From Phycicoccus flavus (GTDB taxonomy: Bacteria > Actinomycetota > Actinomycetes > Actinomycetales > Dermatophilaceae), in NCBI RefSeq assembly GCF_004025965.2, contig NZ_SAYU02000012.1, forward strand, positions 1-64,000: a DNA stretch of 64,000 nt, in the 5' to 3' direction. The notes below the pieces were generated by a model that worked only from the letters and a program-made list of their open reading frames with translations, was not told the origin of the DNA and made no database searches. Made by a program: the position numbers and the translations under genes. Shown piece by piece: positions 1-64,000 of the stretch. Within the stretch, counting starts at the first letter, position 1, and each line of letters opens with the position of its first letter.

Positions 1-810
1 GAGCAGCTCGCCGCGTTGGCGGCCCAGGAGGGCATCGCCGACTGCGAGGTGGTCGTCGCGGACAACGGGTCCACCGACGACCTGCGGGCGCTGGTCGAGC
101 AGTGGACCGGACGCCTGCCCGGCCTGCGCATCGTCGACGCGTCCCGGGCGCGGGGTGTCTCCGTGGCCCGCAACGAGGGCGTCCGTGCGGCCCGCTCCGA
201 CCGCATCCTCATCTGCGACGCGGACGACGTCGTGGGTCCCGGATGGGTCGCGGCGCTGCTGGCCGCGCTGGAGACCGAGGCGTTCGTGGGGGGCTCCTTC
301 GAGACCGGCACCCTCTCCGGGCCCGCGGCGGCGTGGACGGCCATCCCGCGACGCTCCGACGGGCTGCTCGTCTCGTGGTCGGGCCTGGCCTACCCCATCG
401 GCTGCAACACCGCGTTCCGCCGGGAGGTCTTCGAGGCCGCCGGGGCCTACCCGGAGGACTACCCGCCGGGAGCGGAGGAGATCGACTTCGCCTGGCGTGC
501 CCGGCAGGCGGGTTACGTCGCCGCGTACGTGCCCGACGCCCTCGTGCACTACCGGATCCGCGCCGACCTGCGCCGGCTCCTGCGCCAGCAGTTCAACGCC
601 GGCCGTGGGCACGCGACGCTGCACGCCCGGTACCGGCCCTCCGACGCGAGGCCGCGGACCGGTCGCGCCCGGCTGCGGCACGAGCTCGTCCTGCTCTCCC
701 GGTTCCCGGCGACGGGGGGCCCGGACGCACGGCGCCGGTGGCTGACGCAGGTCGCCTTCGAGGCGGGCAAGGTCCGCGAGTCCCGTCGCCTCGGGGTGCC
801 CTGCCCCTGA
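1..810 (+). CDS. Glycosyltransferase family 2 (5' partial)
   Basis: Inverting-type GT-A glycosyltransferase, probably transferring a sugar during assembly of a cell-surface glycan. The window opens inside the gene: the frame is open from base 1, and the in-frame TTG at 16 is not a credible start because the conserved core follows at once. About 269 residues remain. Visible are the nucleotide-sugar motif ADNGSTDDL, a DxD-like metal-binding motif in ICDADDVV, the acceptor-region segment WSGLAYPIGCNTAFRR and the late acidic segment EEIDFAWRARQAG typical of GT2. No transmembrane segment is evident in the visible part. It is followed 64 bp later by a methyltransferase on the same strand and a GT4 on the other, which fits a surface-polysaccharide neighbourhood. 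The sugar and acceptor cannot be told from sequence. Confidence 0.88.
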   Translation, partial: EQLAALAAQEGIADCEVVVADNGSTDDLRALVEQWTGRLPGLRIVDASRARGVSVARNEGVRAARSDRILICDADDVVGPGWVAALLAALETEAFVGGSFETGTLSGPAAAWTAIPRRSDGLLVSWSGLAYPIGCNTAFRREVFEAAGAYPEDYPPGAEEIDFAWRARQAGYVAAYVPDALVHYRIRADLRRLLRQQFNAGRGHATLHARYRPSDARPRTGRARLRHELVLLSRFPATGGPDARRRWLTQVAFEAGKVRESRRLGVPCP

Positions 811-874
811 ACGCACGACGCGCCCGCGGCGCAAGTACGGCAGGATGCTCCCGACGAACGGAGGGGTCCTTCTC

Positions 875-1681
875 ATGAACCCGGTGACCACCGCACAGCT
901 GGAGTCCATCGTCGGCGCGTTCCACGAGCCCGACATCGCGGCGTTCCGTGCGCTCCTGGCCCGCACGGCCGCGGAGCTGCCGGGTGACCTGGCCGAGCTG
1001 GGCGCGTTCTACGGGCGCAGCGCGGTCCTCATCGGCTCCTCCCTGGGCGCGGGCGAGACCTTCACGGTCGTCGACCTCTTCGGCCAGGAGGCCGACGACG
1101 CGTCCAACGCCGCCGAGAACGCGGACTCCTACCCGGGCCTGACCCAGGCGGCGTTCGAGGACAACTACCGGCGCGTCCACGGCACCCTGCCGGTCGTCGT
1201 CCGGGGGTTCAGCCAGACCGTCGTCGAGCACGTCCCCCCGGGGACCCACCGTTTCGTCCACGTCGACGCCTCGCACCTGTACGAGCACGTGGTCCAGGAC
1301 ATCGAGGCCGCCCACCGCATCCTCCAGGACGACGGGGTCCTCGTCCTGGACGACATCCGCAGCGAGCACACCCCCGGGGTGGCGGCGGCGGCCTGGCAGG
1401 CGGTCCTGCGTGACGGGCTGAGGCCCTTCGCGATCTCGCCGTTCAAGCTCTACGCCACCTTCGGCGACCCCGCGAGGTGGCAGCCCGCGCTGCAGGAGCT
1501 CGCCGACACGGGCGTCGTGCGCTCGGAGGTGCAACGGGTCAACGACCTGGACCTCCTCCGCTTCTGGTCGCTGCCGCGGCCGGAGCCGGTGCTGCCGTGG
1601 CGACGGTACGTCCCCGAGGTGGCCTGGCCCGCCGTCAGCCGCGTCGGTGGAGCCGCCCTCAAGGCGGGCCGGCGGCGCTGA
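875..1681 (+). CDS. Class I SAM-dependent methyltransferase (Methyltransf_24/TylF-like)
   Basis: Predicted SAM-dependent methyltransferase of 268 residues. The ATG at 875 is chosen because GGAGGG lies at 860-865; an upstream in-frame ATG at 845 has no ribosome-binding site. The N-terminal part has a motif I-like LAELGAFYGRSAVLIG, then FTVVDLF, and an acidic FVHVDASHLYEHVVQD followed by VLVLDDI, the pattern of the TylF/macrocin O-methyltransferase-like clan in which the Asp residues help bind metal or substrate. It sits between glycosyltransferase genes, so methylation of a sugar or glycan is plausible but inferred. Its 3' end overlaps the convergent GT4 gene by 23 bp. Confidence 0.8.
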   Translation: MNPVTTAQLESIVGAFHEPDIAAFRALLARTAAELPGDLAELGAFYGRSAVLIGSSLGAGETFTVVDLFGQEADDASNAAENADSYPGLTQAAFEDNYRRVHGTLPVVVRGFSQTVVEHVPPGTHRFVHVDASHLYEHVVQDIEAAHRILQDDGVLVLDDIRSEHTPGVAAAAWQAVLRDGLRPFAISPFKLYATFGDPARWQPALQELADTGVVRSEVQRVNDLDLLRFWSLPRPEPVLPWRRYVPEVAWPAVSRVGGAALKAGRRR

Positions 1682-2921
1682 CCCGCGACTCCCGCCCGTC
1701 CTCGACGTAGACCTCCCGCACGGTCGTCGAGAACGTCTCGGACGAGAACGCGCGCGCGACGTCCGCAGCGCGTGCGGCCGCCCGGCCGCGCGCCCCGCTC
1801 GGGTCGCGCAGCACCCGGACCAGCTCGGTGGCCATGGTCCCGGCGTCGTCGACCACGGCGGCGAACCACTCTGCCGGCCCGACACCCTCCGCGCCGACGC
1901 CGGTCGCGACGGTCGGTACTCCCGCGACGAGGGACTCGACGGTCTTGAACTTCACTCCCGCGCCCTGACGCAGCGGGACGACGGCCGCCGCGCGGCCCGC
2001 CCAGAACGCCTCCAGATCCGGCACGAACCCCTCGAGCGACACCCCCTCGGCGGCGGCGACCGCGGACCCCAACGCGTCCGACGCCCCGGCCCCGGCCACG
2101 GTCAGCGTGGCGTCCGGCACCCCCGCGCGCACCAGGGGCCAGACCTCGTCGAGGAACCAGCGCAGGCCGTCCTCGTTCTCGGCCCGGGCCAGGTACCCGA
2201 CGAAACCGACGGAGCGGTCCGTGGTGTCGTCCCGGTCCTGGGTGCGACGCCCCCGGGTCCCGTCCAGCGGGGGACGGACGACGGTCACCCGCGCCTCGGG
2301 GCGGGCCGACCGGAGCAGGTCGGCGTCCTTGTCGCTGAACGTGAGGACCCGGTGGAGCCGCGCCGGCAGGCGCGCCTCGCGGCGACGGGCTGTCCGCCCG
2401 CCCCGGGCGTAGCGGTCACGGTCCCCCGGGTCCGGGGCGGACGCGGCCAGGCGCTCGAAGCGCTGGGACTGCACGTCGTGGTAGGTGCCCACGAACCGGG
2501 CCCCGCGGTTCAGCAGTCGCAGCACCGGTAGGAGCCGGACCATCTCGTCCCACTGCAGGTCGACGACGTCCGCGGTCCGCACCAGGTCCCGGAGTCGGGG
2601 ATCGGTGAGCACCTCGGCGACGAACGTGACGGACGCCGCCCCGGGGTCCCGCCGGGTCAGGTGGTCGTCGACGAGGGCGCCCAGCCGCCGCAGGGCCCCC
2701 ACCACCGGCGACCGGGCGCGCCGGGCCATCGCGTAGGGGAGACCCAGCGTCCGACGGGCGGGTTCGGCCTCTCGCGTGGACGGCGTGTTGCGGGTGAGGA
2801 GGACGACGTCCGCGTGCTGCCGGAGCTCGCGCTCGAGAGCGAGGACGTAGCGCCCGCCGGCGTGTGGCGTGTCCTCGTGCGGCAGGACCGGAGCCACGAC
2901 GAGCACTCGCAGCCGGCGCAT
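1659..2921 (-). CDS. Glycosyltransferase family 4/GT-B
   Basis: GT-B fold glycosyltransferase of 420 residues. The N-terminal Rossmann half begins RLRVLVVAPVLPHEDTPHAGG and the C-terminal half holds the nucleotide-sugar site: VGFVGYLARAENEDGLRWF, then LEGFVPDLEAFWAGRAAAV followed by GAGVKFKTVESLVAGVPTV, where the E of KTVE corresponds to the conserved EX7E region of GT4 enzymes. The start at 2921 is the ATG before RRLRV; on the transcribed strand CACACT lies 6 nt upstream, so a leaderless transcript is possible. The other DNA strand stays open over a long distance here, but the recognisable protein ends at this ATG. Probably acts at the cytoplasmic face on a lipid-linked glycan; substrate unknown. 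Confidence 0.85.
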   Translation of the reverse strand: MRRLRVLVVAPVLPHEDTPHAGGRYVLALERELRQHADVVLLTRNTPSTREAEPARRTLGLPYAMARRARSPVVGALRRLGALVDDHLTRRDPGAASVTFVAEVLTDPRLRDLVRTADVVDLQWDEMVRLLPVLRLLNRGARFVGTYHDVQSQRFERLAASAPDPGDRDRYARGGRTARRREARLPARLHRVLTFSDKDADLLRSARPEARVTVVRPPLDGTRGRRTQDRDDTTDRSVGFVGYLARAENEDGLRWFLDEVWPLVRAGVPDATLTVAGAGASDALGSAVAAAEGVSLEGFVPDLEAFWAGRAAAVVPLRQGAGVKFKTVESLVAGVPTVATGVGAEGVGPAEWFAAVVDDAGTMATELVRVLRDPSGARGRAAARAADVARAFSSETFSTTVREVYVEDGRESRVSAAGPP

Positions 2922-2982
2922 GGCGCGAGTGTGGCACACCCCCGGGGGCGCCTCCGCGGGGCCGATACGATTCGCCGGGCAC

Positions 2983-3064
2983 GCGCAAGTGGCGGAACTG
3001 GCAGACGCGCCAGGTTTAGGTCCTGGTGCCTTCGGGTGTGCGGGTTCGAGTCCCGCCTTGCGCA
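2983..3064 (+). tRNA. tRNA-Leu (TAG)
   Basis: Class II tRNA. Acceptor strands GCGCAAG (2983-2989) and CTTGCGC (3057-3063) pair fully, with discriminator A. The anticodon arm CCAGG-TTTAGGT-CCTGG gives anticodon TAG, and there is a long variable arm and the T-arm GGGTTCGAGTCCC. The 3' CCA is not encoded. Confidence 0.95.
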
Positions 3065-3091
3065 CGACACCGGCGGGTCCGTCCCGTCCGT

Positions 3092-3097
3092 TAGGTT
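3092..3097 (+). promoter_or_regulatory. Probable -10 box for bcp
   Basis: TAGGTT between tRNA-Leu and bcp, about 53 bp before the GTG start; it would give a leader of roughly 45 nt carrying the AGGAGG at 3139-3144. Pattern-based only. Confidence 0.4.
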
Positions 3098-3149
3098 GGG
3101 ACCGGCCACCGCCGACGGCGGGTGGACCACCGACGAACAGGAGGCACCC

Positions 3150-3623
3150 GTGGCCGACCGGCTCGCTCCGGGCGACACCGCGCCCGACTTCACCCTGCCC
3201 GACGACACCGGGTCGGAGGTGACGCTCGGCGACCTGCGCGGCCGGAAGGTCATCGTGTACTTCTACCCCGCGGCCATGACGCCCGGGTGCACCACCCAGG
3301 CCTGCGACTTCAGCGAGAACCTCGACGCCCTGGCCACGGACGGCTACACCGTGCTCGGCATCTCGCCGGACACCCCGGAGAAGCTCGCGACCTTCCGCGA
3401 GAAGGAGCACCTCACCGTCCCGCTGCTCTCCGACGCCGACCGCTCGGTGATGACCGCGTGGGGCGCCTTCGGGGAGAAGAAACTGTACGGCAAGACCGTC
3501 GAGGGCGTCATCCGCAGCACCGTCGTCCTCGCCGAGGACGGCACCGTGAGCCACGCCTGGTACAACGTCAAGGCCACGGGCCACGTCGCCAAGCTGCGGC
3601 GTGACCTCGGGCTCGGGGAGTGA
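3150..3623 (+). CDS. bcp: Thioredoxin-dependent peroxiredoxin (Bcp/PrxQ)
   Basis: Cytoplasmic thiol peroxidase that reduces hydrogen peroxide and organic hydroperoxides using thioredoxin. 157 residues, the usual Bcp length. The peroxidatic Cys47 lies in the TPGCT motif and the resolving Cys52 five residues on (Cx4C), as in two-cysteine Bcp enzymes. The AhpC/TSA motif YFYPAAMTPGCTTQ and the C-terminal GVIRSTVVLAEDG are present. GTG at 3150 is chosen because AGGAGG ends 5 bp upstream. It lies just after tRNA-Leu and 7 bp before a DUF3618 gene, with which it may be co-transcribed. Confidence 0.95.
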   Translation: MADRLAPGDTAPDFTLPDDTGSEVTLGDLRGRKVIVYFYPAAMTPGCTTQACDFSENLDALATDGYTVLGISPDTPEKLATFREKEHLTVPLLSDADRSVMTAWGAFGEKKLYGKTVEGVIRSTVVLAEDGTVSHAWYNVKATGHVAKLRRDLGLGE

Positions 3624-3630
3624 GTCGGCG

Positions 3631-3894
3631 ATGAGCGAGCAGAAGACCATCCCCGAGCTCGAGGCCGAGGTCGTCGCCCGCCGGGAACGCCTGGCCCGCA
3701 CCGTCGACCAGCTGGTCGAGACCGCCAACCCCAAGAACATCCTCGCCCGCGAGGTCGAGAAGGCCAAGGCCCGCTGGGCCGACGTCGCGCAGACGCCCGA
3801 GGGCGAGCTGCGCGTCGAGCGTCTCGCGGCCGTCGTCGCCGTGGTGGCCGTCGTCGGCGGGGCGCTGGCCTTCCGCGCCTGGCGACGACGCTGA
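3631..3894 (+). CDS. DUF3618-family small membrane protein
   Basis: 87 residues. The N-terminal half is charged and helical (PELEAEVVARRERLARTVDQL), followed by one C-terminal hydrophobic helix (LAAVVAVVAVVGGALAFRAW) and an Arg-rich tail, so it is probably a tail-anchored inner-membrane protein with its helical part in the cytoplasm. This layout and the R/KxxLxxTVDQL core match the actinobacterial DUF3618 family, whose function is not established. It lies between bcp and a GroES paralogue at very short spacing, suggesting one transcript. Confidence 0.78.
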   Translation: MSEQKTIPELEAEVVARRERLARTVDQLVETANPKNILAREVEKAKARWADVAQTPEGELRVERLAAVVAVVAVVGGALAFRAWRRR

Positions 3895-3896
3895 GC

Positions 3897-4226
3897 GTGG
3901 GCGAGTCGCGCAGCCGGCTCCCGATCCGGATGCTGCACGACCGGGTGCTCGTGTCGCTGGAGGGTGAGACCGGCGAGCGCCGGTCCGGGGGCGGCATCGT
4001 CATCCCGGCGACGGCCAGCGTCGGCAAGCGGCTCGCCTGGGCCGCGGTCGTGGCCGCCGGTCCCGTCGCCCGGCACGTCGAGCCGGGCGACCGGGTGCTC
4101 TTCGACCCCGAGGACCGTGCCGAGGTCGAGATCGGGGCCAAGGACTACGTCCTGCTGCGTGAACGGGACATCCACGCCGTGGCCGCCCAGCGCGTCGACG
4201 AGGGCTCGACCGGGCTGTACCTCTGA
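3897..4226 (+). CDS. GroES-family co-chaperonin paralogue
   Basis: 109-residue Cpn10-fold protein starting at a GTG 2 bp after the DUF3618 stop. The core reads MLHDRVLVSLEG, then GGGIVIPATAS in the place of the mobile loop, and GDRVLFDPEDRAEVEIGAKDYVLLRERDIHAV, which corresponds to the GroES segment GDxVLFxxYxGxEVxxxxxxYxxLxxxDIxA. No groEL lies beside it, and the mobile loop is Gly-rich rather than the canonical form, so this is likely a specialised paralogue rather than the main heat-shock GroES. Whether it binds GroEL is unknown. Confidence 0.8.
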   Translation: MGESRSRLPIRMLHDRVLVSLEGETGERRSGGGIVIPATASVGKRLAWAAVVAAGPVARHVEPGDRVLFDPEDRAEVEIGAKDYVLLRERDIHAVAAQRVDEGSTGLYL

Positions 4227-4251
4227 GCCGCGGGCCGGCCGGAGGGCGGGG

Positions 4252-5196
4252 TCACACCGCCGTGGGGTCCGACACCCGGGCGATGCGCCCGCCCGCCCGG
4301 TGCCCGGACTCCACGAGCAGGGCGACGGCCTTGCGGCCGGCGGCGTCCGGGAGCACCGGGAGCAGCCGGTCCACCGCGTCGGCGGCCAGGCCGAGGCGGC
4401 TCTCGCTGAGGCTGCGGGCGGTGCCGCGGACCAGCCGCCCCCAGGCCCCGGTGGGCTCCGGCTCGGCGAGGACCCTGCCGTGCTTGGCCGAGAAGATCTC
4501 GCGCGCGCTGCCGCTGTAGAAGGCCCGGCGGGCGCGCAGGCCCGTCGTCGTCGCGACGAGCCGGTGGACGGTCTCCAGCGCCGGGTCGAGCACGACGGGC
4601 CGTCCCGTGGCCGCGAGCCGGTACCCCCAGTCGACGTCCTCCCAGCCGTAGGCCCGGTAGGCGGTGTCGTAGGGCCCGACCTCCTCCCAGGCCTCGCGGG
4701 TGACCGAGGCGTTGCCGGCCCAGTAGCGCCACCGGGTGGACTCCGCGCTCGCGTACGCGGCCTCGCGCAGGGCGGTGTCGGCCCGGCGGCCGTAGACACG
4801 GGCGAAGGGCGTCTCGGGGAAGACGTTGCGGTAGAGACCGACGGCGCCGACCTCCCGGCCGGCGTGGGCGGCGACGTGGGCGGCGACGTAGCCGGGCGCG
4901 GGTTCGAGGTCGTCGTCGCACCGCACGAGGACCCGACCCCGGGCCGCGTCGAACCCGGTGTTGAGGGCCGTCACCCGCCCCAGGTTCTCCGGGAGCACCA
5001 CCACCCGCAGGTCCAGCGGCCCCCGGTGCGCCTTCGCCACCCGCTCGCTGCCGTCGGTGTCCCCGTCGACGACGAGGACGACCTCCCACGGCTCGGTCGT
5101 GTCCTGGGCCGCGAGGGCGGCGAGGAGGGCGGGCAGCCGGTGGGCGCCGCGGTAGGACGGGACGACCACGGAAGCCGCGAGCGCCGGGCGCGCCAT
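4252..5196 (-). CDS. Glycosyltransferase family 2
   Basis: GT-A transferase of 314 residues. N-terminal ASVVVPSYRGAHRLPALL and VVDGDTDGSERVA form the nucleotide-binding part, LVRCDDDLEPAPGYVAAH holds the DxD-type metal motif, and GNASVTREAWEEVGPYD with YGWEDVDWGYRLAATG is the acceptor region with the conserved ED pair. Start ATG at 5196 with GGGAGGA just upstream on the transcribed strand. It is convergent with the GroES paralogue and lies beyond the tRNA-Lys terminator. A role in cell-wall or capsule glycan synthesis is inferred from the fold and the many glycan genes in this window; donor and acceptor are unknown. Confidence 0.88.
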   Translation of the reverse strand: MARPALAASVVVPSYRGAHRLPALLAALAAQDTTEPWEVVLVVDGDTDGSERVAKAHRGPLDLRVVVLPENLGRVTALNTGFDAARGRVLVRCDDDLEPAPGYVAAHVAAHAGREVGAVGLYRNVFPETPFARVYGRRADTALREAAYASAESTRWRYWAGNASVTREAWEEVGPYDTAYRAYGWEDVDWGYRLAATGRPVVLDPALETVHRLVATTTGLRARRAFYSGSAREIFSAKHGRVLAEPEPTGAWGRLVRGTARSLSESRLGLAADAVDRLLPVLPDAAGRKAVALLVESGHRAGGRIARVSDPTAV

Positions 5197-5222
5197 GGGT
5201 CCTCCCGGGTCCGGAGACGGGA

Positions 5223-5249
5223 GAGGCTCCCCGGGGACCGGGGAGCCTC
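5223..5249 (-). terminator. Hairpin terminator after tRNA-Lys
   Basis: Perfect 12-bp inverted repeat GAGGCTCCCCGG / CCGGGGAGCCTC with a 3-nt loop, just 3' of tRNA-Lys on the minus strand. There is no U-run, as is common for high-GC actinobacterial hairpin terminators. Confidence 0.8.
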
Positions 5250-5265
5250 GTGCTCGGGCGAGCGG

Positions 5266-5341
<76 letters not shown>

Positions 5342-5387
5342 GCGACGGGAGACATTATCAGCCGCCCGCCCCGGTCGTGAAATCCGG

Positions 5388-6032
5388 TCAGGGGGAGTCC
5401 GGCGGGGGTCCGTCGCCGCCGCGGACCCGCCGCCGGGCGAGCAGCACGACGGCCACGAGGACCACCGCGACGAGCCCCACGAGGGCGAGCGGGAGCGTCC
5501 ACGACGAGCCCTGGACCTCCGCCGTGGGGGCCGTCGCCGGGCTCGGTTCGGCGGACGGTCCGGTGGGGGTGGGCGTCGCCGTCGGGTCCGCGGACGTGCT
5601 CGGCGACGCCGTGGGGGAGGCGGAGCGGGGGGTCGCCGTCGTCGAGAAGGAGAACGTGCCCGAGACCGGGTGCCCGTCGACGCTGACGACGCGGTAGGTG
5701 ACCGTGTGCTCACCCGCCGGCAGGTCGTCGACGAGGGCCTGGCGCACCTGGCCACCGTCCGTCGTCGCGTCGCCGTCCGTCTCGTCGCCGTCCGGACCCT
5801 CGACCGTGACCTGCAGGAAGCGGGGGTTCACGTCCTCGCTGAAGGTCAGGCGCACCTCCTGCGCGGTGCGGACCGTGGACCCGTCGCGCGGAGCGGTCCC
5901 GGTGAGCTGGGCGTGGGCGGGCAGCGCCGCCGCCGGGTGCGCGAAGACGGGGACGGCCGAGACGACGAGGGCGACGGTCACGAGGGCCACGAGCAGGGCG
6001 GTGATGACGGCGGTGGTCCGGCGGGAGAACAT
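5388..6032 (-). CDS. CopC-domain copper-binding protein with C-terminal membrane anchor
   Basis: 214-residue exported protein. An N-terminal signal helix (AVITALLVALVTVALVVSAV) ends near FAHPAAALPAHAQL, placing an early His as the probable mature-chain copper ligand. The CopC beta-sandwich follows (GTAPRDGSTV, VRLTFSEDVNP, TYRVVSVDGHPVSGTFSF; the last His is the second conserved ligand). Then a Pro/Thr/Ser linker of about 40 residues and a C-terminal helix (LPLALVGLVAVVLVAVVLLA) with an Arg-rich stop-transfer. This is the YcnJ/CopC-like layout but without a CopD domain. The start at 6032 rather than 6071 is supported by CACACT exactly 7 nt upstream. Likely role: binding copper outside the membrane; no partner gene is visible here. 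Confidence 0.82.
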   Translation of the reverse strand: MFSRRTTAVITALLVALVTVALVVSAVPVFAHPAAALPAHAQLTGTAPRDGSTVRTAQEVRLTFSEDVNPRFLQVTVEGPDGDETDGDATTDGGQVRQALVDDLPAGEHTVTYRVVSVDGHPVSGTFSFSTTATPRSASPTASPSTSADPTATPTPTGPSAEPSPATAPTAEVQGSSWTLPLALVGLVAVVLVAVVLLARRRVRGGDGPPPDSP

Positions 6033-6039
6033 GCACGCC

Positions 6040-6045
6040 AGTGTG
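6040..6045 (-). promoter_or_regulatory. -10 box for copC-like gene (leaderless)
   Basis: CACACT on the minus strand, 7 nt before the ATG at 6032, in the spacing seen repeatedly in this window for leaderless starts. Confidence 0.45.
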
Positions 6046-6066
6046 ACAGGCGTCCCTGACCGGTGA

Positions 6067-6072
6067 GACACT
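6067..6072 (+). promoter_or_regulatory. -10 box for rmlC-like gene (leaderless)
   Basis: GACACT 7 nt before the GTG at 6080. It lies back to back with the copC-like promoter, so both divergent transcripts start within about 50 bp. Confidence 0.45.
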
Positions 6073-6079
6073 GCCGCCC

Positions 6080-6652
6080 GTGGCCGCCGCTAGCACCCAG
6101 TTCACCGCCGCCGAGACCGCCGTCCCCGGGCTGCTGACCTTCGAGGTGACCCGCGTCGACGACGCCCGGGGCTGGTTCCAGGAGAAGTTCCACCAGGAGA
6201 AGCTCGAGGCCGCCGGCCTCCCGCCGGGGTTCCGGGTGGTCCAGACCAACGTCGCCGCCAGCGTCACCGGGGTCACCCGCGGGTTCCACGCCGAGCCGTG
6301 GGACAAGTACGTCTCCATCGTCTCCGGCCGGGCGCACGGCGCGTACGTGGACCTGCGCCGGGGACCGACCTACGGCACGGTCGTCGAGGTCGAGCTGCGG
6401 CCCGACGTCGCCGTGTTCCTGCCGGCGGGCGTCGGGAACTCCTACCAGTGCCTCGAGGACGTCGTGTACCTCTACAGCGTCAACCGGCACTGGACCCCGG
6501 ACGCCTACGAGCGCTACACCTTCGTCAACCTCGCCGACCCGGACCTCGGGGTGCGCTGGCCGGTGCCGCTGGAGCGGGCGATCCTCTCGGACAAGGACCG
6601 GGAGCACCCGATGCTGCGCGACGCCCGCCCGATGGACCTGCCCGCCGGCTGA
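6080..6652 (+). CDS. dTDP-4-dehydrorhamnose 3,5-epimerase-like cupin (RmlC family)
   Basis: 190-residue RmlC-fold protein, the typical length. The family epimerises dTDP-4-keto-6-deoxyglucose at C3 and C5 on the way to dTDP-L-rhamnose. The active-site segment TRGFHAEPWDKYVSIVSGRA holds the catalytic His and basic residue, followed by GAYVDLRRG, LPAGVGNSYQCLEDVVYLYSV and the late DPDLGVRWPV. The HAEPWDK form resembles the epimerase half of actinobacterial RmlC-RmlD proteins. RmlA, RmlB and RmlD are not in this window, so rhamnose or another deoxyhexose as product is inferred. Starts at a GTG with no Shine-Dalgarno but a -10 box 7 nt upstream. Confidence 0.85.
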   Translation: MAAASTQFTAAETAVPGLLTFEVTRVDDARGWFQEKFHQEKLEAAGLPPGFRVVQTNVAASVTGVTRGFHAEPWDKYVSIVSGRAHGAYVDLRRGPTYGTVVEVELRPDVAVFLPAGVGNSYQCLEDVVYLYSVNRHWTPDAYERYTFVNLADPDLGVRWPVPLERAILSDKDREHPMLRDARPMDLPAG

Positions 6653-6679
6653 GACCCGCCCCGGCGAGCCGGAACGCGG

Positions 6680-6711
6680 ACCGCCCCGGTCCGGGGACGG
6701 ACCGGGGCGGT
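6680..6711. terminator. Bidirectional hairpin between rmlC-like gene and tRNA-His
   Basis: A 13-bp perfect stem (ACCGCCCCGGTCC / GGACCGGGGCGGT) with a 6-nt loop. It lies 28 bp after the rmlC-like stop and 5 bp from the 3' end of the convergent tRNA-His, so it can terminate both transcripts. Confidence 0.8.
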
Positions 6712-6715
6712 GCCC

Positions 6716-6792
6716 TGGGGTGAGTGACGGGACTTGAACCCGCGACCCTCGCGACCACAACGCGATGCTCTACCAGCTGAGCTACACCCACC
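6716..6792 (-). tRNA. tRNA-His (GTG)
   Basis: Anticodon arm TCGCG-TTGTGGT-CGCGA gives anticodon GTG. Acceptor GTGGGTG pairs with CACTCAC, with the His-specific extra G-1 at 6792 opposite C73, and the CCA is encoded at 6716-6718. Confidence 0.96.
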
Positions 6793-6858
6793 ACGGCGGG
6801 CGCATGCCGTCCGTGACATCCGGAGGTCGTGCGCCCGCAGCGCGGACCATCGTACCGG

Positions 6859-7542
6859 CTACCCGGGGGTGCTCCCGACCACGCCCTCGCCGGGCTCGTC
6901 ACCGCCCGCCGGGCCGGCGTCGTGGTCGACGACGTGGCGGGCGGCGAGGCCGCGCAGCTCGTCGGTCGGACGGCCCGGCGGCTCGACGAAGACCGCCTCC
7001 CGGTAGTAGCGCAGCTCGGCGATGGACTCGCGGATGTCCGCCAGCGCCCGGTGCCCGCCGGACTTCGTCGGTGCGGAGAAGTAGGCCCGGGGGTACCACC
7101 GCCGGGACAGCTCCTTGATCGAGGAGACGTCGATGATCCGGTAGTGCAGGTGGCTCTCCAGGCCCGGCATGTCCCGGGCGAGGAAGGCCCGGTCGGTGGC
7201 GACGGTGTTGCCGCCGAGCGGAGCCTTGCCGGCCTCGGGGACCCACTCGCGGACGTAGTCCAGGACGCGCGCCTCGGCCTCCTCCAGGGTGGTCCCGGCG
7301 GCGAGCTCCTCGAGCAGCCCCGACGTCGTGTGCATCCGGCGGACGAAGTCGCCCATCTGCGCCAGCGCGGCGTCCGGCGGGCGCACGACGACGTCGACGC
7401 CGTCGCCGAGGACCGTGAGCTCGAAGTCGGTGACGAGGGCCGCGACCTCGACGAGGGCGTCGGCCTCGAGGGACAGGCCGGTCATCTCGCAGTCGATCCA
7501 GACGATCCGGTCGGACAGGGCGCGGTCGGAGGGGCTGGGCAT
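6859..7542 (-). CDS. orn: Oligoribonuclease
   Basis: 3'-5' exoribonuclease that degrades di- to pentaribonucleotides to mononucleotides, finishing RNA turnover and pGpG breakdown. DEDDh catalytic residues are all visible: WIDCEMTGL (Asp, Glu) near the N terminus, [15 protein letters not shown] (Asp) and [12 protein letters not shown] (His, Asp). The [11 protein letters not shown] and RRWYP segments are also conserved. It has a C-terminal extension beyond the roughly 190-residue core, rich in Gly, Pro and Glu. Two in-frame ATGs exist (7551, 7542); the second is chosen because TAGCAT, which contains the first ATG, sits exactly 7 nt upstream of it as a -10 box. Divergent from the PrsW gene. 227 residues. 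Confidence 0.94.
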
Positions 7543-7598
7543 GCGCGCCATGCTAGGCAACCCCGCGGGCGACCGGGGGCGCTCGGGGACTCTGGCGC

Positions 7599-7604
7599 TA
7601 GGGT
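7599..7604 (+). promoter_or_regulatory. -10 box for prsW-like gene (leaderless)
   Basis: TAGGGT 7 nt before the GTG at 7612, with no Shine-Dalgarno between. The divergent orn -10 (TAGCAT on the minus strand, plus-strand 7550-7555) lies about 45 bp away. Confidence 0.55.
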
Positions 7605-7611
7605 CCATGCC

Positions 7612-8775
7612 GTGAGCGGGGTGCACGGGGCGCGGACGGCGGGGTCGCCGCACGGGGGCAGGTCGTCGCGCTCGACGCTGCGCTCGGTGGTCATCACCGG
7701 CGTCGCCGGGCTCGGGTTCCTCGTTGCCGCGCTCGTCGTCTCCGCCTACCTCGGCGCGGCCTTCGGGGTGCAGACGGCCCTGCTCGCCCTGGCCGTCGCC
7801 GTCGTCCCGCTCGCCATCGTCATCCCGGCCTTCATGTGGCTCGACCGGTTCGAGGCCGAGCCGACGCGCTACCTCGTCGGGGCCTTCCTCTGGGGCGCGC
7901 TGGTCGCCGCCCTCGTCGCCGCCGTCTTCAACACCAGCGCCATGGCCGTGCTGCGCACCGCCACCGACCCCGACGCCGCGCTCGCGACGACGGCCGTCCT
8001 CGTCGCACCGGTCGTGGAGGAGGGGCTCAAGGGCCTGCTCGTCGTCCTCGTCTGGCGGTTCCTCGGGCGCGAGTTCGACGGACTGACCGACGGCATGGTC
8101 TACGCCGGCGTCTGCGCCGCGGGGTTCGCGTTCACCGAGAACATCCAGTACCTCGCGGAGGCCTACACCGAGGGGGGCGGTGAGGCGCTCACCGCGACCT
8201 TCGTCGCCCGCTGCCTGCTCTCGCCCTTCGCCCACCCGATGTTCACCGTGCTCACCGGCGTCGGGGTCGGGGTGGCCGCGACGAGCCGCGGGTGGGCGCC
8301 GAAGGTCCTCGCACCGGTCGGCGGCTACGTCCTCGCGGTCCTCGCGCACGGGCTGTGGAACCTCGCCGCGGTGTCGGGCGGCTCCGGGCTCGTCGTCGTC
8401 TACGTCCTCGTCGAGGTCCCGGTCTTCCTCACCTTCGTCGCCTTCGTCGTGTGGGTCCGGCGACGCGAGGGACGGCTCATCGGCTACTTCCTGCGGCCCT
8501 ACGCCGACGCCGGGTGGGTCTCGGCCGGTGAGGTGGCGATGCTGTCGTCGATGCCGGCGCGCCGCGAGGCGCGGATGTGGGCCCGCGTCAACGCCGGCAG
8601 CCGGGGGCTGGCCGCGATGCGCGCCTTCCAGGACACCGCGAGCGAGCTCGCCCTCCTGCGGCGGCGGATGCAGCACGACGCCGCGGACGCCTCGGCCCTG
8701 GACGAGGAGCGCCGCCTCCTCACGACGTTGTCGGCCCGCCGCCACGAGTTCGTCGGCATGCCGGTGGGACGATGA
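7612..8775 (+). CDS. PrsW-family intramembrane metalloprotease
   Basis: 387-residue multi-pass membrane protein. Family motifs are visible: EEGLKG in a helix after LVAPVV (EExxK), [13 protein letters not shown] (FxxxEN), the segment [20 protein letters not shown] with a conserved His, and [10 protein letters not shown] with a further His. These form the presumed metal site inside the membrane. About eight hydrophobic segments span the middle, followed by a cytoplasmic tail of about 100 residues that looks helical. In Bacillus, PrsW cleaves an anti-sigma factor, but most actinobacterial members have no known substrate and no anti-sigma gene lies nearby. Stop and the next ATG overlap (ATGA), so it is probably translationally coupled to the amidohydrolase. 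Confidence 0.87.
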
Positions 8776-9998
8776 CGCCCGTGCCCTCGTCCACGGAGAT
8801 CGCCCGTCGCATCGGCCCGGACCTCGTCGCGCTGCGGCGCCGGCTGCACCGCGCGCCCGAGATCGGACTGGACCTGCCCGACACCCAGGCCGCCGTCCTC
8901 GAGGCGCTCGCGGACCTCGACCTCGAGGTGAGCACCGGTCGCGGGCTGTCGTCGGTCGTCGCCGTCCTGCGCGGCGGTGCGCCGTGCGACGGCGAGCGTC
9001 CGGTGGTGCTCCTGCGCGGCGACATGGACGCCCTGCCGGTCGCGGAGGAGACCGACGTGCCCTACCGCTCGGAGCGGGCCGGGGTCATGCACGCCTGCGG
9101 GCACGACCTGCACGTCGCGGCCCTCGTCGGCGCCGCCCGGGTGCTCGCCGAGCAGCGGGAGCGGCTGGTCGGGGACGTCGTCCTCATGTTCCAGCCCGGC
9201 GAGGAGGGCGAGGCCGGGGCGCGGGACATGCTCGCCGAGGGGCTGCTGGAGGCCGCCGGACGGCGGGTGGACGTCGCGTACGCCGTGCACGTGACCTCCG
9301 CGGAGCACGCCCGCGGGACGTGGTGGGGCCGCCCCGGACCCATCATGGCCGCCGCCGACGAGGTCCACGTCGTCGTGCGCGGCCGCGGGGGCCACGGCTC
9401 CGCACCCGACCGCGCCCGCGACCCGGTGCCCGTGGCCTGCGAGACGGTGCTGGCCTGGGAGGTCGCCCTCACCCGGCAGTTCTCGGTGTGGGACCCCGTC
9501 GTGCTCACCGTCGGCGCCATCGCCGCGGGCACCAAGGACAACATCATCCCGGACGACGCACGGATCGCCGCGACCCTGCGCACCTTCAGCCCCGCCCAGC
9601 GGTCCCGGACCCACGAGGTCTTCACCCGGGTGGCGCGCTCGGTGGCGGAGGCGCACGGGCTGACCGCCGAGGTCGACATCCCCGTCGGCTACCCGGTCAC
9701 CGTCAACGACGCCACGGAGTTCGCCGCCTTCCGCGAGGTCGTCGTCGACCTGTTCGGCGAGGACCGCTGGGCCGACATGCCCCACCCCGAGGCCGGGTCC
9801 GAGGACATGTCCTTCGTCCTGGAGCAGGTGCCCGGTGCGTACCTGTTCGTCTCCGCCTGCGTGCCCGAGGACCCCCAGGACGCGGACGACAACCACTCGC
9901 CGCGGGCCGCGTTCGACGACTCGGTCGTGCCCGACGTCGCCGCCGCCCTGGCCGAGGCGGCCCTCGTCCGCAGCCGCTCCCTCGCCGCCCGTCCCTAG
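8772..9998 (+). CDS. M20-family amidohydrolase (hippurate hydrolase/IAA-amino acid hydrolase-like)
   Basis: 408-residue metal-dependent amidohydrolase of the M20D type, which removes N-acyl groups from amino acids or peptides. Metal ligands are visible in [27 protein letters not shown] (Cys and His), [14 protein letters not shown] (Glu pair), YAVHVTS (His) and the late [13 protein letters not shown] region; the dimerisation-domain segment [16 protein letters not shown] is typical. No signal peptide, so cytoplasmic. The ATG at 8772 overlaps the PrsW stop by 4 bp. Physiological substrate not determinable. Confidence 0.9.
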
Positions 9999-10023
9999 AC
10001 TGGGCGCGGCGCGCGAGCGCCGG

Positions 10024-10097
10024 GCCCCCGTAGCTCAGCCGGATAGAGCAAGAGCCTTCTAATCTCGAGGTCGCAGGTTCGAGTCCTGCCGGGGGCG
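10024..10097 (+). tRNA. tRNA-Arg (TCT)
   Basis: Acceptor GCCCCCG pairs with CGGGGGC, discriminator G, no encoded CCA. The loop CTTCTAA gives anticodon TCT. T-arm GCAGGTTCGAGTCCTGC is intact. The anticodon stem AGAGC/TCTCG pairs at only three positions (27 A-G and 31 C-T mismatched); the second mismatch is often seen in this isoacceptor, the first is unusual. Confidence 0.92.
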
Positions 10098-10156
10098 CTC
10101 GCGGCCGGACCGCCCGGCGGCGCGCCGACGGCGCCGCGTCGGCGGAGCCGGCGCAC

Positions 10157-10162
10157 TAGGGT
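10157..10162 (+). promoter_or_regulatory. -10 box for methyltransferase gene (leaderless)
   Basis: TAGGGT 6 nt before the ATG at 10169, with no ribosome-binding site between. Confidence 0.5.
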
Positions 10163-10168
10163 TCCGGC

Positions 10169-10957
10169 ATGGAACCGGCAGCACGGCCCGACCAGACCGA
10201 CGACGACCAGCCCGCCCCCGCACCCGAGGAGCTGGAGCGCGGGGCCGCGCTGCGCTGGTACATCGACAAGTACGAGACGCCCTACGGCCGCTCGACCGTC
10301 CCCTTCGCGGACGCCCTCCGGCACGTCATGCCCCCGGCCACGCGGCTCCGCGCCAAGGTGCTCGCGACGGACGCGCTCGCGCGACGGGAGGGACGCAAGG
10401 CCCGGGCGCTCGCCGAGGCGGCGTCGCCCGTCCGCCTGCACCTGGGCTGTGGCTGGACCCGGATCGAGGGGTGGATCAACTCCGACCTCGTCGGTGCCGC
10501 GGGCGACTTCGACTGGAACATCCTGCGGCCGCTGCCGTTCGAGGACGGGTCGGTGGACGCCGTCTTCTACGAGCACGTCTTCGAGCACCTGCGCTACTCG
10601 CAGACCCTCACCGTGCTCGGGCACGCCCGCCGCGCGCTGCGCCCGGGAGGCGTCCTGCGGGTCGGGGTGCCCGACGCCGGGATGTACGCCCGGTCCTACG
10701 CGGACGACCCGGAGGCGCTCGCCGCCGGTCGCTGGGGCCGACCCACCGGGATGCTCGTGCTGCGCGAGGTCTTCCAGGAGCACGCCCACGTCTCCGCCTA
10801 CGACGCCGAGACGCTCCGCCTCGTGCTCCAGGAGGGCGGGTTCCCCGGGGCCGAGGTCACCCCCGGCGGCAGCTCCCCGCTGCTCGGCCGGGCGCCGGAC
10901 TCGCCGGACCGGATCCCGGAGACGGTCTACGCCGAGGTGCGGCGGCCCTCGGACTGA
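10169..10957 (+). CDS. Class I SAM-dependent methyltransferase
   Basis: 262 residues. After a charged N-terminal region of about 85 residues, the SAM site is RLHLGCGWTRIEGWINSDL (motif I with the GxG loop and following acidic residue), then LPFEDGSVDAVFYEHVFEHL (motif II/IV) and ALRPGGVLRVGVPD (motif VI). The GW-IN-D pattern is frequent in methyltransferases found with glycosyltransferases, and this window has many such genes, so a sugar or glycan substrate is suspected but not shown. Single gene between tRNA-Arg and the convergent thpR. Confidence 0.82.
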   Translation: MEPAARPDQTDDDQPAPAPEELERGAALRWYIDKYETPYGRSTVPFADALRHVMPPATRLRAKVLATDALARREGRKARALAEAASPVRLHLGCGWTRIEGWINSDLVGAAGDFDWNILRPLPFEDGSVDAVFYEHVFEHLRYSQTLTVLGHARRALRPGGVLRVGVPDAGMYARSYADDPEALAAGRWGRPTGMLVLREVFQEHAHVSAYDAETLRLVLQEGGFPGAEVTPGGSSPLLGRAPDSPDRIPETVYAEVRRPSD

Positions 10958-10983
10958 GCCTCGCCGCTGGGTGTCGACGCGCC

Positions 10984-11538
10984 TCAGCCGCCGAGCGGGA
11001 CGCGGGCCAGGACCTCGTGGCGCGGCCGGTGCCCTCGCTCGCGGGGCAGGTGCGACTCCAGGAGGACGACCTCCTCGGCGGTCCAGGGCGGACCCCGGTA
11101 GGCGTCGAGGACCCGCACCCAGCGGGTCGCGTCCCCCGGCCGGCCGAAGCGGCCGAGGGTGACGTGCGGCCGGAACCGGCCGCCGTCCGGTGCGGCCCCG
11201 ACCGTGGCCGCGGCCGCGCGCAACGCCCCGGCGATCCCGGACAGGGCCTCGCCGCCGGACAAGCCGGCCCAGAGCACCCGGGCCCGCGTGACGTCGGGGA
11301 AGCACCCGCCGCCCGCCAGCGCCAGGGGCACCGGGGCGAACCGTGCGGCCGCCGTGGTGCACGCCTCGACGAGGGGCTCCACCGTCCGTTCCGGCGCGGC
11401 GGGCACGAAGGCCAGTGTCGCGTGCCACTGCTCCGGCGGTGCCCAGCGCGGCCCGGACACGTCGCGGCGGGGGTCGAGGAAGGCGTCGAGGTCCTCGCGA
11501 ACCTCCTCCGGCGGGAGCACCGCGACGAACAGGCGCAC
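10984..11538 (-). CDS. thpR: RNA 2',3'-cyclic phosphodiesterase (ThpR/LigT)
   Basis: 2H phosphoesterase that opens 2',3'-cyclic phosphates on RNA to 2'-phosphates. 184 residues, normal length. The two catalytic HxT(L) motifs are HATL at residues 39-42 and HVTL near residue 126 (FRPHVTLGRFGRPG). The protein starts MRLFVAVLPPEEV, the family's usual N terminus, which fixes the GTG at 11538 as start. Convergent with the methyltransferase (26 bp gap) and divergent from the GTPase pair. Confidence 0.92.
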   Translation of the reverse strand: MRLFVAVLPPEEVREDLDAFLDPRRDVSGPRWAPPEQWHATLAFVPAAPERTVEPLVEACTTAAARFAPVPLALAGGGCFPDVTRARVLWAGLSGGEALSGIAGALRAAAATVGAAPDGGRFRPHVTLGRFGRPGDATRWVRVLDAYRGPPWTAEEVVLLESHLPRERGHRPRHEVLARVPLGG

Positions 11539-11592
11539 CCCGACATCATGCCCACGCCCCGGTGAATGTACGGCGACCCCCGGCGGCGTCGT

Positions 11593-11598
11593 TAGGCT
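11593..11598 (+). promoter_or_regulatory. -10 box for GTPase pair (leaderless)
   Basis: TAGGCT 6 nt before the GTG at 11605, no ribosome-binding site; probably drives both GTPase genes. Confidence 0.5.
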
Positions 11599-11604
11599 GT
11601 CGAC

Positions 11605-13311
11605 GTGGGCGCGGACCGTGACGTGGAGGCACTCGTCTCCGCCGTCGAGGCCCTGCGGGCGCAGGTCGAGGCGGCGGGGCTGCCTCTCGACGTCCCCGGA
11701 CGGGACGCGGCCGAGACCACCCGCCGCCGCCTGCTCGGCCAGCTCGACGACTACGTGCTGCCCCGACTGCGCTCCCTCGACGCCCCGCTGCTCGCCGTCG
11801 TCGGCGGGTCGACGGGCGCCGGGAAGTCGACCCTCGTCAACTCCGTCGTCGGCGAGCCCGTGAGCCGCTCCGGGGTGCTCCGTCCGACGACGACCTCCCC
11901 GGTCCTCGTCCACCACCCCGACGACGGGCACTGGTTCGAGGGCGACCGGGTCCTCCCCGGCCTCGCGCGGCTGTCCGGCCACGACACGGGGGAGGACCAG
12001 CCCGGCACGGTCCGCCTCACCGCGTCGGCGGCGCTGCCGTCCGGTCTGGCCCTGCTGGACGCCCCGGACATCGACTCCGTCGTCTCCGCCAACCGGGAGC
12101 TCGCGAACCAGCTGCTCGCGGCGGCCGACCTGTGGATCTTCGTCACCACCGCCGCGCGCTACGCCGACGCCGTGCCCTGGGACCTGCTGCGGACCGCCTC
12201 CGAGCGCGGGACCGCCGTCGCCATCGTCCTGGACCGGGTGCCGCCCGAGGCCGTCGACGAGATCCGACCGCACCTGGCGTCCATGCTCCGCGAGCAGGGC
12301 CTGTCGACCTCGCCGATCTTCAGCGTCCCCGAGGTCGCGCTCGAGGACGGCCGGCTGCCGGCCTGGACGTTCACCCGCCTGCGGGACTGGCTGCAGGCGC
12401 TCGCCGGGGACGCGCGGGCCCGCGACATCGTCGTCAGCCAGACCCTGCGCGGGGCGGTCGCCTCGCTCGGCAGCCGGGCCGACGAGCTCGCCACGGCCAG
12501 CCGGGCGCAGGACGCCGCCGCCGCTGCCCTGGCCGCCGCGGCCCAGGAGTCCTTCGACCTCGCCCGCCGCCGGGTGTCGGACGGGATGACCGACGGCACC
12601 CTGCTCCGGGGCGAGGTGCTGGCCCGGTGGCAGGAGTTCGTCGGCACCGGCGAGTTCTTCAAGCAGGTCGAGTCGACCATCGCCCGCTGGCGGGACCGGA
12701 TCAGCGCCGCCATCAAGGGCACCCCGGCGCCGGTCGACACCCTCGGCGAGGCCCTGCACACCGGGGTCGCGGCGCTCGTGCTCGCCAACCTCGAGGCCGC
12801 CACCTCCGACACCGCCCGCGCCTGGCGCCGGATGCCCGGGGGCCCGGCGGTGCTCGCGTCCGGCGACGGCCTCGGCGCGACGACCTCCGCCTCCACCGCG
12901 GGGGTCGAGCGGCTCGTGCGGGCCTGGCAGGGCGAGGTGTTCGACCTCGTCCGCACCGAGGGCCAGGGCCGCCGCACCAACGCCCGGGTCGCCGCGTACG
13001 GCGTCAACGCCATCGGGCTGTTCCTCATGCTCGTCGCGTTCGCCCAGACCGGCGGGCTGGTCGGCGCCGAGGTCGGCATCGCCGGCGGCACCGCGATCCT
13101 CGCGCAGCGGGTCCTGGAGGCGATCTTCGGCGACCAGGCCGTCCGCGACATGGCCGCGAAGGCCCGCGACCGGCTGCTCACCCTCGTCGACGAGCTCTAC
13201 GACGACGAGCGGGCCCGCTTCACCGCGGCCCTCGCCGAGCACACCGCCCCGCAGGACCAGGCGTCCCGGATCGAGTCCGCCGCCACCCGGCTCGCACGGG
13301 TGGCCTCGTGA
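11605..13311 (+). CDS. Dynamin-like/GTP-binding membrane-associated protein, first of a pair
   Basis: 568 residues. G1 (P-loop) is GGSTGAGKST at 67-76, G2 probably the Thr cluster in RPTTTSP, G3 is DAPD at 152-155, and the G4 position reads VLDRVP rather than NKxD. The central part is long, helical and Ala-rich (coiled-coil-like), and a hydrophobic stretch near residues 470-500 (AIGLFLMLVAFAQTGGLVG then VGIAGGTAILA) could touch the membrane, as in bacterial dynamin-like proteins. The gene overlaps the next GTPase by 4 bp, implying equal expression and perhaps a two-subunit assembly. Function unknown; a membrane or division-linked role is inference from the fold. Confidence 0.8.
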   Translation: MGADRDVEALVSAVEALRAQVEAAGLPLDVPGRDAAETTRRRLLGQLDDYVLPRLRSLDAPLLAVVGGSTGAGKSTLVNSVVGEPVSRSGVLRPTTTSPVLVHHPDDGHWFEGDRVLPGLARLSGHDTGEDQPGTVRLTASAALPSGLALLDAPDIDSVVSANRELANQLLAAADLWIFVTTAARYADAVPWDLLRTASERGTAVAIVLDRVPPEAVDEIRPHLASMLREQGLSTSPIFSVPEVALEDGRLPAWTFTRLRDWLQALAGDARARDIVVSQTLRGAVASLGSRADELATASRAQDAAAAALAAAAQESFDLARRRVSDGMTDGTLLRGEVLARWQEFVGTGEFFKQVESTIARWRDRISAAIKGTPAPVDTLGEALHTGVAALVLANLEAATSDTARAWRRMPGGPAVLASGDGLGATTSASTAGVERLVRAWQGEVFDLVRTEGQGRRTNARVAAYGVNAIGLFLMLVAFAQTGGLVGAEVGIAGGTAILAQRVLEAIFGDQAVRDMAAKARDRLLTLVDELYDDERARFTAALAEHTAPQDQASRIESAATRLARVAS

Positions 13312-14975
13312 GCCCGGTGCGGACGGGCACCGCCCGCGGCGGTGCCGCGGTGTCGCCGGAGCGGCTCGCGGCGGCGTCGGCGTCGTTGGCCGCGGCCGTC
13401 GACGCCGGGGGCGAGGAGCTCCCGGAGCCGCAGCGCGCCCGCGCCCGGGACGTCGTCGCCAAGGTCGAGCGGCGCACCTCGATCGCCGGGGGCCACACCG
13501 TCGTCGCGCTGGCCGGGGCCACCGGCAGCGGCAAGTCCTCGCTCTTCAACGCCCTCGTCGGCACCGACGTCGCCAAGGTCGGGGTGCGGCGTCCGACCAC
13601 CAGCACGCCAACGGCGGCGGTCTGGGGCACGGAGCCCGCCGGCGAGCTGCTCGACTGGCTGGGCGTCGGGTCGCGGCACCTCCTGGGGGCGGACGACTCT
13701 GGTCCCCAGGTGGGCTCGCTCGACGGGCTCGTCCTCCTCGACCTGCCCGACGTCGACTCGCGGGAGACCGCCAACCGCGACGAGGCCCAGCGCGTCCTCG
13801 AGCTCGTCGACCTGTTCGTCTGGGTGGCCGACCCGCAGAAGTACGCCGACTCCCGGCTCCACGACGACCACGTCGCGACGCTGTCCTCGCACGAGGTCGT
13901 GACCATGGCCGTGCTCAACCAGTCCGACCGGCTGGCCCCCGAGGACCTCGGCCGGTTGCGCACCGACCTCGTCCGCCTCATGGAGCGCGACGGGCTGCCC
14001 GGCGCCACCGTGCTCGCGACGTCGGCCCGCACGGGAGCCGGTGTCGACGAGCTGCGCCAGCGCCTGGCCAACGCCGTCGCCGGCCGGGCGATGGCCCGCG
14101 CCCGGCTCGCCGCGGACGTCCGCACCGCGGCCGGGACGCTGTCCGGTCACGTCGCGACCGGCGAGGGCGGGGTGGCGAAGGCCTCCCGGTCCGAGCTGCT
14201 GGACGCCCTGGCCCGCAGCGCCGGCGTGCCGGCCGTCGTCGAGGCCGTGCGACGCGACTACCGCATGGAGGCGGCCGCAGACACCAGCTGGCCCTTCACC
14301 CGCTGGGTGCACCGGCTGCGTGCCCGGCCGCTGCGGCGGCTGCGGCTCGACGGCCGGGACGTGGGCGTCACCGAGTCCGACGTGCGCTCGGTGCTCGGCC
14401 GCTCCTCGCTGCCGCCGCCCTCACCCGCCGCCCGCGCGGCGGTCGAGCTCGCGACACGGCGCGTGGCGGACGGGGCGGGCGCCGACCTGCCGACCCCGTG
14501 GGCCGAGGCCGTGCAGCGCGCCGCCACCCCGCCGGGACCGGAGCTCGGCGACGCCCTCGACCAGGCGGTCGTCGGGACCTCGCTGCACGCCCGGCGGCCG
14601 GTGTGGTGGCGGGTCGTGGGGCTCGTCCAGCTCGTCCTCGCCTGGGCCGCCATCGCCGGGGCGCTGTGGCTGGTCGCGTACGCCGTCGCGGGCTGGCTCC
14701 AGCTGGACGCGCTGCTGCCCGACGCCCCGGCCGTCGGGGTGCTGCCGGTGCCGTTCCTGCTCCTGCTCGGCGGGCTCGTGCTCGGTCCCCTGCTCGCCGC
14801 GCTGTCGGCCTGGCTCGCCCGGATCGGGGCCCGCCGGCGCGGCGCGGTCATGGACGCGCGGCTGCGCTCCTCCATCGAGACGGTGGCCGACGACGAGATC
14901 CTCGCCCCGGTGCGCCGGGTCCTGGACCGGCACGCCGCCACCCGCGAGGCGCTGCGGCACGCCGCCGACGTCTGA
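13308..14975 (+). CDS. YfjP-like membrane GTPase, second of a pair
   Basis: 555 residues, starting at a GTG overlapping the previous stop (GTGA). G1 is AGATGSGKSS at about 69-77, with RRPTTSTPTAAVWG as G2, LDLPDVDSRE as G3 and NQSD as a proper G4, so this member looks the more canonical GTPase of the two. Near the C terminus two hydrophobic helices (LVQLVLAWAAIAGALWLV and PVPFLLLLGGLVLGPLLAAL) anchor it in the membrane with both large ends probably cytoplasmic. Known actinobacterial genomes often place such GTPase pairs next to an ssb gene, as here; their role is not established. Confidence 0.82.
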   Translation: MSPVRTGTARGGAAVSPERLAAASASLAAAVDAGGEELPEPQRARARDVVAKVERRTSIAGGHTVVALAGATGSGKSSLFNALVGTDVAKVGVRRPTTSTPTAAVWGTEPAGELLDWLGVGSRHLLGADDSGPQVGSLDGLVLLDLPDVDSRETANRDEAQRVLELVDLFVWVADPQKYADSRLHDDHVATLSSHEVVTMAVLNQSDRLAPEDLGRLRTDLVRLMERDGLPGATVLATSARTGAGVDELRQRLANAVAGRAMARARLAADVRTAAGTLSGHVATGEGGVAKASRSELLDALARSAGVPAVVEAVRRDYRMEAAADTSWPFTRWVHRLRARPLRRLRLDGRDVGVTESDVRSVLGRSSLPPPSPAARAAVELATRRVADGAGADLPTPWAEAVQRAATPPGPELGDALDQAVVGTSLHARRPVWWRVVGLVQLVLAWAAIAGALWLVAYAVAGWLQLDALLPDAPAVGVLPVPFLLLLGGLVLGPLLAALSAWLARIGARRRGAVMDARLRSSIETVADDEILAPVRRVLDRHAATREALRHAADV

Positions 14976-15274
14976 GCGCTCGCGCGGCGGCGGTGGGCGC
15001 CGGCGGAGCCCCGGTTTCGCGTTGTGAGGTCGCGGATGTCGTCGCCCGTCGCGGAGACTGCCGCGACCCGCGCCGGTTTCCGCGACCCGACAGGTGAGGC
15101 GGTCGCCGGTGCGTCGTCGCCGCGGACCGCGACCCGGCCCGGGCGCGCTCGTCCACAGGCGGCCGGGACGCGGTCGGTCGTCCACAGATCGGTGGTGCCC
15201 CGTTCCGCGGGCCGCCGCCGGGGCGCAGCGTGGACCCTGCGGGCCGAGGGACGGCCCGCGGGAGGGAGACCGAG
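14976..15274. other. Intergenic region with two DnaA-box-like sites upstream of ssb paralogue
   Basis: No gene is supported in these 299 bp. TCGTCCACA occurs twice on the plus strand (15149-15157 and 15178-15186), 29 bp apart, close to the actinobacterial DnaA-box form TTGTCCACA. The short words CCGGTTTC and CGCGACCCG also recur. No clear hairpin terminator was found behind the GTPase pair. Confidence 0.4.
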
Positions 15275-15790
15275 ATGTACGAGACCCACGTGACGGTCCA
15301 GGGGCGGCTCGTCGCCGACCCCGTCGTCAAGCCGAGCCGCAACGGCCCGTTCACCAGCTTCCGGATCGCCCAGTCCGAGCGCCACCCCGACCGCGCCGAG
15401 CCCGGCCGCTGGGTCGACTCCGACCCGAGCTTCTACGAGGTCTCGGTGTTCCGCGGGATGGGCGAGAACGCCGCCCGCAGCCTGCGCAAGGGCCACCCGG
15501 TGGTCGTCACCGGCAAGCAGCGGGTCCGGCAGTTCCGGCGCGAGGACGGCTCGTACGGCGCCTCGGTCGAGCTCGACGCCTCCGGCCTCGGGCACGACCT
15601 GCGGTGGGGCGTCACGGCCTACACCCGCAACGGCGACCTCGCACCCGCGGCCGCCGGTGGCGGCGGGGGAGCGGCCGGCGGCGGGTTCGGCGACCCCGAG
15701 CGCGACGTGTACGTCGTCGACGCCAGCGGGCCCGCCGCGACCGGCGTCGGCGACTCCGGGCCGCTCACCCGGCCCACCGAGGCCGCCTGA
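15275..15790 (+). CDS. ssb: Single-stranded DNA-binding protein paralogue
   Basis: 171 residues. The OB fold is clear: YETHVTVQGRLVADPVVK, FTSFRIAQSER, FYEVSVFRGMGENAARSL, KGHPVVVTGKQRVRQF and YGASVELDASGLGHDLRWG. A Gly-rich linker follows, but the C terminus ends in TRPTEAA and lacks the acidic DDDIPF tip through which housekeeping SSB recruits replication and repair enzymes. It is therefore likely the second SSB of the genome, possibly serving recombination or competence-like functions. The ATG at 15275 has GGAGGGAG at 15261-15268. Follows the GTPase pair on the same strand after a 299-bp gap. Confidence 0.88.
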   Translation: MYETHVTVQGRLVADPVVKPSRNGPFTSFRIAQSERHPDRAEPGRWVDSDPSFYEVSVFRGMGENAARSLRKGHPVVVTGKQRVRQFRREDGSYGASVELDASGLGHDLRWGVTAYTRNGDLAPAAAGGGGGAAGGGFGDPERDVYVVDASGPAATGVGDSGPLTRPTEAA

Positions 15791-15800
15791 GCCCGGCGGG

Positions 15801-16334
15801 TCAGCGGCTCCAGCGCTCCAGGCCGACGTGCACCGTGGTCGGGTCGTCCGGCTCGATGAGGACCGTGCGCTGCCACGCGGGGTTCTCGGGCCACTGCGAG
15901 GCGCAGATCCGCGACCCCTGCGCCGGCGTGCCCTCGACACCGAGGGCCTCGGTCTGGTCCGCGGTCAGCGCCACCGCGGGGAGGTCGCCGCCCAGGCCGC
16001 CGCTGGCGCAGAAGCCGAGCGCGGCCCCCCGGTCGACGACGAAGGTGACCCGGTAGGCCTCCTCGACGTTCTCCGGGAGTCCGGTGCGGGTCTCGACCTG
16101 GGCGCCACCGGCGCCCGGCGGCAGCTGGAGGCCGGCGAGCCCGAGGACCGCCTCGGGCGAGTCCGCCGCGGACGAGGACCGGGAGGCGGAGGGTGACTCC
16201 GAGGTCGGGGTGCTGCCGGCGGCGTCCGGGCGGGCGCCTGCCGCGTCGTCGGACAGCCCGCAGGCCCCGGTGGCGAGGGTGAGGGCCACGCAGGTCGCGA
16301 CGACGAGGGCGGGGCCGGGGCGGAGACGGGTCAT
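15801..16334 (-). CDS. Putative lipoprotein of unknown function
   Basis: 177 residues with a lipoprotein signal: basic start, hydrophobic core, and lipobox ATGAC with the lipidated Cys at residue 25. A Ser/Thr/Pro/Asp-rich linker follows, then a compact domain (VLGLAGLQLPPGAGG, YRVTFVVDRGAALGFCASGG, RICASQWPEN, VHVGLERWSR) with two Cys that may form a disulfide. The family is not recognised. The ATG overlaps the stop of the upstream pilin-like gene by 4 bp (ATGA), so the two are translationally coupled; a partner, stabiliser or protective role for that protein is possible but only inferred from the arrangement. Confidence 0.72.
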   Translation of the reverse strand: MTRLRPGPALVVATCVALTLATGACGLSDDAAGARPDAAGSTPTSESPSASRSSSAADSPEAVLGLAGLQLPPGAGGAQVETRTGLPENVEEAYRVTFVVDRGAALGFCASGGLGGDLPAVALTADQTEALGVEGTPAQGSRICASQWPENPAWQRTVLIEPDDPTTVHVGLERWSR

Positions 16335-17416
16335 GGCACCTCTCCTGACGAGTTCTGGGTCGACGAGGTTCCCACGGCGGTGAACTCCTGGGCCAGGCCC
16401 ACCCGGTGCAGCCGGGCCAGCTGCTCGTCGGTGATGGTCAGCGGCCCGATCCGCGTGGACTTCCCGCCGTCCCAGTTGTACCGGTCGCGGATGTTCACCT
16501 GGGTGGTCGTCGTGTACGTCCACGGCTCCCCGGGGGAGGCCGGTGGGGTGACGGTGACCGACCCGGTCTGGTTGTACGAGATGCCGCCGAGGGCGTAGAA
16601 CCAGTTCGCCGAGTCGTCCTTCGTGATGTAGACCCCGTTCCACGGGGTGTTCACCGGGAAGGTCATCGGTCCGGTGGCGCCGGCCGCCCGGGCCTGCTCG
16701 ACGGCGAGCGCGGCGAGGTTCAGCTGCTGGGCGTCGACGGCCTCCGTCAGCGCACTGCTCGACTCCAGCATCGAGTCGACGTCCTGCTCGTAGGTCTCGC
16801 CGGAGTTGCCAAGGAAGTGAAGGAGGTTGCGGGCGGCGTCCGGCCAGGTCCCGGACAGCGCGTTCGCGGCCGCCTCGGCCGCGGCCAGGGTCGCGCGGTC
16901 ACGGATCGAGGGGTCCTCCCCGGCGTAGGGGCCGGCCCCCTGGTCCGGTGGGGTCCAGGGCGGCGGCTGCTGCCCGCCGGGCACGGTGGTCCCCGGAACG
17001 CCAGGGCCGAGGCCACCGGGATAGGCGTCGCTGCCCTCGGTGCCGCCCTCGGGCGGGGTGCCGGGGTCCTCGTCGCTCGGGCGGTCGCCGCGCGCGTCGT
17101 CGCGGCGGTTGCCGCGGGTGTCGCGCTCGGCGTCGCGGCGGTCGCCGTCGTCCGCGCTCGCGCCCACCGGACCGGTGATGCTCGACGTCGTGCACGACCC
17201 GCCGCCGGTCACCTGCTGCCACGCGCAGCCGATGGCCGAGGTGACCGGGCCGACGCCGACGACGCCGACGATCGCCGCGACGCAGACGCCGGCGACGAGA
17301 GCCATCCCCACGAACTCGACGCTCGCGCCACCCCGCTCGCACGATCCGCCGCGCTCGGCCGCACCGACGCCCGCGGGCCTCGCGGTCGCGGCGGCGGTCC
17401 TTCGTCGACGGGTCAC
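16331..17416 (-). CDS. Secreted protein with TadE/Flp-like N terminus and conserved C-terminal domain
   Basis: 361 residues. After a basic leader, the segment ERGGASVEFVGMALVAGVC followed by an Ala/Val-rich helix resembles the class III signal of Tad pseudopilins (Gly before ASVEF, Glu shortly after). A second small block with two Cys (IGCAWQQVTGGGSCTT) is followed by a low-complexity Arg/Asp then Gly/Pro-rich linker of about 100 residues. The C-terminal 160 residues look globular: NTPWNGVYITKDDSANWFYA, then DRYNWDGGKSTRIGPLTITD and EQLARLHRVGLAQEFTAVG. That C-terminal pattern resembles ends of some large secreted actinobacterial proteins, but I cannot name the family. The GTG at 17416 has GGAGGGG 7 nt upstream. 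Coupled to a lipoprotein gene. Confidence 0.7.
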   Translation of the reverse strand: MTRRRRTAAATARPAGVGAAERGGSCERGGASVEFVGMALVAGVCVAAIVGVVGVGPVTSAIGCAWQQVTGGGSCTTSSITGPVGASADDGDRRDAERDTRGNRRDDARGDRPSDEDPGTPPEGGTEGSDAYPGGLGPGVPGTTVPGGQQPPPWTPPDQGAGPYAGEDPSIRDRATLAAAEAAANALSGTWPDAARNLLHFLGNSGETYEQDVDSMLESSSALTEAVDAQQLNLAALAVEQARAAGATGPMTFPVNTPWNGVYITKDDSANWFYALGGISYNQTGSVTVTPPASPGEPWTYTTTTQVNIRDRYNWDGGKSTRIGPLTITDEQLARLHRVGLAQEFTAVGTSSTQNSSGEVP

Positions 17417-17498
17417 GGTTTCTCCCCTCCGGAGCATGACCGGCACGCTAGCGGCGAACCGTGCTGGGCACCCGGGCCCCAGGGCCCGACCTCGGGCC

Positions 17499-17504
17499 TA
17501 CCCT
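17499..17504 (+). promoter_or_regulatory. -10 box for membrane protein gene (leaderless)
   Basis: TACCCT 6 nt before the GTG at 17511, no ribosome-binding site. Confidence 0.4.
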
Positions 17505-17510
17505 GGCCGG

Positions 17511-18776
17511 GTGCCACGGTCGGGGGGAGGGGTCGTCCGTCGCGCGGTGTGGTGGGCGCTGGTCGTGGTGCTCGTCGCCGGGCTGGGCCGGACCGCCTGG
17601 TACGCGACGGGGTCCGGGAGCGAGGCGGCCCGGGTGAGCGGCCAGCTGCGGTGGCTGGGCTCCGAGCTGGACCACCACGACGCGGCGGGGCGGATGCAGG
17701 GGCTGTTCCCCGAGGGCGCGTTCTTCACGACCGTGCTGGACGGCCTGGCCCGCACGGCGACGGCGCAGGGCGCCTCCGGACCGGAGCGGACCGCGGCGCT
17801 CGAGGTGGCCCGACGCCGTCTGGCCGACCTGCGGTCACGGGACCTGCTCGCGACGTTCCCGGCCACGGCCGAGCTCCCGCACGGGGTCTTCGCCGAGGCC
17901 TGGACGCTGCTGCTCGAGGCCGACGTGGCCGGGCTCGACGGCACGCCGGCGGAGCGCGACGCGATGCGGGCGCGGGCCACCCGGCTGCGGGACGCCCTCG
18001 ACCGGTCCGCCGGCGGCTTCCTCCAGGCCTACCCGGGGCAGGCGTGGCCGGTCGACACGGTCGTCGCCGCGGCGGCCCTGGCCCGGGCCGACCGCGTGGA
18101 GCCGGTGCCCGGCACCGCCGGCACCCTGCGGCGGTGGGTCGCCCGGGTCGAGCTCCACCGGGACCCGGTGACGCGGCTGCTGCCGCACCGGGTCGCGCCG
18201 GACGGGACGGGCCTGGAGGGGCCGCGCGGCAGCTCGTCGGCACTGGCGCAGGTGTTCTGGCCGGACGCCGACCCCGAGGCGGCGGCGGCGGACTACCCGC
18301 GCTTCGTCGCGACCTTCGTCACCCGCGTGGTCGGGGCGATCGGGGTGCGGGAGTACCCGCGCGGGACCCCCGGGGGTGGGGACGTCGACTCCGGACCCCT
18401 CGTCGCGGGGGTCTCGCTGTCCGCGACCGCCGTCGCCCTCGCGGCGGCCCGGCGCGCGGGCGACGAGCGGCTGGCGCGCGACCTCCTGGCCCAGGCCGAG
18501 GTCGCGGGCCTGCCGGTCCAGGCGGCGGGCCAGCGGCGCTACGCCGCGGGGGTCCTGCCGGTCGGCGACGCGTTCCTCCTCTGGGCCCGCACCCGCCCGG
18601 TCGGCGAGGGGACGCCCGCCGTCACGGCGCCCCGCCCGCTGTGGGTGCTGTGGTCCCTGCCCTGGGTGCTGGGGCTCCTGCTCCTCGTCGCCGTCCCCGT
18701 CCTGCGACACCGGCGCCGGCGCGGCGCATCCGGCAGCGGCCGCGACGGATTCGGAGCCGTGGACGGCCGTCGATAG
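17511..18776 (+). CDS. Membrane-anchored protein of unknown function with helical-repeat ectodomain
   Basis: 421 residues. An N-terminal helix (AVWWALVVVLVAGLGRTAWY) and a C-terminal helix (LWVLWSLPWVLGLLLLVAVPVL) with a basic tail place the 330-residue middle outside the cell. The middle is helical with repeated aromatic/Ala-rich hairpins, e.g. LLATFPATAELPHGVFAEAW, YPGQAWPVDTVVAAAALARA, and SGPLVAGVSLSATAVALAAA, suggesting an alpha/alpha-barrel or toroid as in some glycan- or terpene-acting enzymes. No catalytic motif is recognised. The GTG at 17511 is chosen from the -10 box 6 nt upstream. Divergent from the pilin-like/lipoprotein pair, and 10 bp before ettA. Confidence 0.68.
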   Translation: MPRSGGGVVRRAVWWALVVVLVAGLGRTAWYATGSGSEAARVSGQLRWLGSELDHHDAAGRMQGLFPEGAFFTTVLDGLARTATAQGASGPERTAALEVARRRLADLRSRDLLATFPATAELPHGVFAEAWTLLLEADVAGLDGTPAERDAMRARATRLRDALDRSAGGFLQAYPGQAWPVDTVVAAAALARADRVEPVPGTAGTLRRWVARVELHRDPVTRLLPHRVAPDGTGLEGPRGSSSALAQVFWPDADPEAAAADYPRFVATFVTRVVGAIGVREYPRGTPGGGDVDSGPLVAGVSLSATAVALAAARRAGDERLARDLLAQAEVAGLPVQAAGQRRYAAGVLPVGDAFLLWARTRPVGEGTPAVTAPRPLWVLWSLPWVLGLLLLVAVPVLRHRRRRGASGSGRDGFGAVDGRR

Positions 18777-18779
18777 GCT
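18774..18779 (+). promoter_or_regulatory. -10 box for ettA (leaderless)
   Basis: TAGGCT 7 nt before the ATG at 18787; it overlaps the end of the upstream gene, giving ettA its own leaderless transcript. Confidence 0.5.
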
Positions 18780-18786
18780 GGGCTCC

Positions 18787-20469
<1,683 letters not shown>

Positions 20470-20492
20470 CCTCCGGCGGCGGGGCGCGCCGT

Positions 20493-20498
20493 TAGGGT
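20493..20498 (+). promoter_or_regulatory. -10 box for GT2/epimerase operon (leaderless)
   Basis: TAGGGT 7 nt before the GTG at 20506, no ribosome-binding site. Confidence 0.5.
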
Positions 20499-20505
20499 GT
20501 GCGGC

Positions 20506-21630
20506 GTGGAGACCCCGACCGGCGCCGCGGCGCCGCACCGCGTGTCGGTCGTCGTGCCCGTCTACCAGGGCGCGCGCACCCTCGCCGACGTCGTCGGCGA
20601 GATCGCCGTGCTCCGCGAGCAGGGCCGCACGCCGGGCGGCCGGCTCTTCGTCGTCGACGAGGTCGTCCTCGTCGACGACTGCGGCCCGGACGGCTCGGAC
20701 ACGGTCATCCGCGACCTCGCGGCCCGTCACCCGTGGGTGCGTCCGGTCTGGCTGAGCCGCAACTTCGGCCAGCACGCGGCGACGCTGGCCGGCATCTCCG
20801 CGTCCGGCGGTGAGTGGGTCGTGACGATGGACGAGGACGGCCAGCACGACCCGGGCGCGATCGGGGTCCTGCTGGACCGCGCCCTGGACGCCCAGGCCGA
20901 CGTCGTGTACGCCCGCCCGAGCAACCCGCCGCCGCACGGGTTCCGGCGCAACCTGGCCTCACGGGGCGCGAAGTGGTTCGTCACGAAGATGGCGCGCGGC
21001 GCACCGGCCGCCGACTTCAACAGCTTCCGGCTCGTCCTCGGCGAGGTCGCCCGCTCCGTGGCGGCCTACGCCGGCCCCGGCATCTACCTCGACGTCGCCA
21101 TCTCCTGGGTCGCGCGCCGGGTGACCACCGCGCCGGTGCGGATGCGCGACGAGGGGGACCGGCCCTCCGGCTACGACCTGCGCCGCCTGCTCTCCCACTT
21201 CTGGCGGCTCGTCCTGTCCAGCGGCACGACCCCGCTGCGGTGGGTCAGCGTCACCGGCATCGGGGCGGTCGTCCTCGCCCCGCTCATCGCGGTCGTGCTC
21301 GTGGCCGGCAAGGCCGCCCGCTGGTGGCAGGCGCCCGGGTGGACCTCGACGATGGTGCTGCTCATGGCGGCCACCGGGGCGATCCTCTTCGCCCTCGGCG
21401 TCATCGCCGAGTACGTCGGCATGTCGGTGAACATGGCGATGGGCAAGCCGCTCTACCTGCCCGTGCGGGACCGGATGGACGGCCCGCTCGGGCGCGAGAC
21501 CCGGTCCGGGGCCGACGTCCCGGCGGCGACGGACCCCCGGGCCGCAGTCGCGTCGGCCCCGCCGTCCGCGCCGCCGACCGCGCATCACCCCGCTCCGGAG
21601 ACCCGGGACGCCCCCGCGGGGACCGGGTGA
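20506..21630 (+). CDS. GT2 glycosyltransferase with C-terminal membrane helices (polyprenyl-phosphate sugar synthase-like)
   Basis: 374 residues. Dpm1/ArnC-like layout: VSVVVPVYQGARTLADVVGE, VVLVDDCGPDGSDTVI, SRNFGQHAATLAGISAS and MDEDGQHDPGAI (metal-binding acidic motif), then two C-terminal helices (VTGIGAVVLAPLIAVVLVAG; MVLLMAATGAILFALGVIAE). Such enzymes load a sugar onto polyprenyl phosphate at the membrane for wall or surface glycan assembly. A proline-rich tail of about 40 residues follows. Starts at the GTG at 20506 and ends in a GTGA overlap with the epimerase gene. Confidence 0.88.
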   Translation: METPTGAAAPHRVSVVVPVYQGARTLADVVGEIAVLREQGRTPGGRLFVVDEVVLVDDCGPDGSDTVIRDLAARHPWVRPVWLSRNFGQHAATLAGISASGGEWVVTMDEDGQHDPGAIGVLLDRALDAQADVVYARPSNPPPHGFRRNLASRGAKWFVTKMARGAPAADFNSFRLVLGEVARSVAAYAGPGIYLDVAISWVARRVTTAPVRMRDEGDRPSGYDLRRLLSHFWRLVLSSGTTPLRWVSVTGIGAVVLAPLIAVVLVAGKAARWWQAPGWTSTMVLLMAATGAILFALGVIAEYVGMSVNMAMGKPLYLPVRDRMDGPLGRETRSGADVPAATDPRAAVASAPPSAPPTAHHPAPETRDAPAGTG

Positions 21631-22580
21631 GCGAGCCGGTCGCCTGGGTCCTGGGGTCCCGGGGGCTCGTCGGCCGGCACCTCGTCGCGCTGCTGCACGA
21701 GCGGGGCTGGGAGGTGCGCACCTCGGTCGTCCCGTGGTCGGAGGAGGACGACGCCGCGGCGACCCTGGAGCGCGACCTCGCGGACTTCGGGGCCGTCCGC
21801 GCCGGACGGCCGTGGCTGCTCGCCTGGTGCGCCGGGGCGGGCGTCGTCGCCACCCCGGAGGAGGACCTGCTGGCCGAGCAGCGGGTCTTCGAGCGGTTCG
21901 TGGCCGGGCTGGCGGAGACCGCGGTCCCCGGCGAGGACGGCGTCGTCTTCCTCGCCTCCTCGGCCGGCGGCCTCTACGCCGGGTCGTCCCACCCGCCCTT
22001 CGACGAGGACACCGAGCCGGCGCCGCTCGTCGCCTACGGACGGACCAAGCTCGCCATGGAGGCCGCGCTCACGGAGGCGATCGCCGCCACCGGGCTGCGG
22101 GCGGTCCTCGGCCGGCTGGCCAACGTCTACGGCCCGGGCCAGACCCTGGCCAAGCCGCAGGGCCTGCTCTCGCAGCTGTGCCTCTCCGACGCGACGGGGC
22201 GCCCGTTGCCGGTCTTCGTCTCGCTCGACACCATCCGGGACTACGTCTACGCCGCCGACCTCGCCGCCATGGTGCTGCGGTGCACCGAGCTCGTCCGCCG
22301 CGAGCCCCCGGGCACGGCGGTGCCGAAGGTGCTGGCCTCGGGACGCCCGGTCACCGTCGGTCACCTCGTCGGCGAGGCCCGGCGGGCCTTCCACCGTCCG
22401 TTGCGCACGGTGACCGCGCCGGGAGGCCGGGGGCAGGTGCTCGACCTGCGCCTGCGTTCGGTGCGCTGGCCGCAGGTGCAGTCGCTCGCCGCGACGACCC
22501 TCGTCGCCGGCCTGGCCGCCACCGCCGCCGACGTCCGCGCCCGGGTCACCTCGGGCGGGCCGCTCGACCCCGGCGCCTGA
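21627..22580 (+). CDS. NAD-dependent epimerase/dehydratase (extended SDR)
   Basis: 317 residues. The Rossmann motif near the start reads WVLGSRGLVGRHLVALL (GxxGxxG variant), and the catalytic YxxxK is YGRTKLAMEAAL preceded by FLASSAGGLYAG with the active-site Ser. GRLANVYGPGQ and TIRDYVYAADLAAMVL are typical of nucleotide-sugar epimerases and dehydratases. Coupled (4-bp overlap) to the polyprenyl-sugar synthase, so it probably makes or modifies the sugar donor, or the lipid-linked sugar, for that enzyme. Specific reaction not known. Confidence 0.85.
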   Translation: MSEPVAWVLGSRGLVGRHLVALLHERGWEVRTSVVPWSEEDDAAATLERDLADFGAVRAGRPWLLAWCAGAGVVATPEEDLLAEQRVFERFVAGLAETAVPGEDGVVFLASSAGGLYAGSSHPPFDEDTEPAPLVAYGRTKLAMEAALTEAIAATGLRAVLGRLANVYGPGQTLAKPQGLLSQLCLSDATGRPLPVFVSLDTIRDYVYAADLAAMVLRCTELVRREPPGTAVPKVLASGRPVTVGHLVGEARRAFHRPLRTVTAPGGRGQVLDLRLRSVRWPQVQSLAATTLVAGLAATAADVRARVTSGGPLDPGA

Positions 22581-22595
22581 CGGCGGCCGGCCGGG

Positions 22596-23324
22596 TCAGG
22601 GCCGGCGGGTGGCCGCCGCGAAGACCGAGGAGCCGAACGGCAGGTCACGCCGGGCCAGGGCGCCGCGGTCCACCCGGCACATCGCGGTGAGCGCCGTGTT
22701 GAGGGCCCGCGGGACCCGGGGCACCTCGACGATGTCGACCGGACCACGGGCCCCGCGTCGCGAGACCTTGCGGACCAGGCGTTCGGCCACGAAGAGCGGG
22801 AAGACGGTCGTGAAGCCGTAGGTCGCGCGCTCGACGGCGAAGCCCGCGCGGCGCAGCGCGGCGACCGTCCGCCGCCGCGTGTAGCGACGGTGGTGGCCGT
22901 TGGCGACGTCGAAGTCGCTCCAGGCCCACGAGTACGCGGGGACCGACAGCAGCAGACGCCCGCCGGGCCGCAGCACCCGGCGGATCTCGGCCAGGGCGTC
23001 GGCCTCCGGCGCGCAGTGCTCGAGGACGTCGAAGGCGGCCACGGCGTCGAAGGTCTCGTCGGCGAAGGGCAGCGCCAGTGCCGACCCGCACACCCCCGCG
23101 GCGTCGAGGCCCCGGGGGTCGATGTCCAGCGACACCGTGCGGACCGCGGCCTCGCGGAACCAGGACGCGCTCGGTCCGTCCGCGCTGCCGAGGTCGAGGG
23201 CCAGCGCGGGCGACCCGGCGTGCTCACCGAGCGCGGTCTCGAGCAGGTCGGACCGCGCGACGTACCACCAGTAGTCCGGGGTCGCGATCGAGGCCGAGCC
23301 GCCGTGTCCGGGAGTCGCAGTCAC
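22596..23324 (-). CDS. Class I SAM-dependent methyltransferase (Methyltransf_11)
   Basis: 242 residues. N-terminal DYWWYVARSDLLETAL is a pattern seen in polysaccharide-cluster methyltransferases. SAM motifs: ALDLGSADGPSASW (I), VSLDIDPRGLDAAG (post-I), LPFADETFDAVAAFDVLEH (II) and VLRPGGRLLLSVPA (VI), followed by HHRRYTRRRTVAALRRAGF. The C-terminal FTTVFPLFVAERLVRK may lie against the membrane. Start GTG at 23324 overlaps the O-antigen-ligase-like stop (GTGA), so the two are coupled. Convergent, 16 bp apart, with the epimerase gene. Probable role in capping or decorating the surface polysaccharide made by its neighbours (inferred). Confidence 0.86.
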   Translation of the reverse strand: MTATPGHGGSASIATPDYWWYVARSDLLETALGEHAGSPALALDLGSADGPSASWFREAAVRTVSLDIDPRGLDAAGVCGSALALPFADETFDAVAAFDVLEHCAPEADALAEIRRVLRPGGRLLLSVPAYSWAWSDFDVANGHHRRYTRRRTVAALRRAGFAVERATYGFTTVFPLFVAERLVRKVSRRGARGPVDIVEVPRVPRALNTALTAMCRVDRGALARRDLPFGSSVFAAATRRP

Positions 23325-24565
23325 CGCGTCAGCGTAGAGGCGACCGGCGGTGGGGCCTCCTCGGGGACGGGCGGCCCGTCGGCCCCCGTGCGCGTCGCGA
23401 GCAGGCCGAGGACACCGGCGGCCAGGGCCGTCATCGCCACGGTGGTGCCGAAGACCTCGCCGAGCCGCAGCGCGCAGACGAGGACGGCGAGGTTGGCCGC
23501 CTCGGCCGCGGCCCAGGGGCGCGTCGTCCGGCCCGCGCGGAGGAGGCCGACGCCGACGAGCAGGGTCACCGCGGCGTAGGCGACGACGAGGACCCAGCCG
23601 CCCTCGACGAAGGCGGCCCAGTACGAGTTGTGGAAGAAGAAGGTGTCGCCGTCGACGCGCACGTACGCCTCGCCGAGCCCCGACCCCGTCCAGGGGGTCT
23701 CCCGCACCTTCTCGTAGGAGGCGTCGTCGATCCGCTCGCGGAGCTGGTCGGACCCGAACCGGCCGGCGAACACGCCGATCCGGGCGTAGTTGGCCTCGAC
23801 GAACTCGACGACGAAGGCGAGGGCCGCGACGAGGACGATGCGCCCGAGCACCCCGAGCCGCGGGCGCAGCCACAACCAGGCGATGCCGCAGCCCAGCGCG
23901 GCCAGCGACGTGCGCGACCCGGTGAGCCACAGCAGGACCACGGTGACCCCGAGCACGAGGGCGGCCCGGGGCGGGGTGCGGGCCAGCCCGGCGAGCAGCA
24001 GCCCGACGACGGCGCAGACGAGCCCGGCGACGTTCTTGTCGAGGAGGAACCCCGAGAGGTAGTCGCCGTAGGGCCGGGGGGCGAGGCCGACCTCGAACAG
24101 GACGGCGTTGGCCACGAGGCCGAGGCCCATCCCGCGCACGAGCGAGGGGTAGTGGATCCGCCCCTGCGCGAGGACGACGAAGAGCAGGAGGACGAGGAGG
24201 AGCCGGGAGAGCCGGCGGGGCCAGCCGTTGAGGGACGTGTCCGGGCTCGCGATGGACACCGCCACCGCGTAGACGAGGACGAGGGACATCGCCGGGACCA
24301 GCCAGCCGAGTCGCGACTGCGGGCCCGACAGGGTGAACGCGGGTCGCCGGGAGAGGCCGAGCACGACGAGGGCGGCGCCGGCGATGAGGCCGACGGACAC
24401 CCCGCTCGGCATCCGCGGCGGGATCCAGGCCAGGAGCACGAGCGCGCCGAGCAGCAGGTCGACGAGCCGGGTGGGCTCGGCACCGGGGTCGCGCAGGACG
24501 CCGAGCAGGTCGGCCCGCGAGCGCACCGGCGCGGCCGGGCCGGCGATGCGGGGGGGCGCGGACAT
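23321..24565 (-). CDS. O-antigen ligase/Wzy-like membrane protein
   Basis: 414 residues with about eleven hydrophobic segments. The O-antigen-ligase fold is suggested by the long extracellular loop between late helices (SDQLRERIDDASYEKVRETPW, then GSGLGEAYVRVDGDTFFFHN) with the conserved HNSYWAAFVEGGW, the family's catalytic-loop His region. Earlier segments include LDKNVAGLVCAVVG and LLWLTGSRTSLAALG, where SRTS is also conserved. These proteins polymerise or ligate lipid-linked glycans on the outer face. ATG at 24565 is chosen with GAGG 8 nt upstream; an in-frame GTG at 24574 is the alternative. First gene of a two-gene operon with the methyltransferase. Confidence 0.87.
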   Translation of the reverse strand: MSAPPRIAGPAAPVRSRADLLGVLRDPGAEPTRLVDLLLGALVLLAWIPPRMPSGVSVGLIAGAALVVLGLSRRPAFTLSGPQSRLGWLVPAMSLVLVYAVAVSIASPDTSLNGWPRRLSRLLLVLLLFVVLAQGRIHYPSLVRGMGLGLVANAVLFEVGLAPRPYGDYLSGFLLDKNVAGLVCAVVGLLLAGLARTPPRAALVLGVTVVLLWLTGSRTSLAALGCGIAWLWLRPRLGVLGRIVLVAALAFVVEFVEANYARIGVFAGRFGSDQLRERIDDASYEKVRETPWTGSGLGEAYVRVDGDTFFFHNSYWAAFVEGGWVLVVAYAAVTLLVGVGLLRAGRTTRPWAAAEAANLAVLVCALRLGEVFGTTVAMTALAAGVLGLLATRTGADGPPVPEEAPPPVASTLTR

Positions 24566-24697
24566 GTCGGACACCTCGGGGACGCGAGCCGTGGGCGCCG
24601 CCGGCGGCGGACCCGGCCGCCACTGTAGTCGCGGTGACGGGGACCCGGGGGCGCGTCGGGGCAGTCGGGTCCGGCGGCGGCGGGCGTGCGCCGGGGC

Positions 24698-25363
24698 TCA
24701 GGCGCGGACGAGCCGGACGGCGAGCTCGCCGTACGCGGCCTCGATGGCCTCCGGGGTGCGCCGGGACCCCGGGGAGTACCAGCGGGCGACGTCGATGGCC
24801 ATCGACAGCAGCGCGAGCGCGGTGGTGCGCACGTCGTCGACGGCGAACTCGCCGGTGGCGACACCCGCCGACAGCACGTCGGCGACGACGTGGTCGATCT
24901 CCTTGCGCAGGTCGAGCACCTCGGCCTGGTGCTCGTCGCTGAGGTGGCGGAACTCGAACTGCACGATCCGCCCGAGCTGGTGGTGCTCGGCGTGCCAGCG
25001 CGAGAACCCGCCGACGATGGCCCGCAGCGCCGCGGTGGGGCTGTCGGCGTCCCGGGCGGCGGCGACGAGCAGGTCGCGGGCCCGGGCGTGGCCGCGGCGG
25101 CTCAGCTCGAAGAGCAGGACCTCCTTGGACGCGAAGTGCACGTAGACGCCGGCGGGGGAGAGGCCGGCCCGGGAGGCGATGTCGCGGGTCGTCGTCGCCG
25201 GGAAGCCCCGGGCGGCGAAGGCGTCCGCCGCGGCGAGCATGATCCGCACCGCGGTGTCGGAGGCGTCGCCGGCGCCACCGTCGGCGCGCCCGCCCTCGGG
25301 GGCGATGGCGGCGAGGACGGCGCTCTCGGACAGCGGAGCGGTACCCGGCACGGTTGACAGCAT
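24698..25363 (-). CDS. TetR-family transcriptional regulator
   Basis: 221 residues. The N-terminal DNA-binding domain follows a loose leader of about 35 residues: AVRIMLAAADAFAARGFPAT then TTRDIASRAGLSPAGVYVHF and ASKEVLLFELSRRGH, the canonical TetR helix-turn-helix. The C-terminal ligand domain is helical (GGFSRWHAEHHQLGRIVQF and LSMAIDVARWYSPG), the latter segment being common in TetR proteins of acyl-CoA metabolism. Divergent from an acyl-CoA dehydrogenase with a palindromic site between the two, so it probably represses both genes and responds to an acyl-CoA-type ligand (inferred). The start could lie further inside given the unstructured leader. Confidence 0.9.
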   Translation of the reverse strand: MLSTVPGTAPLSESAVLAAIAPEGGRADGGAGDASDTAVRIMLAAADAFAARGFPATTTRDIASRAGLSPAGVYVHFASKEVLLFELSRRGHARARDLLVAAARDADSPTAALRAIVGGFSRWHAEHHQLGRIVQFEFRHLSDEHQAEVLDLRKEIDHVVADVLSAGVATGEFAVDDVRTTALALLSMAIDVARWYSPGSRRTPEAIEAAYGELAVRLVRA

Positions 25364-25373
25364 GCCTCACCCG

Positions 25374-25403
25374 AGTCACACTAAGCAAGCGCTTAGTCAC
25401 ACT
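25374..25403. promoter_or_regulatory. TetR operator in divergent promoter region
   Basis: The palindrome ACTAAGC-AAGC-GCTTAGT spans 25380-25397 with perfect 7-bp arms, the kind of site bound by TetR dimers of fatty-acid and branched-acid catabolism. It is flanked by an exact 9-bp direct repeat AGTCACACT at 25374-25382 and 25395-25403, spaced 21 bp (two helical turns); each copy contains CACACT, which can act as a -10 box. It lies between the TetR start (25363) and the acyl-CoA dehydrogenase start (25461). Confidence 0.75.
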
Positions 25404-25460
25404 GTGGCCGAGCCGTCGACCCCGGCGCACCGCCGAACCCGGAGCAGATCGAGGAGCACC

Positions 25461-26606
25461 ATGCCGCGCAACCTGTACGAGAGCGAGCACGAGGACTTCC
25501 GCGCCTCCGTGCAGGAGTTCGTCGAGCGCACCCTGAAGCCGCGCGCCGAGCAGATGCTCGAGGTCAAGCAGGTCGAGCGCGATCTGTGGAAGGAGGCCGG
25601 CGCGCAGGGCCTGTTCGGCCTCGACATCCCCGAGGAGTTCGGGGGCATGGGCGCCGAGGACTACCGCTTCAACGCCATCGCCGCCGAGGTCATCGCCGGC
25701 TTCAACTTCGCCGTCTCCTCCTGCTTCGGCATCCACAGCGACGTCTGCCCGCCGTACATCGTCGACCTCGGCACCCAGGAGCAGAAGGAGCGCTGGCTGC
25801 CGGGCATGGCCAACGGCGAGCTCATCGCGGCCATCGCCATGACCGAGCCGTCCGGCGGCTCCGACCTCGCGGCGCTGAAGACCACCGCCGTCCGCGACGG
25901 CGAGGACTGGGTCCTCAACGGGTCCAAGACCTTCATCACCAACGGCTACCAGGCCGACCTCGTCATCGTCGCCGCCCGGACCGACCCGTCCAAGGGTGCC
26001 AAGGGCATCACGCTGCTCGTCGTCGAGGACGGCATGGAGGGCTTCAGCCGCGGCCGCAAGCTCGACAAGGTCGGGCAGGAGGAGGCCGACACCTCCGAGC
26101 TGTTCTTCGAGGACGTCCGCGTCCCGGACGCCAACCGGCTCGGCGAGGAGGGGATGGGCTTCGTCGCGATGATGCAGCGCCTGCCCCAGGAGCGCATCGG
26201 CGCCGCCGTCGCCAACACCGCGCACGCCTTCCAGATCTTCCGCGAGACGGTCGAGTACACCAAGGAGCGCAAGGCGTTCGGCCAGGCGGTCGGGTCCTTC
26301 CAGCACAACAAGTTCAAGATGGCCGAGCTGCTGACCCAGCTCGAGGTCACCCAGGCCTACGTCGACGACTGCGTTGCCGCCCACGTCGAGGGCAGGCTGA
26401 CCCCGGTCGACGCCGCCAAGGCCAAGTGGTTCAGCGCCCAGGTGCAGAACCAGGTCCTCGACGAGTGCGTGCAGCTGCACGGCGGCTACGGCTTCATGAA
26501 CGAGTACCGCGTCGCCCGCGCCTGGCGGGACGCCCGGGTGTCGAAGATCTGGGCCGGCTCGAACGAGATCATGAAGGAGCTCATCGGCCGCGACCTCGGC
26601 CTCTGA
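25461..26606 (+). CDS. Acyl-CoA dehydrogenase
   Basis: 381-residue FAD enzyme catalysing the first step of beta-oxidation or of branched-chain acyl-CoA breakdown. Family signatures are AIAMTEPSGGSDLAALKT (FAD/substrate loop), VLNGSKTFITNG, and near the end QLHGGYGFMNEY followed by VSKIWAGSNEIMKELIGRD. FGQAVGSFQHNKFKMAELLT is also conserved. Strong ribosome-binding site GAGGAG at 25451-25456 fixes the ATG at 25461. The divergent TetR gene and palindromic operator suggest induction by a substrate-derived ligand. Chain-length specificity cannot be assigned. Confidence 0.93.
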   Translation: MPRNLYESEHEDFRASVQEFVERTLKPRAEQMLEVKQVERDLWKEAGAQGLFGLDIPEEFGGMGAEDYRFNAIAAEVIAGFNFAVSSCFGIHSDVCPPYIVDLGTQEQKERWLPGMANGELIAAIAMTEPSGGSDLAALKTTAVRDGEDWVLNGSKTFITNGYQADLVIVAARTDPSKGAKGITLLVVEDGMEGFSRGRKLDKVGQEEADTSELFFEDVRVPDANRLGEEGMGFVAMMQRLPQERIGAAVANTAHAFQIFRETVEYTKERKAFGQAVGSFQHNKFKMAELLTQLEVTQAYVDDCVAAHVEGRLTPVDAAKAKWFSAQVQNQVLDECVQLHGGYGFMNEYRVARAWRDARVSKIWAGSNEIMKELIGRDLGL

Positions 26607-26763
26607 CTGCGCTCCCCGCTGGTCCGAGAGCACCCGGGCAGCGACCTCCTGCGTGAGACCCCGGACGTCGAGGTGGCAGACGCGGACCAAGCCCTGACGT
26701 CGCATCCTCAGCCGGCCGGCAAGCCCGGTGGGCACGTGCTCGGGCTCCGACCCGCCGGAACCC
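26607..26763. other. Convergent intergenic region
   Basis: 157 bp between the acyl-CoA dehydrogenase and the convergent membrane-protein gene. I see no gene; CCGGCCGG near 26713 is the only short palindrome and is too small to call a terminator. Confidence 0.3.
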
Positions 26764-27843
26764 TCAGCGCAGGAGGGAGCGCTCGCGGAGGGCGACGAGC
26801 ACGTCGGGGTCGACGGCAGCCGCCGGAACGACGAGTCGATGCCGGACGTCCCGGCCCAGAAGGACCAGCGCGTGCTCGCGCCGCAGCGCCCGGCGCACCT
26901 GCCCCCACGGCACCCGGGTAGGCGTGCCGTCCTTCTCCAGGAGCAGACCGGCGTCGTCGAGCGCGAGGTGCACGAGGTGCGGTGCCCGACCCGGGGGCAG
27001 CAGCTCCCTGCGGACCGCGCGCCGGGTCAGCCGCGGCACGAGGAGCCGGGCCGCCACCGTGACGAGGAACGTCGCGCTGGTGAGCCAGCGGAGCCAGCCG
27101 CCTCCGACGAGGAGGCCGATGGCGAGGACCAGGCCGGGAGCCGCGAGGAGCCAGGGCAGCCGGCGCCGGGCGAGGAGCGCCGCGGCGTCGTTCGCGACCC
27201 GGTCGGCGAGCGTGACGTCGAGGACCGCCGGTGCAGCGGGGGGGTCGCCGACCGGTCCCGGCGGGTGCTCGGACGGCGTCCACCCGTGCGCGGTGAGCAG
27301 GGACTCGCGCGCCTGCGGGTCGAGCCGGTCCAGGGGCACGATACGTCCGGTGGCCCGCCCCTCGACGAACGAGGCATCACCGTCCCCCAGGAGCTCGGCC
27401 GGGATCACCCGCAGCTGCGCGGCTCCCGGTGTCGAGAACGTCAGCATGCCGCGCTGCGCCTTCACGGCCCTCATCTCGGCGTAGGCGTAGGGGAGCTCCT
27501 GGCCCACTGGACCGAAGGCGAGGGCGTCGATGCCGACCCTGGCCCTGAAGGTCGTCCCGAGGGGGAGGGAGCGTCGGGCGTCGAGGACAGCCGAGAGCAC
27601 CAGGGCCCCGACGACCAGCGGTGCGACGACGAGACCGGCGACCAGGCCGACGAGGAACGACACCCCCGGCAACGCCAGCGCGAGAAGCGCTCCGAGCAGA
27701 AGCCCGACGACAGGAACCAGGACTACCGCGCCCAGCACGCCGACCGGGCTGGCCGCGCGCAGGCACCGGCGACGTACGGCTCGGTCGACGACGACCTCGC
27801 GCGTCACGGGGGTGCTCGATCCGCCCGCTGCGTCCGCGTCCAT
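26764..27843 (-). CDS. Membrane protein of unknown function with PH/YcxB-like domains
   Basis: 359 residues. Two transmembrane hairpins are visible: VGVLGAVVLVPVVGLLLGAL with SFLVGLVAGLVVAPLVVGAL, and PWLLAAPGLVLAIGLLVGGG with LTSATFLVTVAARLLV. Each is followed by a soluble part that looks like a small beta-rich domain: FRARVGIDALAFGPVG with ELPYAYAEMRAVKAQRGML after the first, and LVHLALDDAGLLLEKDG with VPWGQVRRALRRE after the second. The latter resembles YcxB-like and bacterial PH domains. This suggests a duplicated TM-PH unit. The ATG at 27843 is chosen as the first Met before the conserved part; function unknown. Confidence 0.65.
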   Translation of the reverse strand: MDADAAGGSSTPVTREVVVDRAVRRRCLRAASPVGVLGAVVLVPVVGLLLGALLALALPGVSFLVGLVAGLVVAPLVVGALVLSAVLDARRSLPLGTTFRARVGIDALAFGPVGQELPYAYAEMRAVKAQRGMLTFSTPGAAQLRVIPAELLGDGDASFVEGRATGRIVPLDRLDPQARESLLTAHGWTPSEHPPGPVGDPPAAPAVLDVTLADRVANDAAALLARRRLPWLLAAPGLVLAIGLLVGGGWLRWLTSATFLVTVAARLLVPRLTRRAVRRELLPPGRAPHLVHLALDDAGLLLEKDGTPTRVPWGQVRRALRREHALVLLGRDVRHRLVVPAAAVDPDVLVALRERSLLR

Positions 27844-27997
27844 CCGGCCTCCCGCCCACCTGTCCACCCGTCCGGCGGTCACCGTAGACGGCGCTGGCGC
27901 CGACCGTCGGCCGTTTCGCCGATGCGCCTCCGGCCCTCTCCGGGCGCGATGGGGGGGTGTGCTGTCGAGGGCGGCACGGCCGCGACGTTCGTGCAGG

Positions 27998-28003
27998 TAG
28001 GTT
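27998..28003 (+). promoter_or_regulatory. Probable -10 box for glgX-treY-treZ
   Basis: TAGGTT about 82 bp before the glgX start, similar to the bcp -10 (both GTTAGGTTGG/GTAGGTTGG). It implies a 5' leader of about 75 nt. The remaining 27844-28084 gap shows no gene. Confidence 0.4.
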
Positions 28004-28084
28004 GGTGCCTCGCGTCCGGCCGACCGGCGGACGCGGCGCCGGCAGCGTGGCTGGCCTGCACGGACACCCCTCGAAAGGCACGCA

Positions 28085-30235
28085 GTGGAGATCTGGCCCG
28101 GGACGGCGTACCCCTTGGGCGCCACCTACGACGGCAGTGGCGTCAACTTCGCGTTGTTCAGCGAGGTCGCCGACCGCGTCGAGCTCTGCCTCGTCGACGA
28201 CGACGGCGAGGAGACGCGCATCGACCTGCCCGAGGTCGACGGCTTCGTCTGGCACGGCTACGTGCCCGGCATGCAGCCCGGCCAGCGGTACGGCTACCGC
28301 GTCCACGGGCCGTACGAGCCCGAGAACGGCCACCGCTGCGACCCCAGCAAGCTGCTGCTGGACCCCTACGCGAAGGCCGTCGAGGGGCAGATCGAGAACG
28401 ACCAGGCGCTCTTCAGCTACCGGTTCAGCAACCCCAAGAAGCGCAACACCGACGACAGCCTCGGCAAGACGATGTACGGCGTCGTCACCAACCCGTACTT
28501 CGACTGGGGCCACGACCGCCCGCCGCGGCACGAGTACCACGAGAGCGTCATCTACGAGGCCCACGTCAAGGGCCTGACGATGACCCACCCCGAGATCCCC
28601 GAGGAGATCCGCGGCACGTACTCGGCCATCGCCCACCCGGCGATCATCGAGCACCTCACCGAGCTCGGGGTCACCGCCATCGAGCTCATGCCGGTGCACC
28701 AGTTCGTCCAGGACACCTCGCTCCAGGCCAAGGGCCTCAGCAACTACTGGGGTTACAACACCATCGGCTTCCTCGCGCCGCACAACGGGTACGCCCGCTC
28801 CGACCGCGGCGAGCAGGTCACCGAGTTCAAGGCCATGGTCAAGGCGCTGCACGAGGCGAACATCGAGGTCATCCTCGACGTCGTCTACAACCACACCGCC
28901 GAGGGCAACGAGATGGGCCCGACCATCTGCTTCCGGGGCATCGACAACGCCGCGTACTACCGGCTCGTCGACGACCGCAAGGAGCACTACTACGACACGA
29001 CGGGCACCGGCAACAGCCTGCTCATGCGCAACCCGCACGTGCTCCAGCTCATCATGGACAGCCTGCGGTACTGGGTCACCGAGATGCACGTCGACGGCTT
29101 CCGCTTCGACCTCGCGGCCACGCTCGCCCGCCAGTTCCACGAGGTCGACAAGCTCTCGGCCTTCTTCGACCTCATCCAGCAGGACCCGGTGATCAGCCAG
29201 GTCAAGCTCATCGCCGAGCCCTGGGACGTCGGGGACGGCGGCTACCAGGTCGGCGGCTTCCCGCCCCTGTGGACGGAGTGGAACGGCCAGTACCGCGACA
29301 CCGTGCGCGACTTCTGGCGCGGCGAGCCGAGCACCCTCGGCGAGTTCGCCTCGCGCCTCACCGGCAGCAGCGACCTGTACGAGCACAACGGCCGAAAGCC
29401 GATCGCGTCCATCAACTTCGTCACCGCCCACGACGGCTTCACCCTGCGCGACCTCGTCTCCTACAACGAGAAGCACAACGACGCCAACGGCGAGGACGGC
29501 CGCGACGGCGAGAGCCACAACCGCTCGTGGAACTGCGGCGCGGAGGGCCCGACCGACGACCCCGAGGTCATCGAGCTGCGGCGCCGCCAGCAGCGCAACT
29601 TCCTCGCCACGCTGCTGCTGAGCCAGGGCGTGCCGATGATCGCCCACGGCGACGAGATGGGCCGCACCCAGGACGGCAACAACAACGTCTACTGCCAGGA
29701 CAACGAGATCTCCTGGATGGACTGGGACCTCGACGAGACCCAGCGCGACCTCTACGCCTTCACCGCCGCGATGGCCCGCATCCGCCACGACCACCCCGTG
29801 TTCCGCCGGCGCCGGTTCTTCGCCGGCAGCGCCGACCACGGCGGAGAGTCGGACATGGGCGACATCGCCTGGCTCCAGCCGAGCGGCGAGGCGATGACCG
29901 AGTCCGACTGGTCCGACGGCGCCGCCCGGGCCATGGCGGTCTTCCTCAACGGCGACGCCATCCCCGGCCCGGACGTGCGGGGCCGCAAGGTGCAGGACGA
30001 CGACTTCCTCGTCCTCTTCAACGCCCACCACGAGGACAACGAGTTCCAGCTGCCGCCCGCCGAGTGGGGCGAGCGGTGGTGCACCGAGGTCGACACCGCG
30101 GCCGACCACGTCGACCCGGAGTGGCACGAGGCGGGCAGCACCGTCCGGGTCACCGCCCGCTCGGTCATCGTCCTGCGCAACCCCCGCGAGACGCCCACCC
30201 CGGCCTCGGGAGCGGCCGGCGCGACGAGGAGCTGA
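28085..30235 (+). CDS. glgX: Glycogen debranching enzyme GlgX/TreX
   Basis: 716-residue GH13 subfamily 11 isoamylase-type enzyme that cleaves alpha-1,6 branches of glycogen. N-terminal CBM48-like beta domain (AYPLGATYDGSGVNFALFSE), then the catalytic barrel: DVVYNHTAEGNE, nucleophile Asp in VDGFRFDLAATLAR, acid/base Glu in IAEPWDVG, and the transition-state stabiliser in TAHDGFTLRDLVSYN. NYWGYNTIGFLAPHNGYA is the family signature. It is the first gene of the glgX-treY-treZ operon, releasing linear maltodextrins for TreY. GTG at 28085 with AAAGG 5-10 nt upstream. Confidence 0.96.
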   Translation: MEIWPGTAYPLGATYDGSGVNFALFSEVADRVELCLVDDDGEETRIDLPEVDGFVWHGYVPGMQPGQRYGYRVHGPYEPENGHRCDPSKLLLDPYAKAVEGQIENDQALFSYRFSNPKKRNTDDSLGKTMYGVVTNPYFDWGHDRPPRHEYHESVIYEAHVKGLTMTHPEIPEEIRGTYSAIAHPAIIEHLTELGVTAIELMPVHQFVQDTSLQAKGLSNYWGYNTIGFLAPHNGYARSDRGEQVTEFKAMVKALHEANIEVILDVVYNHTAEGNEMGPTICFRGIDNAAYYRLVDDRKEHYYDTTGTGNSLLMRNPHVLQLIMDSLRYWVTEMHVDGFRFDLAATLARQFHEVDKLSAFFDLIQQDPVISQVKLIAEPWDVGDGGYQVGGFPPLWTEWNGQYRDTVRDFWRGEPSTLGEFASRLTGSSDLYEHNGRKPIASINFVTAHDGFTLRDLVSYNEKHNDANGEDGRDGESHNRSWNCGAEGPTDDPEVIELRRRQQRNFLATLLLSQGVPMIAHGDEMGRTQDGNNNVYCQDNEISWMDWDLDETQRDLYAFTAAMARIRHDHPVFRRRRFFAGSADHGGESDMGDIAWLQPSGEAMTESDWSDGAARAMAVFLNGDAIPGPDVRGRKVQDDDFLVLFNAHHEDNEFQLPPAEWGERWCTEVDTAADHVDPEWHEAGSTVRVTARSVIVLRNPRETPTPASGAAGATRS

Positions 30236-30241
30236 CGCCAC

Positions 30242-32707
30242 GTGACGGTCCACCGCCCCGGCCCCGGCCGCGTCGTCCCGACGGCCACCTACCGCCTCCA
30301 GGTGCACGGCGGCTTCACCTTCGACGACGCCGCCGACCACGTGCCCTACCTCGCCTCGCTCGGGGTCTCGCACGTCTACCTCAGCCCGATCCTCCAGGCG
30401 GCGCCCGGGTCGACGCACGGCTACGACGTGCTCGACCACACCCGGGTCTTCACCGAGGCGGGGGGCCGCGGGTCCTTCGAGCGGCTCGTCGCCGCCTGCC
30501 GTGAAGCGGGGCTCGGCATCGTCGTCGACGTCGTGCCGAACCACATGGCGGTGCCGTCGCCCGAGCACCTCAACGCCCCCTTCTGGTCGCTGCTGCGCGA
30601 GGGAGCACGCTCGCCGTACGCCGGCTGGTTCGACGTCGACTGGGTCGCCGAGGACGAGCGGATCCTCATGCCGGTGCTCGGCGGCAGCCTCGAGCAGGTG
30701 CTCGACCGCGGTGAGCTGGTCCTCGCCGACGACGGCGGCCCGAGCGGCGCCGACCACGTCCTGCGCTACTACGACCACGAGTTCCCGGTGGCGTCCGGCA
30801 CCGAGACCCTGCCCCTGCCCCAGCTGGTCGAGGCGCAGGGCTACCGGCTCACGAGCTGGCGCGAGGGCGAGGCGCTCAACTACCGGCGCTTCTTCGACGT
30901 CACCTCGCTCGTCGCCGTGCGCGTCGAGGACCCCGTCGTCTTCACCGCCACCCACGCGCTGCTCCTGGCGCTGTTCGGGCACGGCGAGGTCGACGGCTTC
31001 CGCATCGACCATCCCGACGGCCTCGCCGACCCCGGCGGCTACCTCGAGCGCCTCGCGGAGTCCACCGGCGACGCCTGGGTCGTCGTCGAGAAGATCCTCG
31101 AGGGCGAGGAGCGCCTGCCCGACGCCTGGCGCTGCGCCGGCACCACCGGGTACGACGCCCTGCTGCGGGTGCAGCAGGTGCTCACCCCGCCCGAGACCAC
31201 CGGCACCCTCGACCGGCTGTGGGCGCAGGTGGCGCCCGACCTCACCGACCTCGACGACGTCGTCGCCGACAGCAAGCGGCTCGTCGTCGACGACGTCCAG
31301 GCCGCCGAGGTCGACCGCCTCATGCGGCTCGTGCGCCGGGTCGTCCCGGACGCCGACGCCTCCGCGCTGCGGCGCGCCTTGGAGGCGCTGCTGGTCTCGA
31401 TGGACCGCTACCGGGCCTACCTCGTGCCCGGCCGTGGGGTCGAGCCCGAGCAGGCCGCCGTCGTCGACGACGCTGCCGCCCGGGCCCGCGGAGTCCTCGC
31501 CCCGAGCGACGAGGACGCCCTCGACCTCGTCGTCCGGCTCGTGCTCGACCGGGAGGTGTCCGAGGCCGCCTCCGACACCGGACGGGTGGCCGACGAGTTC
31601 CGGGTGCGCTTCCAGCAGACCTGCGGGCCGGTCATGGCCAAGGGCATCGAGGACACCGCGTTCTACCGCTGGTTCCGGCTCGCCGGGGCCAACGAGGTGG
31701 GCGGGCACCCCGAGGTGCTCGCCATCGACACCGCCGCCTTCCACGAGTGGTGCGCCCGCCAGCAGGCCGACTGGCCGACGTCGATGACGACGCTGACGAC
31801 GCACGACACCAAGCGGTCCGAGGACACCCGGGCCCGGCTCATGGTCCTCGCCGAGGACGCGCCCGGCTGGGAGGCGTGGCTGGAGCAGGCCCGCGCGCTC
31901 GCGGCGCCGCACCGGACCGAGCGGGTCGACGCACCCACCGAGTACCTCGTCTGGCAGACCTTCGTCGGCACCTGGCCCATCTCCGGCGCCCGGCTGGAGG
32001 AGTACCTGCTCAAGGCCGTGCGCGAGGCGAAGGTGCACACCGCATGGATCGACGGCGACACCGACTACGAGGACGAGGTCGTGGCCTTCGCCCGGGCCCT
32101 CGGGCGCGACCCCGAGGTGCACGCCCACCTCGACGCGTGGACCGAGCCGCACGAGGCGTCGGTCGTCGCGAACATCCTCGGCCAGAAGCTCGTCCAGCTG
32201 ACGATGCCGGGAGTGCCGGACGTCTTCCAGGGCTGCGAGATCGGCCGGCTCGCGCTCGTCGACCCCGACAACCGTCGTCCCGTCGACTGGGCCGACCGCG
32301 CCCTGCGGCTCTCCCGCGTCGACGACGACGAGCCGTGCTTCGACCTCGACGACCACAAGCTGCGGCTCGTCGCCCTCACGCTGCGTCTGCGGCGGGCGCA
32401 CCCCGGGGCCTTCGTCGGCGAGCACGCCACCTACACGCCGGTCGACACCGGCAGCGAGCACGCGCTGGCCTTCGCCCGCGGCGACGACGACGGGCCGCGC
32501 GCCCTCACCGTCGTCACGCGGGCGGCCGGCCGGCTGGCGGAGGCCGGCGGGTTCGGCGACGCCGCCCTCGAGGTCCCCCCCGGGACGTGGCACGAGGTGC
32601 TCTCGGGTCGCGAGGTGACCGGCGGGTCGTCCGTCGCCCTCACCGACCTGCTCGCCGAGCGCCCGGTGGCCCTGCTCGTGCGGGCCGACGACGAGGACGC
32701 CGCGTGA
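30242..32707 (+). CDS. treY: Malto-oligosyltrehalose synthase
   Basis: 821-residue GH13_26 enzyme that converts the reducing-end alpha-1,4 bond of maltodextrins to alpha,alpha-1,1, giving maltooligosyl trehalose. Signatures: TATYRLQVHGGFTFDDAAD, SHVYLSPILQAAPGSTHGYD, VDVVPNHMAV, the catalytic Asp in VDGFRIDHPDGLADP, VVVEKILEGEE with the acid/base Glu, and TTHDTKRSEDTRARL with the third acid. GTG at 30242 lies 6 bp after glgX, and the stop overlaps treZ by 4 bp, so the three genes form one operon. Confidence 0.97.
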   Translation: MTVHRPGPGRVVPTATYRLQVHGGFTFDDAADHVPYLASLGVSHVYLSPILQAAPGSTHGYDVLDHTRVFTEAGGRGSFERLVAACREAGLGIVVDVVPNHMAVPSPEHLNAPFWSLLREGARSPYAGWFDVDWVAEDERILMPVLGGSLEQVLDRGELVLADDGGPSGADHVLRYYDHEFPVASGTETLPLPQLVEAQGYRLTSWREGEALNYRRFFDVTSLVAVRVEDPVVFTATHALLLALFGHGEVDGFRIDHPDGLADPGGYLERLAESTGDAWVVVEKILEGEERLPDAWRCAGTTGYDALLRVQQVLTPPETTGTLDRLWAQVAPDLTDLDDVVADSKRLVVDDVQAAEVDRLMRLVRRVVPDADASALRRALEALLVSMDRYRAYLVPGRGVEPEQAAVVDDAAARARGVLAPSDEDALDLVVRLVLDREVSEAASDTGRVADEFRVRFQQTCGPVMAKGIEDTAFYRWFRLAGANEVGGHPEVLAIDTAAFHEWCARQQADWPTSMTTLTTHDTKRSEDTRARLMVLAEDAPGWEAWLEQARALAAPHRTERVDAPTEYLVWQTFVGTWPISGARLEEYLLKAVREAKVHTAWIDGDTDYEDEVVAFARALGRDPEVHAHLDAWTEPHEASVVANILGQKLVQLTMPGVPDVFQGCEIGRLALVDPDNRRPVDWADRALRLSRVDDDEPCFDLDDHKLRLVALTLRLRRAHPGAFVGEHATYTPVDTGSEHALAFARGDDDGPRALTVVTRAAGRLAEAGGFGDAALEVPPGTWHEVLSGREVTGGSSVALTDLLAERPVALLVRADDEDAA

Positions 32708-34524
32708 GCCGCGTCGTCGAGGTCTGGGCGCCGCTGCCGGAACGGGTCGAGCTCGAGTGGGCCCCGGCCGGGTCCGGCGAGGACCCCCGGCGCGAGCCGA
32801 TGACGCCCGCCGGTGACGGCTGGTGGCGCCACGAGCTGCCGGAGGGGAGCGGCGAGGTCGACTACGCCTTCGTCCTCGACGGCGAGGACCCGCCGCTGCC
32901 GGACCCGCGCAGCGCCTGGCAGCCCGGCACCGTCCACGGCCCGAGCCGCACCGTCGACACCGGCGCCTTCCCCTGGACCGACGACGCCTGGCGCGGCCCC
33001 CGCGAGGGCGCGGGCAGCCTCGGCGCTGTGTTCTACGAGCTGCACGTCGGCACCTTCACGGCCGAGGGCACGTTCGACGCCGCCGTCGCCCGGCTGGACC
33101 ACCTCGCGGCCCTCGGCGTCGACGTCGTCGAGGTCATGCCGGTCGCCGCGTTCCCCACCGACCGGGGCTGGGGCTACGACGGCGTCGGCCTGTACGCGGT
33201 GCAGGACTCCACCGGCGGCCCGGCGGGCTTCGCCCGGTTCGTCGACGCCTGCCACGCCCGCGGGCTCGGGGTCTGCCTCGACGTCGTCCACAACCACCTC
33301 GGGGCCTCCGGGAACTACCTGGCGCGCTTCGGCCCCTACTTCACGCAGGCCCACGAGACGCCGTGGGGGCCGGCGGTCAACCTCGACCACGACGGCTCCG
33401 ACGTCGTCCGGGCCTTCCTCCTCGACGGCGTGCGCCGCTGGTTCCGCGACTTCCACGTCGACGTGCTGCGGCTCGACGCCGTCCACGAGCTCAAGGACGA
33501 CTCGCCCCGGCACTACCTGGCCGAGCTGTCCGACGAGGTCGCCGCGCTCGCCGCCGAGCTCGGGCGGCCGCTGGACCTCGTCGCCGAGTCCGACCTCAAC
33601 GACACCGTCATGGTCACGCCCACCGCCGACGGCGGCCGCGGGATGACGGCGCAGTGGGACGACGACGTGCACCACGCCCTGCACGTCACCCTGACCGGCG
33701 AGACCCAGGGCTACTACACCGACTTCGGCGGGACCCCCGGCAGCGGCGGGACGACACCGCTCGCGGTGCTGGCGAAGGTGCTGACCCGCGGGTTCCTCCA
33801 CGACGGCACCTACTCCTCCTTCCGCGGCCGCGACTGGGGTGCCCCGGTCGACACCGCGACGCTGGACGCCCGGCGGCTGCTCGGCTACCTCCAGACGCAC
33901 GACCAGGTCGGCAACCGGGCGACGGGGGAGCGCATCTCCGCCCTCGTCACCGACCCCGGGCTCCAGGCCGCCGGGGCCGCGCTGTACCTGCTGGCCCCGA
34001 CGACGCCGATGCTCTTCATGGGCGAGGAGTGGGCCGCGTCCACCCCGTGGCAGTTCTTCACGAGCTTCGCCGAGGACTGGCTGGCCGACGCCGTGCGCGA
34101 GGGCCGGCGGGCCGAGTTCGGGGGCCACGGGTGGTCCGCCGACGAGGTCCCCGACCCGCAGGACCCCGCCACCCGCGACCGCTCGGTCCTCGACTGGTCC
34201 GAGGTCGAGGACGCCGACCACGCCCGGATGCTGCGCTGGTACGCCGACCTCATCGGGCTGCGCACGCGGCTGCTCCCGGGTGGACCCACCCGCCTCGACG
34301 ACGTCACCGTGGCCGTCGACGAGGGGGCCCGGACCCTCGTGCTGCGGCACGCCCCCGCCGACTCCGCCCCGTACGCCGTCGTCGTGGCGCTGGACGAGGG
34401 CCGGCTGGACGTGCCGGTCCCCGGTGCCGCCGACGTGCTGCTGGCGTGGGGCGAGGCCTCGGTCGCCGACGGCGCCGTGACCCTCGACGGCCCCGGCGCC
34501 GCAGTCGTCTCCCTCACCCCCTGA
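32704..34524 (+). CDS. treZ: Malto-oligosyltrehalose trehalohydrolase
   Basis: 606-residue GH13_10 enzyme that releases trehalose from maltooligosyl trehalose. N-terminal beta domain (VVEVWAPLPERVELEW), then FYELHVGTFTAEGTFDAAV, LGVDVVEVMPVAAFPTDRGW, GYDGVGLYAVQ, DVVHNHLGASGNYL, the nucleophile Asp in DVLRLDAVHEL, acid/base Glu in LVAESDLND, and LQTHDQVGNRATGER with the third acid. GTG at 32704 overlaps the treY stop (GTGA). Together with glgX and treY this gives the complete TreX-TreY-TreZ route from glycogen to trehalose, an osmo- and desiccation protectant. Confidence 0.97.
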   Translation: MSRVVEVWAPLPERVELEWAPAGSGEDPRREPMTPAGDGWWRHELPEGSGEVDYAFVLDGEDPPLPDPRSAWQPGTVHGPSRTVDTGAFPWTDDAWRGPREGAGSLGAVFYELHVGTFTAEGTFDAAVARLDHLAALGVDVVEVMPVAAFPTDRGWGYDGVGLYAVQDSTGGPAGFARFVDACHARGLGVCLDVVHNHLGASGNYLARFGPYFTQAHETPWGPAVNLDHDGSDVVRAFLLDGVRRWFRDFHVDVLRLDAVHELKDDSPRHYLAELSDEVAALAAELGRPLDLVAESDLNDTVMVTPTADGGRGMTAQWDDDVHHALHVTLTGETQGYYTDFGGTPGSGGTTPLAVLAKVLTRGFLHDGTYSSFRGRDWGAPVDTATLDARRLLGYLQTHDQVGNRATGERISALVTDPGLQAAGAALYLLAPTTPMLFMGEEWAASTPWQFFTSFAEDWLADAVREGRRAEFGGHGWSADEVPDPQDPATRDRSVLDWSEVEDADHARMLRWYADLIGLRTRLLPGGPTRLDDVTVAVDEGARTLVLRHAPADSAPYAVVVALDEGRLDVPVPGAADVLLAWGEASVADGAVTLDGPGAAVVSLTP

Positions 34525-34581
34525 CCCCCCCGCCCCCCGACCCCCCACCCCCTGACCCCCCCGCCCCCCGACCCCCACCCC
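34521..34581. repeat. 31-bp C-rich tandem duplication after treZ
   Basis: A unit starting CTGACCCCCCCGCCCCCCGA occurs at 34521 and again at 34552 (period 31), the second copy differing mainly by one C in a run. The first copy contains the treZ stop codon. The stretch is almost purely C on the plus strand (G on the minus strand). Confidence 0.8.
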
Positions 34582-34614
34582 CGTCCCGACTTTCCCGCCC
34601 CATCCGGGAACGCC

Positions 34615-34683
34615 GGGGTTCGCAAGGGAAGACCGACCACGCGAACCCCGGGTTTCCCTTGCGGAGCGCTCCCGGAGCGCTCC
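34615..34683. terminator. Interleaved inverted repeats and two palindromes between convergent treZ and tesB
   Basis: GGGGTTCGC (34615-34623) pairs with GCGAACCCC (34641-34649), and GCAAGGGAA (34622-34630) pairs with TTCCCTTGC (34654-34662). The order A-B-A'-B' means the two 9-bp stems compete or form a pseudoknot. Directly after come two copies of the 10-bp palindrome GGAGCGCTCC (34663-34672 and 34674-34683). Probably a bidirectional terminator region, more elaborate than usual. Confidence 0.6.
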
Positions 34684-34698
34684 CAGCGCGCGCCTGGG

Positions 34699-35646
34699 TC
34701 AGGTCGGAACGCGGACCATGCCCTCCTGGGCGACGGTGGCGACGAGCGTGCCGTCGGCGCCGAACATCCGGCCCAGCCCGAGCCCGCGGCCGCTCTGCGC
34801 CGACGGTGAGCGCTGGGCGTACAGCACCCAGTCGTCGGCGCGGGCGGCCCGGTGGAACCACATCGCGTGGTCCAGGCTCGCCATCTTCAGGCCCCGGGTC
34901 GTCCACGGGATGCCGTGCTTGCGCATGACCGGCTCGAGCAGGCTGTAGTCGGAGGCGTAGGCGAGGACGGCCTCGTGCACCAGCGGGTCGTCCGGGAGGG
35001 CGCCGACGGTGCGCATCCACACGTGCTGCTCCGCCACCGGCTCGCCGACGCCGGTGTAGAGGTTGCCCTCGACGTGCCGCAGCTCGACGGCGCGGTCGGC
35101 GATGTGCCGGGCCCGCGCGTCGTCCACCGACCCGAGGGCCTCCTTGAGCGACGGCACGGACTCCGGCGCCGGGACCTCGGGCATCGGGTCCTGGTGGTCC
35201 AGACCGTCGTCCGGCACCTGGAACGACGCGCTCATCGACAGGATCGGCTTCCCGTGCTGGATGGCGTGGACCCGGCGGGTCGAGAAGGACCGGCCGTCGC
35301 GCATCCGCTCGACGCTGAAGGTGATCGGCCGGGTGTCGTCACCGGGGCGCATGAAGTAGGCGTGGATCGAGTGCAGGCGGCGTCGCTCACCCGGGAGGGA
35401 CTCGAGGGTGCGCCCGGACGCCACCACCCCCTGGGCCAGGACCTGGCCGCCGAACACGCGCCCGTGCGGCTGCTTCTGGCTGGCCCCCCGGAAGAGCGTG
35501 ATGTCCTCGGCGAAGGTCTCCGGCAGCGTGATCCCCGGGTCGGAGTCGACGTGCCGGGGCTCGACGCGGACCTGGGCCGACCCGAGCTGCTCGAGGTCGA
35601 GCGTCGCGAGCAGGTCGACGAGGGAGGAGGGCGGGTCGGGGGTCAC
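34699..35646 (-). CDS. tesB: Acyl-CoA thioesterase II (TesB)
   Basis: Double-hotdog thioesterase, 315 residues, hydrolysing acyl-CoA to free acid and CoA. N-terminal hotdog: ITLFRGASQKQPHGRVFGGQ and VLAQGVVASGRTL (the active-site Asp/Gln region of this fold), LHSIHAYFMRPGD, FSTRRVHAIQHGKPILSMSA. C-terminal hotdog: AYASDYSLLEPVMRKHG and MASLDHAMWFHR with the conserved D-H, then YAQRSPSAQSGRGLGLGRMF. The GTG at 35646 (MTPDPPSS) is chosen because TAGGGT lies exactly 7 nt upstream on the minus strand. Single gene, convergent with treZ. Confidence 0.93.
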   Translation of the reverse strand: MTPDPPSSLVDLLATLDLEQLGSAQVRVEPRHVDSDPGITLPETFAEDITLFRGASQKQPHGRVFGGQVLAQGVVASGRTLESLPGERRRLHSIHAYFMRPGDDTRPITFSVERMRDGRSFSTRRVHAIQHGKPILSMSASFQVPDDGLDHQDPMPEVPAPESVPSLKEALGSVDDARARHIADRAVELRHVEGNLYTGVGEPVAEQHVWMRTVGALPDDPLVHEAVLAYASDYSLLEPVMRKHGIPWTTRGLKMASLDHAMWFHRAARADDWVLYAQRSPSAQSGRGLGLGRMFGADGTLVATVAQEGMVRVPT

Positions 35647-35653
35647 GCGCGTC

Positions 35654-35659
35654 ACCCTA
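35654..35659 (-). promoter_or_regulatory. -10 box for tesB (leaderless)
   Basis: TAGGGT on the minus strand, 7 nt before the GTG at 35646. Confidence 0.55.
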
Positions 35660-35678
35660 TCCAGGCCGGCCCGCCCGG

Positions 35679-37160
35679 CTACGCGACGATCGGACGGGGC
35701 CCGGAGGCGGCCCGGACACCGCCCCGGCCGACGGGTCGCCGCCCCCCGGTGCGCAGCCGCGCCGCGGCCCGCGCCAGGCGCGTCACCACCTCCGTCATCG
35801 TCTCCGGCGGCAGGGCGTGCGGCAGCCGCAGCCGCCCGTCGAGGCCGCCGTGGACGGCGAACCGGGGGCCCGGGGCGAGGACGAGCCCCTCGTCCTCGGC
35901 GGCGGCGGCCAGGGCGGTGGCGCCGAGGTCGTCGGGCAGCGCGCACCACAGCGAGAGCCCGCCGCGGGGGACCGTGAAGGCGAGGTCCGGGAGCTCGCGG
36001 CGCAGCGCCTGCGCCAGCGCGGTCCGCGAGGTGCGCAGGGCGTCGAGGTGCTCGGGGGCGGGGGTCGGGCGTTCGCGCAGCAGCTCGAGGAGGACGAGCT
36101 GCTCGAGCACCGGCGCCCCGAGGTCGCCGGTGACCCGGGCCTCGACGTGCCGGGTGAGCGCGCCCCGGGGGACGCGCAGCCACCCGGTGCGCAGGCCGCC
36201 CCAGTGCGACTTCGACGCCCCGCCGACGAGCAGCGCCGAGGGGGAGTGCGCCGCGAACGGCAGCGGCAGGGGCTCGCCCCCGGAGAGGTCGATGTCGACG
36301 ACGGACTCGTCGACGACGGCGACCGTGCCGACGCGGTCGAGCGACGCGGCCAGGTGGGCGCGCCCGGCGTCGTCCAGCAGGGCCCCGGTCGGGTTGTGGA
36401 AGTCGGGGATGAGGAAGGCCGCTCGGGCCGCGGTGCGCCGGACGACGACCTGCGCCTCCTCCAGGTCCCAGCCCTCGGGGTCGACGGCGAGCGTCGTGAG
36501 GCGGGCGCCCGCCCCGCGCAGGGCGTCGACGGTGTTGGGGAAGGACGGGTTCTCGACGAGCACCCGGTCCGCGCGGCCGACGACGGCGCGGACCGCGATC
36601 CCGACGGCCGCGAGCGACCCGCTCGTGACGAGCACCTGGTCGGCGGTGGTCGGCAGCCCGCGAGCGGTGTACCGCGCCGCGATGACCTCCCGCAGCTCCG
36701 GGACCCCGACGGTGAGGTAGCCGGTGCCGGCGAGGAAGGCGGGCAGCCGCTCGAGGGCCCGCTCGTACGCCTCGAGGATCCCCGCCGGCGCCCGGCCCGC
36801 GGCGCAGGTGAGGTCGAGGACGCCCTCGGCGACCTCGCGGTGGTAGAGCCCGCCGCTCGCGCGGTCACGCTCGCCGTGGGGGAGCGCGGTCACCGAGCCG
36901 CTGCCGCGGCGCGAGACGAGGTAGCCGCTCTCCCGGAGCAGGTCGTAGGCGCGGGTGACCGTGGTCCGGCTGACCTCGAGCGCGGTGGTGAGGTCGCGCT
37001 CGCTCGGCACCTTCGCGCCGACGGGGATCCGGCCGTCGGCGACGGCACGGCGCAGCGCGTCGGCGAGGGCGCGGTAGGCGGGACGCGACGCGGACACGTC
37101 GCCGACGAGGCGGGCGGTGCGGGCGGCGCTGACCGAGGCGGGGGCGGACACGAAGGCCAC
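35679..37160 (-). CDS. yczR: MocR-family GntR/aminotransferase regulator, YczR type
   Basis: 493 residues. N-terminal GntR winged helix (ADALRRAVADGRIPVGAKVP, SERDLTTALEVSRTTVTRAY, LLRESGYLVSRRGSGSV), then a class I aminotransferase fold: GTGYLTVGVPELREVIAARY, VLVTSGSLAAVGIAV, PDFHNPTGALLDD (PLP-binding Asn/Asp region), VVDESVVDIDL and the PLP-Lys in LVGGASKSHWGGLRTGW. MocR proteins use PLP as effector sensor rather than doing catalysis. Divergent from yczE, the usual partner in actinobacteria, so it most likely controls yczE and itself. Confidence 0.92.
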   Translation of the reverse strand: MAFVSAPASVSAARTARLVGDVSASRPAYRALADALRRAVADGRIPVGAKVPSERDLTTALEVSRTTVTRAYDLLRESGYLVSRRGSGSVTALPHGERDRASGGLYHREVAEGVLDLTCAAGRAPAGILEAYERALERLPAFLAGTGYLTVGVPELREVIAARYTARGLPTTADQVLVTSGSLAAVGIAVRAVVGRADRVLVENPSFPNTVDALRGAGARLTTLAVDPEGWDLEEAQVVVRRTAARAAFLIPDFHNPTGALLDDAGRAHLAASLDRVGTVAVVDESVVDIDLSGGEPLPLPFAAHSPSALLVGGASKSHWGGLRTGWLRVPRGALTRHVEARVTGDLGAPVLEQLVLLELLRERPTPAPEHLDALRTSRTALAQALRRELPDLAFTVPRGGLSLWCALPDDLGATALAAAAEDEGLVLAPGPRFAVHGGLDGRLRLPHALPPETMTEVVTRLARAAARLRTGGRRPVGRGGVRAASGPRPIVA

Positions 37161-37213
37161 CGTCCCAGAAGTGGCCCTCGATTACCAGACCACCGGCGCG
37201 CATGCTGGAGCGC
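37161..37213. promoter_or_regulatory. yczR-yczE divergent control region
   Basis: Short shared region with GTGGCCCTCGATTACCAG and the outer arms GTGG (37171-37174) and CCAC (37190-37193), a weak dyad that could be the MocR site. CATGCT at 37201-37206 is a possible -10 for yczE. Confidence 0.35.
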
Positions 37214-38047
37214 GTGACCCCGATGCAGCTGCTCCGCCACGGCACCGCCCGGCGGGTCCCCCTCGTCCCGATGACGCCGCTCCAGCAGGTCCGGGCCGGG
37301 CGTCTGCCGCGCCGGCTCGTCCAGCTCGTCGTCGGCCTCGTGCTCTTCGGCGCGACGATGGCGCTCATCCTGCGGGCCGGTCTCGGCCTAGAGCCGTGGG
37401 GCGTCCTCACCTACGGCCTCATCCAGCACGTGCCGGTCTCCTACGGCGCGATGGTGGTCATCAGCTCGTTCGTCGTCCTGCTCCTGTGGATCCCCCTGCG
37501 GCAGTGGCCGGGGCTCGGCACCGTGGCGAACGCGCTCGTCGTCGGGCTGGCGACCGACGCGACGCTGGCGCTCGTGCCCCCGGTCGAGGGGCTCGCGCGG
37601 CAGGTGCCGCTCATGCTGCTCGGTGTCGTCGGCAACGGGGTCGCGGGGGCCCTGTACATCGGCAGCCAGCTGGGGCCCGGCCCGCGCGACGGACTGATGA
37701 CCGGCCTGCACCGCCGCACCGGGCGCTCGGTGCGGCTCGTGCGCACCGCCCTGGAGGTCACCGTCGTGGCCGTCGGCTGGCTCCTCGGCGGGGTGCTCGG
37801 TGTCGGCACGGTCGTCTACGCCCTGCTCGTCGGGCCGGTGGTGCAGGCGTTCCTCCCGCTGCTCACGGTGCCCGTCGACCCGCCGGCGCCGCGTCAGTCG
37901 GAGTCGTCGAGCTTGCGGGCGTCCGGCTCGTGCCGCCAGGACCACACCGCCGCCGCGAGCGCGGAGGTCAGCAGCACCAACGACACCGCGAGCGCCCAGC
38001 GCAGCGCCGACCCGGGGTCGGACACCCGGGAGACCGCCACCTGGTAG
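37214..38047 (+). CDS. yczE: YczE/YitT-like integral membrane protein
   Basis: Five-helix membrane protein of the YczE family: VQLVVGLVLFGATMALILRA, GLGLEPWGVLTYGLIQ, VVISSFVVLLLWIPLRQW, LMLLGVVGNGVAGALYIGSQ and TVVAVGWLLGGVLGVGTVV. GPGPRDGLMTGLHRRTGRSV is the conserved cytoplasmic loop. Function unproven; often controlled by the adjacent YczR. Start: GTG at 37214 has CATGCT 7 nt upstream; the ATG at 37202 is the alternative. The conserved protein ends near base 37890, but the frame continues as a Ser/Ala-rich tail of about 50 residues to 38047, antisense to the end of the MFS gene (154-bp overlap). Confidence 0.82.
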   Translation: MTPMQLLRHGTARRVPLVPMTPLQQVRAGRLPRRLVQLVVGLVLFGATMALILRAGLGLEPWGVLTYGLIQHVPVSYGAMVVISSFVVLLLWIPLRQWPGLGTVANALVVGLATDATLALVPPVEGLARQVPLMLLGVVGNGVAGALYIGSQLGPGPRDGLMTGLHRRTGRSVRLVRTALEVTVVAVGWLLGGVLGVGTVVYALLVGPVVQAFLPLLTVPVDPPAPRQSESSSLRASGSCRQDHTAAASAEVSSTNDTASAQRSADPGSDTRETATW

Positions 38048-39360
38048 GCGGTCATGATGACCGCGGCCCCGATGGCGGCCCCGATCCGCTGTCCGGTCTG
38101 GAGGGCGCCGCCCGCCGCGCCGCCCATCCGCGTCGGGACCTCGTCGAGCGAGAGGGTGATGTTCGGCGACACGGTGGCGCCGCCGCCGAGCCCGGCGACG
38201 AGCAGGGGGGCCGCGACGAGCAGCCACATCCACGGGCTGCCCTCCGAGGCCGGGCCGAGGACGGCGAGGACGACGATGCCGGAGATCATCACGGCCAGCG
38301 AGCCCACGGTGAGGGGGCGGCCGACCTTGCTGACGAGCCGCCCGGCCAGCGGCGAGGCCACCGCCGACCCCACGGCGAACGGCGTGAGCAGCAGGCCCGC
38401 GTGCAGCGGCGAGTACCCGAGTCCGTCCTGGAAGTACACGCTGAGCACGAGGAAGATGCCGGTGAAGCCGGTGAAGTACAGGCTGCCGATGATGATGCCG
38501 CTCGCGTACCCCGGCGTCGTGCGCAGCAGCGACAGGTCGAGCAGCGGGGCGCCGTCGTCGGCGACCACGGCACGCTCGTGCCGGACGAACGCGACCCCGA
38601 GGACCGGGACGAGCACGAGCAGCACGAGCGGCCAGCGCTGCCCGGTCTCGATGCTCACCACCGGGTAGAGCAGCGCGAGGACGGTGCCGCCGAGCAGCAG
38701 CGCGCCGCGGACGTCGAGGCGGGTGTCGGGCGGGCCGTCGTCGTCGACGCGTCCCGGCACGAGCCTGGCGATGGCGACGAGCAGCACGGCGCCGATCGGC
38801 ACGTTGACGAGGAAGATCCAGCGCCAGCCGTTCTCCTCGCCGAAGGCGGCGATGAGCAGCCCACCGGCGATGGGCCCGATGGCGGAGGAGATCGAGACGG
38901 TGAGGCCGAACAGGCCGAAGGCGATGCCGCGCTCGCGGCCGCTGAAGAGGGACTGGATGAGCCCCGAGCTCTGCGGGGTGAGCAGCCCCGCGGCGAACCC
39001 CTGGACGAGCCGGGCGGCGACGAGCACCACGACGTGCGGTGCGAGCCCCGCGGTGGCGCTGGCCAGCACGAACCCGATCAGGCCCAGGGACATCATCCGG
39101 CGCCGGCCGTAGGCGTCCCCGAGGCGGCCGCCCATGACGAGGACGAGCCCGAGGGCGAGCGCGTACCCCGAGACCACCCACTGGATCGCGCCCGCCGACG
39201 TGTCCAGCCCGGTGCGCATCGAGGGGATGGCGACGTTGACGATGGTCACGTCGAGCAGGACCATGAAGCCGACGGTCAGGGTGACCCCGAGGACCCGCCA
39301 CCGCTGCGGGTCGGGCGTCGACGGCGTCGTGGACGCCCGTTCCTCGGTCTCCTGGCTCAC
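37894..39360 (-). CDS. MFS exporter, DHA2 (EmrB/QacA) family
   Basis: 488-residue, 14-helix drug/proton antiporter type. N-terminal ITLTVGFMVLLDVTIVNVAI-like first helix with the DHA2 motif D1 (LDVTIVNVALP here LDVTIVNVAIPSM), motif A in GGRLGDAYGRRRM between helices 2 and 3, and motif C-like GPIAGGLLIAAFGEENGWRW in helix 5. WIFLVNVPIGAVLL is also a DHA2 signature. The GTG at 39360 has TAGCGT 6 nt upstream on the minus strand, indicating a leaderless start. No regulator gene is adjacent. Substrate unknown; family members export dyes, antibiotics or small metabolites. Confidence 0.92.
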   Translation of the reverse strand: MSQETEERASTTPSTPDPQRWRVLGVTLTVGFMVLLDVTIVNVAIPSMRTGLDTSAGAIQWVVSGYALALGLVLVMGGRLGDAYGRRRMMSLGLIGFVLASATAGLAPHVVVLVAARLVQGFAAGLLTPQSSGLIQSLFSGRERGIAFGLFGLTVSISSAIGPIAGGLLIAAFGEENGWRWIFLVNVPIGAVLLVAIARLVPGRVDDDGPPDTRLDVRGALLLGGTVLALLYPVVSIETGQRWPLVLLVLVPVLGVAFVRHERAVVADDGAPLLDLSLLRTTPGYASGIIIGSLYFTGFTGIFLVLSVYFQDGLGYSPLHAGLLLTPFAVGSAVASPLAGRLVSKVGRPLTVGSLAVMISGIVVLAVLGPASEGSPWMWLLVAAPLLVAGLGGGATVSPNITLSLDEVPTRMGGAAGGALQTGQRIGAAIGAAVIMTAYQVAVSRVSDPGSALRWALAVSLVLLTSALAAAVWSWRHEPDARKLDDSD

Positions 39361-39618
39361 CCATCCACGCTACGCCGCGTCCCCACGCCTCCGTGCCCAC
39401 ACCCCCGACCCTCGACAGGGCCCTCGGGGGACGCCGGGACGGACGCCCCCGCGCCGGTGAGCGCCTACCGGCCGGTCACAATGTCGTCACGTCGCCCACC
39501 GACACTCCCGGACCTCTGCTGCCGCCGCCGTCCGTCGTGCTAACTTCCGGCCACCGCGGTTGCACCGACGCAGCCGGACCCACAGCGTTCCCACGCAAGG
39601 ACACCCCTCGGAGGGCAG
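39361..39618 (+). promoter_or_regulatory. livK upstream region with promoter and RBS
   Basis: No gene in 258 bp. TAACTT (39541-39546) is a plausible -10 for livK, leaving a leader of about 65 nt. GGAGGG (39610-39615) is the ribosome-binding site and can pair with the upstream CCCCTC (39604-39609) in a small hairpin. The minus-strand -10 of the MFS gene lies at 39367-39372. Confidence 0.45.
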
Positions 39619-40779
39619 ATGAACCGCACCACCCGCACCTGGCGCGTCGGGGCCGTCGCGATGGCGGCCGGCCTGGCGCTCACCGCCTGCGGCAGCAGCG
39701 ACGACGGCGGCGGCTCGGGCGACAGCAGCAGCAGCGGCGGAGGGGGCAGCGACTGCACCGAGCAGAACCTCGCCTTCCTCGGCGCCCTCACCGGCGACGC
39801 CGGCGCCCTCGGCGTCAACATGACCAACGGCATCCAGCTCGCGGTCGACGAGTACAACAAGGACGCCGAGTGCAAGGTGGGCCTGAAGAAGTTCGACTCC
39901 CAGGGCAGCCCCGACAAGGCGCCCGCGCTCGCCACCCAGATCGTCGGCGACGACACGATCATCGGCCTCGTGGGCCCCGGCTTCTCCGGTGAGTCCCTCG
40001 CCACGGGCAAGACCTTCTTCGAGGCCGGCATGCCGTCGGTCTCGCCCTCGGCGACCAACGTGACGATCACCGACCAGGGCTGGACCACGTGGCACCGCGT
40101 CATCGGCAACGACAACGCCCAGGGCGAGGCCGACGCGAAGTACCTCATGGACACGGTCAAGGCCAAGAAGGTCTACGTCGTCGACGACGCCCAGGACTAC
40201 AGCGTCGGCCTCTCGACCGTCGTCAAGGACAGCCTCGGCAGCGCCGTCACCGGCTCCGACCAGATCCAGGTCGGCCAGACCGACATGTCCGCGGTCGTCA
40301 CCAAGGTGACCGCGGCCAAGGCCGACGCGGTCTTCTACGGCGGGTACTACACCGAGGCCGGCCTGCTCGTGAAGCAGCTGCGCCAGGCGGGCTGGAAGGG
40401 CACCTTCATGTCCGGCGACGGCTCGCAGGACCCGGCGTTCGTCAAGGTCGCCGGCCAGGCCGCCAACGGGGCGGTCCTCTCCGCCCCCGCCGCCCCGGCC
40501 CCGGCCGACTTCGCCGCCAAGGTCAAGGAGGCCACCGGCAACGACGCGGGCCTCTACACGACGCAGTCCTACGACGCGGCGAACATCTTCCTCCAGGCCA
40601 TCAAGGACGGGAAGACCGAGCCGAAGGACATCAACGACTTCATCGGCTCCTACGACAGCGAGGGCGTCAGCGGTCCGATCTCGTTCGACGAGAAGGGCGA
40701 CATCAAGACCTCGAAGATCTACGCCTACGAGGTCAAGAACGGCAAGATGGACGTCGAGAACCCGACCGCCATCGAGTGA
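39619..40779 (+). CDS. livK: Branched-chain amino-acid ABC transporter substrate-binding lipoprotein
   Basis: 386 residues. Signal peptide ending in lipobox LTAC with lipidated Cys24, then a Gly/Ser/Asp-rich tether (GSSDDGGGSGDSSSSGGGG) and a type I periplasmic-binding fold: NLAFLGALTGDAGALGVNMT, IQLAVDEYNKDAECKVGL, ALATQIVGDDTIIGLVGPGF, SPSATNVTITDQGWTTWHRV, and TAAKADAVFYGGYYTEAGLL. It captures the substrate outside the membrane for the LivHM channel. Leu/Ile/Val is the usual ligand, but related systems take urea, amides or other amino acids. First gene of livKHMGF. Confidence 0.94.
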   Translation: MNRTTRTWRVGAVAMAAGLALTACGSSDDGGGSGDSSSSGGGGSDCTEQNLAFLGALTGDAGALGVNMTNGIQLAVDEYNKDAECKVGLKKFDSQGSPDKAPALATQIVGDDTIIGLVGPGFSGESLATGKTFFEAGMPSVSPSATNVTITDQGWTTWHRVIGNDNAQGEADAKYLMDTVKAKKVYVVDDAQDYSVGLSTVVKDSLGSAVTGSDQIQVGQTDMSAVVTKVTAAKADAVFYGGYYTEAGLLVKQLRQAGWKGTFMSGDGSQDPAFVKVAGQAANGAVLSAPAAPAPADFAAKVKEATGNDAGLYTTQSYDAANIFLQAIKDGKTEPKDINDFIGSYDSEGVSGPISFDEKGDIKTSKIYAYEVKNGKMDVENPTAIE

Positions 40780-40864
40780 CCGACCGGCTCTGATCCGACC
40801 GTCGACAGCGGCCGGGGGCGCGCCCCGCCCTCGGCCGCCGTCGCTGCCCTCGTAGGGGAGTGCG

Positions 40865-41866
40865 GTGAACTTCTCGTTCCTGTTCAACAACATCATCGAG
40901 CTGAGCATCACGGGCCTGGCGCTCGGCGCGATCTACGCCCTCGTGGCGCTCGGCTACACGATGGTCTACGGCGTGCTGCAGCTCATTAACTTCGCGCACT
41001 CCGAGGTCTTCATGTACGGCACCTTCGCCGTGGCCTGGGTGTTCGTCCTGCTGCACGGCACCGAGCCGGCCACCCAGACCCTCGGCGGCACCGCCGGGCT
41101 CCTCGTCGTGGCGATCCTCGCGGCCATGGCGATGTCGGCCCTCATCGCCCTGCTCCTGGAGCGGGTCGCCTACCGGCCGCTGCTGAAGCGCAAGGCACCA
41201 CGGCTCATGGCCCTGATCTCGGCCATCGGCGCCTCCTTCGCGCTCTCCGAGCTCATGGGCCTGCGTGACCGGGTCGCCGGCTGGTTCGGCCTGCGCGAGG
41301 CCCTCGGGCCGTACGTCGCCAACGCCCGGGACATCTACCCCAACCCGGTGACCATCCAGCCGCAGACGGTCTTCACGATCGGCGGCTACGGGGTCAAGGA
41401 CGTCGACCTGCTCGTCATCGTGGCCTCGCTCCTCATGATGCTCGCGCTCGACCAGTTCGTGCGCCGCACCCGGTTCGGGCGCGGCATCCGCGCGGTGGCG
41501 CAGGACCCGGAGTCGGCGGCCCTCATGGGCGTCAACGCCACCCGGGTCATCCGCGGCACGTTCGTCCTCGGCGGCATCATGGCCGGCGCGGCGGCCGCGT
41601 TCTACATGCTCAAGGTCGGCTCCACCCGGCAGAACACCGGGTTCATCTTCGGCGTCAAGGCCTTCACCGCCGCCGTGCTCGGCGGCATCGGCAACCTGCG
41701 CGGCGCCCTCGTCGGCGGCCTCGTCCTCGGCGTCACCGAGAACTACGGCGCCGCCATCTTCGGCTCGCAGTGGAAGGACGTCGTGGCCTTCGTCCTGCTC
41801 GTCCTCATCCTCCTGGTCCGACCCACCGGCATCCTCGGTGAGTCGCTCGGAAAGGCGCGTGCGTGA
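40865..41866 (+). CDS. livH: Branched-chain amino-acid ABC transporter permease LivH
   Basis: 333-residue inner-membrane permease with eight to nine helices. Conserved segments: ELSITGLALGAIYALVALGY at the N terminus, VLQLINFAHSEVFMYG, LMALISAIGASFALSELMGL, FGRGIRAVAQDPESAALMGV (the EAA-like cytoplasmic loop contacting the ATPases) and FTAAVLGGIGNLRGALVGGL. Start GTG at 40865 with GGGGAG at 40855-40860. Ends in a 4-bp overlap with livM. Confidence 0.95.
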   Translation: MNFSFLFNNIIELSITGLALGAIYALVALGYTMVYGVLQLINFAHSEVFMYGTFAVAWVFVLLHGTEPATQTLGGTAGLLVVAILAAMAMSALIALLLERVAYRPLLKRKAPRLMALISAIGASFALSELMGLRDRVAGWFGLREALGPYVANARDIYPNPVTIQPQTVFTIGGYGVKDVDLLVIVASLLMMLALDQFVRRTRFGRGIRAVAQDPESAALMGVNATRVIRGTFVLGGIMAGAAAAFYMLKVGSTRQNTGFIFGVKAFTAAVLGGIGNLRGALVGGLVLGVTENYGAAIFGSQWKDVVAFVLLVLILLVRPTGILGESLGKARA

Positions 41867-43122
41867 TGGGCGTCGTGGAGAACCTCCGGCAGAACGCCGC
41901 GTCGTCCGGCGCCGCCGCTCGTCTGCGTGAGGGGGGCGCCACGGCCGGCCGCGGGGTGCGCACCGGCCTGGAGCGGATGCACGACGGGTGGGCGAGGCTG
42001 CCGCGCGGCGCGCGCATCGCGCTCACCGTGCTGCTCGTCATCCTCGTGTACCTCCTGCCCCTCATCCGGCCGCCGGTCATCACGACCCAGCAGATCGACT
42101 TCGGCGGGGTGATGTTCGGTGTCGCCGCCCTCGCCCTCGTGGCCGTCGGGCTCAACATCGTCATCGGCTACGCCGGCCTCCTGGACCTCGGCTACGTCGG
42201 GTTCTACGCCATCGGCGCGTACACGACGGGCGTCCTCACCTCGCTGCACGCGTCCTGGCCGTTCTTCCTCGCCCTGCCGGTCGCCGTCGGCGTGACGATG
42301 TTCAGCGGTCTGCTGCTCGGCTGGCCGACCCTACGGGTCCGCGGCGACTACCTGGCCATCGTCACCCTGGGCTTCGGGGAGATCATCCGGCTGGCCGTCA
42401 CCAACCTCGGCTGGGTCGGCGCCGCCCGCGGCATCAAGGACATCCCGCACCCGCCGAACATCGGACCGGACCCCGAGCCGCCGTTCGGCACCGGCGGGCT
42501 GTTCAACATCCCCGCCCTGCAGTGGGACGGCCTCGTGCCCTCCCTCGACACCGGCCGCGAGACCCCGTTCCTCGTGTTCGGTGCCGTCAGTGCCGTGCCG
42601 TACTACTGGCTCGTCCTCAGCTTCCTCATCCTCATCCTCTTCGCCGACCGGCTCGTCAAGGACAGCCGGGTGGGCCGGGCCTGGGAGGCCACCCGCGAGG
42701 ACGAGGACGCCGCCGAGCTCATGGGCGTCCCCACCTTCCGCTTCAAGCTCCTCGCGTTCGCGCTCGGCGCCGCCATCGGCGGGCTGTCCGGGTCGCTGTA
42801 CGCCAGCAGCCAGAGCGGCTACATCAACCCGCAGAGCTTCCCGCTGCTCCTGTCCATCCTCTTCGTCGCCGCCGTCTTCGTCGGCGGCGCGGGCAGCCGG
42901 TGGGGCGCGGTCGTCGGCGGCACCCTCGTCGCCTACCTGCCCGAGCGCTTCCGCGAGTTCGCCGACTGGCGCCTGCTCGTCTTCGGCCTGGCCCTGATGA
43001 TCCTGCCGGTGTACCGGCCCGAGGGGCTCGTCCCGGCCCGCCGCACGCTGCGGGCCCGGGCCGCCGACAAGGAGATCGAGCATCTCGAGGGACGCGACGA
43101 GGCACCGAGGCAGGTGGTCTGA
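41863..43122 (+). CDS. livM: Branched-chain amino-acid ABC transporter permease LivM
   Basis: 419-residue permease. A 60-residue charged cytoplasmic N-terminal extension precedes the membrane core (ALTVLLVILVYLLPLIRPPV). Conserved: LVAVGLNIVIGYAGLLDLGY, VGFYAIGAYTTGVL, GDYLAIVTLGFGEIIRLAVT, the EAA-like loop GRAWEATREDEDAAELMGV, FKLLAFALGAAIGGLSGSLY and LFVAAVFVGGAGSRWGAVVG. GTG at 41863 overlaps the livH stop and has GGAAAGG 7 nt upstream; ATG at 41866 is an equally possible start. Confidence 0.94.
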   Translation: MMGVVENLRQNAASSGAAARLREGGATAGRGVRTGLERMHDGWARLPRGARIALTVLLVILVYLLPLIRPPVITTQQIDFGGVMFGVAALALVAVGLNIVIGYAGLLDLGYVGFYAIGAYTTGVLTSLHASWPFFLALPVAVGVTMFSGLLLGWPTLRVRGDYLAIVTLGFGEIIRLAVTNLGWVGAARGIKDIPHPPNIGPDPEPPFGTGGLFNIPALQWDGLVPSLDTGRETPFLVFGAVSAVPYYWLVLSFLILILFADRLVKDSRVGRAWEATREDEDAAELMGVPTFRFKLLAFALGAAIGGLSGSLYASSQSGYINPQSFPLLLSILFVAAVFVGGAGSRWGAVVGGTLVAYLPERFREFADWRLLVFGLALMILPVYRPEGLVPARRTLRARAADKEIEHLEGRDEAPRQVV

Positions 43123-43123
43123 G

Positions 43124-43918
43124 GTGGAGACGACGAACGAGCACGGTCGCCGCATCCTCGAGTTCGACGACGTGACGCTCCGCTTCGGCGGGCTCACCGC
43201 CCTGGACTCGGTGACGTTCCACATCGAGGAGGGCGAGATCCTCGGGATGATCGGCCCCAACGGGGCCGGCAAGACGACGGCCTTCAACGCCATCACCGGC
43301 GTGTACCAGCCGACGTCGGGGCAGGTGCGCTTCCTGGACCAGAGCCTGGCCGGGCTCAAGCGCCACGCCATCACCAAGCGCGGCATCGCCCGCACCTTCC
43401 AGAACATCCGGCTGTTCCGGTCGATGACGGCCCTGGAGAACGTGCTGGTCGGCGCCGACTCCAACCACTCCGCCGGCGTGCTCTCCGCGCTGTTTAGGAC
43501 GCCGAAGCACCGCCGCGAGGAGGACGAGGCGCACACCGTCGGCATGGAGCTGCTGGAGTTCATGGGCCTGGCCTCGCGCGCCGACGAGCTCGCGGCCAAC
43601 CTCTCCTACGGCGACCAGCGGCGGCTCGAGATCGCCCGGGCCATGGCCACCGGTCCGAAGCTGCTGTGCCTCGACGAGCCGGCCGCCGGGTTCAACCCGC
43701 AGGAGAAGGTCCAGCTGATGGAGCTGATCCGGCGGGTCCGCGACCGCGGCTTCACCGTCCTGCTCATCGAGCACGACATGCGCCTGGTCATGGGCGTCAC
43801 CGACCGCATCGTCGTCCTCGAGTTCGGCAAGAAGATCGCCGAGGGCACCCCCGCCGAGATCCGCGACGACCCGGCGGTCATCGCCGCCTACCTGGGAGTG
43901 GATGAGGATGCTTCTTGA
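43124..43918 (+). CDS. livG: Branched-chain amino-acid ABC transporter ATPase LivG
   Basis: 264-residue ATPase of the LivGF pair. Walker A GPNGAGKTT, Q-loop region RTFQNIRLFRSMTALENV, signature NLSYGDQRRLEIARAM (SYGDQ in place of SGGQ, normal for LivG), Walker B LLCLDEPAAGFNP and switch His in LLIEHDMRLVM. The C-terminal tail AEGTPAEIRDDPAVIAAYLG is the LivG-type ending. Starts 2 bp after livM and overlaps livF by 11 bp. Confidence 0.96.
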   Translation: METTNEHGRRILEFDDVTLRFGGLTALDSVTFHIEEGEILGMIGPNGAGKTTAFNAITGVYQPTSGQVRFLDQSLAGLKRHAITKRGIARTFQNIRLFRSMTALENVLVGADSNHSAGVLSALFRTPKHRREEDEAHTVGMELLEFMGLASRADELAANLSYGDQRRLEIARAMATGPKLLCLDEPAAGFNPQEKVQLMELIRRVRDRGFTVLLIEHDMRLVMGVTDRIVVLEFGKKIAEGTPAEIRDDPAVIAAYLGVDEDAS

Positions 43919-44627
43919 GGTCGAGGGCCTCTGCGTCAACTACGGGCACATCGAGGCCATCCGGGACATCTCGTTCGGGGTGCAGGAGGGCGAGATCGTC
44001 TGCCTCATCGGCGCCAACGGCGCGGGGAAGACGACGACGCTGAAGACCATCTCCGGGCTGCGGACCGTGCGCGAGGGCCAGGTCCGCTTCGACGGCCAGG
44101 ACATCACGAACGTCCCGGCCTACGAGCGGGTGGCGCTGCGGCTCAGCCAGTCGCCCGAGGGACGCGGCGTGTTCGTCGGGATGTCGGTGCGCGAGAACCT
44201 CGACATGGGTGCCTACGTCCGCAAGGACGTCAAGACGCCCGCCTACCGCGAGGACCTCGACCGCGTCTTCGACCTCTTCCCGCGGCTCAAGGAGCGCGAG
44301 CGGCAGATCGCCGGGACCATGTCCGGCGGCGAGCAGCAGATGCTCGCCATCGGCCGTGCCCTCATGGCCCGGCCGCGCCTGCTGCTGCTCGACGAGCCGT
44401 CGATGGGCTTGGCGCCCAAGCTCATCCAGCAGATCTTCTCCATCATCAAGGAGATCAACGAGCAGGGGACGACGGTCCTGGTCGTGGAGCAGAACGCCGC
44501 CCAGGCCCTCAAGCTCGCCGACACCGCGCACATCCTCGAGACCGGGGAGATCGTCCGGTCCGGGACCGGCGCGGAGCTGTCGGGTGACGACTCGGTCAAG
44601 GCCGCCTACCTCGGCGGCGACGTCTGA
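43908..44627 (+). CDS. livF: Branched-chain amino-acid ABC transporter ATPase LivF
   Basis: 239-residue ATPase partner of LivG. Walker A GANGAGKTT, LSQSPEGRGVFVGMSVRENL (Q-loop segment typical of LivF), signature TMSGGEQQMLAIGRALM, Walker B LLLLDEPSMGLAPK and switch region VLVVEQNAAQALK. ATG at 43908 is chosen since GGGAG lies 9 nt upstream; ATG at 43902 is only 3 nt from it. Last gene of the operon, converging on the RecQ-like gene. Confidence 0.95.
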   Translation: MLLEVEGLCVNYGHIEAIRDISFGVQEGEIVCLIGANGAGKTTTLKTISGLRTVREGQVRFDGQDITNVPAYERVALRLSQSPEGRGVFVGMSVRENLDMGAYVRKDVKTPAYREDLDRVFDLFPRLKERERQIAGTMSGGEQQMLAIGRALMARPRLLLLDEPSMGLAPKLIQQIFSIIKEINEQGTTVLVVEQNAAQALKLADTAHILETGEIVRSGTGAELSGDDSVKAAYLGGDV

Positions 44628-44635
44628 CCGACGAC

Positions 44636-44680
44636 CCGCCGGTCTCCGCGGCGGTGTTCGGCGGCGGTGGTTACCGGCGG
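44636..44680. terminator. Possible bidirectional terminator between livF and recQ-like gene
   Basis: The 8-bp inverted repeat CCGCCGGT (44636-44643) / ACCGGCGG (44673-44680) spans most of the 54-bp convergent gap. The 29-nt loop contains further GGCGGC repeats, so the fold is uncertain. Confidence 0.4.
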
Positions 44681-44681
44681 C

Positions 44682-46814
44682 TCAGCCGTCGACGGCGAGG
44701 GCGAACGGCAGCACGCCCGGTGCGCCCGCGAGGCGCAGGGCCCGGGCGGCGACGGTGAGGGTCCAGCGCGAGGACACGACGTCGTCGACGAGCAGCACCG
44801 GCCCCGGGCACCCGTCGAGCGCCGCGGCGAGGTCCGGGCCGGCGACGACCCGGTCCCAGACGCCGGCCAGCCGGTAGGCGCTGTTGCCGCCCATCTCGCC
44901 GGTGGGGCCGTCGTGCGCGTAGGAGAGGGACCCGAGCGGGCGGAGCCGGCCCATCTCGGCGAGCCCGGCGGCGAGCGACTGCACGAGCTGCGGATGGGTG
45001 CGGGACGGCATGGCGACGACCGCCACCGGGCGCTCCGCCCACCCCCACTCGGCGAGGACCGGGACGCAGGCCCGGAGCAGCTCGGGGGAGGCGGGTCCGT
45101 CCTCGCGGAGGACCTCGCGCAGCCGCTGCCCCCAGCCGAGGTCGGACAGCCGGGCGAGCGCGCGGCCCGGTTCGGCCTGTTCGCCCGGGGCGATCTTCCC
45201 CTTGACCGGCACGCCGATGCGGTCCATGCCGGTGGGCCACTGCGCGCGGGCGTCGACGGCGACCCCGACCCGCTGCAGCCGCTCCCGGGCGGCGCCGACG
45301 ACCCGGTCGGGGACGTCGGTGGGGTACCAGGGGCCGGCGCAGCCGTCGCAGCGGCCGCACGGCACGGCGGAGTCGTCGTCGAGGGTCCGTTGCAGGAAGG
45401 CCATGCGGCAGTCCTCGGTGCGCTCGTAGTCGACCATGAGCTGCTGCTCGTCGCGTCGGGTGGCGGCGACCCGGTCGTAGCGCTCGGCGTCGTACTCCCA
45501 GGGCCGGCCGGTGGAGGTCCACCCGCCGGAGACCCGCTGGACCGCGCCGTCGACGTCGAGCACCTTGAGCAGCAGCTCGAGGCGGGTGCGGCGCACGTCG
45601 ACCGCGGTCTCCAGGGCGGCGGTCGACAGCGGACGCCCGGCCTCGGCCAGGGCGGTGAGCACGGCGGTGGCCTGCTCCTCGCGGGGCATCGACACCGAGG
45701 CGAAGTACTGCCAGATGTCACGGTCCTCCGGCCCGGGGAGGAGCAGGACGTCGGCGCGGTCGGTGGCGCGGCCGGCGCGGCCCACCTGCTGGTAGTAGGC
45801 GACGGGGCTGTTCGGGGCGCCGAGGTGGACGACGAAGCCGAGGTCGGGCTTGTCGAAGCCCATGCCGAGCGCCGAGGTGGCGACGAGGGCCTTGACCTCG
45901 TTGCGGCGCAGCATGCCCTCGAGCCGCTCGCGGTCGGCGGGGTCGGTGCGGCCGGTGTACGCGGCGACGGGGTGCCCGGCCTCGGCCAGGGACGCGGCGA
46001 CGTCCTCGGCGGTCGAGACGGTGAGGGCGTAGACGATCCCGGAGCCCGGCAGCTCGTCGAGGTGCGCGAGCAGCCAGCCGAGCCGCTGCTCCGGGGACAT
46101 CGAGCGCAGCACGCCGAGCCGCAGCGAGTCCCGCGCCAGCCCGCCGCGCACGGTGAGCACCGGCCGGCCGCCGACGCCGAGCTGCTCCTCGACGTCCGCG
46201 ACGACCCGGGCGTTGGCGGTGGCCGTCGTCGCGAGGACCGGCACGTCGTCGGGGAGCTCGGTGAGCAGGTCGCGGATGCGGCGGTAGTCGGGCCGGAAGT
46301 CGTGGCCCCAGTCGCTGACGCAGTGCGCCTCGTCGACGACGAGCAGCCCGCAGCGGCGGGCGAGGTCGGGCAGCTGCTCGTCGCGGAAGCGGGGGTTGTT
46401 GAGCCGCTCGGGGCTGACGAGCAGGACGTCGACCTCGTCGTCCGCGAGGGCGCGACGGACCTCGTCCCAGTCCTGGGCGTTGGCCGAGTTCATCGTCACC
46501 GCGCGGATGCCGGCGCGTCCGGCGGCGGCGATCTGGTCGCGCATGAGCGCGAGCAGCGGGCTGATGATGACGGTGGGACCCGCGCCCTCGGCCCGGCGCA
46601 GCGCCGTGGCGACGAAGTACACGGCCGACTTGCCCCAGCCGGTGCGCTGGACCACGAGGACGCGGGCGTGGTCGGCGACCAGGGCCGAGACGGCCTCGAG
46701 CTGACCGTCGCGGAAGTCGACGTCGTCGCGGCCGACGAGCCGTCGCAGCGCCGTGCGGGCGCGCTCGGTGACCTCGGGGGAGGGCGGGGCGGGGGCGTCG
46801 AGCGGTGTCGTCAT
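44682..46814 (-). CDS. RecQ-like DEAH helicase with C-terminal phosphoribosyltransferase-like domain
   Basis: 710 residues. Helicase motifs: I QRTGWGKSAVYF (54-65), Ia SPLLALMRDQI, II DEAHCVSDWGHD (161-172), III ATTATANARV, V LVATSALGMGFDKPDL and VI YQQVGRAGRATDRAD. The RecQ zinc-site region follows (DCRMAF then PCGRCDGCAG). After a winged-helix-like part (DRIGVPVKGKIAPGEQAEPG) the C-terminal 150 residues resemble a type I phosphoribosyltransferase, with VLLVDDVVSSRWTLT near residue 673 in place of the PRPP loop, as in ComFC-type proteins. The usual Gly after the Thr is Arg-Trp here, so PRPP binding is uncertain. Likely DNA repair helicase; 3'-5' polarity assumed from family. Confidence 0.88.
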   Translation of the reverse strand: MTTPLDAPAPPSPEVTERARTALRRLVGRDDVDFRDGQLEAVSALVADHARVLVVQRTGWGKSAVYFVATALRRAEGAGPTVIISPLLALMRDQIAAAGRAGIRAVTMNSANAQDWDEVRRALADDEVDVLLVSPERLNNPRFRDEQLPDLARRCGLLVVDEAHCVSDWGHDFRPDYRRIRDLLTELPDDVPVLATTATANARVVADVEEQLGVGGRPVLTVRGGLARDSLRLGVLRSMSPEQRLGWLLAHLDELPGSGIVYALTVSTAEDVAASLAEAGHPVAAYTGRTDPADRERLEGMLRRNEVKALVATSALGMGFDKPDLGFVVHLGAPNSPVAYYQQVGRAGRATDRADVLLLPGPEDRDIWQYFASVSMPREEQATAVLTALAEAGRPLSTAALETAVDVRRTRLELLLKVLDVDGAVQRVSGGWTSTGRPWEYDAERYDRVAATRRDEQQLMVDYERTEDCRMAFLQRTLDDDSAVPCGRCDGCAGPWYPTDVPDRVVGAARERLQRVGVAVDARAQWPTGMDRIGVPVKGKIAPGEQAEPGRALARLSDLGWGQRLREVLREDGPASPELLRACVPVLAEWGWAERPVAVVAMPSRTHPQLVQSLAAGLAEMGRLRPLGSLSYAHDGPTGEMGGNSAYRLAGVWDRVVAGPDLAAALDGCPGPVLLVDDVVSSRWTLTVAARALRLAGAPGVLPFALAVDG

Positions 46815-46878
46815 GGTCCGCCCACCGTACGCACGCGCTCCGACACCCGGAGCCCGGTGTCCACAGCCTCGGGGAGGG

Positions 46879-48234
46879 TCAGTGCCAGCCGAGGTCGTCG
46901 ACGCCGCCGGGGACGTCGGCGTCGGGGTCGTAGGGCGTCCGGGTGAACCGGAAGGACGCGACGTCGAGGTGCGACACCGTGCCGTCGGGGCGCCGTACGA
47001 CGGTCAGGGGCTCGCCGGTGAGGTAGCCGTCGAGCCCGACCCAGGCGTCCTCGCCGGTGGGGCGGAAGCGGGCGCCGCGGCCGGTGCCCGGCTCGCCGAG
47101 GACGAGGTGGCCCCCGCGCAGGGTGGCGGCCGTCGTCGACGCGCCCCAGTGCCAGGTGCCGACGAGGTCCAGCAGCCCGGCGTCGCCGGTGGCGCTCCAC
47201 GGCGTCACCGTTCGCGGCTCCTCGGACTCCAGCGTCGACAGGAGGTCGTCGTCGAGTGCGCGCAGGGCGGGGGAGGACGTCGTGTTCGTCATCCCGACGA
47301 CCCCGTCGCCGGTGTCGAGCCGTACCCGCAGCCCGGCGAGGAAGCCCGGCATCGACCCGCCGTGCCCGGCGTAGCGCACCCCGGCGACGTTCCAGACCTG
47401 GAAGCCGAGCCCGTGGGCCCCGGTCCAGGGCTGGCCGGGCTCGTCGACGACGTGGTGCGGCTCGCACATCTCGGCGAGCGTCGCGGCGTCGAGGAGGCCG
47501 GCCGTGTCGCCGGCCAGGAAGGTCGCCCAGCGGGCCAGGTCCGCCACCGTGGTCCACAGCTGCCCGGCCGGCGCCATCGCGCCGCCGTCGTGCTCGGGCT
47601 CGCGCAGCAGGACGTCGGCGAAGGGGTGGACGGCCAGGCCCTGCGCCGCCCGGCCGCTCGGACGGGTCGTCGTGCGGCGCATCCCCAGCGGCTCGAGCAG
47701 CTCGGTGCGTACGACCTCCGACCACGAGGTGCCGTGGTGCACCTCGAGCAGCCGGCCGAGCGCCCCGTAGCCGACGTTGGAGTAGTGGAAGCGGCGGCCC
47801 TGCCGGAAGCGCCGCCCCACCGGGGACCCGGCGAGGGCGTCCCAGTCGCCGCCCGGCGTGCGCTCCCACCACGGGCCGTTGGTCTCGGCCTGGGCGCCGG
47901 CGGCGTGGCTCAGCAGCTGCTCCAGGGTCGCGGGGCCGAGGTCGGAGCCGGGGACGTGCTGCTCGAAGCGGTCGGTGAGGTCGAGCCGGCCGGCGTCGCG
48001 CAGCCGCAGGACGCACACGGCGACGAAGGTCTTCGTGATCGACCCCATCCGGTACTGGGTGTCGTCGTCCGCGGGCTCCCCTCCGGCCCGGCCGTCCAGC
48101 GTCCCCGCGGCGCCGCTCCAGACCAGGCCCCCGTCGCGCACGAGCCCGGCGACGACGGACGGCAGGCGTCCGTCGTGCTGGGCGGTGGCGAGACGGTGCT
48201 CGAGCAGGGCGGCGGTCCTGGGGGCGATGGTCAC
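46879..48234 (-). CDS. Serine hydrolase, class C beta-lactamase/PBP4 family
   Basis: 451 residues. Catalytic SxxK is SITK (in YRMGSITKTFVAVCVL), the YxN motif is YSNVGYGALGRLLE, and the third motif is HAGHGGSMPG-like (GHGGSMPGF), in place of KTG. LEQLLSHAAG and LLEPLGMRRTTTRP are typical of beta-lactamase-related hydrolases. A C-terminal beta-rich domain of about 120 residues (LLDLVGTWHWGAS onward) resembles the lipocalin-like tail of DD-peptidase relatives. No signal peptide, so probably an intracellular esterase or peptidase rather than a resistance enzyme. GTG at 48234 is chosen because TAGGGT lies 7 nt upstream. Confidence 0.88.
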   Translation of the reverse strand: MTIAPRTAALLEHRLATAQHDGRLPSVVAGLVRDGGLVWSGAAGTLDGRAGGEPADDDTQYRMGSITKTFVAVCVLRLRDAGRLDLTDRFEQHVPGSDLGPATLEQLLSHAAGAQAETNGPWWERTPGGDWDALAGSPVGRRFRQGRRFHYSNVGYGALGRLLEVHHGTSWSEVVRTELLEPLGMRRTTTRPSGRAAQGLAVHPFADVLLREPEHDGGAMAPAGQLWTTVADLARWATFLAGDTAGLLDAATLAEMCEPHHVVDEPGQPWTGAHGLGFQVWNVAGVRYAGHGGSMPGFLAGLRVRLDTGDGVVGMTNTTSSPALRALDDDLLSTLESEEPRTVTPWSATGDAGLLDLVGTWHWGASTTAATLRGGHLVLGEPGTGRGARFRPTGEDAWVGLDGYLTGEPLTVVRRPDGTVSHLDVASFRFTRTPYDPDADVPGGVDDLGWH

Positions 48235-48241
48235 GCGGGCC

Positions 48242-48247
48242 ACCCTA
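48242..48247 (-). promoter_or_regulatory. -10 box for serine hydrolase (leaderless)
   Basis: TAGGGT on the minus strand, 7 nt before the GTG at 48234. A divergent GAGGAT (48273-48278) lies 6 nt before the thioesterase ATG. Confidence 0.55.
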
Positions 48248-48284
48248 GGTCCGGACGCTGCGCGATCGCTGCGAGGATGAGGCC

Positions 48285-48731
48285 ATGGCCGAGCCCTACG
48301 TCGCCCTGGTCCCGCTGCGCTGGTCCGACATGGACGCCTACGGCCACGTGAACAACGTCCAGTTCCTGCGGCTGCTCGAGGACGCCCGCGTCATCGGCAT
48401 CGCCGAGTGGGGTGGCGACGGACCCTCGATGCTCGACGAGGGCATCGTCGTCTCCCGGCACGCCATCGAGTACCGCGCGCCGCTGTCCTTCCGTCCCGCC
48501 CCGGTGCGGGTCGACATGTGGGTGACCCGCACCCACGGCGCCGGGTTCGACCTCGGCTACGTCGTGCGCGACCCGGAGGACCTCGGGGAGACCGTCTACG
48601 CCGTCGCCGAGACCGGCCTGGTCCTCTACGACTTCGCCGCCGGGCGTCCCCGCCGGCTGTCGCGGGAGGTGACCGCCGTGCTCGACCGCCACCGCGGCGA
48701 GCCGGTCGCGTTCCGGTGGGAGCGCCGGTGA
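48285..48731 (+). CDS. 4HBT-family hotdog thioesterase
   Basis: 148 residues, single hotdog. The active-site helix motif is LRWSDMDAYGHVNNVQFLRL (Asp and the GHVNN loop as in 4-hydroxybenzoyl-CoA/YbgC thioesterases). The rest is the five-stranded sheet (SRHAIEYRAPLSFRP, VDMWVTRTHGAGFDLGYVV, VYAVAETGLVLYDFAAGR). Likely cytoplasmic hydrolysis of a short- or medium-chain or aromatic acyl-CoA. The stop overlaps the next gene (GTGA), so the two are co-translated. Confidence 0.9.
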   Translation: MAEPYVALVPLRWSDMDAYGHVNNVQFLRLLEDARVIGIAEWGGDGPSMLDEGIVVSRHAIEYRAPLSFRPAPVRVDMWVTRTHGAGFDLGYVVRDPEDLGETVYAVAETGLVLYDFAAGRPRRLSREVTAVLDRHRGEPVAFRWERR

Positions 48732-49348
48732 CCCCCGTCCTGCGGCTGGCGGACGCCGCGTCGCTGGACGACCTCGGTCGCTACGCCGCCCGGGCCCGGG
48801 CCCTCGACGAGGGGGGCGCGATGCGGCTGCAGGCGTCGGGCGACGTCCTCGCCGCCTGGGTGGGGGTCGTGCCGGGCAGCGGCATCCTCGCCGAGGGGAC
48901 CGTCCTCGGGCTGCGGACCTTCGGGCTGCTGGAGCCCGCCGACTGCGACGCCGTCGTCCCGCTCGGCGCCGTCACCGACCGCACGACGCGGGCGGCCGGC
49001 TCGGCCGACCTCCCGGTGCCGCCCACCCGCGCGCTCGCGGCCTGGTCCGCCGTGACCCCGCCGCGGTCCGGGTGGGAGGTCGCGGGCGAGATCGCCTCGG
49101 ACGACCTCGTGCGTGCCGCCCGGTCCGGTCTCGCGACGGTGAGCACGGCCGTCCGGGAGCGCGGCGCCGCCGCCGGGCTGGTGCGCGACCGGGTCTGGGC
49201 GCAGGAGGTGGCGCCCGGCGTGCGCGCCGGCGGGGCGTTCGCCGCGTTCTCGCTCGGCTTCCTCGCCCCCGGTAGCCCGGTGCGGGTGCACCGGGCGAAC
49301 CGGTGGACCCGCCTCACCGCCGTCGGCGGTCACGTCCTGATGCGCTGA
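48728..49348 (+). CDS. Conserved-looking protein of unknown function
   Basis: 206 residues, Ala/Val/Gly-rich, no signal peptide or membrane helix. It opens VLRLADAASLDDLGRYAARA and contains GDVLAAWVGVVPGSGILAEG, LGLRTFGLLEPADCDAVVPL and WSAVTPPRSGWEVAGEI, ending with GFLAPGSPVRVHRANRWTRL. I do not recognise a family. Coupling to the upstream thioesterase through a 4-bp overlap suggests a joint role in acyl-CoA or small-acid metabolism. Its 3' end overlaps the convergent MFS gene by 19 bp. Confidence 0.75.
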   Translation: MTPVLRLADAASLDDLGRYAARARALDEGGAMRLQASGDVLAAWVGVVPGSGILAEGTVLGLRTFGLLEPADCDAVVPLGAVTDRTTRAAGSADLPVPPTRALAAWSAVTPPRSGWEVAGEIASDDLVRAARSGLATVSTAVRERGAAAGLVRDRVWAQEVAPGVRAGGAFAAFSLGFLAPGSPVRVHRANRWTRLTAVGGHVLMR

Positions 49349-50715
49349 CCCGCCGGGACGACGACGGCCGCGGTCACCGCGAGCCCGAGGAAGATGGCGC
49401 CGAACAGCGGGTTGTCCCGGCCCGGGTGGTGCGCCGCCGCGAAGGCCGCCGTGGCGCCGGCGATGCCGAGGACGCTGCCGAGCACGTCGGACAGCTGCAG
49501 CGCCGACGAGGTCTCGCCGTGGTCGTGGACGGGCGCGAGCTCGAGGGCGAGGACGGTCGTCGTCGTCACCCCGGTGCCCATGGCGAGCCCGGCGAGCAGC
49601 AGCGCCAGGACGCTGAGCCACGCCGGGAGGTTGGCCCAGGCGACGAGGGCCAGCCAGCCCATCCCCAGCGCGAGCAGCGCGCCGCCGACCTCGACGAGCC
49701 GGTGCCGCGGCAGGTGCAGGGCGTCGTGCCCCTGGTACCAGGCGCCCACGGCCCAGCCGACCGACCCGACGGCCAGGGCCAGGCCCGCCGTCCGCAGGCT
49801 CGCGCCCCGCTGCCCGACGAGGAAGAGCGGCACGTAGGTGATGCCCGCGTAGAAGGCGGCGCAGAGCAGCGCCCGGGCGAGGACGACGCTCGGCAGCCCA
49901 CGGCCCATGACCCACGTCGCGCGCGGCAGCAGGACGGGGACGACCGCGGCCACCCCGACGAGCCCGAGCACCGCGAGCAGCGTCTTCGCCGACCACTGCA
50001 GCTCGAGCTCGTGGGTGCCGTACTGCAGCGCGCCGGCCGCGACGGCGACCCCGAGCCCCGCCCAGGCCGTCCGGACGTGGGTGCGGTGGTCGCGCGAGCT
50101 GACGGCCGCCCGCAGCCCCGAGGTGTCCACCCGCTTCTGGGCGTGCCAGAGCCCGACCATCGTCACGAGCACCGGGACGACGACGCCGAGGAACACCCAG
50201 CGCCAGGACAGGGTCTCGGTGACCCAGGCCGAGATCGGCGGGCCGGCGAGCGCGGGCAGCACCCACGCCGCGGAGACGTACGTGAACAGGCGCGGCCGGA
50301 TCGTCTCGGGGTAGACCCGTCCGGCGATGACGTAGAGCATGACGACGAGCAGCCCGCCGCCGAGCCCGGTGAGGGCCCGGCCGACGAGGAAGACGTCGAG
50401 CCGCCCGGCGAGCCCGCACGTCAGGGACCCGGCGCCGAGCAGCAGCTGGCCGACGAAGGCGCCGGGCAGCGGGCCGGACCGGTCGCTCCACACCCCGGCG
50501 ACGACGATGCCGAGCAGCTGCGCCGTGAGCATCACCGAGAACGCGAACCCGTAGGACCGGACGGCGTCCAGCTCGCGGGCCACGTCGGGCATCGCCGTCG
50601 AGACGGCCATCGACTCGAACGCGACGATGGTCACGAGGGCCAGGGCGGCCAGGGTGACCTCGAGGTAGGGGCGATCCAGGGGGCCGGTGGCCGCGGGCGT
50701 CGCCTCCTGTCGCAT
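49330..50715 (-). CDS. MFS transporter
   Basis: 461 residues with about 14 hydrophobic segments. First helix region VTLAALALVTIVAFESMAVS then TAMPDVARELDAV; motif A-like SDRSGPLPGAFV between helices 2 and 3; GRALTGLGGGLLVVMLYVIA is the helix 4 signature. LSWRWVFLGVVVPVLVTMVG resembles the DHA2 helix 6 motif. ATG at 50715 is chosen because TAGATT lies 7 nt upstream on the minus strand; an ATG nine bases earlier lies within that promoter element. Drug or metabolite efflux is the likely role; substrate unknown. Confidence 0.88.
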   Translation of the reverse strand: MRQEATPAATGPLDRPYLEVTLAALALVTIVAFESMAVSTAMPDVARELDAVRSYGFAFSVMLTAQLLGIVVAGVWSDRSGPLPGAFVGQLLLGAGSLTCGLAGRLDVFLVGRALTGLGGGLLVVMLYVIAGRVYPETIRPRLFTYVSAAWVLPALAGPPISAWVTETLSWRWVFLGVVVPVLVTMVGLWHAQKRVDTSGLRAAVSSRDHRTHVRTAWAGLGVAVAAGALQYGTHELELQWSAKTLLAVLGLVGVAAVVPVLLPRATWVMGRGLPSVVLARALLCAAFYAGITYVPLFLVGQRGASLRTAGLALAVGSVGWAVGAWYQGHDALHLPRHRLVEVGGALLALGMGWLALVAWANLPAWLSVLALLLAGLAMGTGVTTTTVLALELAPVHDHGETSSALQLSDVLGSVLGIAGATAAFAAAHHPGRDNPLFGAIFLGLAVTAAVVVPAGQRIRT

Positions 50716-50725
50716 CGTCGCCAAT

Positions 50726-51544
50726 CTAGACCGCCGACCTGGGAGCGAGCGGGTGGCCGCGCTCGGCGAGCACGGCGGCCAGGACGTCGATGCGGTCGGC
50801 GACGAGGCCGTCGACGCCCAGGTCGAGCAGCCGGTGGAACTCGGCGGCGTCCTCCCTGGCGCCGGCGTGGAACCACACGTGCACGTGCTTGCCGAGCGCG
50901 TGGGCCCGGCGGACCAGACCCGGCGTGACGAGGGCGACGCGCCGCCCGGCGACGACGTGCTCGGCCGGGATCTGCAGCACCGGGGCGGGCGTGTGCAGCA
51001 GGTGGGCGAGCGGGCCGGGGGAGAAGCGCAGCAGGGCGACGCCGACCGGCCCGGCGGCCGTGGCCACGCGGGGGCCGAGCGCCCGGCGGGCGGCGCGGAT
51101 CCGGCGCTCGGAGAACGACCCGAGGCACACCCGGGCCAGGGCGTCGTGGGCGCGCAGGACCGCCAGGGTGGGCTCGAGCGCCGCGTCGGCCTTGACGTCG
51201 ATGTTGACGAAGGTGTCGGGGAAGGCGGTCAGCAGGTCCGCGAGCAGCGGCACCGGCTCCGTCCCGGCGACCCGGGCTTCACGGACCCGCGACCAGGGCA
51301 GGTCGGCGATCCGGCCGCGGGCGTCGGTGACCCGGTCGAGCACGTCGTCGTGGAAGGCGACGACGTGCCCGTCGGCCGTCACGTGGACGTCGGTCTCGAG
51401 GTACCGGTAGCCGAGCGCGACGGCCCGCCCGAAGGCGGCGAGGGTGTTCTCGACGCCGGCGTTCGCGGCCAGCCCGGGCCCGCCGCGGTGGGCGAGCCCG
51501 ACCGGGCCGTCGCCGGCGAGGTAGGGGACGTCGGCGGCACGCAC
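50726..51544 (-). CDS. Glycerophosphodiester phosphodiesterase
   Basis: 272-residue TIM-barrel enzyme that hydrolyses glycerophosphodiesters to glycerol-3-phosphate and an alcohol. Catalytic/metal residues: LAHRGGPGLAANAGVENTLA (HR plus ENT), YRYLETDVHVTADGHVVAFH (ExD ... H) and HDDVLDRVT. VNIDVKADAALEPTL and the late DGLVADRIDVLAAVL complete the barrel. No signal peptide, so cytoplasmic. GTG at 51544 lies 1 bp after the glucosidase stop, so it is probably co-transcribed with it. Confidence 0.93.
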   Translation of the reverse strand: MRAADVPYLAGDGPVGLAHRGGPGLAANAGVENTLAAFGRAVALGYRYLETDVHVTADGHVVAFHDDVLDRVTDARGRIADLPWSRVREARVAGTEPVPLLADLLTAFPDTFVNIDVKADAALEPTLAVLRAHDALARVCLGSFSERRIRAARRALGPRVATAAGPVGVALLRFSPGPLAHLLHTPAPVLQIPAEHVVAGRRVALVTPGLVRRAHALGKHVHVWFHAGAREDAAEFHRLLDLGVDGLVADRIDVLAAVLAERGHPLAPRSAV

Positions 51545-51545
51545 C

Positions 51546-53339
51546 TCAGGCCGTCGCGGGGCGCAGCCAGACCGTCGTGTCCGGGCCCAGGGTGCCGTCC
51601 TCGCCGAGCGGGCCCGAGGCGAGAAGCACCTCGCCGGCCGGCAGCGGCACGGGGTCGCCACCGACGGTCGTGACGACGAGGACCTCGTCGCCGTCCCGCG
51701 CGGACACCCGGAAGGCGACGACGTGCTCGGAGCACAGCTCGTCCCAGGCCAGCGACGCGCGCCCCAGCCGGTGCTCGCGGCGCAGGCGGAGCAGCGTGCG
51801 GTACAGCTCGAGGGTGGAGCCGGGCACGCCCTCCTGCTGGTCGACCGCGAGGTCGTCGTAGGCCTCGGGCTGCGGCAGCCACGGGTGGTCGCCCGGCCCG
51901 AAGCCCATCGACGGCGCGCCCTTGGTCCACGGGATGGGCACCCGGCAGCCGTCGCGGCCGGTCACCTCGCCGTGGGTGTGGTGGAAGGTGGGGTCCTGGC
52001 GGACCTCGTCCGGCATCGTCGTGTGTTCGGGCAGGCCGAGCTCCTCGCCCTGGTAGACGTACGCACCGCCGGGCAGCGCGAGCATCATGGCCGTCGCCGC
52101 CCGGGCCCGGCGCAGGCCGAGCTCGGCGTCCGGCTGCGGGTCGTCCGCCGCGACGCCGTTGGGGCGGGGGCCGGACTGGTCCAGCCCGAGGCGGGAGGCG
52201 TGCCGGACGACGTCGTGGTTGGACAGCACCCACGTCGTCGGGGCGCCGACGTCGTCGTTGACCCGCAGCGAGGACTCGACGACGGCCGCGAGCGGCGCGG
52301 CGTCCCACGGCGTCTCGAGGAAGGCGAAGTTGAACGCCTGGTGCATCTCGTCGTCGCGGACGTACAGGGCCAGGCGGGTGTCGGGGGTGACCCAGGCCTC
52401 GGCGCAGAGGATGCGGTCGGGGCGGCCGTAGGAGTCAAGGACCGTGCGCCACGCGCGGTAGATGTCGTGGACGCCGTCCTGGTCCCACATGGGGGAGTCC
52501 GAGGTGGCGTTGTGGTCGAGCACCCCGCTCTCCTCGGGCGGCGACCCCTCCTCCTGCGGGCCGTCGTCGGTGACGACGTCGTCGTAGAGGCCGACCTTGC
52601 CGTGCCAGTCGGGCAGGCCGTCGCGCTTGACCAGCCCGTGGGCGACGTCGACGCGGAACCCGTCGACCCCGCGGTCGCACCAGAAGCGCAGGACGGACTC
52701 GAACTCGGCGTGGACCTCCGGGTTCGTCCAGTCCAGGTCCGGCTGGGTGACGTCGAAGAGGTGGAGGTACCACTGCCCGGGCGTCCCGTCGGCCTCGGTG
52801 ACCCGCGACCAGCCGCGGCCGCCGAAGACCGACGGCCAGTTGTTCGGGGGCTGCTCGCCGTCGGTCCCGCGGCCGTCGCGGAAGACGTACCGCGCACGCT
52901 CCGGGCTGCCCGGGCCGGCGGCGAGGGCGGCCCGGAACCACTCGTGCTCGCTGCTCGTGTGGTTCGGGACGAGGTCGACGAGCACCTTCAGGCCGAGCTC
53001 GTGGGCACGCGCGAGCATCGCGTCTGCGTCCTCGAGGGTGCCGAAGCGGGGGTCGATGTCGCGGTAGTCGGCGACGTCGTAGCCGGCGTCGTTCATCGGC
53101 GAGACGTAGAAGGGGCTGAGCCAGACGGCGTCGACGCCCAGCTCGGCGAGGTAGCCGAGCCGTGCGGTGATGCCCGGCAGGTCCCCGATGCCGTCGCCGT
53201 CGGCGTCGGCCCAGGAGCGCGGGTAGATCTGGTAGATGACCGCGTCGCGCCACCACTCCGCGTCCGGGGAGTCGGCGGGGTGGACGAGGGTTCCGGCGGC
53301 GGTCAGGGGCGGCGTGGTCGCAGCGGTCACCCGCCCCAT
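51546..53339 (-). CDS. GH13 alpha-glucosidase (oligo-1,6-/alpha-glucosidase type)
   Basis: 597-residue GH13 enzyme releasing glucose from oligosaccharide ends. IYQIYPRSWADADGDGIGDLP is the subfamily 30-type start, LGVDAVWLSPFYVSPMNDAG and DLVPNHTSSEHEWF follow. Nucleophile Asp in VDGFRVDVAHGLVKRD, acid/base Glu in ILCAEAWVT, stabiliser Asp in VLSNHDVVRHASR. The Val after the nucleophile-region Asp and the GDLPGI motif match alpha-1,4/1,6-glucosidases. No signal peptide, so it acts on imported sugars. Start ATG at 53339; GTG at 53330 is possible since TAGGCA (53343-53348, minus strand) is very close. Confidence 0.9.
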   Translation of the reverse strand: MGRVTAATTPPLTAAGTLVHPADSPDAEWWRDAVIYQIYPRSWADADGDGIGDLPGITARLGYLAELGVDAVWLSPFYVSPMNDAGYDVADYRDIDPRFGTLEDADAMLARAHELGLKVLVDLVPNHTSSEHEWFRAALAAGPGSPERARYVFRDGRGTDGEQPPNNWPSVFGGRGWSRVTEADGTPGQWYLHLFDVTQPDLDWTNPEVHAEFESVLRFWCDRGVDGFRVDVAHGLVKRDGLPDWHGKVGLYDDVVTDDGPQEEGSPPEESGVLDHNATSDSPMWDQDGVHDIYRAWRTVLDSYGRPDRILCAEAWVTPDTRLALYVRDDEMHQAFNFAFLETPWDAAPLAAVVESSLRVNDDVGAPTTWVLSNHDVVRHASRLGLDQSGPRPNGVAADDPQPDAELGLRRARAATAMMLALPGGAYVYQGEELGLPEHTTMPDEVRQDPTFHHTHGEVTGRDGCRVPIPWTKGAPSMGFGPGDHPWLPQPEAYDDLAVDQQEGVPGSTLELYRTLLRLRREHRLGRASLAWDELCSEHVVAFRVSARDGDEVLVVTTVGGDPVPLPAGEVLLASGPLGEDGTLGPDTTVWLRPATA

Positions 53340-53482
53340 CGTTGCCTATCCGCGGCCCGTGGGGGAAACCGGCGCCGGGGTGCTCTCAGCACCCGGTCGG
53401 TGGCTGCTCCGGCGTCGTCGGAAACGGGTCGTGGAGGGTGGGCGCCGTGCCGGTGGCACGTGTGCGGTGTGAGCATGGGTGC

Positions 53483-53842
53483 ATGGCGCGGGGGGCGAGC
53501 CCACGGGGCGGGACGACCCGGCGGACGGCGGTGTGGGCCGTCGTCGCCGCGCTCGTCGGCACCGGCGCCCTCGTCGTCCTCTCGGTGCCCGCGGCGTTCC
53601 TCCTGTGGACCGGCGTGGGCGTCGCCGTCGGCCGGGGGGACCCGACATGGAACGACGGCGAGCAGTACTGGGGGACCGGAACGGGGCTCGTGCTCACGGC
53701 CCTGCTGGCCCTCGGGCAGCTCTCCGGCGCGGGGGCGCTGCGGCGGCGGACCGGGCCGGTCCTCGGGCGCGTGCTCGTGGGGACGTCGGTGCTCGCGGTC
53801 GTCGTCGTCCACGTCCTCGCCGCGGTGGCGTTCGTGGGCTGA
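53483..53842 (+). CDS. Small membrane protein of unknown function
   Basis: 119 residues with three hydrophobic helices: TAVWAVVAALVGTGALVVLS-PAAFLLW, GTGLVLTALLALGQLSGAGA and VLVGTSVLAVVVVHVLAAVA, with a basic N terminus (ARGASPRGGTTRR). ATG at 53483 is preferred over longer in-frame starts because the upstream stretch has no coherent protein. No family recognised. Divergent from the glucosidase. Confidence 0.62.
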   Translation: MARGASPRGGTTRRTAVWAVVAALVGTGALVVLSVPAAFLLWTGVGVAVGRGDPTWNDGEQYWGTGTGLVLTALLALGQLSGAGALRRRTGPVLGRVLVGTSVLAVVVVHVLAAVAFVG

Positions 53843-53870
53843 CGCCCGACGCGGGGCGTCGTCCGAGGAC

Positions 53871-54089
53871 GGTGAAGGTTCCGGGGTCAGGCGAGGAAGC
53901 TCGGGTTCGCGGGGGTTCGGTGGGGCGGCGGAGGTGAAGGTTCCGGGATCAGGCGAGGAAGTTCAGGTTCGCGGGGGTTCGGTGGGGCGGCGAAGGTGAA
54001 GGTTCCGGGATCAGGCGAGGAAGTTCGGGTTCGCGGGGGTTCGGTGGGGCGGCGAAGGTGAAGGTTCCGGGATCAGGCGAGAAAGTTCA
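53871..54089. repeat. 62-bp tandem repeat array (3.5 copies)
   Basis: Units begin GGTGAAGGTTCCGGGATCAG at 53871, 53933, 53995 and a partial fourth at 54057, period exactly 62 bp. Copies differ at a few positions, for example GGGGTCAGG in the first against GGGATCAGG in the others. The last partial copy runs into the stop codon of the globin gene. It fills the convergent gap after the small membrane protein. Confidence 0.93.
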
Positions 54090-54491
54090 GGGGGTGAGGG
54101 GCGGGTGGCCGGCGTGGGGGTCGTCGGCGGTGTTGACGAGCATGTGGGCGGCGCGCAGGAAGTAGTCGCGCATCTGCTCGGCCTGCGGCTCCGGAATCGC
54201 GGCGACCTCGACGGCGTGCAGCATGTGCCGCATCCACCGGTCGCGCATGTCGAGGGTCACCGGGAACGGCGCGTGCCGCATCCGCAGCCGGGGGTGGCCG
54301 CGCTCCTCGCTGTAGGTGCCCGGACCGCCGAAGTACTGGGTGAGGAACATCCGCAGCCGGCGCTCGGCCGGGCCGAGGTCCTCCTCCGGGTACAGCGCGC
54401 GCAGCGGCTCGTCGTCGGCGACGCCCTCGTAGAACGCGCGGACGAGACGCTCGAACGTCGGGGCGCCGCCGACCTCCTCGTACAGGCTCAC
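54087..54491 (-). CDS. glbO: Truncated hemoglobin, group II (GlbO type)
   Basis: 134-residue 2-over-2 globin. It opens SLYEEVGGAPTFERLVRAFY, with VADDEPLRALYPEEDLGPAE, FLTQYFGGPGTYSEERGHPR and LRMRHAPFPVTLDMRDRW, whose His in LRMRHAPF is the distal-pocket/proximal region of group II, and MRHMLHAVEVAA carrying the proximal-helix His. The YFGGPGTYS signature is characteristic of GlbO. Probable oxygen or reactive nitrogen chemistry. GTG at 54491 overlaps the mscS stop (GTGA). The stop lies in the tandem repeat array. Confidence 0.93.
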   Translation of the reverse strand: MSLYEEVGGAPTFERLVRAFYEGVADDEPLRALYPEEDLGPAERRLRMFLTQYFGGPGTYSEERGHPRLRMRHAPFPVTLDMRDRWMRHMLHAVEVAAIPEPQAEQMRDYFLRAAHMLVNTADDPHAGHPPLTP

Positions 54492-55453
54492 GGCTGGGTC
54501 CCGGGTGCGAAGGGCGGCAGCGGCGGGCCCTGGATGCCCTCGGCGTCGAAGGCCTCCTTGGCCCGGGCGCGCAGCTCGCGCTGGACGGCGAACTGCTCGC
54601 CGGCCAGGCACTTGGCGAGCACCTTGATCGTCACCGTCTGCCCGGTGATGGAGTCGACGCCGAGCACGGTCGGCGGCTCGATGAGCTTGGGCTCCCACTC
54701 GGGGTCGGCCGCGAACGTCTCGCACACCCCGCGGACGACGCCGAGGACGCGCGAGATGTCCTCGCGGTAGGACACCGGCAGCTCGACCCAGGCCGCGCCG
54801 TAGCCCTGCGAGCGGTTGCCGATCCGGACGATCTCGCCGTTGCGGACGTACCAGACGACGCCGTCGACGTCCCGCAGCCGGGTGATGCGCAGCGTGACCT
54901 CCTCGATGGTCCCGATGGCCTCGCCGGTGTCGACGACGTCGCCGACGCCGTACTGGTCCTCGAAGATCATGAAGATCCCGGAGAGGAAGTCCTTGACGAG
55001 GCTCTGGGCGCCGAAGCCGATGGCGACCCCGCCGACGCCGGCCGAGGCGAGCAGCGGCCCGAGGGGGAGGCCGATGAGGCCCATGACGGTGAGCCCGGCG
55101 ACGATCCCGATGACGAAGGTCCCGACGCTGCGCAGCAGCGAGCCGACGGTCTGGACCCGGGCGCGGTGCCGCTCGCCGGACAGGCCGGTCGTCGTCTTCA
55201 GCAGGTTCCCCTCGGCGTCGGTCTCGCCGGCCCGCTGGGTGGAGCGCTCGGTCATCCGGGCGACGGTGCGGCCGACGACCCGGTGCAGGGCCCACCGGGC
55301 CACGAGGGCAATGGCGATCGTCGCGAGGACCCGCAGCCCGTCGGACAGCAGCCACTCCTGGGCGCGCTGCGCCGCGGACATGACGACGCGGGCGTCGAGG
55401 ACGGACAGGTCGGGCAGGGTGGTGAGGGCGGTCACGGCCTCAGTCACGGGCAT
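54488..55453 (-). CDS. mscS: MscS-family mechanosensitive channel
   Basis: 321 residues. One N-terminal helix (GLRVLATIAIALVARWALHR), two more up to the pore helix (GTFVIGIVAGLTVMGLIG, then PLLASAGVGGVAIGFGAQSL with the GxxxG-rich pore pattern), and the beta domain start VKDFLSGIFMIFEDQYGVGD VV-like (split here). NRSQGYGAAWVELPVSY and a C-terminal alpha/beta part follow. Opens under membrane tension to release solutes on osmotic downshock. ATG at 55453 has AGGAG 5 nt upstream; the gene overlaps pepN by 14 bp. Confidence 0.92.
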   Translation of the reverse strand: MPVTEAVTALTTLPDLSVLDARVVMSAAQRAQEWLLSDGLRVLATIAIALVARWALHRVVGRTVARMTERSTQRAGETDAEGNLLKTTTGLSGERHRARVQTVGSLLRSVGTFVIGIVAGLTVMGLIGLPLGPLLASAGVGGVAIGFGAQSLVKDFLSGIFMIFEDQYGVGDVVDTGEAIGTIEEVTLRITRLRDVDGVVWYVRNGEIVRIGNRSQGYGAAWVELPVSYREDISRVLGVVRGVCETFAADPEWEPKLIEPPTVLGVDSITGQTVTIKVLAKCLAGEQFAVQRELRARAKEAFDAEGIQGPPLPPFAPGTQP

Positions 55454-57989
55454 CACGCTCCTGGGCGGTCAGGGCGCGCCGCACCGGGTCGCGGTTCTCG
55501 GCGACGAGCCGGCGCAGCGCTGCGGGTGCGGTCGGGTGGTCGGCCAGCCAGCGCTCCGTCGCGTCGAGGAGCTCGCGGTCGGCCAGGGGCAGGGGGTAGA
55601 GGCCGACGACGACGGACTCGACGAGCGCCGAGGAGCCGATGTCGTCGACGGTGTCGAGCATCGCGTGGTAGCGCTCGACGTAGGGGCGGAGCAGGTCCGC
55701 GGGCGTGCCGGGCCGGGCGAAGCCGAGCCCGGTCATCTGGACGACGGCGTTCGTCGTGCCGCGCTGCTCGACGGCGGTGTGCCAGGCGGCGGCCTTGGCC
55801 TCGGCGGTCGGGATCGCGGCCCGGGTCCGGGCGGCGCGCTCGCGTCCGGTGACGGTGTCCTCGCGGGCGAGCTCGGCGTCGATCTCGGCGACGTCGACGT
55901 CGCCGGCCGCGGCCAGCCCGGTGAGCAGGGTCCAGCGCACCTCGAAGTCGACCCGGAGCCCCTCGAGGGGTCCGCTGCCGTCGAGCAGGGCGCGCATCGG
56001 GGTGGGGTCGTCACCGGCGCTGCTGAAGCCGGCGACGGCGGTCACGAGCTGCAGCTGGGCGTCGCTGCCCGGGGCGGCGGACCGCGCGGCCTCCCAGAGC
56101 CGGTCGCGGGTGGAGCAGCGCGTCGCCTCCCGGTGCTCGGGCGCGCAGTAGAAGTGCACGGCGGTCCGCAGCTGACCGAGCAGGGTGCGCAGCAGGGTGG
56201 AGTCGGTCTCGCCGGGGACGGTCGCGAGGACGAGCTCGGCGAACGCGCGCGCACCCATCTCGGCCTCGCGGGTCATGTCCCACGCGGACGCGAGGACGAG
56301 GGTGCGCGGCAGCGAGGAGGTGAAGCCCCGCGGGTGCGCGAGGGCGGTGGCCAGCGACCGCTCGTCGAGCCGGATCTTCGCGTAGGCGAGGTCGTCGTCG
56401 TTGACGAGGAGCAGGTCCGGCTGCGGCCGGCCGACGAGGGCGGGGAGCTCGGTGCGCTCGCCGTCGACGTCGACCTCCAGCAGGTCGGTGCGGCGCAGCG
56501 CGCCGTCCTCGACGTCGTACAGGCCGACGCCCAGCCGGTGCGGGCGCAAGACGCCGACGTCGGTGCAGGTCTGCTCGAGGACCGCGGAGGTGACGCGCCC
56601 GTACTCGTCGACCTCGACCACCGGGCGCAGCGTGTTGACGCCGGCGGTCTCCAGCCAGGCCCTCGACCAGGCGCGCAGGTCGCGCCCGGACGTCCTCTCC
56701 AACGGCACGAGCAGGTCGGCGAGGGTCGTGTTGCCCCACGCGTGCGTGCGGAAGTACTCGCGCAGGCCGTCCCGGAACGCGTCCCGGCCGACGTACGCGA
56801 CGAGCTGCTTGAGCACCGAGGCGCCCTTGGCGTAGGTGATGCCGTCGAAGTTCACCTCGACGTCGCGCAGGTTCTCGATCGGGGCGACGATCGGGTGCGT
56901 CGTCGAGAGCTGGTCCTGGGTGTAGGCCCAGTCCTTCTCGTAGGTGCAGAAGGTCGTCCACGCGTCGGCCCAGTCGGTGGCCTCGGCCTGGCACGTCGTC
57001 GACGCCCACTCGGCGAAGGACTCGTTGAGCCACAGGTCGTTCCACCAGGTCATGGTCACGAGGTCGCCGAACCACATGTGGGCGAGCTCGTGCAGGACGG
57101 TGAGGGCGCGCCGCTCCTCGAGGGCCTCGGTGACGCGGGAGCGGAAGACGTAGGTCTCCGAGATCGTCACGCAACCCGCGTTCTCCATCGCGCCCATGTT
57201 GTACTCCGGCGCGAAGAGCTGGTCGTACTTCTCGAACGGGTAGGCGAGGTCGAACTCCTCCTCGAAGAAGGCGAACCCCTGCTTGGTGAGGCGGAAGAGG
57301 TTGTCGGCGTCGAGGTAGGGGGTGAGGCTGCGGCGGCAGAAGAGCCCGAGCGGCACCTCGCCGCCGCGGGTGCTCACGGAGTCGCGGACGACGTCGTAGG
57401 GCCCGGCCACCAGGGCCGTCACGTAGCTGGAGAGGCGCGGGGTGCGGGCGAAGCGCCACGTCGCACTGCCCTCGCCGGCCGGCTCGGGCTCGGGCGTGGG
57501 CGAGACGGAGACGACCTGCCAGTGCTCCGGCGCCGTGACGGTGAAGGCGAAGGCGGCCTTGAGGTCGGGCTGCTCGAAGACCGGGAACGCGCGACGGCTG
57601 TCCGGCACCTCGAACTGGGTGTAGAGGTACACCTCGCCGTCCACCGGGTCGACGGACCGGTGCAGGCCCTCGCCGAAGTTCGTGTAGCGGCCGGTGGCCC
57701 GCACCGTCACCTCGTTCTCCGCGGCGAGCCCGGTGACGCGCACGCGGCTGTCGGCGTAGTGCGTCGCAGGGTCCAGGGCCGTGCCGTTGACGAGGATCTC
57801 CTCGACCGAGGCGCCGACGAAGTCCAGGAAGGTCTCGGCGCCGGGCTCGGTGCAGGAGAAGCGGATCGTGCTCGTCGTGGCGAACGTCTCGTCCCCCGTC
57901 GTGACGTCCAGCGTGACGTCGTGGGTGTCGACGGTGACGAGCGCGGCGCGGGCCGCGGCCTCGTCACGGGTGAGGTTCGTACCGGGCAC
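55440..57989 (-). CDS. pepN: Aminopeptidase N (M1 family)
   Basis: 849-residue zinc aminopeptidase removing N-terminal residues from peptides. Substrate-anchoring GAMEN at 266-270, zinc-site HELAHMW at 300-306 with the second Glu in LNESFAEW (about 323), and the catalytic Tyr region FDGITYAKGASVLKQL. N-terminal beta-saddle (TLDVTTGDETFATTSTIRF) and C-terminal helical ERAP1-like domain (WTLLTGLAAAGDVDV) are complete. No signal peptide, so cytoplasmic, as for actinobacterial PepN. GTG at 57989 has GAGGAG 6 nt upstream. First gene of pepN-mscS-glbO. Confidence 0.96.
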   Translation of the reverse strand: MPGTNLTRDEAAARAALVTVDTHDVTLDVTTGDETFATTSTIRFSCTEPGAETFLDFVGASVEEILVNGTALDPATHYADSRVRVTGLAAENEVTVRATGRYTNFGEGLHRSVDPVDGEVYLYTQFEVPDSRRAFPVFEQPDLKAAFAFTVTAPEHWQVVSVSPTPEPEPAGEGSATWRFARTPRLSSYVTALVAGPYDVVRDSVSTRGGEVPLGLFCRRSLTPYLDADNLFRLTKQGFAFFEEEFDLAYPFEKYDQLFAPEYNMGAMENAGCVTISETYVFRSRVTEALEERRALTVLHELAHMWFGDLVTMTWWNDLWLNESFAEWASTTCQAEATDWADAWTTFCTYEKDWAYTQDQLSTTHPIVAPIENLRDVEVNFDGITYAKGASVLKQLVAYVGRDAFRDGLREYFRTHAWGNTTLADLLVPLERTSGRDLRAWSRAWLETAGVNTLRPVVEVDEYGRVTSAVLEQTCTDVGVLRPHRLGVGLYDVEDGALRRTDLLEVDVDGERTELPALVGRPQPDLLLVNDDDLAYAKIRLDERSLATALAHPRGFTSSLPRTLVLASAWDMTREAEMGARAFAELVLATVPGETDSTLLRTLLGQLRTAVHFYCAPEHREATRCSTRDRLWEAARSAAPGSDAQLQLVTAVAGFSSAGDDPTPMRALLDGSGPLEGLRVDFEVRWTLLTGLAAAGDVDVAEIDAELAREDTVTGRERAARTRAAIPTAEAKAAAWHTAVEQRGTTNAVVQMTGLGFARPGTPADLLRPYVERYHAMLDTVDDIGSSALVESVVVGLYPLPLADRELLDATERWLADHPTAPAALRRLVAENRDPVRRALTAQERDARD

Positions 57990-58104
57990 GGAGGACTCCT
58001 CGCGGGGTGGTCGGGGGGTGGTCGCCGGCGGGCCGATCGGGCCGCGTCGACCCACCATGGTGTCACGGTCGGGCGCTGCCTCCGAACCGCCCGCGCGTCG
58101 GTGG

Positions 58105-58110
58105 CAGGAT
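58105..58110 (+). promoter_or_regulatory. -10 box for Rv2466c-like gene (leaderless)
   Basis: CAGGAT 6 nt before the GTG at 58117. Confidence 0.45.
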
Positions 58111-58116
58111 GACGAC

Positions 58117-58749
58117 GTGAGCACTTCCACGACTGCGTCCGACCGCGCCTCCGCGGAGTTCTGGTTCGACCCGCTCTGCCCGTGGGCCTGGATGACCTCG
58201 CGCTGGATGGGCGAGGTCCAGAAGGTCCGCGACGTCGACGTCACCTGGTCCGTCATGAGCCTCTCCGTCCTCAACCAGGATCGGGACCTCTCGGAGGACT
58301 ACGACGCCCTCATGGACCGGGGCTGGGGCCCCGTGCGGGTCGTCATCGCCGCCCGGCGCGACCACGGCGACGAGATCGTCAAGCCGCTCTACGACGAGAT
58401 CGGCGCCCGCATCCACCACGAGAAGATGGAGTTCGGCGACGCCGTCGCCGGGGCGCTCGCGGCGCTGGACCTGCCCGCCGACCTCGCGGACGCCGCGCGC
58501 ACCACCGAGTACGACGAGGAGCTGCGCGCCAGCCACCAGCGGGCCATCAACCTCGTCGGCGACGACGTCGGCACCCCGGTCGTCGCCGTCGACGGCGTCG
58601 CCTTCTTCGGTCCCGTCGTCACCCCGGCGCCCAAGGGCGAGGCCGCCGGGCTGCTCTGGGACGGCTGCGTGCTCGTCGCCCGCACCCCCGGCTTCTACGA
58701 GCTGAAGCGCTCGCGCACCGAGGGCCCGATCTTCGACACGGAGGACTGA
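58117..58749 (+). CDS. DsbA-fold oxidoreductase related to mycothiol-dependent nitroreductase Rv2466c
   Basis: 210 residues, thioredoxin-like DsbA fold. The N-terminal EFWFDPLCPWAWMTSRWMGE aligns with the Rv2466c active site, but the second Cys of CPWC is Ala (Cys21-Pro-Trp-Ala24). VMSLSVLNQDRDLSEDYDAL, RGWGPVRVVIAARRDHGD, NLVGDDVGTPVVAVDGVAFF and the ending FYELKRSRTEGPIFD are close to the family. In Mycobacterium the enzyme uses mycothiol to reduce nitro compounds. Presence implies a mycothiol-making organism. 4 bp... spaced 3 bp from rpiB on the same strand. Confidence 0.88.
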   Translation: MSTSTTASDRASAEFWFDPLCPWAWMTSRWMGEVQKVRDVDVTWSVMSLSVLNQDRDLSEDYDALMDRGWGPVRVVIAARRDHGDEIVKPLYDEIGARIHHEKMEFGDAVAGALAALDLPADLADAARTTEYDEELRASHQRAINLVGDDVGTPVVAVDGVAFFGPVVTPAPKGEAAGLLWDGCVLVARTPGFYELKRSRTEGPIFDTED

Positions 58750-58752
58750 GCC

Positions 58753-59223
58753 GTGGCCCGCGTGCACATCGGCGGCGACCACGCCGCGTTCGAGATGCTC
58801 GGCGACCTCGTCGCGTTCCTGGAGTCCGAGGGCCACGACGTCGTCAACCACGGGCCGCACGCGTACGACGCGCTCGACGACTACCCGGTCTACGTGCTGC
58901 GGGCCGCCGAGGCCGTCGCCGCGGAGCCCGACAGCCTCGGCATCGTGCTCGGCGGCTCCGGCAACGGCGAGCAGATGGCGGCCAACAAGGTCAAGGGCCT
59001 GCGGGCCGCACTGTGCTGGGACGAGGAGCTCGCCCGCCTCGCCCGCGAGCACAACGACGCCCGGGTCATCTCCCTCGGAGGCCGGACCACCGACACCGCG
59101 CTCGCCCGGGCCATGGTCCGCACCTTCCTCGCGACGCCGTTCAGCGGCGAGGAGCGGCACGCCCGCCGGATCGCCATGCTCGAGGCCTACGAGGCCGAGG
59201 GCACCCTGCCGCCGCTGCCCTGA
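58753..59223 (+). CDS. rpiB: Ribose-5-phosphate isomerase B
   Basis: 156-residue LacA/RpiB isomerase interconverting ribulose- and ribose-5-phosphate in the pentose phosphate pathway. VHIGGDHAAFEMLGDLVAFL binds phosphate, HGPHAYDALDDYPVYVL and GIVLGGSGNGEQMAANKVKG follow; the catalytic position carries Gly-Ser-Gly-Asn-Gly-Glu with Glu as base as in Mycobacterium, not the Cys of the E. coli enzyme. DARVISLGGRTTDTALA is also conserved. Immediately downstream (3 bp) of the Rv2466c-like gene, hence likely co-transcribed. Confidence 0.94.
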   Translation: MARVHIGGDHAAFEMLGDLVAFLESEGHDVVNHGPHAYDALDDYPVYVLRAAEAVAAEPDSLGIVLGGSGNGEQMAANKVKGLRAALCWDEELARLAREHNDARVISLGGRTTDTALARAMVRTFLATPFSGEERHARRIAMLEAYEAEGTLPPLP

Positions 59224-59333
59224 CCCCGGGACGCCGTGCGACACACCGCCGCTGACCTGCGGCGGTGCTGTGGCGGCGCGCCGCCCGCGGCACTACTGTT
59301 ACCGCGGCCCGGTCGAGCGTCCGAGAGGTGGGC

Positions 59334-60437
59334 ATGAGCCGAACCCCGGGCACCGACGACGGTGCCCCCGACGAGCTGCACCGCTACGTCTTCACCAACC
59401 GGTTCGCGGTGCTCGACGACAGCCGCTACATCATGCCGGCGCTGATCGCCGTCGTCGTGCTGCTCGGCGTCGGGGTGACCCAGGTCCCGGACATCGTGCC
59501 CATCTCGCTCGTCTTCCCCTTCCTCGTCGTCTCCGGCCTGCTGCTCGAGCCGCGCCGCCTCACCGTCGTGCTCGCCGTCGTGGCCGTCGTCGTCGCCGTC
59601 TGGGTGCCGCACTCGCTCCTCGCGCCGCTCCGGGTCGTCGGCGTGCTCGTCGCGGTCGTCGCCGTCATGGGCCTGGTCGTCGTCATCTCCCGCTCCCGCG
59701 CGCGGGTCGGCACCCGCGGGCTGAGCGGTGACCGGATGTTCGCCGAGCTGCGGGACCGGATCTCCTCGGGGGGACGGGTGCCCGCCCTGCCCGCCGGCTG
59801 GTCCGCGACCTCGTGCATCCTCTCCGCGCACGGCGACCGGTTCTCCGGGGACTTCGTCATCGCCCACCTGCACCCGTCCGGCACCCGCCTCGAGGTCGCG
59901 CTCGTCGACGTGTCGGGCAAGGGCACCGGCGCGGGCACCCGCTCCCTGCTGCTGTCCGGCGCGCTCGGCGGGCTGCTCGGGGCCGTGCCGTCCGAGGACT
60001 TCCTGCGCGCGGCGAACGAGTACCTCCTCCGGCAGGGCTGGGAGGAGGGGTTCGCGACGGCCGTCCACCTCGACGTCGACCTGTGCACCGGCAGCTACTC
60101 CACCGCCAGCGCCGGCCACCCCGCCCCCGCGCGCTACACCTCCGGCCGGGCCCGCTGGACCGTGCTCGACGCCGGACGCGGGCCCATCCTCGGCATCGTC
60201 CCGGACGTCGAGTTCCCGAGGCAGCAGGGCAGCCTGGGTCGCGGCGACGCCCTGCTCGTCTACTCCGACGGCGTCATCGAGGCCCGCGACCGCGACCTCA
60301 CCGACGGCATCGACCGGATGCTCGGCGTCGCCGCCATGTCGGTGCTCCGGGAGGGGGACGTGGCCCGCGACGTGTGCGAGTCGGCCCGTTCGGGGGAGGA
60401 TGACGACCGCGCCGCGCTCGCGGTGCGCCGCGTCTGA
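59334..60437 (+). CDS. Membrane-bound PP2C/SpoIIE-type serine phosphatase
   Basis: 367 residues. N-terminal membrane part with three to four helices (MPALIAVVVLLGVGVTQVPD, VVLAVVAVVVAVWVPHSLLA, VVGVLVAVVAVMGLVVVISR) and then a cytoplasmic SpoIIE domain: FSGDFVIAHLHPSG with the metal-binding Asp, ALVDVSGKGTGAGTRSLLL, YSTASAGHPAPARYTSG, and LLVYSDGVIEARDRD. RsbU-like phosphatases of this type release anti-sigma antagonists in stress signalling; no partner gene is adjacent. ATG at 59334 with AGAGG 5 nt upstream; promoter-like TACTGT at about 59295. Confidence 0.9.
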   Translation: MSRTPGTDDGAPDELHRYVFTNRFAVLDDSRYIMPALIAVVVLLGVGVTQVPDIVPISLVFPFLVVSGLLLEPRRLTVVLAVVAVVVAVWVPHSLLAPLRVVGVLVAVVAVMGLVVVISRSRARVGTRGLSGDRMFAELRDRISSGGRVPALPAGWSATSCILSAHGDRFSGDFVIAHLHPSGTRLEVALVDVSGKGTGAGTRSLLLSGALGGLLGAVPSEDFLRAANEYLLRQGWEEGFATAVHLDVDLCTGSYSTASAGHPAPARYTSGRARWTVLDAGRGPILGIVPDVEFPRQQGSLGRGDALLVYSDGVIEARDRDLTDGIDRMLGVAAMSVLREGDVARDVCESARSGEDDDRAALAVRRV

Positions 60438-60499
60438 GCCCGTCCGCCGACGGGCCGCGCGGCCCGTCACCCCGTCACCGACTTCCGGAGGACCTCCCC

Positions 60500-61177
60500 G
60501 TGGCACCCCGCCCGGTCCTGGACCGCACCCCCCGTGAGGGGGTCCGCACCTTCACCCCGCGCTGGCGCAACAGCCCGCTCACCGACGAGCGCATGGCCAC
60601 GCTGCTGCCCGCGCGCTCGCTCCCCGACGGCCCGCTCGTCCCGGCCGAGGCGTTCGGGCGCAGCGGACCCGTCGTCCTCGAGATCGGCTCGGGGCACGGC
60701 GCCGCCGCCATCGCGTACGCCGCCGAGCACCCCGAGGCCGACGTCGTGGCCGTCGACGTCCACGTGCCCGGGGTGGCGCGCATGCTCGCCGCGGCCGACG
60801 CCGCCGGGGTCGCGAACGTGTGGGCCCACGTCGGTGACGCCCTGCCGCTGCTCACCGACCGCGTGCGGCCGGACACCCTCGCCGCCGTGCACCTGTTCTT
60901 CCCCGACCCCTGGCCGAAGCGGCGCCACGCCAAGCGGCGCTTCGTCCAGCAGCACAGCCTCGACCTCGTCGCCTCGCGGCTCGTCGCGGGCGGGGTGCTG
61001 CGCGTCGCGACCGACATCGACTCCTACGCGCGGCACTGCCGCGAGCAGCTGGCCGCGCACGGCGGCTTCGACGTCGTCGAGGGGGAGCGGCCGGCCTGGC
61101 GCCCCGACGACGGCTTCGAGGCCAAGGGGCTGCGGCACGGCCGGACCGTCACCGAGCTGACCTGCACGGTGCGGTGA
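60500..61177 (+). CDS. trmB: tRNA (guanine-N7-)-methyltransferase
   Basis: 225-residue SAM-dependent enzyme making m7G46 in the tRNA variable loop. SAM motif I VVLEIGSGHGAAAIAYAAEH, then VVAVDVHVPGVARMLAAAD, and the family signature LFFPDPWPKRRHAKRRFVQ. VASRLVAGGVLRVATDIDSY completes the fold. N-terminal extension REGVRTFTPRWRNSP is usual in actinobacteria. GTG at 60500 with GGAGGA at 60487-60492. Confidence 0.95.
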   Translation: MAPRPVLDRTPREGVRTFTPRWRNSPLTDERMATLLPARSLPDGPLVPAEAFGRSGPVVLEIGSGHGAAAIAYAAEHPEADVVAVDVHVPGVARMLAAADAAGVANVWAHVGDALPLLTDRVRPDTLAAVHLFFPDPWPKRRHAKRRFVQQHSLDLVASRLVAGGVLRVATDIDSYARHCREQLAAHGGFDVVEGERPAWRPDDGFEAKGLRHGRTVTELTCTVR

Positions 61178-61306
61178 GGTCCACCACGGTCGGCGCCGGT
61201 CACCCGCGGGGCGTCGAGGAGCCACGACGCGCTGCACCGACGACCACCGGTGCCGCGTGTCGTGACCCCTCGACCGGGCGCCGGCGCCGGGCCGCTCGCT
61301 CGCTCG
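61178..61306. other. Intergenic region before tRNA-Pro
   Basis: No gene. It holds GGCGCCGGCGCC (61277-61288), a 12-bp palindrome that could help end the leftward tRNA-Pro transcript, and a CGCT repeat (61292-61306). No clear U-run. Confidence 0.35.
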
Positions 61307-61380
61307 TCGGGGTAGCCGGATTCGAACCGGCGGCCTTCCGCTCCCAAAGCGGACGCGCTACCAAGCTGCGCCATACCCCG
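61307..61380 (-). tRNA. tRNA-Pro (TGG)
   Basis: Minus-strand acceptor CGGGGTA pairs with TACCCCG, discriminator A, no encoded CCA. Anticodon arm TCCGC-TTTGGGA-GCGGA gives anticodon TGG. T-arm CCGGTTCGAATCCGG intact. Confidence 0.95.
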
Positions 61381-61444
61381 GTGCGCGCCCAGGAGGGGGG
61401 ACACCGGCGGTCCTGGCGATTTCTGATTCCCGCGCGCGCCGCCC

Positions 61445-61450
61445 TAGGCT
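61445..61450 (+). promoter_or_regulatory. Promoter for tRNA-Gly
   Basis: -10 box TAGGCT 34 bp before the tRNA; TTCTGA at 61421-61426 with 18-bp spacing is a weak -35 candidate. Confidence 0.5.
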
Positions 61451-61484
61451 AGCGCTGCCCTCGCGGTGCACGCCGACGAGGTGC

Positions 61485-61555
61485 GCGGGCGTAGCTCAAT
61501 GGTAGAGCCCCAGTCTTCCAAACTGGCTACGCGGGTTCGATTCCCGTCGCCCGCT
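61485..61555 (+). tRNA. tRNA-Gly (TCC)
   Basis: Acceptor GCGGGCG pairs with CGCCCGC, discriminator T, no encoded CCA. Anticodon arm CCAGT-CTTCCAA-ACTGG gives anticodon TCC. D- and T-arms are standard. Confidence 0.95.
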
Positions 61556-61586
61556 CGCGTCCCGGCCGGGCGGCCGGACGGCCCGC

Positions 61587-62558
61587 TCAGGGGGGCGGGC
61601 GGCCGATCATCGACGGCCGGCGCAGCCGCACCCGCGACCACAGCGTGCGCTGCAGCAGCAGCGTCAACCAGCCCGCCACCGCCATCCCGGCCAGGTTGAT
61701 CCCCAGCTGCTCGCCCGCCGTCGTCACCTGCTCCCAGGCGCCGACGGCGGCGGCCACGGCGATGTTGCCGGCGGCCGGCACGGTGACGACGGAGATGAAG
61801 ACGCCCGCCAGCCCCCGGGTGCGCCCGGAGGTGAGCGACAGCACGCCGGCCGCCGCCGCCAGCACCGCGACAACGAGGCTCCAGTGGTCGGGGTTGGCGA
61901 CGAACGCGGTGAGCGTGCGGTCCCGGGTCACCGCGTCGTAGGTCACCCATCCCGCCCAGCGGCCCACGAGCGCCGCGAGCCAGGTGAGGACCATGGCGAC
62001 GGCGAACCCGACGACGAGGGTGCGCGCCGCCAGCCCGAGCAGGTGCGGCCGCCGGGCGACGAGGGCCAGCCCCAGGGCCGCGATCGGTCCGAACTCCGGG
62101 CCGAGGACCATCGCCCCGACGACGAGCACGGGGTTGTCGGTGAGGACCGCGACGCCGGCGATGAGCGTCGCCAGCGTCATGAAGGACAGGTAGGTCCAGT
62201 TCAGCTCCGAGTCCTCGTACGCCTCCTGCTCGACCTCGGTCCACACGACGGCGTCGGCCGCCGCCCCCGGGGCCCGCTTCTCGGCGCGGTACGCCGCGTG
62301 CGACAGGAAGGCCGGCGCGGGGTCGAGCCGGATCGTCCCCTCCTCGTGCACCCCGAGGTCGCGCAGGGCGTCCAGGACGGGGTTGGCCCCCTCGCGGGCG
62401 AGGTCGGCGAGCACGAGGTCGCCCGGCGGGAGCAGCGAGGCGCCCCGCAGCACCGCGATCCCGCTCACGGCCTCGCAGTCGCCGAGGACGTCCAGCACGG
62501 CGCCGGTGAGCCCGGCCGGGACCGTGATGCGCAGGGACAGCACGTCGCCAGTCTGCAC
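61587..62558 (-). CDS. DUF389-family membrane protein
   Basis: 323 residues. An N-terminal soluble domain of about 120 residues (LSLRITVPAGLTGAVLDVLG, LADLAREGANPVLDALRDLG) precedes six to seven helices, beginning LSFMTLATLIAGVAVLTDNP and with VLVVGAMVLGPEFGPIAALG, the DUF389 core motif (GAMxxxPxxGPxxAxG). Later VFISVVTVPAAGNIAVAAAV and LGINLAGMAVAGWLTLL are the family's C-terminal repeat. Function unknown. GTG at 62558 has GGAGGAGGG 8 nt upstream. Divergent from trkH with only 51 bp between starts. Confidence 0.9.
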   Translation of the reverse strand: MQTGDVLSLRITVPAGLTGAVLDVLGDCEAVSGIAVLRGASLLPPGDLVLADLAREGANPVLDALRDLGVHEEGTIRLDPAPAFLSHAAYRAEKRAPGAAADAVVWTEVEQEAYEDSELNWTYLSFMTLATLIAGVAVLTDNPVLVVGAMVLGPEFGPIAALGLALVARRPHLLGLAARTLVVGFAVAMVLTWLAALVGRWAGWVTYDAVTRDRTLTAFVANPDHWSLVVAVLAAAAGVLSLTSGRTRGLAGVFISVVTVPAAGNIAVAAAVGAWEQVTTAGEQLGINLAGMAVAGWLTLLLQRTLWSRVRLRRPSMIGRPPP

Positions 62559-62597
62559 CCGCGGACCCTCCTCCCGACCCGCACGCGACGGGCCTGC

Positions 62598-62603
62598 CAT
62601 GCT
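62598..62603 (+). promoter_or_regulatory. -10 box for trkH (leaderless)
   Basis: CATGCT 6 nt before the GTG at 62610, no ribosome-binding site. Confidence 0.4.
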
Positions 62604-62609
62604 GTCTCG

Positions 62610-63968
62610 GTGACGATCGGGGAGGGCCGGCGCGGCGGCCTGCGCAAGCGCCGCTTCCGCCATCCCGCGCAGGTCGTCGCCACCGCGTTCGGCAGCGCCA
62701 TCGCCGTCGGCACCGTGCTCCTCCTCCTGCCCGTCTGCCGGACCGCCGAGAACGGCGCGAGCCTGCTCACGGCCCTGTTCACCGCGACGAGCGCCGTGTG
62801 CGTCACCGGGCTCACCGTCGTCGACACCGAGCGCTACTGGAGCAGCACGGGGCACGCGGTGATCCTCGCGCTCATCCAGGTCGGCGGCTTCGGGCTCATG
62901 ACGCTCGGCTCGCTGCTCGCCCTCTTCGTCTCGCGCCGGCTCGGGCTGCGGACCCGGCTCAACGCCGCGGCCGAGACCAAGAGCGTCGGCCTCGGCGACG
63001 TGCGGACCGTCGTGCGCGGCGTCTTCGCCATCACCGTCGTCGTCGAGTCGGTCATCGCGGCCCTGCTCACCGGCCGGCTGCTCGTCGAGGGCCAGCCGCC
63101 GGGGCGCGCCCTGTGGCTCGGGGTGTTCCACTCGGTCTCGGCCTTCAACAACGCGGGCTTCTCGCTGCACGGCGACAGCCTCGTGCGCTACCAGAGCGAC
63201 GGCTGGATCCTCGTGCCCATCGCCGTCGCGGTCATCGTCGGCGGGCTGGGCTTCCCGGTGATCCTCGAGCTCGTCAAGCGGACGAGCCCGCGCCGCTGGA
63301 GCCTGCACACCAAGCTCACCCTGACGATGACGGTGGGCCTGCTCGTCGTCGGCACCCTCTTCGTCACGGTGAGCGAGTGGAGCAACCCGGACACGGTGGG
63401 CACCCTGGGCTGGCCGGTCAAGTTGCTCGACGGGTTCTTCCACGCGGTCATGCCGCGGACGGCCGGGTTCAACGCCTGGGACTACGCCGACGTCACCCAG
63501 GAGACGCTGCTCGGGACGATCATCCTCATGTTCGTCGGGGGCGGGTCGGCGAGCACCGCCGGCGGCCTCAAGGTGACGACGTTCATCCTCCTGTTCTTCG
63601 TCATCGTCGCCGAGGTGCGTGGCGAGCCGCAGGTCACCGCCTTCGACCGCCGCATCGAGCCGCGGGTCATCCGCCAGGCGCTCACCGTCGCGCTGCTCGG
63701 GATGGCGGCGGTGGTCGGCTCGACCATGCTCCTCACCGAGCTCACCGACTTCGCCATCCCGCAGGTCCTCTTCGAGGCGACGTCGGCCTTCGCCACCGTC
63801 GGCCTGTCCACCGGTCTCACCCCGAACATGGGGGTCGCCGGGCAGCTCGTCCTCGTCGTCCTCATGTTCATCGGGCGGCTCGGACCCATCACCCTCGTGT
63901 CGGCGCTCGCCCTCCGGCAGCACACGCGCCGCTACTCCCTCCCGGAAGGGGCGCCGATCATTGGCTAG
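62610..63968 (+). CDS. trkH: TrkH/KtrB-family potassium uptake channel subunit
   Basis: 452-residue K+ transporter with eight helices and four pore loops. Selectivity-filter segments are visible: FTATSAVCVTGLTVVDT (first), FHSVSAFNNAGFSLHGDS (second), FHAVMPRTAGFNAWDYAD (third) and FEATSAFATVGLSTGLTP (fourth). GGGSASTAGGLKVTTFI is the conserved hairpin gate region. Works with a TrkA/KtrA RCK protein, whose gene begins at its 3' end. Start: GTG at 62610 from the -10 spacing. Confidence 0.95.
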   Translation: MTIGEGRRGGLRKRRFRHPAQVVATAFGSAIAVGTVLLLLPVCRTAENGASLLTALFTATSAVCVTGLTVVDTERYWSSTGHAVILALIQVGGFGLMTLGSLLALFVSRRLGLRTRLNAAAETKSVGLGDVRTVVRGVFAITVVVESVIAALLTGRLLVEGQPPGRALWLGVFHSVSAFNNAGFSLHGDSLVRYQSDGWILVPIAVAVIVGGLGFPVILELVKRTSPRRWSLHTKLTLTMTVGLLVVGTLFVTVSEWSNPDTVGTLGWPVKLLDGFFHAVMPRTAGFNAWDYADVTQETLLGTIILMFVGGGSASTAGGLKVTTFILLFFVIVAEVRGEPQVTAFDRRIEPRVIRQALTVALLGMAAVVGSTMLLTELTDFAIPQVLFEATSAFATVGLSTGLTPNMGVAGQLVLVVLMFIGRLGPITLVSALALRQHTRRYSLPEGAPIIG

Positions 63969-64000
63969 GAACATCGTGGAGTCCGGCGGCGTCGTCGTCC
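63961..64000 (+). CDS. trkA: TrkA/KtrA-type potassium regulatory subunit (3' truncated)
   Basis: Only 13 codons are inside the window. A TTG at 63961 overlapping the trkH stop (TAG at 63966-63968) starts LARNIVESGGVVV, which looks like the N-terminal strand before the RCK Rossmann motif. TrkH-RCK gene pairs are usual. Start codon and identity are inferred from context; the rest lies outside. Confidence 0.5.
   Translation, partial: MARNIVESGGVVV

What the first reader, a model, noticed from the sequence alone, without database searches (positions are those of the whole stretch)
15801..18776. Uncharacterised secreted trio: pilin-like fusion protein, coupled lipoprotein, divergent membrane protein
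A 361-residue protein joins a Tad/TadE-like N-terminal signal (GGASVEF plus Ala/Val helix) to a long low-complexity linker and a globular C-terminal domain with DRYNWDGGK and LHRVGLAQEF segments. It overlaps a lipoprotein gene by 4 bp, and a double-anchored ectodomain protein is divergent. No Tad secretion genes (tadA/B/C) lie here, so the pilin-like protein is orphaned. The C-terminal domain resembles ends of large secreted actinobacterial proteins, and a coupled lipoprotein would fit a protected, exported effector or an assembly partner; this is inference.
Basis: partly seen in the sequence, partly recalled or inferred. Interest (0 to 1): 0.6.

Follow-up and report, generated by a model that had tools for sequence, protein, structure and literature searches.

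The report
Pilin-fused toxin with lipoprotein immunity
A Phycicoccus-like actinobacterium carries what looks like an antibacterial toxin of the colicin M kind, which would destroy a building block of bacterial cell walls, joined to a pilus-subunit leader and paired with a membrane-anchored protein that probably protects the producer, which hints at an unusual route for carrying toxins out of the cell.

Summary
In detail: 16331-17416(-) encodes a pilin-type leader, a linker and a folded C-terminal domain, and overlaps a lipoprotein gene by 4 bp. The C-terminal domain belongs to no Pfam, NCBIfam or PDB sequence family that I could detect, but its AlphaFold model (pLDDT 94) matches the colicin M fold: 11 of the 12 top-ranked PDB entries are colicin M-type bacteriocins (Z 9.8-7.4), the other a type VI effector complex; the next row is Z 4.9. 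The same domain follows WXG100-type leaders in other actinobacteria and lies beside VgrG or TssE/TssF genes elsewhere. A related lipoprotein or membrane-anchored gene follows directly in 23 of 28 loci. That is the anatomy of a polymorphic toxin with its immunity protein. The leader matches small pilins of Tad loci; such a locus, with prepilin peptidase, lies on another contig, so the protein is not orphaned. Related leaders carry lipase, calpain, metallopeptidase or pretoxin-HINT passengers. Best reading: a lipid II-attacking, colicin M-like toxin exported or displayed through a Tad machine, with lipoprotein immunity. Fold, pairing and leader are computed; lipid II cleavage and Tad dependence are inferred, and the colicin M catalytic motif is only partly present. 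The divergent membrane gene is probably an independent neighbour.

The parts
16331..17416 (-). Toxin gene: Flp-like pilin leader + linker + colicin M-like C-terminal domain (361 aa, GTG start)
17192..17341 (-). Flp-like pilin module, residues 26-75, with class III signal (G then E at +5, aromatic at +6)
16943..17191 (-). Low-complexity Gly/Pro/Asp/Arg-rich linker, residues 76-158
   Evidence: sequence
16334..16942 (-). Colicin M-fold C-terminal domain, residues 159-361
16460..16486 (-). Conserved motif DRYNWDGGK, residues 311-319; aspartate 311 and tyrosine 313 proposed as counterparts of colicin M D226 and Y228
   Evidence: alignment; published motif; the residue match is inference
15801..16334 (-). 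Putative immunity lipoprotein (177 aa), 4-bp overlap with the toxin gene
17511..18776 (+). Divergent membrane protein (421 aa), in the finding but probably an independent neighbour

Best explanation
The gene pair is a polymorphic toxin with its immunity protein. The C-terminal domain is a divergent colicin M-fold enzyme that most likely attacks lipid II on the outer face of the cytoplasmic membrane of target cells; the lipoprotein, held at the same place in the producer, most likely binds and blocks it. The N-terminus is a Flp-like pilin module: it would put the protein into the membrane, be cut by the Tad prepilin peptidase, and let the Tad machine encoded on contig C111 (or another Tad-like locus of the genome) extract it, so that the toxin rides out as a pilus subunit or is displayed on the surface for contact-dependent delivery. 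Shown by computation: leader type, fold, modular sharing of the domain, conserved gene pair, presence of the machinery. Inferred: lipid II as substrate, immunity by binding, Tad dependence. Rough odds: toxin-immunity pair 0.8; colicin M-like lipid II enzyme given that 0.75; Tad-linked export or display 0.55.
For: Fold: AlphaFold model pLDDT 94.3, pTM 0.86 from 26 sequences; Foldseek best PaeM 4g76 E 3.7e-4, syringacin M 4fzl/4fzm E 8.7e-4/7.7e-4, type VI effector complex BtpeA-BtpiA 9jdi E 1.3e-3, pectocin M2 2.5e-2, first unrelated row 0.31; VIA ranks 1-12 are eleven colicin M-type bacteriocin entries and 9jdi, Z 9.8-7.4, next row 4.9. Modularity: the domain sits behind WXG100-type leaders (profile of 7 leaders hits EsxA, E 3.2e-5), PG_binding_1, LysM and S8-CHAP modules, and next to VgrG (3 loci) or TssE+TssF (1 locus). 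Pairing: an immunity-type gene starting -32 to +4 nt from the toxin stop in 23 of 28 loci (1 contig ends there, 4 lack it); of 16 further, non-duplicate rows not used to build the immunity profile, 11 match it at E 2e-10 or better, 2 weakly, 3 not. Leader: 48.4 bits against 12.4 in shuffles. Machinery: T2SSE, 2 T2SSF, TadE, Peptidase_A24 and Flp-like pilin on C111. Related leaders carry other effector-like passengers.
Against: The published colicin M motif DxYD(x5)HR is only partly there: D and Y are kept, D229 is N, and H235-R236 are not in place (a conserved H337, with R338 here, lies further on). No member matches Pfam Colicin_M at E up to 1. The Tad genes are not beside the pair. Leaders of this kind also carry passengers that need not be toxins, and a lipoprotein gene also follows 10 of 21 of the commonest, uncharacterised passenger class, so a following lipoprotein alone is not proof of immunity. 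The immunity E-values for loci that built the profile are circular. No experiment exists.
Confidence: 0.5

Rival explanations
1. Toxin-immunity pair as above, but the pilin-like segment serves only as a signal-anchor that holds the toxin on the producer's own membrane; no Tad pilus or Tad export is involved.
For: No Tad genes on the window's contig; the leader is hydrophobic and could anchor by itself; [quoted passage not shown]
Against: All 43 fusions keep the glycine and the acidic residue at +5 of the class III signal, a prepilin peptidase and a Tad locus are present, and a plain anchor would not need to resemble the genome's own Flp-like pilin.
Confidence: 0.25
2. A self-directed cell-envelope enzyme and its lipoprotein regulator: the domain turns over the cell's own lipid-linked precursors, with no role in competition.
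For: Colicin M fold enzymes act on lipid II; the own genome carries a similar leader with a GDSL lipase and a lipoprotein.
Against: Patchy occurrence (17 of 396 genomes of the order), swapping between unrelated secretion leaders and type VI loci, fast-diverging partner (mean column identity 24%): typical of conflict systems, not of housekeeping.
Confidence: 0.12
3. The colicin M fold match is right but the activity differs (for example another lipid-linked head group, or an inactive binding domain that competes for lipid II).
For: The HR pair of the published motif is missing at its place; a divergent invariant set DxYNWDG..K is kept instead.
Against: D226 and Y228 counterparts are invariant in 26 of 26, and the partner sits outside the membrane, as colicin M immunity proteins do.
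Confidence: 0.25

Closest known systems
Colicin M family bacteriocins (colicin M, PaeM, syringacin M, pectocin M)
   Same: Fold of the catalytic domain; D-x-Y of the catalytic motif; immunity protein acts outside the cytoplasmic membrane (passages).
   Different: No detectable sequence-profile match; D229 is N and no HR at the x5 position; no receptor-binding domain; pilin leader; immunity model most like other alpha/beta folds.
Type VI effectors with a colicin M fold (DUF3289/DUF943 of PMC11148199; BtpeA-BtpiA, PDB 9jdi)
   Same: Fold; and some members of the present domain family lie beside VgrG or TssE/TssF.
   Different: No Pfam DUF3289 match; the window copy has a pilin leader and its host is an actinobacterium. 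For BtpeA I saw only the PDB title.
TelC-TipC of Streptococcus intermedius (type VII lipid II phosphatase, PMC6193138, passages)
   Same: Proposed target, Gram-positive producer, membrane-anchored immunity protein outside the cell.
   Different: Leader is a pilin module, not LXG; TelC did not appear among the fold matches listed.
Flp pilin-fused ARC toxins (PMC12605009, one sentence and figure legend seen)
   Same: A Flp pilin module in front of a polymorphic toxin domain.
   Different: Other toxin domain (ADP-ribosyl cyclase); the paper mentions the architecture in passing as an anchoring element, in the passages seen.
Kil system of Myxococcus xanthus (PMC8460266, passages)
   Same: Tad-like apparatus in contact-dependent killing.
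   Different: No pilin-toxin fusion in the passages seen; the authors say it is unclear whether Kil is a toxin-secretion device.

Membership tests
Colicin M family | Colicin M fold | tested here: met
Colicin M family | Catalytic motif DxYD(x5)HR | tested here: not met
   D-x-Y present, D229 replaced by N, HR not at the x5 place
Colicin M family | Match to Pfam Colicin_M (PF14859) profile | tested here: not met
   no Colicin_M match at E up to 1 in any of 26 members; the genome search found nothing anywhere, controls included, and says nothing
Colicin M family | Hydrolysis of lipid II | not testable with these tools
   needs an assay
Polymorphic toxin system | Same C-terminal domain behind different secretion leaders | tested here: met
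Polymorphic toxin system | Immunity gene directly downstream | tested here: met
   23 of 28 loci; 11 of 16 further rows at E 2e-10 or better
Polymorphic toxin system | Toxicity neutralised by the partner | not testable with these tools
   needs an experiment
Tad/Flp pilin substrate | Class III signal: basic stretch, G, E at +5, hydrophobic helix | tested here: met
Tad/Flp pilin substrate | Resemblance to pilins of a Tad locus of the same genome | tested here: met
Tad/Flp pilin substrate | Match to a curated pilin family (TadE, Flp or DUF4244) | tested here: not met
   none for this protein; the C111 pilin itself reaches DUF4244 only below its cut-off (E 0.006)
Tad/Flp pilin substrate | Tad machinery and prepilin peptidase in the genome | tested here: met
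   (contig C111, not the window)
Tad/Flp pilin substrate | Cleavage and export by that machinery | not testable with these tools
   needs mutants
TelC-type lipid II phosphatase | TelC fold | tested here: inconclusive
   not among the listed rows, which does not exclude it

The most novel reading that the evidence does not exclude
Flp-like pilin modules define a further trafficking class of polymorphic toxins in Actinobacteria: 'evolved pilins' that carry exchangeable effector domains (colicin M-like, calpain, metallopeptidase, GDSL lipase, HINT-processed toxins) out through Tad machines, each with an immunity protein placed where its toxin acts (lipoprotein for envelope-acting ones, cytosolic for HINT-type ones), much as evolved Hcp or VgrG proteins carry effectors in type VI systems.
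Probability: 0.4. Interest if true: 0.82.

Novelty: new variant of a known kind. Interest (0 to 1): 0.62.

Why it matters
Tad pili are common in Actinobacteria and are mostly discussed as adhesins or for DNA uptake. A toxin domain shared with type VI and type VII loci but built onto a pilin leader, with its immunity gene conserved, would make the open question 'do Tad machines deliver toxins?' directly testable in a small set of genes. The domain itself is a widespread, undescribed relative of colicin M with a divergent catalytic motif.

Tried and rejected
Housekeeping or structural family for the C-terminal domain: rejected. No Pfam or NCBIfam family for the window copy; over the 26 members no family was matched by more than one member, best E 0.008 and 0.013; PDB sequences best E 0.19. 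TadE membership of the leader: no match.

Divergent membrane gene as part of the unit: rejected as unlikely; among the loci held its relatives lay only beside the toxins of L008/L037 and L038, but four genomes of another genus have it without a toxin match. One query (ettA) was translated in a wrong frame, so its absence elsewhere is not used.

Sequence-level comparison with colicin M or DUF3289 families: two genome searches (0 of 274 genomes each) gave no sequences to align; the first had no positive control, the second rang only in the E. coli control. Hence the match of catalytic residues rests on the published motif and is inference.

Immunity fold: the model is confident for residues 60-177 but no Foldseek match reached E 0.001; best VIA rows PA1624 Z 9.4 and DcrB 6.1. 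Cmi, TipC and BtpiA were not among the listed rows; this excludes nothing.

T2SSE ATPase presence across 18 genomes of toxin loci was 18 of 18 and does not discriminate.

Literature: 'DRYNWDGGK' in 0 papers; 'TadE'+'polymorphic toxin' and 'polymorphic toxin'+'Tad pil' each found one paper, PMC8460266; 'Flp pilin'+'toxin'+'immunity protein' one, PMC12605009; 'pilin'+'toxin domain'+'fused'+'Tad pilus' one, PMC11217815; one search listed 15 of 134 papers, none opened. Only open-licence PMC papers were searched, so an earlier description elsewhere is possible. PMC12419801 (passages) reports a novel colicin M-fold toxin domain behind a cystatin-like leader; I could not tell whether it is this domain.
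Full report
What is there. On the minus strand 16331-17416 encodes 361 residues and ends with a 4-bp overlap onto 15801-16334, a 177-residue lipoprotein; 17511-18776 runs the other way. The window is on contig C24 of a 4.26-Mb, 153-contig genome.

The leader. Residues 26-75 hold a basic stretch, G, then G-A-S-V-E (E at +5), an aromatic residue and a hydrophobic helix. The genome has a 71-residue pilin on contig C111 with nearly the same stretch (EYLGMALVAGIVIAAIVGVV against EFVGMALVAGVCVAAIVGVV). A profile of eight tad-locus-type modules, without any colicin M-type fusion, gives this protein 48.4 bits and four related fusions 47.6, 41.2, 34.1 and 33.0, against 12.4 for the best of 2000 shuffles. 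Pfam TadE does not match it; the C111 pilin reaches DUF4244 only below its cut-off. 'Flp-like' is therefore my label. C111 also holds T2SSE, two T2SSF, TadE and Peptidase_A24 matches, i.e. a Tad locus; CpaB- and TadZ-like neighbours are read by eye. Tad-like genes also lie on C98, C101, C72 and C73.

The C-terminal domain. Residues 159-361 have relatives in 28 loci: actinobacteria, and also Luteimonas, Sphingomonas, Aquabacterium, Planctomycetes, Acidobacteria and a cyanobacterium. In the 26-sequence alignment 15 columns are invariant, among them D311, R312, Y313, N314, W315, D316, G317 and K319 (P0001 numbering); later members show DQYNWDG, so R312 is not universal. No member gives a consistent Pfam or NCBIfam family, nor a PDB sequence match. 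The model is confident (pLDDT 94.3, pTM 0.86). Foldseek puts PaeM, syringacin M, BtpeA-BtpiA and pectocin M2 first (E 3.7e-4 to 2.5e-2; first unrelated 0.31). Under VIA-align the top 12 rows are eleven colicin M-type bacteriocin entries and BtpeA (Z 9.8-7.4), then 4.9. Of the published motif DxYD(x5)HR (PMC8469651, passages) D and Y are kept, the second D is N, and HR is not in place.

Modularity. Besides Flp-like leaders (window, L008, L011, L038, L078/L128) the domain follows WXG100-type leaders: a profile of seven has EsxA as best PDB match (E 3.2e-5), although single members stay below the Pfam cut-off. It also follows PG_binding_1 (L027, L028), LysM (after the domain in L026) and an S8-CHAP protein (L022). 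VgrG genes lie downstream in L025, L029 and L034 and TssE plus TssF in L031. Leaders of the remaining survey loci were not classified. In the order 17 of 396 genomes have the domain.

Pairing. In 23 of the 28 loci an immunity-type gene with a lipobox or hydrophobic anchor starts within -32 to +4 nt of the toxin stop, in most of them with a 4-bp overlap; L014 ends too early to tell; L022, L026, L028 and L031 lack one. Most of these built the immunity profile, so their E-values are not independent. Of 16 other, non-duplicate rows, 11 match the profile at 2e-10 or better (L038, L039, L040, L041, L048, L078, L079, L080, L082, L083, L084; the last two have the same immunity start), L085 and L081 are weak (2e-4, 0.03), and L087, L088 and L091 have none. 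So the partner goes with the toxin domain, not with the leader. Its model is confident in residues 60-177, with an alpha/beta fold nearest to PA1624 and DcrB.

Other passengers of the leader. The 12-row leader profile, which includes this protein, finds matches in 111 of 396 genomes at E 0.01. I fetched 40 hand-picked regions with long frames; 32 gave 37 fusions under my cut-offs and 8 gave none; with five loci fetched before this makes 43 rows, one a duplicate. They cluster as 21 of one uncharacterised, seemingly beta-rich class, 5 colicin M-type rows (4 proteins), 5 GDSL lipases, 5 of an unknown 550-residue class, 2 calpain-type proteases, 2 sharing a 96-residue pretoxin stretch, and 3 singles. 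Pfam E-values: GDSL 2.9e-13 to 7.7e-20, calpain 5e-22, DUF6782 metallopeptidase 2.5e-6, PT-HINT 6.7e-20. PT-HINT is, to my knowledge, a hallmark of polymorphic toxins. A lipoprotein gene follows 4 of 4 colicin M-type, 2 of 2 calpain, 1 of 1 metallopeptidase, 2 of 5 GDSL, 10 of 21 of the large class, 1 of 2 unknown singles and 0 of 5 of the 550-residue class; the two pretoxin types are followed by genes without a signal. This fits immunity placed where the toxin acts, but the 10 of 21 shows that a following lipoprotein is common behind such leaders and not by itself proof.

How it most likely works. The leader inserts into the membrane, is cut by the prepilin peptidase and hands the protein to a Tad machine; the colicin M-fold domain meets lipid II outside the membrane of a neighbour; the lipoprotein guards the producer's own lipid II. 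Colicin M itself cleaves lipid II of Gram-positive type in vitro and its immunity protein is membrane-anchored (passages). Lipid II cleavage, binding and Tad dependence are inferred.

Known or new. Colicin M-fold effectors are known in type VI systems (PMC11148199, passages), a lipid II phosphatase in type VII (PMC6193138, passages), a Tad-like machine in killing (PMC8460266, passages), and one paper names Flp pilins among leaders of another toxin (PMC12605009, passages). I found no paper on a pilin-fused colicin M-type toxin in the searches, of which only the papers named here were opened. I file it as a new variant of a known kind.

Noticed in passing
L123 (own genome, contig C143, about 51.6-52.8 kb): Second effector-like pair of the own genome: Flp-like leader with a GDSL lipase domain, followed at -4 nt by a 240-aa lipoprotein.
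   Followed up: partly
L124 (own genome, contig C88) and L127, L135: Flp-like leaders with an unknown passenger of about 550 residues, no Pfam match for the two scanned and no lipoprotein behind in 5 of 5.
   Followed up: no
L070:3085-4479 and 5511-7025 (own genome, C111), and 19 relatives: A large family of Flp-leader proteins with a seemingly beta-rich 400-residue domain at or near Tad loci, followed by a lipoprotein in 10 of 21; function unknown, possibly further toxins or pilus-tip proteins.
   Followed up: partly
L153 and L158 (genome G336): Two Flp-leader proteins share a 96-residue stretch (67% identity) but have different C-termini, one with PT-HINT; each is followed by a small gene without signal.
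   Followed up: partly
L015 (Actinomyces oris): Tandem toxin copies, one full and one short, with a run of three related small lipoprotein-like genes between and after them.
   Followed up: no
window 17511-18776: Membrane protein with a hydrophobic stretch near each end and no known family; relatives in 7 of 149 family genomes.
   Followed up: partly
L028 (Alphaproteobacteria bacterium SO-S41): Two toxin-domain frames close together, one behind PG_binding_1, with no immunity-type gene directly behind either.
   Followed up: no
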